The notes below the pieces were generated by a model. It made no database searches. It was not told the DNA's origin and worked only from the letters and a program-made list of their open reading frames with translations. From positions 1 through 40,177 of the forward strand of contig CAJXMG010000025.1 of assembly GCA_913056395.1 (NCBI GenBank): a stretch of DNA of 40,177 nucleotides, written 5' to 3'. The translations under genes were made by a program, and so were the position numbers. The stretch is from an uncultured bacterium (GTDB lineage: Bacteria > Planctomycetota > UBA8108 > UBA1146). Shown here piece by piece: positions 1 to 40,177 of this stretch (its first letter is position 1; every line of letters begins with the position of its first letter).

Positions 1-1355
1 TTGCTGCCGACACTCAAAAAGGAGACACGGTGTGCGACATGATTGGCAACGAGAGCCAGTGACGGAACTTCTACCATCACTCCGATCGGAATGTTTTCGT
101 CAAACTCGACTCCTTCTGCTCGCAGCTCATCGCTGACTTCATCGATGATCTGCAGACTGCGATCCAATTCGGGAATCGTGGTGATCATGGGCAGCATCAA
201 ACGGACTGGTCCATGGACTCCCGCTCTGAGAATTGCACGGATCTGCGCTCTGAAGGGCTCCGGATTCGCCAGGCACCAGCGTATGGAACGACAGCCGAGG
301 AAAGGATTTTCCTCATCCACTGCCCCCTCCGGCAGCTTGTCGCCCCCGAGATCGAGGGTCCTTACAGTCAAAGGCAATCCATTGAGAGATTTGAGAACCG
401 CAACATAGTGCTGGTAATGGAAATCCTCACCGCTCTCCGGCGACTGCAGGTGTATGAACTCTGAACGGAACAATCCGATCCCTGCGGCTCCCCACTCTAC
501 GGCAGATTCCACCTCCGTCGGCAATTCGACATTGGCGTGAACTTCGAGGCGATGGCCATCAATCGTTTCTGCGGGTAGTGAGGCCTGGCTTCGGAACTGT
601 TGGGAAATCCGTTTCATTTCCCGTGAACGGCTCTGATGCTCTTCAATTTGTTCCTCGGTAGGATCGATGATCACAATACCGCGGTAACCATCGATGATGA
701 CGAGATCTCCGCCGACCACCGAAGTCGCCATATCGTCAATTCCGACGACAGCAGGGATTCCCAGAGCGCGAGCCATGATGGCAGTATGCGAGGTCTTTCC
801 GCCCACAGACGTGGCGAATGCCACAACCTTTTTCGGGTCCAATTTGGCCGTCTGCGCCGGAGTCAGGTTGTGAGCGATCACCGCTACTTCTGAGTCCAGG
901 TTTGACAGTGTTTCAATTCGGGTACCCAGCAGGGTGCTCAGCAACATCTTCTCAACGTCTTGCAGGTCATGGACCCGCTCCAGAAGGAGCGGAGATTTGG
1001 ATTCCTGCAATTTTCTCACATAACGGTTCATGACCCGGCTGAGAGCATGCTCAGCAGTGAAGAACTGTTCTCGAATTGCCTGATGAACCTCAGCATGCAA
1101 AGTGGGGTCTGCAGCCAAATCCCTGTGCACAGACAAAATCCGTGCATGGATCTCGACCTCTCCCTCCAACTGCTGGATTTCCTTTTCCAACAGACGGTTG
1201 GAATCAACGACGGCTTCCTCGAATCGTTCGACTTCTGCTTCGACATCGTCCTTGGCGATAAAACGCTGTGGGATTCGTATTTCTTCTGAGTCTAGAACGA
1301 GTACCTCGGCGATGGAGATGCCGGGACTGACAGGGATTCCTCGTTTGATTTCCAT
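1..1355 (-). CDS. ptsI: PTS Enzyme I (PEP-protein phosphotransferase), 3' part cut off
   Basis: Enzyme I takes phosphate from phosphoenolpyruvate and passes it to HPr in the cytoplasm. I translated about 451 codons; the family is about 570 residues, so the last part of the PEP-binding barrel lies outside the window. The phospho-histidine motif GGKTSHTAIMARALGIPAVVG-like is present (His near residue 190), followed by the barrel motifs RTLDLGGDKLP, NPFLGCRSIR and VMVEVPS. The ATG at 1355 has the ribosome site TGAGGAAA overlapping the ptsH stop, 12 bases upstream, so the two genes are translationally close. No sugar-specific EII gene is seen nearby. The pairing with yvcK suggests a regulatory as much as a transport role; that is inference. 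Confidence 0.95.
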   Translation of the reverse strand, partial: MEIKRGIPVSPGISIAEVLVLDSEEIRIPQRFIAKDDVEAEVERFEEAVVDSNRLLEKEIQQLEGEVEIHARILSVHRDLAADPTLHAEVHQAIREQFFTAEHALSRVMNRYVRKLQESKSPLLLERVHDLQDVEKMLLSTLLGTRIETLSNLDSEVAVIAHNLTPAQTAKLDPKKVVAFATSVGGKTSHTAIMARALGIPAVVGIDDMATSVVGGDLVIIDGYRGIVIIDPTEEQIEEHQSRSREMKRISQQFRSQASLPAETIDGHRLEVHANVELPTEVESAVEWGAAGIGLFRSEFIHLQSPESGEDFHYQHYVAVLKSLNGLPLTVRTLDLGGDKLPEGAVDEENPFLGCRSIRWCLANPEPFRAQIRAILRAGVHGPVRLMLPMITTIPELDRSLQIIDEVSDELRAEGVEFDENIPIGVMVEVPSLALVANHVAHRVSFLSVGS

Positions 1356-1367
1356 TAGCGGATTTCC

Positions 1368-1643
1368 TCAAACACCATGAAAATCCTTGCGAACAAGGTC
1401 AGAAAGTGCCTCCAAAGCTTCCGTGGCGTCGGCTCCATCTGTAACGATTTCAATTTCATCGCCCAGCTGAGCACCCAGCGTCATGACGGAAATGATGCTT
1501 TTACCATCCACTTCACCCCCGCCCACCTTGCGTACCACCACGGCAGCATCGAATCTTTGCGCCAAGCGCACAAACTCTGTGGAGGCGCGGGCATGGAGCC
1601 CGGAAACATGCGTAATCTTGAGTTGGACACTTTGTTCACTCAC
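1368..1643 (-). CDS. ptsH: HPr family phosphocarrier protein
   Basis: HPr accepts phosphate from Enzyme I on a histidine and donates it to EIIA proteins. The 91-residue product has the active-site sequence GLHARAS with His17. The second conserved segment, GKSIISVMTLGA, puts Ser49 at the position that HPr kinase phosphorylates in Gram-positives and some other bacteria. I see no HPr kinase gene in the window. The start is GTG at 1643, and it overlaps the yvcK stop by four bases (GTGA), so translation is coupled to yvcK. ptsI follows after 12 bases. Length is normal for the family (about 85-95). Confidence 0.95.
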   Translation of the reverse strand: MSEQSVQLKITHVSGLHARASTEFVRLAQRFDAAVVVRKVGGGEVDGKSIISVMTLGAQLGDEIEIVTDGADATEALEALSDLVRKDFHGV

Positions 1644-2632
1644 AGATTGAATCCCATCCTTGTCAGAGCCAATTCACTGATCAGACGACCTATCAGATCG
1701 GGTCTGTGGCGGGCAATCTGCGAATTGTGATCGATAAAATCACTCGTCGTCACGCGGACCCCCCTTCCACCCAGATCTCCCCGATACACCACTGGCTCAC
1801 AACTGCGTGAAGAGTAAGCACTCAGCATTTCCTCGGAAAAGGTTCCATCATGGGCCAGCACCTGGTGAATGATATTCTCACCCGCATGGCGCTCGAGGGC
1901 ATCGAGGTGATCTGCAAGCCCCATCTCGTCCGTCTCCCCCGGTTGCGTCATGACATTGGCGATGTAGATCTTCATCGCCTGACTTTCAACAACCCGTTTG
2001 CGAATCCCCTCGATCAACAAAGGAGGAATCACACTGGTGAAAAGGCTGCCTGGCCCAAAAACCATGACATCGGCGGCCTCAATCGCTTCCGCCACATCCG
2101 CAGCGGGCTCCAGAACTCTGGGTCTCGATTCCACACGACTGATCGACTTTCCACTACGAACGATCTGTTCCTCTCCCGTGGACTTGGTTCCATCAGGATG
2201 GGTGGCGATCAGAGTCAATTTTTTTCCGATGGCGGGCAAAACCCTGCCCCTGACCCGGAGCAACCGGTTCATTTCACGAATGGCTGAATCAAAATCCCCA
2301 TTGAGTCGGGTCAGCGCCGTGATCAATAAGTTGCCGACAGAATGACCTTCCAGCTCAGATTCCTCAAATCGATAATCGAGGAGTCGTTCCCAAAGCGGTT
2401 CCTGACTACTGAGAGCCAACAAGCAGTTTCGAATGTCTCCCGGTGGAGCCATGTTGAAATCTTTACGAAGGCGTCCTGAAGAGCCTCCATCGTCACTGAC
2501 CGAAACTACCGCAGTGACCTCTACTGGTTGGTCTCGCAAACCGGAAAGAAGAGTCGACATTCCGGTACCGCCGCCGAAAGCGACGAGCCGGGGTCTGGGA
2601 TTCTTTTCGGGTCGGGATCGATCGGGTCGCAA
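1640..2632 (-). CDS. yvcK: YvcK/CofD-like gluconeogenesis factor
   Basis: The product belongs to the YvcK branch of the CofD/2-phospholactate transferase fold. YvcK proteins bind UDP-sugars and are needed for normal growth and cell-wall synthesis on gluconeogenic carbon sources. The N terminus shows the nucleotide-binding motif AFGGGTGMSTLLSGLRD and then VSVSDDGGSSGRLR and PPGDIRNCLLALS, all diagnostic. Residues from about 190 contain FGPGSLFTSVIPPLL, also typical. Length 330 is usual. The start is probably TTG at 2632: an in-frame stop lies at 2645-2647, and AGAGGA sits about eight bases upstream. It is followed by ptsH with a GTGA overlap. A 163-base gap separates it from truA; I saw no strong promoter or terminator there, only a short direct repeat TTTAAGC. 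Confidence 0.92.
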   Translation of the reverse strand: MRPDRSRPEKNPRPRLVAFGGGTGMSTLLSGLRDQPVEVTAVVSVSDDGGSSGRLRKDFNMAPPGDIRNCLLALSSQEPLWERLLDYRFEESELEGHSVGNLLITALTRLNGDFDSAIREMNRLLRVRGRVLPAIGKKLTLIATHPDGTKSTGEEQIVRSGKSISRVESRPRVLEPAADVAEAIEAADVMVFGPGSLFTSVIPPLLIEGIRKRVVESQAMKIYIANVMTQPGETDEMGLADHLDALERHAGENIIHQVLAHDGTFSEEMLSAYSSRSCEPVVYRGDLGGRGVRVTTSDFIDHNSQIARHRPDLIGRLISELALTRMGFNL

Positions 2633-2795
2633 AAAACGGTCCTCTCAGGACGCATTACAAGTCAGAAAGCGCCGCTGATGTGATAACACGATCCCCCCAT
2701 CTGTTCCACGGAACGAAGAGGCTGGGTGCTTAAACGGGCTTAAATCGCCAAATTGAGTCGATTCAGATCCATGGCATATTCTCTGGGATGCCAGA

Positions 2796-3596
2796 TCAAC
2801 GTCCAAACAAGGGATCGCTTTCAGTGCATTGGAGCAATCGCTCGGAATCGGTACAGACTTCGACAAGGAACAAGCCTTCAGGTGGTGCAGTAATCCCCGC
2901 TTCCCGGCGATCGGCGGCCTGCAGTATTCGTGGAATCTGATCGCCTGGAATTTGCCCTCGGCCTACATCCACAAGGGTTCCGGTGATGTTGCGAACCATT
3001 CGATAGAGGAATCCGTCCCCTACCACCTGAATCAAAATATGCTGACCCAGAGAATGTACTTTTAATTCATGGATGGTTCGAACTGTATCCTCAGGCTCAT
3101 CTTTGGAACGGGTACGAAAAGAAGCGAAGTCATGACGACCCACGAGAGCTTGTCCGGCTTCATGCATTGCACCCACATCAAGGTCCGCCCGAATCCACCA
3201 GCTGGTTTCGCCTCCAAAGAGCGATTTACGCGGACCATTCCAGATCCGATAAAGGTAGCGCTTGGCGACGGCGTTGAATCGGGGGTGCCACTCCTCTGTA
3301 GTTCTCTCGCAGGATACGATTTCGATGTCGTCCGGAGTGATTCCCTGTAACGACTTTTGCAGCTCTTCAGGATCGTGGTTTCGATCGAGTTGCACCCTTA
3401 CGAGATGCCCCAAAGCATGGACACCGGTATCGGTCCTGCTCGACCCTTCCACTATTGCAAGGTTTTCAGATAGAACCGCGGCAGCTTTACGCAACTCCCC
3501 CTGGACTGTCCTCACTTCTGCGTTTTCCTGCCAGCCATGGAAGCGGGTGCCGTCATAAGCGACGACAAGTCGATAAAAAAAACTCTCATCACTCAA
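2796..3596 (-). CDS. truA: tRNA pseudouridine synthase A
   Basis: TruA converts uridines 38-40 in the tRNA anticodon stem-loop to pseudouridine. The 266-residue protein has the family N terminus RLVVAYDGTRFHGWQ and the catalytic-Asp motif SSRTDTGVHA with Asp56. Further typical segments are FNAVAKRYLYRIWN and DGFLYRMVRNITGTLV. The likely start is TTG at 3596, which overlaps the end of asd by eight bases and has GGAG upstream inside asd. This makes it a member of the thrS-asd-truA run. There are no internal defects and the length is normal. Confidence 0.95.
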   Translation of the reverse strand: MSDESFFYRLVVAYDGTRFHGWQENAEVRTVQGELRKAAAVLSENLAIVEGSSRTDTGVHALGHLVRVQLDRNHDPEELQKSLQGITPDDIEIVSCERTTEEWHPRFNAVAKRYLYRIWNGPRKSLFGGETSWWIRADLDVGAMHEAGQALVGRHDFASFRTRSKDEPEDTVRTIHELKVHSLGQHILIQVVGDGFLYRMVRNITGTLVDVGRGQIPGDQIPRILQAADRREAGITAPPEGLFLVEVCTDSERLLQCTESDPLFGR

Positions 3597-4575
3597 CGGA
3601 ACGACTCCAGTGTTCGGCGATCTGAACCGTGTTCAGGGCAGCGCCCTTGAGAACCTGATCGCCCACAATCCAGAGTTGCAGTGAGTCCGCAAAGGGAGCA
3701 CGCAATCGCCCTACCGAAACCGGATGCGCTCCGGATAGAGGGCCGGGAGTCGGAGGATTTGCTGGATCACCTTCAAAGACGACTCCCTCCGCGTCTTGTA
3801 GCGCTTCCCTGGCTTTTTCCAGTCGACCCGCGTCTTCATGATCAAAGATCAGTGTTGCTGCCAAGGAGTGGCAACGGGCAACGGGAACCCTGACGCAGGT
3901 TCCCTGAACCACTAGGTCCGGTGCAGAGAGAATTTTTCTGCACTCGTCGAGCATTTTGCGCTCTTCGACGGTGACTCCATCACCATCGGCGTCACCGATG
4001 GCTGGAAACAGATTTCCGTGGATCGGAAATGGAAAGGGTTCACCGGGAAGGAATTCACCACCGGCGGACTCCCGTTCGAGGGCATCCAGCCCTGCGATGC
4101 CGGCACCACTGACCGCCTGATAGGTATCAACCACGAGACGAATCGGACCCAAATGCCAAATTGGTTTGAGTGCCATCAACAGAATGATCGTTGAGCAATT
4201 CGGGTTGGCGATGATCGCCGGCCCACTGGGAATGACTTCACCATTGACTTCAGGAACCACCAGCGGAACACCCTCATCGAGACGAAAAGCGGAGGAGTTG
4301 TCGACCACCGCCACCCCCTGCTCCACGAAGCGGGGGGCCCACTCCCTGGAGGTACTTCCTCCAGCGGCAAAGAGAGCCACATCGATTCCGGACAGATCAA
4401 GATTCGAATCGAGCCCCTGCACCGTCAGCGATTCACCACGAAAGGAGAATTGCTTTCCTGCACTGCGGGGCGAGGCGATCAAGACCGGGGGTTCTTTTCC
4501 CAACGGAGATTCCTCGAGAAGAGCAAGCATCTCCTGACCGACCACTCCCGTTGCACCGACGATGGCACTTCTCAT
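3589..4575 (-). CDS. asd: Aspartate-semialdehyde dehydrogenase
   Basis: This enzyme reduces aspartyl phosphate to aspartate semialdehyde with NADPH, the branch point to lysine/diaminopimelate, threonine and methionine. The N terminus has the NADP motif IVGATGVVGQEML. The catalytic Cys127 lies in NPNCSTI, Gln153 in TYQAVSGAG, and the substrate Arg/His pair in VPVARCHS (Arg234, His236). Length 328 is normal. Residues 195-205 read DADGDGVTVEE where most homologues have a sequence like ENGYTKEE, so a short acidic EF-hand-like string sits in an ordinary loop. The ATG start shares ATGA with the stop of the small upstream membrane ORF. truA follows with an eight-base overlap. Confidence 0.95.
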   Translation of the reverse strand: MRSAIVGATGVVGQEMLALLEESPLGKEPPVLIASPRSAGKQFSFRGESLTVQGLDSNLDLSGIDVALFAAGGSTSREWAPRFVEQGVAVVDNSSAFRLDEGVPLVVPEVNGEVIPSGPAIIANPNCSTIILLMALKPIWHLGPIRLVVDTYQAVSGAGIAGLDALERESAGGEFLPGEPFPFPIHGNLFPAIGDADGDGVTVEERKMLDECRKILSAPDLVVQGTCVRVPVARCHSLAATLIFDHEDAGRLEKAREALQDAEGVVFEGDPANPPTPGPLSGAHPVSVGRLRAPFADSLQLWIVGDQVLKGAALNTVQIAEHWSRSVE

Positions 4576-4688
4576 TTGTCATCCCCCTCCCGAGAACCGA
4601 TCCAACCCATCACCGTCGGTAAAAAGACGATGAAGAGGAGGATCAAGACGATGGAAAAAATCTCCCAGAGACTGACGGCAAAGAGCAT
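4572..4688 (-). CDS. Small single-span membrane protein (38 aa), between thrS and asd
   Basis: A 38-residue open frame exactly fills the gap between thrS and asd. Its ATG shares the A of the thrS stop codon (TGATG), and its stop shares ATGA with the asd start, so it is coupled on both sides. GGAAGAG lies upstream inside thrS. The product begins MLFAVSLWEI, continues with an unbroken hydrophobic stretch to about residue 26 (IVLILLFIVFLPTVMGW), and ends in the charged tail GSREGDDK. That is one transmembrane helix and a short polar tail. I do not recognise a family. The perfect fit between two coupled junctions is the main argument that it is translated. Function is unknown. Confidence 0.7.
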   Translation of the reverse strand: MLFAVSLWEIFSIVLILLFIVFLPTVMGWIGSREGDDK

Positions 4689-6751
4689 CAGTCTTGCTCT
4701 TCCACCCGGGGAGGCAGTTTCTTTTCGGAGATATCCGCTCTGATCTGCTGCATGAAAGTATCGAGGGGAATCGCTCCGAGATCTCCGACACCCCTTTGGC
4801 GCACGGAGACGGTTCCCGCTTCGGCATCCTTGCCGCCGACGATCAACAGGTAGGGGATTTTCTCTTCCGCTCCCACTTTGATCTTGGCATTGACCCGCTC
4901 ATTGGAGTCATCCATCGTCACCCGGATTCCCGAGTTTTTGAGGGTCGAATAGACGAGTTGTCCATAGTCCACATGCTTCTCACTGATCGGCAATACCCTG
5001 ACCTGCTCCGGTGAGAGCCAGGTCGGGAAAGATCCCTCAAAGTGCTCGATGAGAATCCCGACAAATCGCTCAAAGCTTCCAAAGGGAGCCCGGTGCACCA
5101 TCACCGGGCGATGGCTTGCGTTGTCAGCTCCAGTGTAGTTGAGATCAAATCTCTCCGGCAGGTTGTAATCGACCTGAACGGTCCCCAACTGCCACTCTCG
5201 ACCGATGGCATCCGACACCACAAAGTCGATCTTCGGTCCGTAGAATGCCGCTTCTCCCTCTTCCTCAGAGAAGTTCACCCCCAAAGTTTCTGCCGCATCC
5301 CGGCAGGCCTGCTCGGCACGATCCCAGCGAGCAGGATCTCCGGTGTACTTGCTCGAATCCTTGTCGCGGAGTCCGACTCGCACGCGATAGTCTTCAAGAC
5401 CCAACGCAGTGAGAACCAGTTTTACCAGATCCAGACAGCCGCGAATTTCATCCGCGACCTGATCCTCAGTACAGAAGATGTGAGCATCGTCCTGGGTGAA
5501 TCCGCGCACGCGGGTAAGCCCATTCAGTTCACCCGACTGCTCCCAGCGGTAGACGGTTCCAAACTCTGCCAATCGAACCGGAAGGTCGCGGTAGGAACGC
5601 GGCTCTGCTGCATAGATCTTGATGTGGTGCGGGCAGTTCATCGGCTTGAGCATGAAGCCCTCTACCTCCCCCTCACCGATACGACTGGAAAGTTCCGCAC
5701 AGGAACAACCCTCATTGGAGAGGGCCTCCAGAAAGTCACCATTGATCAACGGCGGAAACTGGCTTTCCCGGTAGTAGGGGAAATGCCCACTAGTGCGATA
5801 GAGATCGAGTTTTCCCACGTGAGGGGTGTAGACCATGTCGTAGCCAGTGGCGATCAGGCGTTCCCGAATGAACTCTTCTAGTTCACGACGGACCACTGAA
5901 CCGTTGGGCTGCCAAAGGACCAGTCCCTGACCCACCGTCTCGTCGATCTTGAAAAGGTTGTGACGACGTCCCACCACCCGATGATCCCTGCGTTTGGCCT
6001 CCTCCAGGCGATCGAGGTGTCGCTGAAGTTGGGCCGGGAAGGGAAATGCGGTTCCGTAAACACGGGTCAGGCCATCACTGTTGGCATCTCCATGCCAATA
6101 GGCGCTGGCCACACTCATCAATTTGAAGGCACCGATTCTTCCGGTGCTCGGCACGTGGGGCCCTCGACAAAGATCTTCCCAGTTCTCACCAGGATTCCCC
6201 GTTGCATACCAGGAGAGTTGATCGGAACCGGCTTCGATGGCCCGTTCCGCATTGTCGATTTTATACTTGCTGCCTTCTCCACGCACCTTTTCCAGGCCCG
6301 CTTCCAAGTCCAATTCGTAACGGGTGAAGGGTCGATCTTCTGCAATGATGGCAGCCATCTCTTTTTCGATGGCGGGGAAATCCTCACTACTGAGAGGGCG
6401 GTCTTCCGGAAAACGAATGTCGTAATAAAAACCCTGATCGGTCGGTGGACCATAAACCAGCTGCGCACCGGGAATCACCCGTTCGATGGCTTCTGCCATC
6501 ACATGTGCACAGGAGTGTCGCACCAACTCGAGGGCTTCCGTGTCCGCTTCTTCCTTTTTGGAACCTTTGGTGATGATGCTGACTTCAGAATCCCGTTCTA
6601 TTGTCGATCCGAGATCCTGCAATTCGCCATCCACCACTATTCCCAACGCCGCTTTCTGGAGGCGTTCGCCGATATCTCCGGCCAACTCAAATCCAGTGAC
6701 GGGTTGATCAAAGCTGCGCTGACTGCCATCCGGTAAAGTGATCGTGGGCAT
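4688..6751 (-). CDS. thrS: Threonyl-tRNA synthetase
   Basis: ThrRS attaches threonine to tRNA-Thr. The 687-residue product has, in order: a TGS domain (residues 1-60), an editing domain with HSCAH, the class II catalytic core with MLKPMNCPHHIKIY (zinc-binding Cys and His) and TRVRGFTQDDAHIF, motif 3 around VMVHRAPFGSFERF, and a C-terminal anticodon-binding domain starting near WLSPEQVRVLP. I chose the ATG at 6751, starting MPTITLPDGS, because AGAGGAAG lies just upstream. A start 13 codons earlier would add a proline-rich tail with no ribosome site. The stop overlaps the next small ORF by one base. The gene is divergent from dinB with about 110 bases between. I saw no T-box-like leader. Confidence 0.97.
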   Translation of the reverse strand: MPTITLPDGSQRSFDQPVTGFELAGDIGERLQKAALGIVVDGELQDLGSTIERDSEVSIITKGSKKEEADTEALELVRHSCAHVMAEAIERVIPGAQLVYGPPTDQGFYYDIRFPEDRPLSSEDFPAIEKEMAAIIAEDRPFTRYELDLEAGLEKVRGEGSKYKIDNAERAIEAGSDQLSWYATGNPGENWEDLCRGPHVPSTGRIGAFKLMSVASAYWHGDANSDGLTRVYGTAFPFPAQLQRHLDRLEEAKRRDHRVVGRRHNLFKIDETVGQGLVLWQPNGSVVRRELEEFIRERLIATGYDMVYTPHVGKLDLYRTSGHFPYYRESQFPPLINGDFLEALSNEGCSCAELSSRIGEGEVEGFMLKPMNCPHHIKIYAAEPRSYRDLPVRLAEFGTVYRWEQSGELNGLTRVRGFTQDDAHIFCTEDQVADEIRGCLDLVKLVLTALGLEDYRVRVGLRDKDSSKYTGDPARWDRAEQACRDAAETLGVNFSEEEGEAAFYGPKIDFVVSDAIGREWQLGTVQVDYNLPERFDLNYTGADNASHRPVMVHRAPFGSFERFVGILIEHFEGSFPTWLSPEQVRVLPISEKHVDYGQLVYSTLKNSGIRVTMDDSNERVNAKIKVGAEEKIPYLLIVGGKDAEAGTVSVRQRGVGDLGAIPLDTFMQQIRADISEKKLPPRVEEQD

Positions 6752-6862
6752 CGGTCTTCCTCTCGGTGGGCATTCTAGCGATCCTGCCATCTTTTCGCCA
6801 TCAGACCGGGATCTTGACCTGCAGGGCGAATCGGAGACGATTTGTCAGGAGGGGAGAGGACT

Positions 6863-8158
6863 TTGCACAGCGACCGCTATGACCCCCGCCTGAAGGTGAT
6901 CCATGCCGACATGGACGCCTTTTTTGCGGCCGTGGAAGTCCTCGATGACCCCTCCCTGCGTGGTAAGCCTCTCATCATCGGTTATCCCGGTCCACGTGGG
7001 GTCGTTTCCACCGCATCCTACGAAGCCCGCCAATTCGGGGTTCACTCCGCCATGCCGTCGACCGAAGCCCTTCGGCGATGCCCCGAGGCCGTTTGGAGAT
7101 CACCCCGGGGAAAGCGATACGGGGAAGTCTCCAGGTTGATCATGGAGGTGTTCCGCGAGTTCACCCCGACCATCGAACCTCTTTCCGTGGATGAAGCCTT
7201 CCTCGACATTTCAGGCTCACTGAAACTGTTTAATGGAGCACTGGCCATCGGCGAAGGAGTTCGGCACAGGGTCCAGGAAGCCACCGGTGGACTGACAGTC
7301 AGCATCGGCATCGCCCCCAACAAATTCCTCGCCAAGCTCGCCAGCGATCTCGATAAACCGGATGGCATGACGGTGGTCGACCCCGATGGGATACAGGAAC
7401 TCCTCGATCCCTTGCCGGTAAAGAAAATCTGGGGAGTCGGTCCACGCATGACTGAGGCTCTACACGCAATCGGCCTGAAGACAATTCAGGATCTGCGAAA
7501 TGGAGGGATCGAGCTCCTCCAGCGTCGTTTTGGTGAAAACAGTGCACACCGCCTGTGGAATCTGGCTCATGGTCGGGACGGACGCGGTTTTGGGGAACGG
7601 AGTCCAGCCAAATCAATCTCTACCGAAAACACTTTCTCTGAGGACATTTCCAGAGGCCCGGCTTCAGATCGATTCCTCAGAAATTCCGCAGAAGAGATCG
7701 CCGAGTCCTTGAGAAGGGAAGGTTGGCGCACTCGCACCCTTCGGCTCAAAGTCAGAATCTCCTCCTTCGAAACCTTCACACGCAGCAAAACCCTCGACAC
7801 ACCGATTCAGGATGCCGCAACCCTGTATCAAACCGGACGCGAAATGCTCCGTGATGTCGATCTGAAAGGGGGAGGCATCCGATTACTCGGCCTGGGAGCT
7901 GCCGGTCTCGTCTCTGCAGAGGAACCGGTGCAAAACTCTCTCTTCAGTGATGAAAGCGTTCCTATTCGCGATGAAAAAGTCACTCGCCTGATCGATCAGG
8001 CGAGGGCAGAAACAGGTTCATCGTTACTCAAGCGTGGTTCCGTGGTGACCCCGCCCCCGGAGGCCTCTAAAGGTGGTCGCCGTGCTGCCACAGCCGATGA
8101 AGAGGAAAGACTTCGTCGCCCGACAAGTTCAGAAGATTCTCAGTGTAAGGATTTTTAG
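6863..8158 (+). CDS. dinB: DNA polymerase IV (Y family)
   Basis: This is a low-fidelity translesion polymerase. Metal-binding residues are visible as Asp16 in HADMDAFFAAVE and Asp110-Glu111 in LSVDEAFLD. Phe21 sits at the sugar steric-gate position. The palm motif YEARQFGVHSAMP and the HhH motif KKIWGVGPR are typical, and the little-finger domain follows. A QNSLF sequence near residue 360 resembles the sliding-clamp binding peptide; a basic tail of about 70 residues comes after it. I chose TTG at 6863 because GGAGAGGA precedes it; an earlier in-frame TTG at 6842 would place this site inside the gene. No LexA-type operator was seen in the 110-base divergent region. Confidence 0.95.
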   Translation: MHSDRYDPRLKVIHADMDAFFAAVEVLDDPSLRGKPLIIGYPGPRGVVSTASYEARQFGVHSAMPSTEALRRCPEAVWRSPRGKRYGEVSRLIMEVFREFTPTIEPLSVDEAFLDISGSLKLFNGALAIGEGVRHRVQEATGGLTVSIGIAPNKFLAKLASDLDKPDGMTVVDPDGIQELLDPLPVKKIWGVGPRMTEALHAIGLKTIQDLRNGGIELLQRRFGENSAHRLWNLAHGRDGRGFGERSPAKSISTENTFSEDISRGPASDRFLRNSAEEIAESLRREGWRTRTLRLKVRISSFETFTRSKTLDTPIQDAATLYQTGREMLRDVDLKGGGIRLLGLGAAGLVSAEEPVQNSLFSDESVPIRDEKVTRLIDQARAETGSSLLKRGSVVTPPPEASKGGRRAATADEEERLRRPTSSEDSQCKDF

Positions 8159-8200
8159 CCCCGATTACCCGTGTGACCGGCCCCTGCAATACGCCGGATC

Positions 8201-9568
8201 TCACGAGCCTTTGGATTGACGCACCCGTTCAACGATTTCGTCGTGGATTTCCGTGGCCTCAAGACTGGCGCTGCCCGTTTCCCATGACCGGACGACCACG
8301 GGCCCATCCTCGGGGTTATCCACGGGCCGGCCGTGACTTCCACTGACCTGTGAGGGATCGGTCGAAATCACATCGAGCAGATTGCGGAATCCCAACTTGC
8401 GGGCCAACACCTTGCCTGCAATTTTCAGGGCAGGAAAAGTCAGCTTCGGATCGACGAATAATTCTGCCGGGTCGTAACCCGGTTTGCGATGAATATCCAC
8501 GGTGCGGGCATAGTCCGGTGCCCTGCGGTCATCGTTCCACCATGGGTAGGCGAACCATGCCCCGGGCTCGGCGATCAGTACCATTTCCCCACTGCGTCGG
8601 TGGTTCAGTCCGCTCTTGACCAGATCGTCTCCCTCGAGGATCCGATCGACCCCCTCCAGTCCGGACAAGAGCTGGCGGATTCTCTTCACATCACTCCCCT
8701 GCTGAACATAGACGTGAGCGACCTGATGATCGCAAACGGCAAAAGCCTTGCTGCGATGAACATCCAGAAGATCACCATGGGAAGTCACCTGAACATCCAG
8801 CTCCCCTGCATCCGCCAGAACCCGATTGGGAAAGATGGGACGATCCACGGACTCGATTCCGTACTCGGAAAGCACCATCGCCTCCGCCCCTTTTCCGCGA
8901 CACCCCTCCAGAAGCCTGTGGAGTTCCCGATCGAGTTCGAGGCGCGAGTTCTGTGCCTGGGGAGAATCCGGGCCGTAACGCTGGTCGTCGTAATCCAGAT
9001 GCGGCAGGTAGACGAGAAGAAGATCGGGGTCCTCATCTGAGGCAATCTTCAGTGCGGAGTCGACGATCCAACGGGTCGAGGTAATCCCGGCACGGGGGCC
9101 CCAAAAATCGAAGAGGGGAAAGGTGCCCAGTTCCTGCTGCATCTTCACCGGAAGTTCAGCGGGCTCGCCATAGACGGAGGGGATCTTGCGGCCATCCGCG
9201 GGATACTCGGGGCGCGGAGTCAGACTCCAGCGTGCACCACTGCCCATGTTGTACCACCAGAATAGATTGGCGACGTTAAAGCCGTCTTTTTGCAGGCGAT
9301 CGATGAGGGTCGGTTTCTCAATCAGTGAACGGGATTGCAGCCAGAAGCGGATTTCACGGGTATCCCGATGGTACCAGCCATTGCCGACGATACCGTGCTG
9401 GGCTGGCGTCTCGCCGGTGAGATACGTCGCCTGGATTGACGTCGTCACAGCGGGAAGAGTCGGTGTGATGGAAGAGCAGGATCCTCCAGCCCTCAATGCC
9501 TGAAGAGAAGGCAGCGCCGAGATGTCTTTTTGCCGCAGGCCGACGGCGATGGCGACTACCAACTTCAA
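8201..9568 (-). CDS. Alkaline-phosphatase-superfamily nucleotide pyrophosphatase-like hydrolase
   Basis: The 455-residue product resembles bacterial type I phosphodiesterase/nucleotide pyrophosphatase proteins. The nucleophile region is TLPAVTTSIQATYLTG (Thr42 the likely nucleophile), followed by AQHGIVGNGWYHRD. Later metal-binding segments include LLLVYLPHLDYDDQRYGP, SEYGIESV and SGSHG. The first strand reads AIAVGL rather than the usual DGL, which is typical of this subgroup, so it is not by itself a defect. Homologues of this kind occur in ebo-type (EDB) clusters; no other ebo gene is seen here. There is no signal peptide, so it is probably cytoplasmic. The start is TTG at 9568 with GAGGACC overlapping the dus stop, nine bases away. 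The substrate is unknown. Confidence 0.8.
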   Translation of the reverse strand: MKLVVAIAVGLRQKDISALPSLQALRAGGSCSSITPTLPAVTTSIQATYLTGETPAQHGIVGNGWYHRDTREIRFWLQSRSLIEKPTLIDRLQKDGFNVANLFWWYNMGSGARWSLTPRPEYPADGRKIPSVYGEPAELPVKMQQELGTFPLFDFWGPRAGITSTRWIVDSALKIASDEDPDLLLVYLPHLDYDDQRYGPDSPQAQNSRLELDRELHRLLEGCRGKGAEAMVLSEYGIESVDRPIFPNRVLADAGELDVQVTSHGDLLDVHRSKAFAVCDHQVAHVYVQQGSDVKRIRQLLSGLEGVDRILEGDDLVKSGLNHRRSGEMVLIAEPGAWFAYPWWNDDRRAPDYARTVDIHRKPGYDPAELFVDPKLTFPALKIAGKVLARKLGFRNLLDVISTDPSQVSGSHGRPVDNPEDGPVVVRSWETGSASLEATEIHDEIVERVRQSKGS

Positions 9569-9577
9569 CTCAGGTCC

Positions 9578-10789
9578 TCATTCCGTGCAGCAGTCTTCCT
9601 CGAGGTCGTCACCGGAAACGGTCGGTTCTTCATCGGCCTCGAGCGGGAACAGAGTATCGACGATACGCCGGAAGTCGGCAGCATCCTTGGCAACTGTGAT
9701 TTCAGAGCGGAAGGCTCGCGCACCGCGAATTCCTCCCAGATAGCGAGCTGCAAACTTTCTCATCAGAACCGTTCCAAAGGGATCCCCATGGAGTTCGACG
9801 AGTTGACCATGATGGCGCAGCAACTGTTCCCGTTGCTCGGGGAGTTGGGGTGGCTCTGGAATCGGTTCTCCACGCAGTGCCGCAGTGATCTCCCGGAAGA
9901 CCCACGGTGCACTGAGACAGCGACGTGCAACCATCACTCCTGCAGCTCCCGTATTTTGAAGCGTCTTCACAGCGCTTTCTGCACAGCTCACATCTCCGTT
10001 GGCGATCACAGGTATCGAAACGGAATCGACCACTTCACGAATGCACTCGTGGTTGACCGGAACACCGTATCCGTCCTTGGCAGTACGCCCATGGACCGTG
10101 ATGGCCACCGCTCCTGCAGACTCTGCTGCGCGGGCAACATCACAAGCGGTAATCTGATCCGGATGGGGCCCCAAACGGATTTTGGCAGTGACCGGAACCT
10201 CCCCCGCTCCACGCACAGTGGCCTCGACCATCCGCGCGATGGTGGCAGGGTCCCGAAGCAGGGTCGCTCCTGCTCCCTGTTTTCCCATGATGCGTTTCTT
10301 GGGACAGCCGAAGTTCAGGTCGACGATGGAGATTCCAAGATCGACGAGACGGCGTGCGGCTTCCTCGACCATCTCGGGCTCGCGGTCCCAAAGCTGAACA
10401 CCCAGTGGCTTCGGTTCGTCGACGACACCGAATAATCTTTCCGGAGAGATCGTTCCCTTGATCCAGCCGCCGGCGGAGACCATCTCGGTATACATCAAAC
10501 CACAGCCACCCAATTCCCGGACCAAACGCCGGAATACCAGATCGGTAAAACCTGCGATCGGTGCCTGGAGAACCGGAGTCGTCAACTCGAGAGGCCCCAG
10601 TTTCAGGGGAGCCACTTTTACGGCCGCAGACCCCTCCCCTGTCCCCTTTGAATCGGGTTGGGAAGTTTCAGTAACGACTCCTTCGGTCGCTTCCGCAGTC
10701 TGTAAATCTTTCACGGTCCGACTTTCACTGACAGGAGATCTTTCCCCGGGGCAGGTCCGTGAGGTCAGGGCCGGACGCGCCCGCGGCAA
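9578..10789 (-). CDS. dus: tRNA-dihydrouridine synthase (DusB-like)
   Basis: This FMN enzyme reduces uridines in the tRNA D-loop. Recognisable segments are LQAPIAGFTDLVFRRL (FMN-site N terminus), VDLNFGCPKKRIMGKQGAGATLL with the catalytic-cysteine motif, VTAKIRLG, AITVHGRTA, IPVIANGDV and GVMVARRCLSAPW. The family is normally 320-350 residues. This frame gives 403 because about 60 residues of low-complexity, charged sequence precede the first barrel strand. The assigned TTG start at 10789 is weak: the true start could be an internal GTG, for example before KDLQ. A small GGGGTC/GACCCC hairpin lies immediately upstream (10790-10808). comM precedes it by 71 bases and the hydrolase gene follows after nine. 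Confidence 0.9.
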   Translation of the reverse strand: MPRARPALTSRTCPGERSPVSESRTVKDLQTAEATEGVVTETSQPDSKGTGEGSAAVKVAPLKLGPLELTTPVLQAPIAGFTDLVFRRLVRELGGCGLMYTEMVSAGGWIKGTISPERLFGVVDEPKPLGVQLWDREPEMVEEAARRLVDLGISIVDLNFGCPKKRIMGKQGAGATLLRDPATIARMVEATVRGAGEVPVTAKIRLGPHPDQITACDVARAAESAGAVAITVHGRTAKDGYGVPVNHECIREVVDSVSIPVIANGDVSCAESAVKTLQNTGAAGVMVARRCLSAPWVFREITAALRGEPIPEPPQLPEQREQLLRHHGQLVELHGDPFGTVLMRKFAARYLGGIRGARAFRSEITVAKDAADFRRIVDTLFPLEADEEPTVSGDDLEEDCCTE

Positions 10790-10808
10790 GGGGTCGATTC
10801 TTGACCCC
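10790..10808 (-). other. Small GC hairpin next to the assigned dus start
   Basis: GGGGTC (10790-10795) and GACCCC (10803-10808) can pair around a seven-base loop directly upstream of the assigned TTG start of the dihydrouridine synthase. There is no U-run, so it is not a terminator. It may limit initiation at that TTG, or mean that translation really starts further in. Confidence 0.3.
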
Positions 10809-10860
10809 CCCTCCAGATTAGCGACAACCGTCGCATCATGCCAACGGACTGCTCTCCCTC

Positions 10861-12465
10861 TCAGGATTCATTGATCTTGGGGACACACAGGGAATGGGCC
10901 TCCAACAGGTGCTCCTCCTCGATCGTGTCCGCTTCGTCCAGATCAGCGATACTCCTGGCGACGCGCAAAAAACGAATCCAGCGACGCATCGACCACGATT
11001 GCTCCTGCTCCCACTGTTCCAGCAACTGACGGGAATCGGAATTCAGCTGCAACCACCGATCCCGATCTGCCCACTTCAACTTTCCATTCGGCTCCTTCGT
11101 GCCCCTGCTTTCTGCCCGTATTCGGGCACGTTCCACTCTCCCTCGAATCTGGGCAGACGATTCCGGGGGCTCGCCGACTGATTCAGAAAAGAGGGGAACA
11201 TGCACCGGCTTCAATGAGACATGCAGATCAAAACGATCGAGGAGGGGATCGGAAAGTTTTCGCCGATATCGGTGACGCTCACTGCTGCGGCAGCGGCAGC
11301 GCCCTCCCACACCCTGCCCACAGGGACAGGGGTTCATCGCTGCGACCAACAGAAACTGGCCCGGAAAAACCATGCTTCCCGCCGCTCTGGAAAGGGTGAC
11401 CACTCCCTCTTCCAGTGGTTCCCGCAGTGCTTCCAATGCGGCCAGAGAAATTTCAGGCAACTCATCCAGAAACAGAACTCCCCGATGGGCTCGCGAAATT
11501 TCACCGGGCCGAATCGGTGCTCCTCCACCGACCAGACCGGCAACAGTGATGCTGTGATGGGGAGATCGAAATGGGCGTTCCCCCTCCGCATCGCAGGGAC
11601 CATCGATCAACTCGCGAATCTGCCTGACTTCAAAGCGGTCTTCCGCCTCCAGCGCCGGTAGCAACCCGGGAAGCCTACGTGCCAACAGGGATTTCCCACA
11701 GCCCGGTGGCCCGATCATCAACAGGGGGTGCTCCCCTGCAGCACTGATTTCCAATGCACGCCTGGCCTGTACTTGCCCCACCACATCGGACATGTCCGTC
11801 TGCCCGGTAACTTCCTGGCCCTCGCCTTGATCGACTTCACAGGCAATAACTTCGATGCCCCTTTGAATTGTTGGAACAGGTCCGCCGTCCTTCAGTATCC
11901 GAACCACCTGTACCAATGATTCACACTCCAGGATTTCAACGGGAGATTCTGGCTCAGGATTACAGGGTGGCTTTTGACCGGGAGGAACAAACAACGCCAT
12001 CTCCAGAGTTCCTTTCGATCGCTCCTGTTGGGCGGAAATCCGGTCACTCTCCCCTGGAATCCATCGAAGCACCTTGTGCAGATGGTCTGCGACAGTAGCG
12101 CCGCCCCTCACCGGTCTCAAACTTCCGTCGAGCGCCAACTCTCCCAAGAACGCGTGGGGTTGGACGACCTCTGGCGTAACCTGGCCGCTCTCGACGAGAA
12201 TTGCGAGGGCGATGGCCAGATCAAAATAGGAGCCCTCCTTGTTCACCGAAGCGGGAGCCAGATGAACCACGACACGGTGTCGATCCGGAAATCGGAATCC
12301 GCTGTTCTCGATCGCTGAGCGGATTCGTTGGCGGGACTCCCGTATCCCGGGCCCGGGCAGGCCGGTGATATGAAAGGAGCTGAGAGCGGAAACAAGATCC
12401 GCCTCCACCTCCACGCTGCGGCCTGACAACCCTGACAGATCTCCCGACAGTATTCGAAATGCCAC
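10861..12465 (-). CDS. comM: ComM/YifB-type Mg-chelatase-like AAA+ ATPase
   Basis: ComM in naturally competent bacteria is a hexameric helicase that promotes branch migration of incoming DNA; homologues are widespread also in bacteria not known to be competent. The N-terminal lon-protease-like domain has SSFHITGLPGPGIRESRQR and VHLAPASVNKEGSYFDL. The ATPase has Walker A GPPGCGKS at 252-259 and Walker B VLFLDELPE. A four-cysteine segment NPCPCGQGVGGRCRC follows, then the C-terminal Mg_chelatase_C helix bundle. Length 534 is slightly above the usual 500-510; the extra residues fall at about 130-205, between the two domains. The start is GTG at 12465 with AGGAG nine bases upstream. It faces away from the protease gene across a 460-base repeat-rich region. 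Confidence 0.93.
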   Translation of the reverse strand: MAFRILSGDLSGLSGRSVEVEADLVSALSSFHITGLPGPGIRESRQRIRSAIENSGFRFPDRHRVVVHLAPASVNKEGSYFDLAIALAILVESGQVTPEVVQPHAFLGELALDGSLRPVRGGATVADHLHKVLRWIPGESDRISAQQERSKGTLEMALFVPPGQKPPCNPEPESPVEILECESLVQVVRILKDGGPVPTIQRGIEVIACEVDQGEGQEVTGQTDMSDVVGQVQARRALEISAAGEHPLLMIGPPGCGKSLLARRLPGLLPALEAEDRFEVRQIRELIDGPCDAEGERPFRSPHHSITVAGLVGGGAPIRPGEISRAHRGVLFLDELPEISLAALEALREPLEEGVVTLSRAAGSMVFPGQFLLVAAMNPCPCGQGVGGRCRCRSSERHRYRRKLSDPLLDRFDLHVSLKPVHVPLFSESVGEPPESSAQIRGRVERARIRAESRGTKEPNGKLKWADRDRWLQLNSDSRQLLEQWEQEQSWSMRRWIRFLRVARSIADLDEADTIEEEHLLEAHSLCVPKINES

Positions 12466-12478
12466 TGATCGACTCCTT

Positions 12479-12539
12479 TCTTCAACGACCGGCTCTTCAA
12501 CGACCGGACCTCACCGACCTGCCCCTACCGACCTGCCCC
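12479..12539. repeat. Two short tandem duplications upstream of comM
   Basis: TCTTCAACGACCGG occurs twice with a 15-base period (12479-12507), and ACCGACCTGCCCC occurs twice with a 14-base period (12513-12525 and 12527-12539). They lie in the comM leader region. They look like slippage-type tandem repeats, and their copy number may vary between strains. Confidence 0.7.
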
Positions 12540-12603
12540 CACCGGAACACCCCCACCCGCCTGCCCAGAGAGGCCCTTTCTGGTTCTGAACGGCAAATGC
12601 GGC

Positions 12604-12609
12604 TATACT
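12604..12609 (+). promoter_or_regulatory. Possible -10 element for the S41 protease gene
   Basis: TATACT is a good -10 hexamer, but the -35 region (around 12580-12586, CTGGTT) is poor. If used, the transcript would have a leader of about 310 bases before the protease start, carrying the tandem repeat and the palindromes described below. Confidence 0.25.
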
Positions 12610-12710
12610 TCAGCCCCTCTGGAGACTGAAGACCTGCCTGTGCACGCGAACGGTCTCCGGATTGGTGGAGCGGTGAAGTGCCGCCACTGGAGATTTGTGG
12701 AATGAACTGC

Positions 12711-12770
12711 GTGGTTCAGGGGAATGCCGTTCAGGGGAATGTCGTTCTGAAGAATGTCGTTCCGGGAAAG
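12711..12770. repeat. Four 15-bp tandem repeats in the protease leader
   Basis: The units are GTGGTTCAGGGGAAT, GCCGTTCAGGGGAAT, GTCGTTCTGAAGAAT and GTCGTTCCGGGAAAG. All share the core GTTC at the same place. Because 15 is a multiple of three, an open frame through the array reads as pentapeptide repeats on either strand. The well-placed ribosome site lies far downstream at 12916-12923, so I regard the array as leader DNA, not coding. Confidence 0.75.
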
Positions 12771-12790
12771 TCTGATCAGGAAACCTTCAA

Positions 12791-12820
12791 GGAACCTCAC
12801 AGTTCCTGGCAACGTTGCCA
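12791..12820. promoter_or_regulatory. Two adjacent dyads in the protease leader
   Basis: GGAAC/GTTCC arms with a six-base loop (12791-12806) abut a perfect 14-base palindrome TGGCAACGTTGCCA (12807-12820). A third, weaker dyad, GAACC/GGTTC, lies at 12894-12909 just before the ribosome site. They could be operator sites or leader RNA hairpins; nothing distinguishes these by eye. Confidence 0.4.
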
Positions 12821-12926
12821 TAAAGCAGGGTTTTTGACCCTCCCACATTCCACTTTCCACAACAGGTGGCAAAACCGTGCTGAACACTTGAGAGAACCTG
12901 TCTCGGTTCCGCCCAGAAGGGGGCCC

Positions 12927-15350
12927 ATGTCACGCAATCCTTTTTCGCCTTTCACGAGACCGATCGCTGGAAACCGATGGAGCACTGAATCCTCGAGTAT
13001 TGCCAGTTCCCCCAGCAACGCTCAGTCCGGTTCCAGTCTGCTTTTCCTCTGTGCCTGCATTTTGACCCTGCTCAGCCTTCCCGCAGGATTGATGGCGGGA
13101 GCGGCGATCCCGGAATGGGATGGCAAAGTCGGCCGCATCGTCGATCGTCATGCCGGTGGCGATATGGCCAAACTGTGGCGCGGAGCCTCTGAGTTGGAGA
13201 ATCTGGGCGACGATGCCATCGGCGAGATTCAGGGCCTGCTGGCCCACGAAAACACCGGGGTCATCCTGATGGGTTCCAAAGCCCTGCTCTCCCTTGGGGA
13301 AACCGACGGGGTCCGCGATGCCCTGCTGAAGCTGGTCAATAATGACGACCTCGACAATGAGCGTCGCAAGGCCGCCCTCTTCATGGTCGGTGAATTCCGA
13401 GACAAAAAGACCACTGACAGCCTTCGTGCCCTGACCGAAAGTTTTTCCAGTGACGCCGAGTTGCGTATCGGATTGGGTCGAACGCTTTTCAGGGTCACCG
13501 GAGATCGCTCCGAGGCCCGGGCCCTCTTGCAACCGCTGCTCACCGTCGATGACCCCCTGGCACGAACCGGTGCCGCCCTTGCTCTGGCGGAACTTGGCCT
13601 GATGAATGGGGATGTCAAAAGGGTCCTTCGATCCATCGAATTGGAGCCATCCCGACAGGGTGCCCTCGCACGCCTGCTGCTCGCTCAGGACAACCTTCTG
13701 CGGGCGATTGAAAATGACCGCGACGCCCTTCCCCCTGAAACAGAGTCGGAAAAGTTGCAAGAGGCGGATCGTCAAATGGCTGCCGCCCAACTGGAGATCC
13801 TTGCACTGGAAAGGTCTCTGCAGGAGAAAGAGCGCCAACTGGAGCGCCTGCAGAGAACCCGTGGAAACAGTGGCAGATCCGGCAACCACCCCCTCCTCGA
13901 CGAACTGCTGCAGCGAATCACCCGCTTTTATGTCGATCCCAGTAAAGTCGACGAAGAGGCGCTGATTACTGAAGCCGCCAAAGGCATGGTTTCCAGCCTG
14001 GATCCCTTCTCTTCCTTCATGGACGTGGAGGACACCAAGGATTTCTATGAGGGGATCAGCGGGGTCTACGCCGGAATCGGCGCGCAGGTTCAAAAGGATC
14101 TCGATACCGACACCCTCAAGATCATCCGTCCCATCTACAAAGGCCCTGCCTATCGCGAAGGCCTGATCAGCGAGGATCTGGTCGTCGAGGTCGATGGAGT
14201 TCCGACCAAGGGCAAGGCCCTCGACGAAATCGTGCAGGGCCTGAAAGGCAATCCTGGCACCCCGGTCACCCTCAAGGTCTTCCGCCGTGGCTGGAAAGAA
14301 GCCCGTGACTTTGTGGTCACCCGGGAAACAATTCAGCTCGATTCCGTGCTCTACCAGATGTTGCCCGGAGATCTGGGTTACGTCTCCCTCGCCCAGTTTG
14401 GGGATACCGCCGTCACCGAAGTTTTCCAGGCCCTCGATGATCTGGAATCGAAAGGGATGAAGGCGCTGATCCTCGATCTTCGCGGAAACCCCGGCGGATA
14501 TCTGGAATCCGCCGTCGAACTGGTGGATGAATTCGTCGATGACACCTCGATGCCCATCGTGTCCCAGAAATCCAAGAGTGGCATCTTTGAGGATTCCGAA
14601 CGCTTTGCCACTGAAGGAAAGCGGGACGATTATCCCATCGTCGTTCTCGTCAACGAATCCAGTGCCAGTGCTTCAGAGATCGTTTCGGGCGCGCTGCAGG
14701 ATTTCAAACGCGCCAAGCTGATCGGACAGAAAACCTACGGGAAAGGCAGCGTGCAGCGATTGCTGCCGATGTCCCGCAGAATCCAGAATCTCCTCGGCGG
14801 AGAGTCAACACTGCGTCTCACCGTTCAGCGCTACTACCTTCCCAGCGGTCGATCGATCCATACCGAGCGTGATTCTGACGGGAAAATCGTTGACGAAGGT
14901 GGAGTCTCCCCCGACGACGAGGTCGAGCTGGCAGAAATCCCCCTCTGGAGAGCCGAAGCCATCGGCAAGATGGTCGACGAGGAAGCCTTCAAGAAGTGGA
15001 TTGATCAGCATGCTGCCGAGAATGAAGAACTGATGGCACGGATCGTCCGTGAAGGAACCGAAGACAATGATCTCGATTACCCCGGTTTCTCCGAATGGAT
15101 CGCCGAGTACAGCGAGACCGGGATTACCGAAGAGGATGCCCGTCGCGGATTGCGCAATCGCCTGCGCCGCCGTGAGGAAGATCGTCGCGGTGAACAGTTT
15201 GCATGCGACTACGTTGAGGATCTGCAACTTCAATCTGCGATCATCGATCTGTTGGGTCAATTGGGAACCGAGGTCTCGACGATTCCTCAATACAATCTCA
15301 TCGAACCGGTGACGGAGGAGAAAACGGAAGAAAAGGCGGAAAGCCTATAA
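12927..15350 (+). CDS. ctp: S41-family C-terminal processing peptidase with N-terminal HEAT-like domain
   Basis: The product is a periplasmic or membrane-anchored serine protease of the CtpA/Prc type, which trims or degrades envelope proteins from the C terminus. Residues 35-59 form a signal or anchor helix. Residues about 90-250 are helical HEAT-like repeats, 273-312 a coiled coil, 320-365 the CTP N-terminal segment, 375-460 a PDZ domain, and 475-640 the catalytic domain. Catalytic Ser581 (middle Ser of SASAS) and Lys606 (in TYGKGSVQ) are present at the usual 25-residue spacing. At 807 residues it is about twice a normal CtpA. ATG 12927 has AGAAGGGGG just upstream. The in-frame extension to 12678 runs through tandem repeats and is probably not translated. 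A strong terminator follows. Confidence 0.92.
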   Translation: MSRNPFSPFTRPIAGNRWSTESSSIASSPSNAQSGSSLLFLCACILTLLSLPAGLMAGAAIPEWDGKVGRIVDRHAGGDMAKLWRGASELENLGDDAIGEIQGLLAHENTGVILMGSKALLSLGETDGVRDALLKLVNNDDLDNERRKAALFMVGEFRDKKTTDSLRALTESFSSDAELRIGLGRTLFRVTGDRSEARALLQPLLTVDDPLARTGAALALAELGLMNGDVKRVLRSIELEPSRQGALARLLLAQDNLLRAIENDRDALPPETESEKLQEADRQMAAAQLEILALERSLQEKERQLERLQRTRGNSGRSGNHPLLDELLQRITRFYVDPSKVDEEALITEAAKGMVSSLDPFSSFMDVEDTKDFYEGISGVYAGIGAQVQKDLDTDTLKIIRPIYKGPAYREGLISEDLVVEVDGVPTKGKALDEIVQGLKGNPGTPVTLKVFRRGWKEARDFVVTRETIQLDSVLYQMLPGDLGYVSLAQFGDTAVTEVFQALDDLESKGMKALILDLRGNPGGYLESAVELVDEFVDDTSMPIVSQKSKSGIFEDSERFATEGKRDDYPIVVLVNESSASASEIVSGALQDFKRAKLIGQKTYGKGSVQRLLPMSRRIQNLLGGESTLRLTVQRYYLPSGRSIHTERDSDGKIVDEGGVSPDDEVELAEIPLWRAEAIGKMVDEEAFKKWIDQHAAENEELMARIVREGTEDNDLDYPGFSEWIAEYSETGITEEDARRGLRNRLRRREEDRRGEQFACDYVEDLQLQSAIIDLLGQLGTEVSTIPQYNLIEPVTEEKTEEKAESL

Positions 15351-15375
15351 TCCGCTGATTAGAGAATCGTGATTC

Positions 15376-15415
15376 AAAAAAAGCCGCGGGAGGATTTCCT
15401 CCCGCGGCTTTTTTT
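15376..15415. terminator. Bidirectional intrinsic terminator
   Basis: An 11-base-pair perfect stem (GCCGCGGGAGG, 15383-15393, with its complement at 15398-15408) has a four-base ATTT loop, seven A on the left and seven T on the right. It therefore works for the protease gene on the plus strand and the 169-residue protein gene on the minus strand. Confidence 0.95.
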
Positions 15416-15444
15416 GATCCTGATCTAATCGGCAGCGTTGCGAA

Positions 15445-15954
15445 TCAGTCCTCTTCCTTGCGGAACTTCTCGTGACCACTCTTTTTGACCGCACTGATCT
15501 TTTTCGCCTCTTCCGACGCTGCCGCCATGTCCCCTGCCAGCAGGGCACGTTCAATCTTCAACCAATGCTCGAGGGTGACCACGATCATCAGCCGGTACTC
15601 CTTCAGGCTTGCGGCTCGAGCCTGAGGATCCTCCTTCTCTGCGACCCTGTCAGGAACGAGGTCCTTCGACTTGAGTGTTGCAAGCTGCGCCCGTTGAACA
15701 TGCTTGAGTGCGTCTTCTACCTTTTTCCCACGCAACGCCCGACGAAATGATCGTCCCGCGGACTTCATTTCCTCCATGATCTCTTCAATCTTCGCGTCTT
15801 CTCCTTTTAACTCAGCACTACCATCCTGTATTGAGGGAGAAGGGTTCCAGCCCTGAACTTCGGGTGAAACGAAGATCACCACAGCACTCAACAATCCCAA
15901 GATCAAAAGGGACAGCACCGATCGTCGGGTACAAACAGAAATGGGAAGCGTCAT
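15445..15954 (-). CDS. Exported helical protein of unknown function
   Basis: The 169-residue product begins with a basic N terminus (TRRS) and a hydrophobic segment at about residues 12-30 (SVLSLLILGLLSAVVIFV), so it is probably exported or membrane-anchored. The rest is charged and almost entirely helical: IEEIMEEMKSAGRSFRRALR, then two more long helices, ending in a Lys/Glu-rich tail. The arrangement recalls four-helix proteins of the cytochrome b562 type, but I see no clear haem Met/His pair, so I do not assign a function. It stands alone between two terminators and shares the one at 15376-15415. An unusually lysine-rich C terminus is the only oddity. Confidence 0.75.
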   Translation of the reverse strand: MTLPISVCTRRSVLSLLILGLLSAVVIFVSPEVQGWNPSPSIQDGSAELKGEDAKIEEIMEEMKSAGRSFRRALRGKKVEDALKHVQRAQLATLKSKDLVPDRVAEKEDPQARAASLKEYRLMIVVTLEHWLKIERALLAGDMAAASEEAKKISAVKKSGHEKFRKEED

Positions 15955-15968
15955 TCGGGGTTCCTTTC

Positions 15969-16005
15969 AAAAAAAAGAACGGTCAGGAAATCTCCCTGAC
16001 CGTTC
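15969..16005 (-). terminator. Intrinsic terminator of carAB
   Basis: The stem GAACGGTCAGG (15977-15987) pairs perfectly with CCTGACCGTTC (15995-16005) around a seven-base loop. On the minus strand it is followed by eight U, and it lies 23 bases after the carB stop. It ends the large minus-strand block. Confidence 0.93.
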
Positions 16006-16028
16006 CAGTTCCGGTTTTCAAAGGGTGA

Positions 16029-19000
16029 TCAGCAGTACTCGCGCCACGGTTTGACCATCAACTCGTCTGTATCGCGGATCTTCCACAAGGCGTCCACGAA
16101 GAGATTCGCCGCCTGAATGTTGGTCAGCAGTCCGATGCCGTAATCCACCGTCTTGCGACGCACCAGATATCCACTGGTCAGATCGGTGCGTTCCAAACTT
16201 CGCGGAATGTTGATCACTAGGTCAATCAGCCCCTTCTCGATGGCTTCGATGGCATCCATCGCATCCGATCCCGCTTCGAACTCCTCGTCACGCATCGGCA
16301 TCTTCAAGACCCGGGTCTCGATGTCATTTTCCTTCAGGAAGTCATGGGTTCCCTTGGTCGCATAGACGGGAATATCCAACTGCTGAAGTTTGCGTGCGCT
16401 CTCGAGGAAATCGACCTTGTCCTCGATCTTCCCGGTGGTCAGGAGGATCCCCTTCTCGGGAATACTGAATCCCACAGAAAGCAGAGCCTTCAGGTAAGCC
16501 TCTTCCACCTGGTCTCCCAGGCATGCCACTTCACCGGTAGAGGCCATTTCCACACCCAGAAGCGGATCCGCTCCCTTGAGGCGGGAGAAGGAGAACTGGG
16601 GTGCCTTGACGCCGACAAAGTCGAACTCGAAGGCGGACTTTGCCGGTGGGTCCACTTTTTCACCGAGCATCGCCCGGATCGCGTAATCGATGAAGTTTTC
16701 CTTGAGGATCTTCGAGACGAAGGGGAAGGAACGGGATGCTCGCAGGTTGCACTCGATCACCTTGATGTGATTGTCACGGGCGATGAACTGAATGTTGTAC
16801 GGCCCCGTGATATTGAGCGCTTCTGCGATCAGACGGGAGATCTTTTTGATCCTCCTTGAGGTCTCCAGATAGAGCCTCTGTGAGGGGAAGACCATTGTCG
16901 CATCTCCAGAGTGTACTCCGGCGTTCTCAACGTGCTCACTGATGGCGTAACAAATGACCTTGCCATCCTGAGCGACCCCATCCCATTCAATCTCCTTGGC
17001 GCCGGCAATGAACTTGGAGACCACCACCGGGTGCTCCCTCGAGACATCCGCGGCTGCTTTCAGGTAGCTCTCCATCTCTGCGTCGGAGTGAGCCACACTC
17101 ATCGCCGCTCCACTGAGAACATAACTGGGACGGATCAAGACCGGGTAACCACAGTTCTCTGCAAAGGAACGGGCATCGTCCACGCTCGTCAGCTCACGCC
17201 ACTCGGGCTGGTCGATTCCCAGATCGTCGAGGAGAGAGGAAAACTTCTCGCGATTTTCCGCGCGATCGATGTCCTCCACCTTGGTGCCCAGAACCTTGAC
17301 TCCACGGTTGCCGAGAGGCACCGCGAGCTGATTGGGGATCTGCCCCCCCACACTGATCACCACTCCCTGAGAGTTTTCCCGTTCAAAAATGTCGAGAACC
17401 CGTTCAAGGGTCAGTTCTTCGAAGTAGAGGCGATCACAAGAATCGTAGTCCGTTGAGACCGTCTCCGGGTTGTAGTTGATCATGACCGTGCGGTGACCAC
17501 TGCGAGAGAGGGCCTGCACCGCATTGACCGCACACCAGTCGAATTCCACGGAAGAACCGATCCGATAGGCTCCACCACCCAACACCACATAGGGAGCCGG
17601 GTCCTTGGCGACCACGTCGTCTTCACTGCCGTTGTAGGTCATGTAGAGGAAGTTGGTTTGTGCCGGATACTCCGCAGCCAGGGTATCAATCTGTTTGACC
17701 ACCGGACGGATCCCCAACTCTTCCCGACGATCGCGGACTTCCAGTGAAGCCGCATATCCAGGCTCGATGGGAGTCTCACGACGCAAGGCGCGGGAGATCT
17801 GGTTATCACTGAAGCCCAACTCCTTGGCTCTGCGCAGAAGCTCCTCAGGAAGTGTGGCCAGATCAAACTCACGAATCTCCTGTTGGCAACGCACCACTTC
17901 ACCGACCCGCTCGATGAACCACGGAGTGATATGGGTCAACTGGTGAATGCGATCGACACTCCAGCCTTTGCGCAGGGCTTCGCCGATGGCGAAGATGCGT
18001 TCTTCTGTCGGCACGACGAGCAGTTCCTCGAGGTTTTCCTCTTCGAAGTGATCGCGGGCTGAAACGAGTCCGTGGGCCCCCACCCCGAGCATGCGACACG
18101 CTTTTTGCATCGCTTCCTCGAAGCCGCGGCCAATGGCCATCACTTCACCGACACTTTTCATTTCGCTGCCCAGGCTGGTCGAAACCCGACGGAACTTTTT
18201 CAGGTCCCAGCGCGGCATCTTGATCACACAGTAATCGAGAGCCGGCTCAAAGCAGGAAGCAGTGACCTGAGTGATACTGTTCGGAACGTCGATCAGGCTG
18301 TAACCGAGGGCCAGCTTTGCGGCCACAAAGGCCAGCGGGTAGCCGGTTGCCTTGGAAGCCAGCGCGGAAGATCGGGACAGGCGGGCATTGACCTCGATGA
18401 TCCGGTACTCGTCCTTGTGCGGATGCAGTGCGAACTGCACGTTGCATTCCCCGACCACACCCAGATGCTGAATCAAACGGATCGAAACAGAGCGCAGTCG
18501 GTGGTAATCGTGATCAGAGAGGGTCTGCGATGGAGCCACAACGATACTTTCACCGGTGTGGATTCCCAACGCGTCGATGTTTTCCATGTTGCAGACGGTG
18601 ATGCAGTTGTTCATGGCATCCCGAACCACTTCATATTCCACTTCTTTCCAGCCTTCGAGGTACTCCTCGACCAGAATCTGCGGAACAGTGGCAAGGGCGT
18701 TCGACGCCATCTCGGTCAACTCTTCAACGTTGCGGGCAATTCCGGAGCCTTTTCCTCCCAGGGAGAAAGCGGAACGGACCATCACCGGGAACGAAATCTC
18801 TTCAGCGGCCTCAAGCGCGCTTTCCAGATCTTCGCAGGCACGACTGCGCGGAGTATCCATGTTGATGGAGCGCAAAACCTCAGCGAAGAGGTGGCGGTCT
18901 TCTGTCGTGCGAATCGTGTCGAGGGGAGTTCCCAAGACCCGGACATTGTACTTTTCGAGAATTCCGAGTTCGTCCAGCTCCACTCCACAGTTGAGAGCAG

Positions 19001-19301
19001 TTTGCCCACCAAAGGAGAGCAACAATCCATCCGGACGCTCACGCTCAATCACGCGCTCAACAAAGTGGGGATTGACCGGCAGGAAATAAACTTCATCCGC
19101 CAGGTCTTCGCTGGTCTGGATGGTGGCAATGTTCGGGTTGACGAGGACGGTACGAATACCTTCCTCACGCAACGCCTTGATCGCCTGCGAACCGGAGTAG
19201 TCAAACTCCCCCGCTTCGCCAATCTTGAGTGCACCACTGCCCAGGATCAGAACCTTGCTCGGCTTGTCGATTTCAACTTTGTCGTGGGTAGGAAGATTCA
19301 T
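16029..19301 (-). CDS. carB: Carbamoyl-phosphate synthase large subunit
   Basis: CarB makes carbamoyl phosphate from bicarbonate, ATP and ammonia channelled from CarA, feeding pyrimidine and arginine synthesis. The 1090-residue protein has both ATP-grasp halves. The first begins ILGSGALKIGEAGEFDYSG and includes NPNIATIQTS; the second begins VLGGGAYRIGSSVEFDWC and includes NYNPETVSTDYD. A C-terminal MGS-like allosteric domain starts near LLTTGKIEDKVDF. Length is slightly above the usual 1070. The ATG start overlaps the carA stop by four bases (ATGA), so subunits are made in step. No frame defects were seen. Confidence 0.97.
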   Translation of the reverse strand: MNLPTHDKVEIDKPSKVLILGSGALKIGEAGEFDYSGSQAIKALREEGIRTVLVNPNIATIQTSEDLADEVYFLPVNPHFVERVIERERPDGLLLSFGGQTALNCGVELDELGILEKYNVRVLGTPLDTIRTTEDRHLFAEVLRSINMDTPRSRACEDLESALEAAEEISFPVMVRSAFSLGGKGSGIARNVEELTEMASNALATVPQILVEEYLEGWKEVEYEVVRDAMNNCITVCNMENIDALGIHTGESIVVAPSQTLSDHDYHRLRSVSIRLIQHLGVVGECNVQFALHPHKDEYRIIEVNARLSRSSALASKATGYPLAFVAAKLALGYSLIDVPNSITQVTASCFEPALDYCVIKMPRWDLKKFRRVSTSLGSEMKSVGEVMAIGRGFEEAMQKACRMLGVGAHGLVSARDHFEEENLEELLVVPTEERIFAIGEALRKGWSVDRIHQLTHITPWFIERVGEVVRCQQEIREFDLATLPEELLRRAKELGFSDNQISRALRRETPIEPGYAASLEVRDRREELGIRPVVKQIDTLAAEYPAQTNFLYMTYNGSEDDVVAKDPAPYVVLGGGAYRIGSSVEFDWCAVNAVQALSRSGHRTVMINYNPETVSTDYDSCDRLYFEELTLERVLDIFERENSQGVVISVGGQIPNQLAVPLGNRGVKVLGTKVEDIDRAENREKFSSLLDDLGIDQPEWRELTSVDDARSFAENCGYPVLIRPSYVLSGAAMSVAHSDAEMESYLKAAADVSREHPVVVSKFIAGAKEIEWDGVAQDGKVICYAISEHVENAGVHSGDATMVFPSQRLYLETSRRIKKISRLIAEALNITGPYNIQFIARDNHIKVIECNLRASRSFPFVSKILKENFIDYAIRAMLGEKVDPPAKSAFEFDFVGVKAPQFSFSRLKGADPLLGVEMASTGEVACLGDQVEEAYLKALLSVGFSIPEKGILLTTGKIEDKVDFLESARKLQQLDIPVYATKGTHDFLKENDIETRVLKMPMRDEEFEAGSDAMDAIEAIEKGLIDLVINIPRSLERTDLTSGYLVRRKTVDYGIGLLTNIQAANLFVDALWKIRDTDELMVKPWREYC

Positions 19302-20458
19302 CGTGCGAACTCCAACAACAGATCAAAGAGGCCTTCGGCGTCCCGGGGACCAGGGTTGGCTTCCGGGTGAAACTGAACAGAGAAGAAGGGCTTCGACGAG
19401 TGTCGAACACCTTCGTTTGAACCATCGTTGGCATTGCGGTACCACTCCTGCCAACCGGCGGGAGCCTTTTCACCGTCAACGGCATAACCATGATTCTGAC
19501 TGGTCACATAACAGCGACGACTGCCCACTTCATAACAGGGCTGGTTTTGCCCCCGGTGACCGAAATCAAGCTTGTAGGTGTCAAAGCCCGCAGCCAGTGA
19601 AAGCAGCTGGTTACCGAGGCAGATTCCCATGAGGGGACGATCCTCGGCCAGAGCACGACGGACCATTTCAATGGTGTCCCCCGTCATCTTCGGATCCCCC
19701 GGACCATTGGAGAGCAGCACCGCATCCGCTTTCTCGGCGACAAAGTCGTGATTCCAGGGCACCTGGAGCACATCCGCTCCGCGGGCATGAAGACAGCGAA
19801 TGATGCTGGTCTTGGCACCGCAATCAACGAGTACCACCCTCGGTGCACCGTCCTTCCCACAGGAATGGAGGATCGGTTCGGAGCAACTGACTTCAGCAAC
19901 GACGTTGTAGGATCCGGGATCATGGCAAGGCTCCGAAAGCACCTGCTCACGATTGTCACTTCCCTCCAGAAGCAAACGTCCCTTGATGGTTCCGAACTGA
20001 CGCAGGTGTCGGGTCAGGGCACGAACGTCGACCCCCTCGATTCCCGGCACACCTTCGGATGCAAGCCAGTCGGAAAGAGACTGGCTCGATTTCCAATGAC
20101 TGTAATCCTGCGAAAGTCTTTGAACGATCAGGGCCTGTGCCTGGATGCGGGACGACTCGAATCCATCCTGAATCGGATTGTTTGGATCCCTTTCCGGCAC
20201 ACCGTAGTTTCCGGCGAGCGGATAAGTGAGAGTCAACAACTGTCCCCGATAGGAGGGGTCGGTCAGTGATTCCGGATATCCGACAAGGCCGGTGGCAAAA
20301 ACCACTTCTCCGGAAATGGATTTCAGCGCGCCGAAGGCTTTGCCTTCGAAGCGAACACCATCTTCCAATTCGAGTATGGCTTTGACTGAACGACCGTCAG
20401 AAGTGACATCCCTTACTGCGGGATACGTGTCGTGTTGATTCAATGTAGGGTCCCCCAA
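19298..20458 (-). CDS. carA: Carbamoyl-phosphate synthase small subunit (glutamine amidotransferase)
   Basis: CarA hydrolyses glutamine and passes ammonia to CarB. The N-terminal domain contains VVFATGLVGYPESLTDPSY and NYGVP; the class I amidotransferase domain has Cys280 in MGICLGNQLLSLAAG and the His/Glu pair in VQFHPEANPGP. Length 386 is normal. The assigned start is TTG at 20458 with GGAGGG seven bases upstream; a second TTG five codons later, behind GGGGGA, is an alternative. A leader of about 200 bases separates it from pgeF and holds two competing hairpins, one of which reaches this ribosome site. Pyrimidine- or arginine-responsive control is plausible from the pathway but not shown. 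Confidence 0.96.
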   Translation of the reverse strand: MGDPTLNQHDTYPAVRDVTSDGRSVKAILELEDGVRFEGKAFGALKSISGEVVFATGLVGYPESLTDPSYRGQLLTLTYPLAGNYGVPERDPNNPIQDGFESSRIQAQALIVQRLSQDYSHWKSSQSLSDWLASEGVPGIEGVDVRALTRHLRQFGTIKGRLLLEGSDNREQVLSEPCHDPGSYNVVAEVSCSEPILHSCGKDGAPRVVLVDCGAKTSIIRCLHARGADVLQVPWNHDFVAEKADAVLLSNGPGDPKMTGDTIEMVRRALAEDRPLMGICLGNQLLSLAAGFDTYKLDFGHRGQNQPCYEVGSRRCYVTSQNHGYAVDGEKAPAGWQEWYRNANDGSNEGVRHSSKPFFSVQFHPEANPGPRDAEGLFDLLLEFAR

Positions 20459-20465
20459 GATACTG

Positions 20466-20514
20466 CCCTCCGCTGATGATCGGTTCCGGGATCAGCGCTG
20501 AAAAGATCCCGGAA
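20466..20514 (-). promoter_or_regulatory. carAB leader with two mutually exclusive hairpins
   Basis: Hairpin 1 has ten perfectly paired bases: TTCCGGGATC (20484-20493) with GATCCCGGAA (20505-20514) and an 11-base loop. Hairpin 2 pairs ATCAGCG (20491-20497, spanning the loop and an arm of hairpin 1) with CGCTGAT (20471-20477), whose edge is the first base of the carA Shine-Dalgarno GGAGGG (20466-20471). The two cannot form together. No U-run follows either, so translational control or a binding site fits better than termination. Confidence 0.5.
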
Positions 20515-20655
20515 AACTCCGGTTCCCCTACCAGTTCGTCCCCCGAAAACCCATACAGGAGACGGACTCACGCTGATCAGGAATCCAATGCAGATCCTGA
20601 GGACAAGAGTTTAGAAGCAGGATGGCCCCTGCGAAAGTCACCCGCAGATATTCGG

Positions 20656-21441
20656 TCAAAATTTCCAACCGAGCAGGCAACCGCCACGACCGCATCTTCC
20701 CTGATCCCTTCGATAGCTGAAGAGATCGGGCTCACCGTGACTGCAGCGGGGATCCAGGGAGATCCTGGAACTCCCCAAACCGGCCTGCTGCAAGGTCTTG
20801 AGGAGGATCGTCGCAAGATCCAGGGTGCCACCGGAAATTGCCTCTGCGGCTCCGGGAAGGGTTTTGACCGCCTCCAGAACTTCGGGTCCCACCGGATATC
20901 GGGGTCCCCTGATTCCAGGTGAGATCATGGCCAGCAGTGATTCCGTTGGTCCCATCTGGCTGAGAAGCTGATCGAGGGCACCGGCGACAGTCCCCCTCCA
21001 GCCACAGTGGGCAATGCCCGCCCTGCGCTGATCGGGATCGACGACGGCCACCAGAGGGCAATCCGCGGTCAGAGAGAGGGCGAAGAGGCCCGGCTCAGGA
21101 AGCACGACCACATCATGGCCTCCCGGGATTTGACCAGGTTGGTCAAAGCCGGCCCCCGCCAGCGATTCCTCTGCATGCAGTATCTGGCACCCATGAATCT
21201 GGCCAGGAACGATCACCCGATCGGGATTAACACCGATAGCATCTACCAACCTGCGTCGATTTACCCGCACCGAATCCGGTTCATCCCCTGTGGAGAATCC
21301 CAAATTGAGAGAATCAAAGGGAGGGTCACTGACCCCGCCGTGGCGATCGGGGAAGGCCACCACCAGACCGTCCAGATCATGGGTTCCGCGAAACGGCAAT
21401 GCCAGATCGGTGACCTTCAAGACAGCGGCATCTCTGGTCAC
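20656..21441 (-). CDS. pgeF: Purine nucleoside phosphorylase / polyphenol oxidase, YfiH (LACC1) family
   Basis: Members of this family are cytoplasmic zinc enzymes shown to act on purine nucleosides, and described in some bacteria as polyphenol oxidases or peptidoglycan-editing factors. The metal ligands are visible as His83 in QIHGCQI, Cys128 in LTADCPL and His145 in AHCGWRG. Other family motifs are HGGVS, SLNLGFSTGD, SPGIRGPRYPVG and the C-terminal LFSYRRDQGRCGRGG. Length 261 is normal. The GTG start at 21441 overlaps the stop of the AI-2E permease gene by four bases (GTGA), so the two are co-translated. carA follows after the 197-base leader. Confidence 0.92.
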   Translation of the reverse strand: MTRDAAVLKVTDLALPFRGTHDLDGLVVAFPDRHGGVSDPPFDSLNLGFSTGDEPDSVRVNRRRLVDAIGVNPDRVIVPGQIHGCQILHAEESLAGAGFDQPGQIPGGHDVVVLPEPGLFALSLTADCPLVAVVDPDQRRAGIAHCGWRGTVAGALDQLLSQMGPTESLLAMISPGIRGPRYPVGPEVLEAVKTLPGAAEAISGGTLDLATILLKTLQQAGLGSSRISLDPRCSHGEPDLFSYRRDQGRCGRGGCLLGWKF

Positions 21442-22808
21442 TCAGGCAGACCTGTCGCCGTATCGGGCCCCTTCAGAAGGGGAACGACAAATTCACGCAA
21501 CAGGGTTTTCGAGACTGCTGCCATCGGAACTGACAACAGCATTCCGAGGAGTCCGAACCACTGGGCGAAGATCAGGAAGGTGACGATCACGGTCACCGGA
21601 TGGAGTCCCGCTTCGTCGCCGAGGAATCGGGGAATGAGAACAAAACCCTCCACCGCTTCCATGACTCCGAAGAGTGCGGCAGTGAGAATCAGCAAGACCA
21701 CGTCATGGTGTTCAAACCAGCAGATCCCGACTGCCGGCAGCAAGGCTAGCCAGACCCCTACGTAGGGAACCAGCGAAAGGAAGCCGGCAGCAAATCCGAT
21801 CAGGAATCCGTAGGGAACTCCGATCAGAAACAGACCCACCCCGGTAATGCCACCCTTGACCAGACAGACGAGAAGGCGGCCTCGGAAAAACCCGGAAAGG
21901 ATGCCGTGGATTTCGAGGGCAATCTTTTCCAGTCGGGGTCGAGATCCGGAAGGGATCCAGCGACGCATCCTTGCCAGCATCGGATCGATCTCGAGCAGGA
22001 AGAAGAACACGTAGATCGGGACCAGCAATAGCCAGTTGCCCAACTCCAAAAGACTGTCGAGTGCATTTTGACCACCCGAAGCAACCCGGGAAGCAACCTT
22101 CGCCCCCACGGACATCGCTCCCGATCCATTGGCAGCCGCACCCTCACCTTCGCCTTCCATCTCACCGGCAGAAGAGTCGGTTCCCATCACGGCGCGAAGA
22201 AAACGGCCTGCAGTCAAATCGAGGGTCGATTCCACCTGGCGTGCGAGAGCTTCGTCCGGATTTTCATCGGCACTGCGTCCGTACTCTTCGGTGACCCGGT
22301 TCTTCCAGCGCTGAAATCCGAGCCCCACCCCAGGGAACTTCTCCTGGATCAGAATCTCCGCCTCGACGAGCCAGCCCCGATCCAATTGACCATTCCCATT
22401 TCGGTCGAAGTACCAGATAGTCGGCCTCCCTGACATCGACTCTGACTTCAGATCCGTATACCCCAGCTGTTTTTCAGCCTGAGAAAGGGTCAAAGCCTCG
22501 GTACGTGGTTCACCCAGAGTTTTCTGAGCCAGAGAGATTCCCGCCTTGGCGATCATCACTGATCCACCGATGACCGCTGCGGAAAAGAGTGCACCGGAGA
22601 TGACGAAGATCAGAATGACCGCCGGAAATCGTTTCATCCCCTTGCGCTCGAGGAAATCGGCGAAGGGATCCAGGATGTAAGCGATAACAAATCCGGCCAC
22701 CAAAGGCGCCAGAATTGATTTGAGAGAGAGGATCATGGCGATCGTGGCGACCACGACCAAAAAAACCAGACTCCCCCTCAGGAAGCGCTGCGATAGGAGG
22801 CGATCCAT
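21438..22808 (-). CDS. AI-2E family membrane transporter with EF-hand-like insert
   Basis: The 456-residue product is a multi-pass inner-membrane protein of the AI-2E/PerM/YdiK family, whose members export small molecules or exchange ions. Two helices at the N terminus (residues about 10-45) and a third near 62-85 are followed by a soluble insert of about 140 residues, and then the conserved C-terminal membrane part with LVPIYVFFFLLE, GVPYGFLIGFAAGFLSLVPYVG and a final amphipathic end. The insert contains DRNGNGQLD at 135-143, which resembles a calcium-binding EF-hand loop. I chose ATG 22808 because GGGAGAGAG precedes it. It overlaps the upstream gene by 31 bases. Substrate unknown. Confidence 0.88.
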   Translation of the reverse strand: MDRLLSQRFLRGSLVFLVVVATIAMILSLKSILAPLVAGFVIAYILDPFADFLERKGMKRFPAVILIFVISGALFSAAVIGGSVMIAKAGISLAQKTLGEPRTEALTLSQAEKQLGYTDLKSESMSGRPTIWYFDRNGNGQLDRGWLVEAEILIQEKFPGVGLGFQRWKNRVTEEYGRSADENPDEALARQVESTLDLTAGRFLRAVMGTDSSAGEMEGEGEGAAANGSGAMSVGAKVASRVASGGQNALDSLLELGNWLLLVPIYVFFFLLEIDPMLARMRRWIPSGSRPRLEKIALEIHGILSGFFRGRLLVCLVKGGITGVGLFLIGVPYGFLIGFAAGFLSLVPYVGVWLALLPAVGICWFEHHDVVLLILTAALFGVMEAVEGFVLIPRFLGDEAGLHPVTVIVTFLIFAQWFGLLGMLLSVPMAAVSKTLLREFVVPLLKGPDTATGLPE

Positions 22809-23344
22809 TGGTCTCTCTCCCGACAATATTCCAATTGGGGTTCGATCGAAAACACCTCGTGGAAGGTTAACCCACCGAAGCCGCGATCAAAATCGGCAAT
22901 CCGGTCACTGGGTCGGCGTCCCAGAAGTTTGTGATCGATGAGAGCAAAGACCATGGCCCCAATATCTTCAGAAACCACGATCCCCCATGAATCAAAGACA
23001 CAGCCGGCCAGACAGCCAAACTCGGCGATGGCCTGCTGTCGCACAGATTCGAGCAGATCTCCTGCGGCAACGTGCTGATGATCCTGTGGAGAGAGAGGCA
23101 CGTAACTTTCCACGTGGTGAACATGCCTGACGGCATTGTCCAACGCGTCGAAGAGGAACGTGTAGGCTTCACGGGGATATTCCGGGTAGACCCGGAGCAA
23201 TCCATCCAGCCTTTCTTCAGGTGTCGGATCCGGCACCGGATCGCCTCCTGGTCCGGGCGTTGCCGTGGCGTTCGGCGTCCCGTTGGACCAACGAGGGCGA
23301 ATGGTAGGGATTCCACAGGAATGAACAAGCGGATCTGGGGCCAT
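22778..23344 (-). CDS. Minf_1886 family uncharacterised protein
   Basis: The 188-residue product matches the small conserved family called Minf_1886, found in many deep-branching Gram-negative phyla; its function is unknown. Diagnostic segments are YPEYPREAYTFLFDALDNA, VAAGDLLESVRQQAIAEFG, FDSWGIVVSEDIGAMVFALI and the C-terminal FGGLTFHEVF. The first 40 residues are proline- and glycine-rich and lack a convincing ribosome site at 23344, so the true start may lie nearer PEERLDGLL. It overlaps the AI-2E permease by 31 bases and lies 48 bases after holB; an eight-U run in that gap (23360-23367) has only a weak hairpin before it. Confidence 0.8.
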   Translation of the reverse strand: MAPDPLVHSCGIPTIRPRWSNGTPNATATPGPGGDPVPDPTPEERLDGLLRVYPEYPREAYTFLFDALDNAVRHVHHVESYVPLSPQDHQHVAAGDLLESVRQQAIAEFGCLAGCVFDSWGIVVSEDIGAMVFALIDHKLLGRRPSDRIADFDRGFGGLTFHEVFSIEPQLEYCRERDQWIASYRSAS

Positions 23345-23392
23345 TACCGGCCCTGAAGAAAAAAAATGATGCAGACCCCCACAGAGTGTGGA

Positions 23393-24415
23393 TCAGGCCC
23401 AATGAGTGCCCATCACCCGGGGAATCCGGCTGACCACCTCCCGAGGATTTTCGGAACGTAGGACCATCGCTACCGCCTCGATGACCAGATCGGCGGAGCC
23501 GAATCGTTCCAGATGCCGGGCAAGATGAGAAAGCATCAGGGTCCGGGTCGCTGCCCGCTCTCTGGACTCCAAAGTCTCTCCGCGGAACGCCCACAAGCCA
23601 TCTCCGATCACCTTCAGGGTCCTTTGAACCGTCTGGCGATCGAAGGACTCCCCCTCTCTCAAGGTCAGGCTGACCAGGTCGCGGGGATCATCGGGAACTT
23701 CACCGAGAATTTGACCAAACGCACCGATCCCCCCACAGCGCTCAATGGCTTCCCCCAACAGGAGGGCCGCCCCGGGTCTGCCACCGGCTCCTTCGAAAAG
23801 GAAGGTGGCGAGATCACCGGTAACCCCATGACGATCGAGGATCTCGAGAAAAGGATCGCGAGCCAGAGGCCCCAACAACCAGCGTTGGCAACGGGAAACA
23901 ATCGTCTTCAGCAGTCTGGCAGGGCGGTGTGAGACCAGCAGGAAGTGGGTCTCCGCCGGAGGTTCTTCAAGGATTTTCAGAAGTGCATTGGCTGCTTCCT
24001 CGCGCAGCTGGTCGGCGCTGTCGATGAGAATGACCCGGCGACCATCCGCCCGAAGGGAAAGAAAATGCAGGATTTCTCTCATGCGAGCGATCTCTACAGG
24101 GCCACTGCCCTCGGTGGAGATTTCCAGATAACCGCCATGGTTGCCCGACTTCAACGCCTGGCACGAAGAACAGTGCCCACACGCCTGGGGATCGGGGGCC
24201 TCACCGAATTGGGGATCCCGACACAACAGCATTGCGGCCCAGCGACGAACCAGAAACCCCTTGCCGATCCCTTCCGGACCGGCAACCAGATGGGCATGGC
24301 CCAATCTTCCGGACTCAAATCCACGACCCCATCCGCGTCGCATCGATTCATGACCGAGAAATCCCCGAACTGAAAGATCTGCTTCCAGAGGAGGGGAAAG
24401 ATCTTCAGCGGCCAT
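23393..24415 (-). CDS. holB: DNA polymerase III delta' subunit
   Basis: Delta' is part of the clamp-loader complex that opens the sliding clamp at replication forks. The product has an AAA+ fold with a P-loop-like AGPEGIGKGFLVRRWA. It also has a zinc-binding cysteine cluster (CRDP…CGHCSSC), the Walker B-like VILIDSADQL with EAANALLKILEEPP, and the sensor motif VSRCQRW containing the SRC signature. I prefer ATG 24415 (340 residues): GGGAG sits six bases upstream. A GTG at 24433 is an alternative. The gene overlaps the end of tmk by 11 bases, the common tmk-holB arrangement. A perfect GTGACTC/GAGTCAC dyad covers its ribosome site. Confidence 0.9.
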   Translation of the reverse strand: MAAEDLSPPLEADLSVRGFLGHESMRRGWGRGFESGRLGHAHLVAGPEGIGKGFLVRRWAAMLLCRDPQFGEAPDPQACGHCSSCQALKSGNHGGYLEISTEGSGPVEIARMREILHFLSLRADGRRVILIDSADQLREEAANALLKILEEPPAETHFLLVSHRPARLLKTIVSRCQRWLLGPLARDPFLEILDRHGVTGDLATFLFEGAGGRPGAALLLGEAIERCGGIGAFGQILGEVPDDPRDLVSLTLREGESFDRQTVQRTLKVIGDGLWAFRGETLESRERAATRTLMLSHLARHLERFGSADLVIEAVAMVLRSENPREVVSRIPRVMGTHWA

Positions 24416-25049
24416 CCGTGACTCCCGAGTCACCCGTCACCCGGAGAGATTCGATCACCGCAAGGATGCGCGCAGCCACATCCTCTTCGGTGCCCAGAGC
24501 ATCGATGCGCTCCACCCTGTCTCCGGGAAGCCCGCAGGCACTGCGAAACGCTTCTGCGGTTCTTTCGATCATCCCCTCGCGGGATTCGAAGCGATCGCCC
24601 TCCCCCGCTCTCAACCGCAAGCGTTCAAGGAGTACATCGGTCGGCAGATCGAGTGTCAGATGCAATGCGGGTCTGCGTGAGCCAAGAATCCCCTGACACA
24701 ACTCCACCACACGCTCTTCCCCGAGATCACCGGCCATCCCCTGATAAACGATGGTCGACAGATAGAAGCGATCGGCGAGAACCCAATCTCCTCTTTCAAG
24801 GGCGGGCACGATGACTTCTGAGAGCAATTGGCAACGGGAGGAGAAGAAGAGCAACGCTTCCCCCTCCGCAGTCATCGGAATCGAGGCATCCAACAGGATG
24901 GTACGGATCCGTTCCCCCAACTCGGTGGAACCGGGTTCACGAACCTTGACGACCTTATCTCCACGGGATTCGAGCCATTGGCCCAGTCGATCCATCTGCG
25001 TCGACTTGCCACACCCGTCCGGTCCTTCGAAGGCGATGAAACGCTCCAT
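24405..25049 (-). CDS. tmk: Thymidylate kinase
   Basis: This enzyme phosphorylates dTMP to dTDP for DNA synthesis. The P-loop is FEGPDGCGKSTQ near the N terminus. Other family motifs are VREPGSTELGERIR, LLFFSSRCQL, WVLADRFYLSTIVYQG and the lid-region DLPTDVLLERLRLR. Length is about 214, normal. The ATG at 25049 shares one base with the lipA stop (TGATG); the GTG one codon earlier is an equal alternative, since no strong ribosome site is seen and translation is probably coupled to lipA. holB begins before this gene ends. Confidence 0.95.
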   Translation of the reverse strand: MERFIAFEGPDGCGKSTQMDRLGQWLESRGDKVVKVREPGSTELGERIRTILLDASIPMTAEGEALLFFSSRCQLLSEVIVPALERGDWVLADRFYLSTIVYQGMAGDLGEERVVELCQGILGSRRPALHLTLDLPTDVLLERLRLRAGEGDRFESREGMIERTAEAFRSACGLPGDRVERIDALGTEEDVAARILAVIESLRVTGDSGVTDGR

Positions 25050-25969
25050 CACGACAGCGGCACCTGGGCATCCGCCATGTATGAGGAACGAACAAACGGA
25101 CCGGAAAAGACCATGGGAAAGCCGAGGGACTCACCGAACTCGCGCCATTCTTCAAAGCGATCCGGATGAATGTACTCTTCGACGGGCAGGCTACCGGGTT
25201 CCGGCTGGAGATACTGTCCGATGGTGATGATCTTCACCCCCACCCGATGCAAATCCTCAAGGAGAGATTTGACCTCATCTTCCGTTTCGCCGAGTCCGAG
25301 CATCAGTCCGGACTTGGGCCACATTCTGTTCTGCCCAGTTTCATTTTCCCGGGCGGCAACCCTGCCCAGAAGTTCGAGACTGCGCTCATAACGGGCACCG
25401 GGTCTCACCCGCTTGTAGAGGGAGGGGACCGTTTCGATGTTGTGATTGAAGACATCCGGACGTGCCTCGATGATGCGATCGATGGCGTCTGAATCCCCGC
25501 GGAAATCAGGGGTCAGGACTTCGACCTTGACTCCCTCAATTTGCTTCCGCAGTTCCGCGATACATTCCACGAAATGCTGGCTCCCCTGATCGGCCAAATC
25601 ATCCCGATTGACCGAAGTCACGACCACATGGCGAAGCCCCAACTCTTTGGCCGCTTCCGCCACCTTTCGGGGTTCTTCAGGATCGAGTGCTCCCGGGACT
25701 CCACCGGCAACGGAGCAGAAGGGACAAGAGCGCGTGCACTTTTCACCCATGACGAGAAAAGTGGCCGTGCCCCTTGACCAACAGTGGTTGCGATTGGGAC
25801 AGCGCGCTTCTTCACAAATGGTGTTCAGCGACCGGCTCTCAAGGGAGTCAGCCGTATCACGGCTGCGTGCCCCTTTCGAAAGCGGCATTCTGAGCCACTC
25901 GGGAAGGCGTTTCCGTTGCCAGCGTTTCTCGTCCACTTGCGGGGAAGATGGGTTTTCCGGGGTGCTCAT
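25049..25969 (-). CDS. lipA: Lipoyl synthase
   Basis: LipA is a radical-SAM enzyme that inserts two sulphurs into octanoyl groups on lipoyl domains. Both iron-sulphur clusters are accounted for: Cys52, Cys57 and Cys63 (CEEARCPNRNHC, auxiliary cluster) and Cys78, Cys82 and Cys85 (CTRSCPFC, radical-SAM cluster). The C-terminal RSSYMAD segment supplies the auxiliary cluster serine. Length 306 is usual. ATG 25969 has GGAGG five bases upstream; a longer frame to 26032 adds 21 unneeded residues. The stop overlaps tmk by one base. lipB or a lipoate ligase is not in the window. Confidence 0.96.
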   Translation of the reverse strand: MSTPENPSSPQVDEKRWQRKRLPEWLRMPLSKGARSRDTADSLESRSLNTICEEARCPNRNHCWSRGTATFLVMGEKCTRSCPFCSVAGGVPGALDPEEPRKVAEAAKELGLRHVVVTSVNRDDLADQGSQHFVECIAELRKQIEGVKVEVLTPDFRGDSDAIDRIIEARPDVFNHNIETVPSLYKRVRPGARYERSLELLGRVAARENETGQNRMWPKSGLMLGLGETEDEVKSLLEDLHRVGVKIITIGQYLQPEPGSLPVEEYIHPDRFEEWREFGESLGFPMVFSGPFVRSSYMADAQVPLS

Positions 25970-26056
25970 CGGTACCTCCGGCAGGCTCTGTCCTGCCTTG
26001 GGCACCCTAGCCCCGAAAACGGATGTGGGCAAGTCACCCCGAGGTCTGGGGGATCT

Positions 26057-26935
26057 TCAAAAGCGCTCTTCGAGGGATTCGAGCAATCGGGGCATCGCTT
26101 CCTGCATCGCCACACGCCCTGCTTCGACAAGGCTGGTCAGATTGCTCATGTCAGACCAGAGTCTTTGACCCACCCGGGGGCGGACCACCAGATCTGCGGA
26201 TGCCAGTTCCTGTTCGGTCAGCCAGTTTCTGGCGATGCCGGCCACCCTCTGGATCACTTCCATGCCACTTTTTTTCGCCTCACTGGGGACCAGTCTTCTG
26301 GAGGGATCGATGGCAAGGACAAACGCTTCAGGATCTGCGGCTCTCGCCGCAGCCACAGGAACACTGGAAACCGCTCCCGCATCGATCAACTGCATCTCTT
26401 CCATCTCCACCGGCGGAAAGATCCCCGGCAAGGCACAAGAGGCCGTGATCGCAGGCAGAAGATTCCCATCTCTGATCGTCACCAATCGTGCTTCCTTGAG
26501 ATCGAGGGCAACCACCTGAAAAGGGATCCGACAGTCACTGAATGACCCCTCTCCCACGAGAAGGTTCACCAACTCTTCCAGAACCCCTTCCTCCACCACG
26601 GAATGTCGCCGAGCCAAATGCGTGATATGCAAACCCCGACGAACCAGCGACCGCAGCGTTTCCAGGAGGCCGGTACGTTCTTCATTGGCGGCAGCCAGCA
26701 TCATCCCGCCAATGCGCAATCGACGAAATTCGGGAGAGGACAGTAATTCGATGGCACGCAATGCCAGTATCGAGGCGTTGGGATCGAGGCACCAGCGTGC
26801 GCCGGTGATGGCTCCGGCGGAGATACCGGATACATGACTGACCGGAATGCCCTCTTCTTCGAGGACCTGCAAGGCTCCCAGATGAGCCAATCCGCGGGTT
26901 CCCCCGCCACCGAGTGCGACGGAGATGGAAGTCAT
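26057..26935 (-). CDS. Patatin-like phospholipase (RssA/NTE type)
   Basis: The 292-residue product has the three patatin signatures: the oxyanion loop ALGGGGTRGLAHLG, the nucleophile elbow GISAG with Ser39, and the catalytic Asp185 in LIDAGAVSS. These enzymes hydrolyse phospholipids or lysophospholipids with a Ser-Asp dyad. No signal peptide is visible, so it probably acts at the cytoplasmic face of the inner membrane. The ATG lies three bases after the stop of the PaaK-like gene, with AAGGA upstream, so the two are almost certainly co-expressed. Joint action on fatty acyl groups is a reasonable guess but is not shown by the sequence. Confidence 0.9.
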   Translation of the reverse strand: MTSISVALGGGGTRGLAHLGALQVLEEEGIPVSHVSGISAGAITGARWCLDPNASILALRAIELLSSPEFRRLRIGGMMLAAANEERTGLLETLRSLVRRGLHITHLARRHSVVEEGVLEELVNLLVGEGSFSDCRIPFQVVALDLKEARLVTIRDGNLLPAITASCALPGIFPPVEMEEMQLIDAGAVSSVPVAAARAADPEAFVLAIDPSRRLVPSEAKKSGMEVIQRVAGIARNWLTEQELASADLVVRPRVGQRLWSDMSNLTSLVEAGRVAMQEAMPRLLESLEERF

Positions 26936-26938
26936 CGT

Positions 26939-28540
26939 TCAGTCATCCTTGCCCGCGGAGTCACGCAGATCGACGACCCGAGCCTCCTTCAGCTGGGTTT
27001 CCATTCCCAGACGCTGAAGCATCTCATCGCGGCCCACCAAACTCACGCTACTCGGCCGAACTTCAGAGGCTTCCTGGATTTGTCCTGCCAACTTTTCTGC
27101 GGCGATCGATTCATCTTCCGGGTCCCGAAGACTGACGGAGACATGCAACTCATCCACCTCGAGCGGATCATTGTTCTTTTTGCTCAAGACGACCTGCCAC
27201 TCGTCCACCAGTCCTGAATCTGTCAGCAGGTCCGTGATGACATTCAAGTTGACGAGAGTGCCCTTGATCTTGGTCAGCGACATGTCGGTCTTGTTGGAGG
27301 CACGGCTCAAATCGGATGCAAATCGGGGTACCGTCCTGCCACAGGCGGGACATGGTTCGTGGGTCATTCCTCCGTTGATGAGGTCTCCGGTTCGATAACG
27401 AAGAATCAGGGAGCCACGCCCATCGAGGGGAGTGTAAACCAGCTCTCCGGTTTCCCCGTCGGGAAGCCGTTTGCCTGTCTCCGGATCGACGATCTCAAAG
27501 AGATCGAGATCGGGGTAGGTATGGAATCCGGTTTCCACACCGCCTTCACACTCAATCCAGCATTTCTTTGACTCGGTGAAACCGAGAACACTGACCACTT
27601 TGGGATTCTTTGATCCATTACTGCGCAACAACTCCGTCAACTTGTCCCGATAGCCCTGGGTCACACGATCCCCACCGAGGAACAGGACGCGAATCGAAGA
27701 CAGATCACGCCCCTCTTCCACTCCCTGACGGATCAGGTGGTAAACGTAGCCCGGGATTCCGCAAAGGTGACTCGGGCGCATCTTCTCCAGAGCCCGCAAA
27801 ATTCCATCCGTCCCCATCGAACGGCCTCCGCCGGTGTGAAGGGTAAAGAGTTCATTCGCAAGACCCACTCCGTGAACCTGCCAAAACGCGAGATGAGGAG
27901 CGTAGGGGAAGACACTGACCAGACGATCGGAAGAGTTGTCGACACCGATCACCTCACCCATGCGCTTGCCCGCTTCCTGCAGAACATCGATATCGTATCG
28001 ACTCAGGAAGAACGAGGTGGGCAATGCCGTGCGGCCCGTGGTGAAGAACGCCTGGACCGGACGATACTCGGTTCCCAATCTCTTCTTGACCTCCGCCCTT
28101 CCATGGCGAAGGGCCGTCCACATCAAGCCCGCCTTCTGGACAGGGGTCAGTACCTTTTTGACCGACTCCGCATCCGGCTGAAGAACAAAACTCTTGGGGC
28201 GATCGGGATGCTCTGCGGTCGGGGCGACATCCGATTTGGATGAAAAGGGAATCAGATCCATGTCCGCATAGGTCTGCAGGGCATCGATCTCGAGATCCGC
28301 GAGTTTTTCACGATAGTGGGGATGAAACGGCAGCACCTTTTCACGCAGGTGACGACGCAGTTTCTCCATCTGCAAACGCTCAAGACTTTGGGGATCAGGG
28401 TGATCCCATTTCTTGGCCAAAGTACCACTTGGTGTAAATCTTCCGTGCATCCCCACGCCGACATCCTCCACGGGCTCCCGACTCCCTGTCTGGGGAGCTG
28501 ATTCGGGAAGCAATCCCCTGTACTCAGACCGTGTGCTCAT
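26939..28540 (-). CDS. PaaK-like AMP-binding enzyme, divergent
   Basis: The 533-residue product resembles phenylacetate-CoA ligase-type adenylate-forming enzymes in its C-terminal two thirds: PSHLCGIPGYVYHLI, VLFLGGDRVTQGYRDKL, VLGFTESKKCWIECEGG, GETGELVYTPLDGRGSLILRYRTGDL and a CPACGR zinc knuckle, then the small C-terminal domain with SLTKIKGTLVNLN. The ATP-binding loop, usually SSGTTG-like, reads FFTTGRTALPTSF, so the catalytic competence and substrate are uncertain. There is no carrier-protein domain. The ATG at 28540 has no strong ribosome site. It heads the minus-strand block; 240 bases separate it from the next, divergent gene. Confidence 0.75.
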   Translation of the reverse strand: MSTRSEYRGLLPESAPQTGSREPVEDVGVGMHGRFTPSGTLAKKWDHPDPQSLERLQMEKLRRHLREKVLPFHPHYREKLADLEIDALQTYADMDLIPFSSKSDVAPTAEHPDRPKSFVLQPDAESVKKVLTPVQKAGLMWTALRHGRAEVKKRLGTEYRPVQAFFTTGRTALPTSFFLSRYDIDVLQEAGKRMGEVIGVDNSSDRLVSVFPYAPHLAFWQVHGVGLANELFTLHTGGGRSMGTDGILRALEKMRPSHLCGIPGYVYHLIRQGVEEGRDLSSIRVLFLGGDRVTQGYRDKLTELLRSNGSKNPKVVSVLGFTESKKCWIECEGGVETGFHTYPDLDLFEIVDPETGKRLPDGETGELVYTPLDGRGSLILRYRTGDLINGGMTHEPCPACGRTVPRFASDLSRASNKTDMSLTKIKGTLVNLNVITDLLTDSGLVDEWQVVLSKKNNDPLEVDELHVSVSLRDPEDESIAAEKLAGQIQEASEVRPSSVSLVGRDEMLQRLGMETQLKEARVVDLRDSAGKDD

Positions 28541-28781
28541 TCACACGTCCAATGAGAATAACATCTTATGGAGAATTTGTGTGATCCCCCTGATTGGCAG
28601 CCCCCCCGTTGGATAGGGATTCATGCTTGCAAGGCTCAGGGAACCCCCTTGCGGGCGAATTCGACCGATTCGACGCAGTGACAGCGACCATCGTAGTCTT
28701 CTCCGTGGACCCTTCCGCGGATGTCACGGGCATCTTCGGCAATTGGCCCGGGTTCATGGGCTCTTGCCCAGAAAGGTCACC

Positions 28782-29270
28782 ATGACTTCGTGGAAATCGG
28801 TCCTGACCCTGACAGGTATCGCCGGCTTTGCATTCGTTTCATTGAATGTTCCCGGTCTTCTACTCCAGCAGTTCCCTGATCTGCCGGAGCCTCTGAAATC
28901 GATGGCGGTCGCAGGATCTCCCTTCAAATCGATTGTGGCACTCCTCAGCCTGCTCGCCTTGAGCATAGGAGTCATCCCCACTGGCGATACGACATTTCAC
29001 CGTGGAGATTTCCTGCAAACGGTCTCTCTCGGCTGTGCCATCGTCGTCGCTGCATGTCTCGCATTGGCAATCCACTTCACGTCGAACGTTGGACCTGTTC
29101 TCCCCGGACTAACCCTGTCCGTTGCAGTGATCCAAGCAGGCGTGGGGATCTTTGCCGCCCTTGTCTTGACTCTGGATCAGCGAACCCGGTCGCTGAGCAA
29201 ATTTCCGCTGACCGTCAATGTCGGACTGTGCGGTCTCGCACTGGTCTACAGCTCCGGCCTCTGGGTCTGA
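28782..29270 (+). CDS. Small integral membrane protein
   Basis: I do not recognise a family. The 162-residue product is strongly hydrophobic with about four or five helices: residues 5-28, 45-62, 74-95, 104-126 and 140-160 by eye. ATG 28782 has AAAGG upstream, and a small TGGGC/GCCCA hairpin stands just before that. A longer open frame back to 28623 is arginine-rich and unlikely to be translated. The next gene, encoding a zinc-ribbon membrane protein, starts 12 bases later, so the two probably work together in the membrane. The 240 bases upstream hold no gene that I can see. Confidence 0.7.
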   Translation: MTSWKSVLTLTGIAGFAFVSLNVPGLLLQQFPDLPEPLKSMAVAGSPFKSIVALLSLLALSIGVIPTGDTTFHRGDFLQTVSLGCAIVVAACLALAIHFTSNVGPVLPGLTLSVAVIQAGVGIFAALVLTLDQRTRSLSKFPLTVNVGLCGLALVYSSGLWV

Positions 29271-29282
29271 TAGGAGAAAACC

Positions 29283-30383
29283 ATGATCTATTGTGACGAT
29301 TGCGGTGCCATCACCGATAAGAACCATGGTCCGGAAGATGGGGCCATTCGCTGCGCCCGCTGCTCCGGGGCCACGGAGGAATCACCAGCAAGCAATGAGC
29401 TCTCCACGCTCGATGACCCCATGGTCAACGAAACCGGAGGGTTTCAATCTTCCAACGAATCGATGGAAGATCTGGATCTCTTCTCCAGCGAGACCATCGC
29501 CCACAAGAGAAGTGTTCCTGCCCCCACTGAAGATTCCACACTGACCCTGGTTGAAGATGATGTCTTCGGCCTGGACCAACCGGTGACTGTGGACGAATTC
29601 GATTTGCCGGAATTCTCCCAAATGGAAGATGTCGAGACCCCAGAAGAAACAGACTCTGCAGAAGAGGTCGAGTCCTGGCAGTTTGATTGCCTTGCCTGTG
29701 CAGGAAGACTCTCGGTCACAGCCGTGACCGAGCGCAGCAAAGTCAACTGCCCCCGCTGTGAAACCTGGATGGTGATCGATGTGGACGGAGAAGTGATTCT
29801 CCCCGGCGATGAGTTCGGTGCTCCACAACCCTCCTGCTCTTCACAGGAATTGGAACAGCTTCGCCAGGAAGTCCACCGGATTGCCGATGACATCGGCACT
29901 TTCGATGACATGACCGAAAACGATGCCCCTTCCATGAATGGGGAATCAGATGCGGATCGTTACGATTCCGATCTCCCCTCCGCAGGATTTGTCTCCCCCG
30001 CCGCTCTCGCTGCAGCAGAAATGCAAGCGGCCGGTGGTGATGTCATCACGGCAATCGAGACGGACGAGGAAACTGTTGAAACTCCTCCTGCCAGCGTGAC
30101 AACCCCCGCCGACGATTTGACCGCAGCCCTCAGTGCTCTGGCTTCAGGTGAGGATCTGCCAGAGGCTGATCTGCATGGAGAGGCCACAGTACCGCCCCTG
30201 ACCAAGACCACCATCGGGGTATACACGGTGTTGTTTACCCTGCCCTCGTTGGTGGTTCTCTCCGCCTGGCATGCAGGGGCCGATTCTCCGGCCTATCAGG
30301 CGTTGTTGAGATTCGGCACTCAGGTCGAGCAGAATGGTGGCCAACTCCTGGATCAGATCGCCCGTTTCTTCGCAGGAGTCTGA
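29283..30383 (+). CDS. Zinc-ribbon protein with C-terminal membrane anchor
   Basis: The 366-residue product has two zinc ribbons: Cys4, Cys7, Cys24 and Cys27 at the N terminus, and a second four-cysteine unit (FDCLACAGRL … NCPRCETW) near residues 138-162. The linkers are strongly acidic and low in complexity. One hydrophobic helix near residues 310-330 (YTVLFTLPSLVVLSAW) precedes a short C-terminal tail, so it is probably tail-anchored with the ribbons in the cytoplasm. The ribbons recall MJ0042-type regulators, but I assign no function. It follows the small membrane protein by 12 bases behind GATAGGAG. The tRNA-Val gene lies 97 bases downstream. Confidence 0.7.
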   Translation: MIYCDDCGAITDKNHGPEDGAIRCARCSGATEESPASNELSTLDDPMVNETGGFQSSNESMEDLDLFSSETIAHKRSVPAPTEDSTLTLVEDDVFGLDQPVTVDEFDLPEFSQMEDVETPEETDSAEEVESWQFDCLACAGRLSVTAVTERSKVNCPRCETWMVIDVDGEVILPGDEFGAPQPSCSSQELEQLRQEVHRIADDIGTFDDMTENDAPSMNGESDADRYDSDLPSAGFVSPAALAAAEMQAAGGDVITAIETDEETVETPPASVTTPADDLTAALSALASGEDLPEADLHGEATVPPLTKTTIGVYTVLFTLPSLVVLSAWHAGADSPAYQALLRFGTQVEQNGGQLLDQIARFFAGV

Positions 30384-30405
30384 TCCCCCCCAAAAACCCT
30401 TCTTC

Positions 30406-30448
30406 AGCGATCTCCGGGAGTCGTCTTGCACGATTTCCGGAGATCGCT
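30406..30448. promoter_or_regulatory. 12-bp inverted repeat over the tRNA-Val promoter
   Basis: AGCGATCTCCGG (30406-30417) is repeated in perfect inversion as CCGGAGATCGCT (30437-30448), with a 19-base spacer that contains the -35 element. The right arm fills most of the -35/-10 spacer. It could be an operator, or a transcript-end hairpin for the upstream gene; no U-run follows it. Confidence 0.55.
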
Positions 30449-30453
30449 ACACT
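30426..30453 (+). promoter_or_regulatory. Sigma-70 type promoter for tRNA-Val
   Basis: A -35 box TTGCAC (30426-30431) and a -10 box TACACT (30448-30453) are separated by 16 bases. The expected start falls about 20 bases before the mature tRNA. Confidence 0.6.
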
Positions 30454-30480
30454 ACGAGACCTGTCACAAGCAGGAAACGT

Positions 30481-30557
30481 GGGCGATTAGCTCAGCTGGC
30501 TAGAGCGTTTCGTTGACATCGAAGAGGTCGGAGGTTCGAGTCCTCTATCGCCCACCA
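30481..30557 (+). tRNA. tRNA-Val (GAC), CCA encoded
   Basis: The cloverleaf folds fully: acceptor GGGCGAT with ATCGCCC, D-arm GCTC/GAGC, anticodon stem TTTCG/CGAAG with loop TTGACAT (anticodon GAC), and T-arm GGAGG/CCTCT-type with TTCGAGT. The CCA end is encoded at 30555-30557. A promoter and a terminator flank it, so it is a single-gene unit. Confidence 0.95.
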
Positions 30558-30570
30558 TCATTAAATTTAA

Positions 30571-30605
30571 AAACGCCTTGGACTTTTGACCAAGGCGTTT
30601 TTTAA
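30571..30605. terminator. Bidirectional terminator between tRNA-Val and the peptide gene
   Basis: AAACGCCTTGG (30571-30581) pairs with CCAAGGCGTTT (30590-30600) around an eight-base loop, with A-rich and T-rich flanks on both sides. It serves the tRNA on the plus strand and the double-glycine-leader peptide gene on the minus strand. Confidence 0.92.
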
Positions 30606-30627
30606 ATTGTGAGTTTGGCATGTCGCT

Positions 30628-30816
30628 TTAAAAAGGCGAACCAGGATATACCGGCCCATGATGCCCATCATTACAGTCCCCTCCTCCGCCGGGGCGTGGA
30701 GCGCGCACCGTATCTCCGGGATTACGGACGACGATGCCTCCCGCGGAAACATTCTCTAGTTCTTCATCAGAGACTTTTTCACGAACCACATTTGAGTTCT
30801 TCTTGCTGTCGCTCAT
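30628..30816 (-). CDS. Candidate RiPP/bacteriocin precursor with double-glycine leader (62 aa)
   Basis: The 62-residue product starts at ATG 30816 behind a near-perfect AGGAGG eight bases upstream; a longer frame would bury that site. The first 27 residues look like a leader peptide: polar MSDSKKNSNVV, then EKVSDEELENVSAGG with the Glu/Leu spacing seen in double-glycine leaders of peptide bacteriocins, lanthipeptides and Nif11-like precursors. Cleavage after Gly27 would release a 35-residue core rich in Gly and Pro, with one Cys (48), two His (52-53), a GGGG run and the end PVYPGSPF. No modifying enzyme, C39 peptidase transporter or immunity gene is visible in the window. It has its own promoter-like element and terminator. 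Confidence 0.65.
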   Translation of the reverse strand: MSDSKKNSNVVREKVSDEELENVSAGGIVVRNPGDTVRAPRPGGGGDCNDGHHGPVYPGSPF

Positions 30817-30843
30817 GGCGACCTCCTTCCCATACCCCCCAAT

Positions 30844-30857
30844 CCGATTCAAATCGG
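30844..30857. promoter_or_regulatory. Palindrome in the peptide gene's leader
   Basis: CCGATT and AATCGG flank a two-base centre. The palindrome lies just downstream of the predicted transcription start of the peptide gene. A related string, AATCGGGATTGAATT, occurs in the promoter spacer, so a regulator could bind both; this is inference. Confidence 0.4.
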
Positions 30858-30870
30858 GTACGGGACATAA

Positions 30871-30898
30871 ATAATTCAATCCCGATTAATGAAGTCAA
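30871..30898 (-). promoter_or_regulatory. Promoter-like element for the double-glycine peptide
   Basis: On the minus strand, TTGACT (30893-30898) and AATTAT (30871-30876) are separated by 16 bases, in locally AT-rich DNA. The predicted start gives a leader of about 45-50 bases ending in the AGGAGG ribosome site. Confidence 0.5.
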
Positions 30899-31030
30899 AA
30901 TGACCGACTTCCTCTTGGAATCTCCTTCATTCCTCTTCACTCTTTAGTTCTTCATAGATTTCCAAAGTGATTTAAACAATCTCTATATCAGGATGGTTGA
31001 TCCGCCGAAATCCCTGAGCCGGGTCACGAC
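30899..31030. other. AT-rich non-coding segment
   Basis: These 130 bases are clearly richer in A and T than the surrounding genes and hold no ORF with a ribosome site. They separate the peptide gene from the truncated epimerase and may mark a recombination junction. Confidence 0.5.
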
Positions 31031-31303
31031 ATGAAGCACTGGTGGCCTCAAACCGAGGCGATCATCGCTACACTGCTGGCGTATCATTTGACCGCAGATT
31101 CGCATCACGCCGAACGCTTCCAGACGATTCACGACTGGTCACGGAAGCACTTAGTAGAACCGGAGCATGGCGAGTGGTATGGCGACCTGTACTGCGATGG
31201 AATCCCGGTACTAAAACTCAAGAGCAGCCACTGGAAGGGCCCCTACCACCTGCCAAGGAGGCTGTGGGTTGCGGTACAAATCCTGCAAGAGGCGAGAGGA
31301 TAA
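31031..31303 (+). pseudogene. C-terminal fragment of an N-acylglucosamine 2-epimerase (AGE family)
   Basis: The 90 codons from ATG 31031 match only the last quarter of AGE-family proteins: KHWWPQTEAIIATLLAY, then EHGEWYGDLYCDGIPVL and the end WKGPYHLPRRLW. Intact enzymes of this (alpha/alpha)6-barrel family are about 390-420 residues. The frame is closed by a TGA about 30 bases upstream, and no earlier part of the barrel is seen in any frame. There is no ribosome site. It is best read as a remnant left by a deletion or insertion. Confidence 0.8.
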
Positions 31304-31322
31304 ATGGCTATGACATGCAAGC

Positions 31323-31412
31323 CTATTCTGTGGCACCTGCAGCAATGAGAAGTTGTTTGTTTTCAGGTGTCTTGGCGAACTTTAGCGGAGTCATACCAAA
31401 TTTATTGCTTAC
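31323..31412 (-). pseudogene. Remnant of the end of an ankyrin-repeat gene
   Basis: On the minus strand the last 30 codons of an open frame read NKFGMTPLKFAKTPENKQLL and IAAGATE, the pattern of a terminal ankyrin repeat (GMTPL-x-A … LL-x-x-GA), followed by a stop. Sequence further upstream in the frame has no repeat character, so the rest of the gene is gone. An intact ankyrin gene lies 1.4 kb away on the other strand. It overlaps the start of the next gene in antisense. Confidence 0.6.
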
Positions 31413-32113
31413 GTTCAGTGTTCGGTGGAATTCTGCTGATGCAGACCTTGTTCCACCTGCCCTTGATCTCGAATGACTTGGTAAGCTGGATCTTGGGAAT
31501 CTCATTCTTCTTGCTTCTTGCGAACATCGGCAACTGGATCTTCTTCGATGGAAATTCGGAAAGTTTCAGACGATTCTTTGACTACACCAGTGCTGGGCTT
31601 GAAACCTGGATCCTGATCTGGTTTACGATGGTCACCGCCATCGACTCCCAAAACTGGATCAGGTCTTTGACCTTTTTGTCGCTTCCAATCGGCATGGTCT
31701 TCGCCATTCCACTGCTGAGTCCCGCAACGATCAGGCCGTTTGTCTTCCTCGGGGTCACTTCCTTCATCGCCATTTATTGGTCGACCACTGAGGAAGCCTA
31801 CCACTGGCTGGAATTTGTCTATCCGGGGATGAAAGACGGCGGCAAGACCATCGTCATGATTCTGAATGCCATCGGACTTTTGATCCTGGGATTGAAAAAC
31901 CAGCAATCGATTCTTCGGAAAGCCGGATTGCTCCTGATCGGGGTTTCGATTCTGAAGATGTACTTCCACGATCTGGAATCCCTGAAAAATATATACCGGG
32001 TCCTGTCACTCGTGGGAATCGGCCTGCTTTTGATGGCCGGATCCACCCTGTACCTGAAAGCCCAATCCAACATGGCTGCAAGTCGCAGCATGGATGAAAA
32101 GACTGAAGAATGA
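31367..32113 (+). CDS. Multi-pass membrane protein, like the C-terminal part of DUF2339
   Basis: The 248-residue product has seven or eight hydrophobic helices. Its end, RKAGLLLIGVSILKMYFHDLESLKNIYRV, resembles the last helices of DUF2339 membrane proteins, which are normally 800 residues or more. It may be a remnant of such a gene or a short relative. The start is uncertain: GTG 31367 lies inside the antisense ankyrin remnant, while ATG 31439 has GGTGGAA eight bases upstream and looks better. The stop lies in the left arm of a convergent hairpin. It is flanked by gene fragments on its 5' side. Confidence 0.55.
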   Translation: MSWRTLAESYQIYCLRSVFGGILLMQTLFHLPLISNDLVSWILGISFFLLLANIGNWIFFDGNSESFRRFFDYTSAGLETWILIWFTMVTAIDSQNWIRSLTFLSLPIGMVFAIPLLSPATIRPFVFLGVTSFIAIYWSTTEEAYHWLEFVYPGMKDGGKTIVMILNAIGLLILGLKNQQSILRKAGLLLIGVSILKMYFHDLESLKNIYRVLSLVGIGLLLMAGSTLYLKAQSNMAASRSMDEKTEE

Positions 32114-32137
32114 CGCGACCCATATGGCATCGCGTCA
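32111..32137. terminator. Hairpin between two convergent genes
   Basis: TGACGCGA (32111-32118) and TCGCGTCA (32130-32137) form a perfect eight-base-pair stem. The stop codons of both converging genes are the outer three bases of the arms. There is only a short U-rich stretch afterwards, so termination strength is uncertain. Confidence 0.5.
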
Positions 32138-32356
32138 CTTTTCGGATTCAGCCCTTCCAAATGAAGTGGTGATCGCGGTAATCAGAATGAACCAGATGAT
32201 TGCGGCCACAAATGGGAAGGGGATGTAGTCGAGTTCCCACAAGAAGCTGCGTCTCTTTTCAGGGCTGATCAGAAAGTGTTTGAAATACAGCCAGGAAGAC
32301 CAACCGAGTCCTGCTGAGATCAACAGACGCAACAGCCACGCCAGAGCCATATTCAT
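32135..32356 (-). CDS. Small two-helix membrane protein (73 aa)
   Basis: I recognise no family. The product has two predicted helices: residues about 4-26 (ALAWLLRLLISAGLGWSSW) and 46-65 (FPFVAAIIWFILITAITTSF), linked by a basic loop FKHFLISPEKRRSFLW. Its ATG overlaps the stop of the coiled-coil gene (ATGA), so the two form a translationally coupled pair. The stop lies in the convergent hairpin at 32111-32137. Confidence 0.65.
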   Translation of the reverse strand: MNMALAWLLRLLISAGLGWSSWLYFKHFLISPEKRRSFLWELDYIPFPFVAAIIWFILITAITTSFGRAESEK

Positions 32357-32562
32357 TGGGAGCCCTCGTCCCTGTCAGGATTTTGCCGACGATAGAGGTC
32401 CTCAACGATATCTGCATGACGCTGGTGCAGCGTCTCCAGCATCGACTCATATTTCTCTTCCGTCTCCCTGAGTTGTTCTTTCAGACGGGGATAGTCCCGA
32501 TATCTGTGCAAAACCGTATGGGGCCAGGCCAGTAACCTCAGCAGCAAACCCGGTTGACTCAT
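32353..32562 (-). CDS. Small coiled-coil protein (69 aa)
   Basis: The product begins MSQPGLLLRLLAWPHTVLHRYR, an amphipathic membrane-surface type N terminus. It continues as one charged helix with heptad spacing (LKEQLRETEEKYESMLETL) to near the end. I chose ATG 32562 because GGGAGGGG lies about seven bases upstream. It overlaps the following membrane-protein gene by ATGA, and the pair may act as one complex. No function is assigned. Confidence 0.6.
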   Translation of the reverse strand: MSQPGLLLRLLAWPHTVLHRYRDYPRLKEQLRETEEKYESMLETLHQRHADIVEDLYRRQNPDRDEGSQ

Positions 32563-32698
32563 CAACGTCCCCTCCCGTATCGCCTCCGCAGTCAATGTGA
32601 CCCTGACCAGCTGGAGAAACACCTGTTTCAAGGTGGCTCGTTATCGTACCCCCGAGGGATGGTATTCAGGCCTTCCTTCAGGACGATCTTTCAGGTTT

Positions 32699-32730
32699 CA
32701 GAAGATCCCTTCTGAGGCCGCACTATGATT
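32699..32730 (+). promoter_or_regulatory. Dyad and -10-like box before the ankyrin gene
   Basis: CAGAAG and CTTCTG (32699-32714) flank a four-base centre, and TATGAT, a good -10 box, follows at 32725-32730. No convincing -35 is seen, so a regulator bound at the dyad is possible. The ankyrin gene starts 30 bases later. Confidence 0.4.
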
Positions 32731-32759
32731 TTCACAAAATAGCCCTACAAGGACAAAGA

Positions 32760-33461
32760 ATGCTCCAAAGCGACTGGAAAGACGAATATCTCTGGGATCT
32801 GGATTCCGCTCGCACCTATTGCGAAAGTGGAAATCCGATCAATTCCCGGAATGCTGACGGCATGACCCCGTTGATGCTGGCCGCAGGAAGCGGGGCAGAT
32901 CTGGAGATCATCCAATTACTCGTCAACCATGGTGCTGACCTTCGCAGCCGAGACGACGAAGGCTGGACCCCACTGATGCTGGCTTCAGTCCTCACCCCCT
33001 CATTGGAAAACATTCGCTATCTGATCGAACAGGGTTCCGAACTGGAAGCCCGCGATTATCAGGGGTGGACCATCTTCATACGAACAGTCCGCGACAACCC
33101 GGCGGTGGAAGTCACCCGATTGCTCATCGAGTGTGGAGCACGAGTAGACTTGTGCGCCCGAGACGGACTCAGCCCGATGATGATCGCAGCAGCGCAAAAT
33201 CCGAATCCCCAGGTCACCCAACTTCTTTTTGAGAAGGGTGGAGATCCTTACTCCCCCAAAAGGGATGGCTGGACCGTGCTGATGCTTGCGGCGGGTTACA
33301 ATGCAAACCCGCAAGTGCTCGACACGGTTCTCGATATGGGTGTCGATGTCCACGCCAGAGATCACGAAGGCCGTCGAGCCATGGACTTTGCCCGTCTCAA
33401 CCGGTCGATTCACTCGAGCCCGGCATACATCCGACTGCAGCAACTCTCTTCACTTCAGTAA
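32760..33461 (+). CDS. Ankyrin-repeat protein (233 aa)
   Basis: The product is made of about six ankyrin repeats from residue 30 to 225: GMTPLMLAAGSGADLEIIQLL, GWTPLMLAS, GWTIFIRTV, GLSPMMIAAAQ, GWTVLMLAAGY and a final GRRAMDFAR. There is no signal peptide or membrane helix, so it is a cytoplasmic binding protein of unknown partner. Its ATG is preceded by AAGGACA. It converges with the DUF418 gene, eight bases apart. Bacterial ankyrin proteins often neighbour enzymes or effector-type genes they regulate; here the neighbours give no clear partner. An ankyrin gene remnant lies about 1.4 kb upstream. Confidence 0.9.
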   Translation: MLQSDWKDEYLWDLDSARTYCESGNPINSRNADGMTPLMLAAGSGADLEIIQLLVNHGADLRSRDDEGWTPLMLASVLTPSLENIRYLIEQGSELEARDYQGWTIFIRTVRDNPAVEVTRLLIECGARVDLCARDGLSPMMIAAAQNPNPQVTQLLFEKGGDPYSPKRDGWTVLMLAAGYNANPQVLDTVLDMGVDVHARDHEGRRAMDFARLNRSIHSSPAYIRLQQLSSLQ

Positions 33462-33469
33462 TACCAGCC

Positions 33470-34711
33470 TCATGCAGTTTTGCGTATCGGCAGAACCTTG
33501 CCGTAGGTCAGGCAGCGCCACAGCCATTCCAGAGGGCCAAAACTGAAGCGGGAGAGCCACAGGGGTGCCAACGTCAACATGACGGCCCAGACCCCCAAAA
33601 CCACGCCAGCCTGACCCAAACGGGATGTTTCGCCAAACCAGCCGAGACCTGTTCCGCGAAACACGAAGATGGCCAGAAGTGTCTGCAGAATGTAGAGAGT
33701 GAAGGCCATGCGACCACATGCCATGAGGCGGTTCTTCAATCCCTTCAGAACGGGAGTGCCAAACCACAACAGGATCGCTCCGATGTAGGCCAGGGCGAGG
33801 GCAAGGCTGCCCCAGTAGTTCCATTGGGCTAACAGGAAGAAGCTGGTTTCCACGGGACCGAAACCGATCTGTTCATTCTCCCACACCCCCCAGGCCACCA
33901 TCGCCAAACCGATGAGTCCGCCAAGAATAAACAGATTTTTGGCGGTCTGTTTCGCTCCCCTGCCGAGAAGAAAACCGGATTTGAAAAGAGCCATTCCCAA
34001 AAGCATCAACCCGGTGACCCGCCAGACAATCGATTGGGGGAGATACACCAGCTGCATCAACCAGGAGTCCTCACTCATCTTCGGCTGCCATTGGGTGAAG
34101 GTCCCTTGGTGGATCGCCACTGCCTCAGCGATGGCCTCTTCGCCGGGATTCCAGAAATCCAACATCTCCTGCTGCTCTGCCGCAGGCCACTCCTGAAAGG
34201 TCAGTCCACCGGAAACAGAAATGAGTGAGCCGACCAGAAGCAATCCAAAGGACCAGCGCAGCAGTGCTTTCGCGGAAAGCCTGCGGAAGGGATACATCAA
34301 CAGTGCACAGACTCCATAACTGAAAAGGATGTCCCCGCTCCAGAGAAGATGGGCATGAAGAAAACCAAACAATATGAGCAGGCCATTTCTGCGAAGATGC
34401 CCCCAGAAGGGAGACCGCTCCCGTTTCACCGCACGCTCGGTGAAGAGCACGATCCCTGCCCCGAAAAGGATGGAAAAGATGGCCATGAACTTGCTGTCGA
34501 AGAAAAGATGACTGACCAGCCAGACTCCGTAGTTCCCGCCATTCAGATCTCCATAGGCGGTCGGATTGAAATAGGCTGCTTCGGGCATGGCAAAGGCCTG
34601 GATATTCATGACGAAGATCCCGAGTACCGCACACCCACGGATCAGATCGAGTGATTCCCAGCGCTCCCCTTTGGGAATCGACGGCAACGATTCGGAGTCC
34701 TTCGAATTCAT
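33470..34711 (-). CDS. DUF418 family membrane protein (YeiB-like)
   Basis: The 413-residue product has about nine or ten transmembrane helices. The N terminus RWESLDLIRGCAVLGIFVMNI is the hallmark of the DUF418/YeiB family. The middle has DSKFMAIFSILFGAGIVLF, and the C-terminal DUF418 domain has CGRMAFTLYILQTLLA and GPLEWLWRCLTYGK. Family members are inner-membrane proteins of unknown transport or acyl-transfer role. ATG 34711 has GGGGGAAG just upstream; a longer frame to 34927 adds 72 cysteine- and arginine-rich residues and is unlikely. It is divergent from the GT-C-like gene, with a bulged hairpin in between. Confidence 0.9.
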   Translation of the reverse strand: MNSKDSESLPSIPKGERWESLDLIRGCAVLGIFVMNIQAFAMPEAAYFNPTAYGDLNGGNYGVWLVSHLFFDSKFMAIFSILFGAGIVLFTERAVKRERSPFWGHLRRNGLLILFGFLHAHLLWSGDILFSYGVCALLMYPFRRLSAKALLRWSFGLLLVGSLISVSGGLTFQEWPAAEQQEMLDFWNPGEEAIAEAVAIHQGTFTQWQPKMSEDSWLMQLVYLPQSIVWRVTGLMLLGMALFKSGFLLGRGAKQTAKNLFILGGLIGLAMVAWGVWENEQIGFGPVETSFFLLAQWNYWGSLALALAYIGAILLWFGTPVLKGLKNRLMACGRMAFTLYILQTLLAIFVFRGTGLGWFGETSRLGQAGVVLGVWAVMLTLAPLWLSRFSFGPLEWLWRCLTYGKVLPIRKTA

Positions 34712-34742
34712 TCTTCCCCCATCCGAAAATGCTCTCAAAACT

Positions 34743-34773
34743 GAATCAGGGCCTGCCCTTTGGCCGCTGATTC
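34743..34773. promoter_or_regulatory. Hairpin/dyad in the divergent DUF418/GT-C region
   Basis: GAATCAG (34743-34749) pairs with CTGATTC (34767-34773), and inside it GGCC pairs with GGCC, leaving one bulged G and an eight-base loop. It lies midway between the two divergent starts. It could be a shared operator or leader hairpin. Confidence 0.4.
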
Positions 34774-34830
34774 GTACACAATAGTCCGCCATTGGGGAGA
34801 GTTCACCCCGGCAGTTGTGAAACAGGGAGC

Positions 34831-36393
34831 ATGGCCGAAAAAGAGAAACACCCCGGAACACTCCCCGCAGGCGATTCTCGCCTGCTGGCCCGATTCTCAC
34901 TGGCTCTCGCCCTGCTGATCCCCGCACTGATCGCTGCGCATCCGCTTGCCAACAACGATTTGCCGATGCATCTGGCGGTCGGCAACTGGATCTTCGAAAA
35001 CGGACAGGTCCCGAAGAGCGACCCCTTCTCGGCGACGGGTCACGGAGGCCTCTGGGTCGCCCATGAATGGCTGGCTGCCACTCTTTTCAAATCGGTCGAA
35101 TCTCTCGGTCACCCAAACTTTCTCATCGCTCTCGCCGTGCTGCTCTCTGCCTCTCTCGGCGGACTTCTGGAGTTGATCCAACGCAGTTTTGGTGTTCCCG
35201 CCTTCTGGCGACTGCTGTTGCTGGTGCCGGTTTGGCTGGCGGTGGGACGGCGGCTGATGCTCAGGCCCCACCTTCTTGCGTTGAACCTGGTGCTTTTGGT
35301 CTGGTGGATCACACGACATGGACGTCAATCGCCCCGCTGGCTATGGGTTCTGATTCCGGTGATGACCCTGTGGGCCAATTTGCATGGGTCATTCCTGTTG
35401 GGGATCGCCTACATCATGGGTGACCTGTGCATCTTCAGTCAGGGACATACCCTGCCGCGGAAGCAACGCTTCATGATTGCGGGCGGTTGCCTTCTGGCCA
35501 CGCTCATCAATCCCCATGGAGCGGCCCTCTACCTGTTCCCCTTCCAGCTCGCCCTCGATCCGGTTTTTACCGCCGGAGTCTTTGAGTGGCTACCCCCATG
35601 GACCGCCCCCGGATTCATGACAACCCCTGCGGCGATCAGCGGCATCGTGCTCGTCTCTCTGGCAGTGCTGGGAAGTGTCCTGCAGGGTTGGGGAACGGAA
35701 ATCAGCGGCCTGCGCGGACTGCTGAAGCGACCTGGTTTTGCCCTTTCCCTTTTGGCAGCCGTGACCGCAACCCTTCTCGCCTCACGCCAGTTGAGACATC
35801 TGGCTCTGGCTTCCCTGCTTTGGGCTCCGTTGATCGGGGTCCTTTGGGCCACTCTGAAGTGGAGAATCTCCCCCTCTCTCCAGAAGGCAGCGCTGGCATT
35901 CCCGGTAGCTCTGGTTCTACTCCTCAGCTTTCAGGGCTACCCCGCCGGCATCGATGCCCAGGGGCAATGGCGCTGGCGATCCATTGGCAGTGGCTGGTCA
36001 CCCCAAACTCCGGTCATCCCCATCGATACCCTCGTCAATCAATGGGAAGTCTCAGGTGTCCTCCTGTGTGAATATGAATTTGGCGGATTTGCCAGTTACA
36101 TCTCTGGTGGGAAACTGCGACCGACGATGGATTCCCGCAACACGGTCTATACCCCCGATTTTTTCCTCGCGCACGAAGTGGCATTACGCGGTGAAAATGA
36201 GGAACTCCGGAAAACACTGACAGAGGAAGCCTCAGCAATTCTGGTTCATCCCGGAAAACCCGGACGGCGATCATTGGAATTAATTTTGAAACGCTCTCCG
36301 GAGTGGGCGCTGATCAGCTGGTCTGATTCGCTATCTCTGTGGGTCAAAAGGGTTGCAGTCCCCACCAAATATCGATCGGTCTTGCCCAAGTAG
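34831..36393 (+). CDS. GT-C-like multi-pass membrane glycosyltransferase family protein
   Basis: The product of about 520 residues has a dozen hydrophobic helices and a C-terminal soluble domain. Near the N terminus NNDLPMHLAVGNWIFENG, then PFSATGHGGLWVAHEWLAATLF, match the first luminal loop of bacterial GT-C-like proteins, where the Asp is the candidate catalytic residue. WANLHGSFLLGIAY and INPHGAALYLFPFQLA are also typical. The C-terminal EYEFGGFASYISGG and MDSRNTVY segments recur in the same group. ATG 34831 is the likelier start, although its AGGGAG is very close; a TTG at 34792 is possible. The lipid-linked sugar donor is unknown. It converges with the FkbM gene. Confidence 0.7.
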   Translation: MAEKEKHPGTLPAGDSRLLARFSLALALLIPALIAAHPLANNDLPMHLAVGNWIFENGQVPKSDPFSATGHGGLWVAHEWLAATLFKSVESLGHPNFLIALAVLLSASLGGLLELIQRSFGVPAFWRLLLLVPVWLAVGRRLMLRPHLLALNLVLLVWWITRHGRQSPRWLWVLIPVMTLWANLHGSFLLGIAYIMGDLCIFSQGHTLPRKQRFMIAGGCLLATLINPHGAALYLFPFQLALDPVFTAGVFEWLPPWTAPGFMTTPAAISGIVLVSLAVLGSVLQGWGTEISGLRGLLKRPGFALSLLAAVTATLLASRQLRHLALASLLWAPLIGVLWATLKWRISPSLQKAALAFPVALVLLLSFQGYPAGIDAQGQWRWRSIGSGWSPQTPVIPIDTLVNQWEVSGVLLCEYEFGGFASYISGGKLRPTMDSRNTVYTPDFFLAHEVALRGENEELRKTLTEEASAILVHPGKPGRRSLELILKRSPEWALISWSDSLSLWVKRVAVPTKYRSVLPK

Positions 36394-36424
36394 TCTCAAC
36401 AGTCATCAGCAGGGATACTCTGGG

Positions 36425-37198
36425 CTATCCGCAGACAGCCTCACCTTCCCTGACCGACAAAAACTTTTCTCCGGCACATTTGATCAGGGTTCTCTCTTTG
36501 GAATATTCGAAAAAGAGGTCACTGCACCCGGAGATGATCCGGTCATGAAGTTCTGCGTATACAACTCCCACCTGATTCAGTGATTCGCGATCGTGGGAAA
36601 ACAGATCGTATTCTCCACCTTCGATATCCAGTTTCAGAATACCGATTTCCGAAGGTTCCAGCCCCAGAGATCCCAGAGTGACCGCCGGAACCGAGTGCAT
36701 CGTGGGAGCATCTGCGTTATCGAGAGGGCGCTCAACAGCGGTGAAGCCCCATTCACCGGTTCCCCGATTTTTCAAGTGGACCGGTCCCTTGTCCCGACCA
36801 ACCAATGCCCCATGAACGATGCGAAGGTGTTTCATCGTCGACAAATTTTTCTTCAACAGATCCAGATTCTCAAGTGCGGGTTCAATGACGACGATCTGTG
36901 CTTCTGGAAAAAGTCTTCTGAGTGCGAGTGCAGAAAGGCCGGTATATCCTCCCGCATCTACGATGACACCGTCGTAATCTGCGGGACAGGCTCTGCGAAG
37001 AATCTCAAACTCACCATACAGACACCCCAGTGCAACATAGAGATCAGGGCTCCCTTTGCGAATCCACACCGGGAACCCATTGATGCGAATCTGGATCAAC
37101 TGCCCCTTGCTTGTAATGAAATATCGGGCCCAATCCTTGAGGCTGATACTTTTTTGCAAGATGTAGTTTTTGAAAACCTGCAGAATCACCCGGATCAC
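36425..37198 (-). CDS. FkbM family SAM-dependent methyltransferase
   Basis: The 257-residue product has the SAM-binding motif IVDAGGYTGLSALALRRLFP, then IVVIEPALENLDLLKKNL and GILKLDIEGGEYDLF, the pattern of FkbM O-methyltransferases that modify polysaccharides, lipids or antibiotics. The N-terminal 60 residues are amphipathic. The GTG at 37198 has AAGGGGAG five bases upstream. It converges with the GT-C-like gene and lies 66 bases downstream of a lipoprotein gene on the same strand. Together they suggest envelope glycan work, but no acceptor can be named. Confidence 0.88.
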   Translation of the reverse strand: MIRVILQVFKNYILQKSISLKDWARYFITSKGQLIQIRINGFPVWIRKGSPDLYVALGCLYGEFEILRRACPADYDGVIVDAGGYTGLSALALRRLFPEAQIVVIEPALENLDLLKKNLSTMKHLRIVHGALVGRDKGPVHLKNRGTGEWGFTAVERPLDNADAPTMHSVPAVTLGSLGLEPSEIGILKLDIEGGEYDLFSHDRESLNQVGVVYAELHDRIISGCSDLFFEYSKERTLIKCAGEKFLSVREGEAVCG

Positions 37199-37264
37199 CG
37201 GTTGCTCCCCTTACCAAGAATGCAAGGCTCGAATCAACTCGCCAAGTCTATCAAGACCGAAACT

Positions 37265-37588
37265 CTAATCTTTGGCTTCACTTTTATAGACCATTACACC
37301 ATCGACATAGATCTCAACTTCTTCATTGGTGTATTCGTACCTGACCTGTTGCGTCCCCTCTCTCTGGGTATAGCGGATCACTTTCCCATCCAGCTTCAGG
37401 ATCCCTTTTTCCTCCAAATCCCCTTTTTCGATGGACAGGACTCGGCCCCTCCCCAGATTTTGCTTCCAGGCTGGATGACCCGGGCCGATTCCCACAGTTC
37501 CAAAACCCTTGGAATGCAGTTCTGCATTGCAGGAACACAAAAACAGCAGACCCAACAGCAAAAAAATTCTCAATCCTTCAGACTTCAT
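37265..37588 (-). CDS. Small lipoprotein of unknown function
   Basis: The 107-residue product has a classic signal peptide (basic start, LLLGLLFL core) and a lipobox ending at Cys20 in LCSC. The mature part of about 87 residues is predicted beta-rich, with KGILKLDGKVIRYTQREG and EVEIYVDGVMVYKSEAKD, like a small secreted beta sandwich. I recognise no family. No strong ribosome site is seen. It precedes the FkbM gene by 66 bases on the same strand. Confidence 0.7.
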   Translation of the reverse strand: MKSEGLRIFLLLGLLFLCSCNAELHSKGFGTVGIGPGHPAWKQNLGRGRVLSIEKGDLEEKGILKLDGKVIRYTQREGTQQVRYEYTNEEVEIYVDGVMVYKSEAKD

Positions 37589-37652
37589 CCCCGACTCCTG
37601 ATCTGCGGGCCTGGCAACCGGGAGAGATGATAACAGGGCGAAATCGTGAAGG

Positions 37653-38552
37653 CTAATCGGTCACCGATCCGGAAGGGGATGAACCGGAGGAACCCTTGAG
37701 GGGCAGGTATCCTTCCGCATCGCGCCCTGAACCCTTCGCGCTGCGCAGGGCTTCACTCGCCTCGCCCACCAGATCCTGAATCGTTCGGCCTTGCCCCGGG
37801 TAGCCGCTGATTCCAATCGAGATACTGGTTTGAACCCCGGTTCCATCACCGAGAATCACCGACTTTTCACGGACATCCTTGCGCAGCCTTCGGGTCAGGA
37901 TCAGGGCATCCTCGGGGGCAGTTTCCGGCAGGACCATCAGCCACTCGTCTCCACCCCAGCGACCGAGGGTATCGGTCTCACGAATGGCGGACTGGAGTCG
38001 GCGAGAGATCTCCTGCAGGACCATGTCACCGGCGATGTGCCCATGGCCATCATTGATGGATTTGAAAAGATCGAGATCGATGAGCAGAACCGTAAAACGG
38101 CCGCCATATCGACGGGCCCGTTTCAGCTCACGGCGCAGGATGTCATCCAGCTGACGGCGATTCGGTAGCTGGGTCAGGGGATCGAGGGTGACCTGCTTCA
38201 TCATGTCGGTGAGAGGCTTGCGGGAGATCAGTCGCGGGGCTTCCAGAACCTGCCGGTCATGAATGAGGTAATCGGCCGCAGCCACCCGCACCCCCACCGG
38301 ACGACCGAGAGCGCGCTCCATCTCCTTCTTGTGCTGGACGATGCCGCGCCAAAGATCCTTGGCCCGCTCCGGGTCATGACGCTCATGGGTGAGCAGTTCG
38401 ATCAGATCAGCATGATAGTCCTGATTCAGCGGCCCCAGCAGTCGGGAGAGAGTCTCCAGACGGGTATCATCGAGGGTCTGGTCTCCGGCGAGGAGCGCCA
38501 GAATATCGACCCCCTGGGCTTCCATATCGCGGAACCGTTGCAGATAGGACAT
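37653..38552 (-). CDS. Diguanylate cyclase (GGDEF domain)
   Basis: The 299-residue product makes cyclic di-GMP if active. Residues 1-120 are helical, with no membrane helix and no recognised sensor domain; 121-285 form a GGDEF domain starting DPLTQLPNRRQL. The signature reads GGDEW (200-204), with Trp instead of Phe, a tolerated change in some cyclases. RETD (191-194) lies five residues upstream as an allosteric I-site, so feedback inhibition by c-di-GMP is expected. ATG 38552 has GGAGG seven bases upstream, but that site is buried in a terminator-like hairpin. It lies 69 bases after the receiver gene. The tail is Ser/Gly-rich. Confidence 0.9.
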   Translation of the reverse strand: MSYLQRFRDMEAQGVDILALLAGDQTLDDTRLETLSRLLGPLNQDYHADLIELLTHERHDPERAKDLWRGIVQHKKEMERALGRPVGVRVAAADYLIHDRQVLEAPRLISRKPLTDMMKQVTLDPLTQLPNRRQLDDILRRELKRARRYGGRFTVLLIDLDLFKSINDGHGHIAGDMVLQEISRRLQSAIRETDTLGRWGGDEWLMVLPETAPEDALILTRRLRKDVREKSVILGDGTGVQTSISIGISGYPGQGRTIQDLVGEASEALRSAKGSGRDAEGYLPLKGSSGSSPSGSVTD

Positions 38553-38553
38553 C

Positions 38554-38585
38554 AAAAAACCTCCGGATGCATGCGCACCCGGAGG
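38554..38585 (-). terminator. Terminator-type hairpin that includes the GGDEF ribosome site
   Basis: Read on the minus strand, an 11-base-pair stem (CCTCCGGGTGC with GCATCCGGAGG, one G-U pair) carries a GCAT tetraloop and is followed by six U. The last U is one base before the ATG of the diguanylate cyclase. The GGAGG in the 3' arm is that gene's Shine-Dalgarno, paired to CCTCC in the 5' arm. The element therefore has the form of both an intrinsic terminator and a ribosome-site lock. Confidence 0.8.
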
Positions 38586-38621
38586 CCATTCTATCATTCA
38601 GGTTGGAGGGCGACAGCAGGA

Positions 38622-39005
38622 TCAGCCGCTGACTTCAGCGGTTTCCCGCTCACTCCAGGTATTGACCGTTTCCAGCAACTGGTGCCCGTCCAGATCGACA
38701 TGGACCACTTCCAGCCCCTGACGACTGCGCAGACTGCGACGCAATCCGGTGTTCTCGCTACCGAGAACGATGATCGGCGTATCGAGGCCGCGATCGAGTT
38801 GGAAATCGACCAAATCAAACTCTTCGCTTTTGCAGACGCGGGCATCGACGATGACCAGGTCGTAGTTTCTCTCGATGAGAACTTCCCGGACCAATTCCAT
38901 TTCGGTACAGACGTCGATGTCGTGGCGCTCAAACTCAAAGATGTTGCGAATGGCGTAAGCCGCATCACGGTCGAGTCCGAGGACGAGGATTCTTTGGCGT
39001 TGCAT
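38622..39005 (-). CDS. Stand-alone receiver-like protein, partly degenerate
   Basis: The 127-residue product has the fold pattern of a response-regulator receiver domain: RILVLGLDRDAA (acidic pocket Asp12/Asp14), LVIVDARV with Asp54 at the phosphorylation site, then TPIIVLGS. The usual Lys-Pro near the end is missing: the matching place reads VDLDGHQ. It may therefore be a poor phosphoacceptor or a pseudo-receiver. There is no output domain. ATG 39005 has AAGGGG eight bases upstream. It stands between accD and the GGDEF gene, which suggests a partnership with the cyclase. Confidence 0.75.
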   Translation of the reverse strand: MQRQRILVLGLDRDAAYAIRNIFEFERHDIDVCTEMELVREVLIERNYDLVIVDARVCKSEEFDLVDFQLDRGLDTPIIVLGSENTGLRRSLRSRQGLEVVHVDLDGHQLLETVNTWSERETAEVSG

Positions 39006-39104
39006 GTCGGTTTCCCCTTCTGCTGGCGGGCTTTCTTTGCCCATGCTGATACTTCGGCAGGGAAACCGGGAAACTTGAGAAAAAAGGCGAAAAAGCGTCC
39101 TGAA

Positions 39105-39947
39105 TCAGGCTTCCTGGCAAAAATAGGCCAGAAGCCGGATCAGGGTGCTGCGCATCTCCTGACGATCGACCACCTGATCGATGAAGCCGTGCTCCAGATT
39201 GAACTCGGAGGACTGGAAGCCCTCGGGCAGATCGGTGTTGATAGTCTGCTTGATGACGGTCGGACCGGCGAAGCCTATCAGCGCCTTCGGCTCTGCCAGA
39301 ATCACATCCCCCAGCGCCGCGAAGCTCGCCATCGCGCCACCCATCGTCGGGTTGGTGAGAATGCTGACGAAGAGTCCCCCCGCCTCATGCAATCGCTGGA
39401 TCGCTGCAGAAGTCTTGGCCATCTGCATCAGTGAGAACATACCCTCGTCCATGCGCGCTCCGCCTCCGGATCCGCTGACGAAGATGAAGGGACGCCCCTC
39501 CTCGCGGGCCAGTTCGATGCTTTGGGCGATCTTCTCGCCGACCACCGAACCCATCGAGCCCATCAGGAAACGGGAATCACTGACGCCGATCACCACCGGC
39601 ACTTCGCCGATCTCGGCACGGCCAACGATGCAGGCTTCCTTGAGTCCTGTCTTCTCCCGGGTTTCCCTGACCCGCTCCTCGTAGGAACGGCGGGCGACAA
39701 ATCCCAGAGGATCCGCCGGCGAAAGGTCCGCCAGATACTCGACGAAAGTGTCGGGATCGCAAAGATTGCGAATGCGCTCATCGCTGGTGATGGGAAAGTG
39801 GAAATCACACTCGGGGCAAACATTCCCCCGTTCCACCACCAGATTCTTGTAAATCATTTTGGTACAGCCCGGACATCGGGTCCAAAGACCACTGGGCATG
39901 TCGCGGCGGCGGGAAGGGCGATTCTCCTGGTGTGGGACGTCGTTCAT
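39105..39947 (-). CDS. accD: Acetyl-CoA carboxylase carboxyltransferase subunit beta
   Basis: AccD with AccA transfers carboxyl groups from biotin to acetyl-CoA, the first step of fatty-acid synthesis. The zinc ribbon is intact: Cys25, Cys28, Cys44 and Cys47. The crotonase-like core has FVSGSGGGARMDEGMFSLMQMAKT, PTMGGAMASFA and LIGFAGPTVIKQTI. The C-terminal HGFIDQVVDR motif is typical. Length 280 is normal. The ATG overlaps the rpe stop by four bases (ATGA). accA is not in the window. The next gene, a receiver, follows after 99 bases in which I saw no terminator. Confidence 0.96.
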   Translation of the reverse strand: MNDVPHQENRPSRRRDMPSGLWTRCPGCTKMIYKNLVVERGNVCPECDFHFPITSDERIRNLCDPDTFVEYLADLSPADPLGFVARRSYEERVRETREKTGLKEACIVGRAEIGEVPVVIGVSDSRFLMGSMGSVVGEKIAQSIELAREEGRPFIFVSGSGGGARMDEGMFSLMQMAKTSAAIQRLHEAGGLFVSILTNPTMGGAMASFAALGDVILAEPKALIGFAGPTVIKQTINTDLPEGFQSSEFNLEHGFIDQVVDRQEMRSTLIRLLAYFCQEA

Positions 39948-40177
39948 ACCGTCGGTCTCCCCTCACAGATCACTTCCTTGAGAGCAACCACATTACCGGT
40001 GACATCGTCCCCCTTGAAGACGGCACTGCCAGCGACAAAGACGTTGGCTCCCGCATCGCGGGCCTGAGGCAGCGTGTCGACGGTGATCCCGCCATCCACC
40101 TGAACTTCCAGACCCGGTGCCGCCACTTCACGGATCGCGGCAATCTTCTGCAACGGTTCTTCCATGAAGGACTGGCC
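39944..40177 (-). CDS. rpe: Ribulose-phosphate 3-epimerase, 5' part cut off
   Basis: Only the last 77 codons are present; the beginning lies past the window edge. The piece starts GQSFMEEPLQKI, the conserved phosphate-binding region after PGFGG, and continues LEVQVDGGITVDTLPQARDAGANVFVAGSAVF, the canonical C-terminal catalytic-Asp and phosphate loop of Rpe. The enzyme interconverts ribulose 5-phosphate and xylulose 5-phosphate. The stop overlaps accD by four bases. Confidence 0.92.
   Translation of the reverse strand, partial: GQSFMEEPLQKIAAIREVAAPGLEVQVDGGITVDTLPQARDAGANVFVAGSAVFKGDDVTGNVVALKEVICEGRPTV

What the first reader, a model, noticed from the sequence alone, without database searches (positions are those of the whole stretch)
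30628..30816. Orphan double-glycine-leader peptide: candidate new RiPP or bacteriocin
A 62-residue ORF has an excellent ribosome site, promoter-like boxes and a terminator. Its leader ends in EELENVSAGG, and a 35-residue Gly/Pro-rich core carries one Cys and two adjacent His. This arrangement is that of exported or modified peptides, but the core matches no class I know. No maturation or export gene is close by, so any partner must act in trans.
Basis: partly seen in the sequence, partly recalled or inferred. Interest (0 to 1): 0.7.

Follow-up and report, generated by a model that had tools for sequence, protein, structure and literature searches.

The report
Exported double-glycine peptide, planctomycete family
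The small gene is real: it encodes one member of a previously undescribed, lineage-restricted family of peptides carrying a secretion tag, in marine planctomycete bacteria whose genomes usually also encode the matching tag-cutting export pump, although what the released peptide does remains unknown.

Summary
The 62-codon ORF is at the stated coordinates, on the minus strand, with a near-perfect ribosome site. It is a real gene. A leader profile built without it finds it (28.7 bits, E 5e-7). A same-genus relative (G005) has an orthologue at the same place, in front of tRNA-Val(gac), and the differences fall on third codon positions (16/12/37). Leader relatives occur in 10 of 16 genomes of its family and in none of the other genomes among 392 Planctomycetota.

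The "orphan" label is partly wrong. The genome carries two more such peptides and a complete NHLM-type export operon on contig C46: peptide, cNMP-binding protein, HlyD, C39-peptidase ABC transporter and second ABC subunit. The family's leaders place hydrophobic residues at -4, -7 and -12, the positions a C39 peptidase grips. Leader peptides and exporter co-occur: 9 genomes have both, 5 neither, 2 only one.

No LanC-like, YcaO or SPASM enzyme was found in the window's genome, so I favour an unmodified exported peptide over a RiPP. The cores are polar and hypervariable, and no immunity gene is evident, so "bacteriocin" is unproven. Two cautions: the ungapped register puts Ala-Gly, not Gly-Gly, at the cut, and G005 keeps the peptide without a detectable exporter.

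The parts
30628..30816 (-). 62-aa double-glycine-type leader peptide gene (leader 1-26 or 1-27, core 35-36 aa)
   Evidence: ORF; leader profile hit made without this sequence; syntenic orthologue in G005 with codon-position bias
30736..30816 (-). leader MSDSKKNSNVVREKVSDEELENVSAGG; hydrophobic V/L/V at -12/-7/-4 if the cut is VSAG|G
   Evidence: alignments A1/A2; LahT co-crystal contacts at -4, -7, -12 (PMC6363468)
30631..30735 (-). core IVVRNPGDTVRAPRPGGGGDCNDGHHGPVYPGSPF; first third (I/V-rich + PGDT) shared with G005, the rest divergent
   Evidence: no Pfam or NCBIfam match
30822..30828 (-). ribosome binding site AAGGAGG just before the ATG; GGAGGTCGC kept in G005
30563..30609 (.). bidirectional terminator hairpin between tRNA-Val and the peptide gene
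   Evidence: fold -20.9 kcal/mol, z -6.1
30481..30557 (+). tRNA-Val (gac), convergent with the peptide gene; fixed landmark of the locus
   Evidence: same arrangement in G005, G009, G011, G013
33470..34927 (-). DUF418 membrane protein, the other landmark of the conserved locus (DUF418, peptide gene(s), tRNA-Val)
   Evidence: synteny

Best explanation
The ORF encodes a precursor of an exported, probably unmodified peptide. Its leader is recognised in trans by the single NHLM-type export system of this genome (contig C46). The C39 domain of ABC1 grips V-4, L-7 and V-12 of the leader helix and cuts after the glycine pair, and ABC1/ABC2, HlyD and a TolC-type channel move the core of about 35 residues out of the cell. 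The same exporter probably serves several unlinked peptides that share the leader and differ in the core. Shown by computation: real gene, leader family, intact exporter operon, co-occurrence, conserved locus. Inferred: recognition in trans, cleavage, export. Least certain: the role outside the cell. I think an extracellular matrix, attachment or signalling role like that of the EbfG peptides of Synechococcus somewhat likelier than killing, because the cores are polar and Gly/Pro/Lys/Asp-rich and no immunity gene is evident.
For: The leader profile without the window sequence hits it at E 5e-7. Orthologue in G005 at the same locus with 37 of 65 differences on third positions, p 1.3e-7. Cross-genus synteny: peptide gene(s) between DUF418 and tRNA-Val(gac) in the window genome, G005, G009, G011 and G013, and beside DUF418 in G015 where the contig ends. 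Own genome: C39 ABC1 1,051 bits against an 853 cut-off (TIGR03796), ABC2 835 against 709 (TIGR03797), HlyD 286 against 156 (TIGR03794), with a leader peptide of the same family at the head of the operon. ABC1 aligns over its full length with solved PCAT1 4ry2. Leader and exporter co-occur in 9 of 16 family genomes, 5 have neither (Fisher p 0.008, not corrected for kinship). G003 and G004, near relatives whose flanks are 91-97% identical, lack both. No LanC-like or YcaO hit in any of 16 genomes, SPASM in one other genome only.
Against: The peptide is unlinked to the exporter. In the ungapped family register -2 is Ala, not Gly; Gly-Gly, Gly-Ala and Gly-Ser are the described motifs (PMC6363468). 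G005 keeps an intact orthologue but has no C39 or NHLM hit (94% complete). No expression or peptide data.
Confidence: 0.66

Rival explanations
1. The exported core is a class II microcin-like antimicrobial used against related bacteria.
For: Double-glycine leader plus C39 type I exporter is the class II microcin/bacteriocin layout; cores are hypervariable, and genes are gained and lost between close relatives, as in antagonistic systems.
Against: No immunity-type gene is recognisably paired with the peptides in the loci read, apart from ankyrin-repeat genes near some of them. Cores are polar and mostly lack a hydrophobic stretch; no bacteriocin family reaches the window peptide.
Confidence: 0.25
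2. The peptide is a RiPP precursor modified by an enzyme elsewhere in the genome, then exported.
For: NHLM exporters were first found with modified peptides (Haft 2010, PMC2887384); the core holds a Cys and two His.
Against: LanC-like, YcaO and SPASM domains absent from this genome; no modification enzyme noticed in the NHLM operon regions read. Other maturase classes (MNIO, ATP-grasp, cytochrome P450) were not searched for.
Confidence: 0.1
3. The window copy is a decaying member: an old peptide locus whose cut site has drifted and which sits in a region of gene remnants.
For: Ala at -2; neighbours 31031-31303 (C-terminal epimerase piece) and 31367-32113 (C-terminal DUF2339 piece) are remnants; G002, G003 and G004 lack the peptide at this locus.
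Against: Frame intact with a good ribosome site; third-position bias against G005 in both leader and core.
Confidence: 0.17

Closest known systems
NHLM/NHLP export system and its NHLP/Nif11 leader peptides (Haft, Basu and Mitchell 2010, PMC2887384)
   Same: Same three-gene exporter (TIGR03794, TIGR03796, TIGR03797); conserved leader ending in a Gly-Gly-type motif, hypervariable core; several peptides per genome.
   Different: Leader is 18-27 residues and has no nitrile hydratase or full Nif11 domain; no modification enzymes found; most peptides lie away from the exporter.
EbfG1-4 / PteB of Synechococcus elongatus (Parnasa 2016, PMC4997328)
   Same: Small proteins with a short GG-type motif, secreted with the help of a C39-peptidase transporter.
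   Different: EbfG genes are co-transcribed in one operon and act in biofilm formation; no sequence link was tested, and the role here is unknown.
Class II microcins / class IIb bacteriocins (TIGR03949, CTB family NF038167)
   Same: Leader with the hydrophobic -4/-7/-12 pattern; some relatives give weak hits to these models.
   Different: The window peptide gives no hit; no immunity partner seen; polar core.

Membership tests
Double-glycine (C39-processed) leader peptides | Gly-Gly/Ala/Ser at -2/-1 with hydrophobic residues at -4, -7, -12 | tested here: inconclusive
   Family consensus V..L..VAGG fits exactly (contacts in PMC6363468). The window peptide fits the hydrophobic pattern only with Ala at -2 (VSAG|G), or fits Gly-Gly with the pattern shifted by one.
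Double-glycine (C39-processed) leader peptides | Conserved leader followed by a variable core in homologues | tested here: met
   More than 30 leader matches in 10 genomes, cores dissimilar
Double-glycine (C39-processed) leader peptides | C39 peptidase transporter in the genome | tested here: met
   G000:C46 ABC1, TIGR03796 1,051 bits; full-length match to PCAT1
NHLP / Nif11 leader families (TIGR03793, TIGR03798) | Profile match of the leader to the family model | tested here: not met
   No NCBIfam hit for the window peptide at E up to 10; a few relatives hit at about 1e-3 to 1e-4
RiPP (lanthipeptide, azol(in)e, SPASM-type) | Modification enzyme in the genome | tested here: not met
   PF05147, PF02624 and PF13186 without hit in the window's genome; other maturase classes not searched
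Class II bacteriocin/microcin | Antimicrobial activity and cognate immunity | not testable with these tools
   No immunity candidate recognised beside the gene; activity needs the bench
EbfG-type biofilm peptides | GG-motif small protein secreted by a C39 transporter and needed for biofilm | not testable with these tools
   Only the layout is shared; function needs the bench (PMC4997328)

The most novel reading that the evidence does not exclude
One exporter serves a scattered, quickly changing set of peptides in which a fixed leader has been joined to cores taken from other proteins. In relatives one core reproduces the start of mature Flp pilin (ATAIEYGLIA) and another the MopE metal-binding motif (EVCDGKDNDCDG). 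The peptide genes move or persist beside valine tRNA genes, so the set would be a modular system of secreted mimics that act on pili or on the cell surface.
Probability: 0.08. Interest if true: 0.75.

Novelty: new member of a known kind. Interest (0 to 1): 0.45.

Why it matters
Haft et al. noted that NHLM exporters are more widespread than the leader families used to find them, so some must carry unknown substrates. This family is such a substrate candidate: short leaders, no modification enzyme found, mostly unlinked, and confined to one uncultured marine planctomycete family among the genomes sampled. It shows that peptides of this kind can be missed when genes are sought only next to the exporter, and it gives leader sequences with which to look for them in ocean metatranscriptomes and metaproteomes.

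Tried and rejected
Direct Pfam and NCBIfam scans of the window peptide: nothing at E up to 10. A single-sequence scan of named genomes: no relative; the leader alignment succeeded. Phage and viral origin: no match in phage records or viral contigs. Core as a piece of a MopE repeat (DCND....YPG, as in L072): the resemblance needs a one-residue gap, Pfam gives no hit to the core alone, and MopE repeats were not found in this genome; set aside. Insertion of the peptide as a cassette into an intact locus: rejected as the simple account, because peptide genes sit at the same place in another genus; loss in G002-G004 is likelier, and the neighbouring break is a deletion of about 3.2 kb relative to G002 that cut the DUF2339 gene. 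Upstream RNA structure: not different from shuffles.

Full report
Observation. The ORF exists at the stated coordinates but on the minus strand: ATG at 30816, stop ending at 30628, 62 residues, with AAGGAGG about six bases before the start. One Cys, an adjacent His pair and the GG-type leader end are as described. The terminator claim holds: a hairpin between the ORF and the convergent tRNA-Val folds far better than shuffled sequence (z -6.1). The promoter claim is weak.

It is a gene. Neither Pfam nor NCBIfam recognises it. Searching 59 related genomes found a syntenic orthologue in G005 (E 2.4e-5) and many peptides sharing the leader. A leader profile built without the window sequence scores it 28.7 bits, E 5e-7 among 9,269 open frames. 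Over 51 aligned codons, window and G005 differ at 16, 12 and 37 first, second and third positions, the pattern of a protein kept by selection, and it holds in leader and core alike (leader 6/7/18, core 10/5/19).

The locus is conserved. In G009, G011 and G013 (another genus) and in G005, one or two leader peptide genes lie between the DUF418 gene and a convergent tRNA-Val(gac); the tRNA side carries the same neighbours as the window in G009, G011 and G013. In G015 two peptide genes follow DUF418 up to the contig end. In G002, G003 and G004, which are 91-97% identical to the window in the matching flanks, the peptide is absent. The window itself has a deletion scar here: 31367-32113 is only the C-terminal part of an 859-residue DUF2339 protein, and 31031-31303 only the end of an epimerase-like protein.

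Family and range. The leader profile finds peptides in 10 of 16 genomes of the family, 1 to 9 each, and in none of the other genomes among 392 Planctomycetota sampled. Named records holding relatives are mostly planctomycete MAGs, among them Planctomycetia bacterium TMED53; one is labelled Bacillota. The consensus is MTDDKKHDDKDRKKVSDEELEDVAGG, or a short form such as MSDDNKISDADLEGVAGG at the exporter operon.

Partner. This genome holds one complete NHLM-type export operon on contig C46: leader peptide, cNMP-binding protein, HlyD (TIGR03794), C39-peptidase ABC1 (TIGR03796) and ABC2 (TIGR03797), the last three above their curated cut-offs, with a TolC-type gene about 5 kb away. The same operon order is seen in relatives, without a recognisable modification enzyme. 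A third peptide lies on contig C42. Across 16 family genomes 9 have leader and exporter, 5 neither, one (G005) the leader only, one (G002) the exporter only, on a contig cut before the place of the operon peptide. The Fisher p of 0.008 does not allow for kinship.

Mechanism. [quoted passage not shown] The family has V, L and V/I/L at these places. The window peptide keeps this pattern if the cut is VSAG|G, which puts Ala at -2; the ungapped alignment with G005 (IVGG|GVIVGTPGDT against VSAG|GIVVRNPGDT) supports this register. Ala at -2 is not among the described motifs, so either this exporter tolerates it, or the cut is shifted by one, or the copy is impaired. With LanC-like, YcaO and SPASM domains not found in this genome, an unmodified product is likeliest, though other maturases were not searched.

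Role. Not shown. Core variability and loss between near relatives suit antagonism or signalling. Polar, Gly/Pro- and Lys/Asp-rich cores without a clear immunity partner suit a matrix or attachment role, as for the EbfG peptides of Synechococcus, secreted through the C39 transporter PteB (PMC4997328). I lean slightly to the latter.

Comparison. This is a new family of a known kind: C39-type leader peptides served by an NHLM exporter (PMC2887384). It is not a member of the NHLP or Nif11 leader families by profile, and not shown to be a RiPP or bacteriocin. A literature search of the open-access library found no paper on this family; that library lacks most subscription journals.

Noticed in passing
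L029:9788-10048, L030:700-960, L025:3770-4078, L026:5474-5653: In four genomes of a sister genus the leader is followed by ATAIEYGLIA(A/S)LK (IKYG in one copy), the start of mature Flp pilin (PF04964, E about 1e-4, below the curated cut-off), without the pilin's hydrophobic helix.
   Followed up: partly
L026:5766-6026: Another leader peptide has a core ending EVCDGKDNDCDG, the second half of the MopE metal-binding motif (PF11617, E 1.3e-5, just under the cut-off).
   Followed up: partly
window 30481-30816; L024, L027, L028, L134, L130, L138, L140, L022: Leader peptide genes recur near valine tRNA genes of three anticodons (gac, cac, tac), several with ankyrin-repeat or DUF2339 genes nearby. 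Whether this exceeds chance was not tested.
   Followed up: partly
window 31031-32113: Gene remnants: C-terminal piece of a GlcNAc 2-epimerase-like protein and C-terminal 248 residues of a DUF2339 membrane protein that is 859-864 residues in near relatives; about 3.2 kb missing relative to G002.
   Followed up: yes
L028:167-403, L105:1462-1677, L023:33-227, L027:404-616: Several cores end in a shared motif such as HNTTRSNR, HNSTRSNR or NYSSARSNR, so part of the family has a conserved C-terminus.
   Followed up: no
L049:13144-13944, L028:167-403: Some precursors carry a second internal leader-like motif (VAGG...LSDEELKDVAGG; VAGG...LGNVVGG), as if two cores or duplicated cut sites lie in one peptide.
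   Followed up: no
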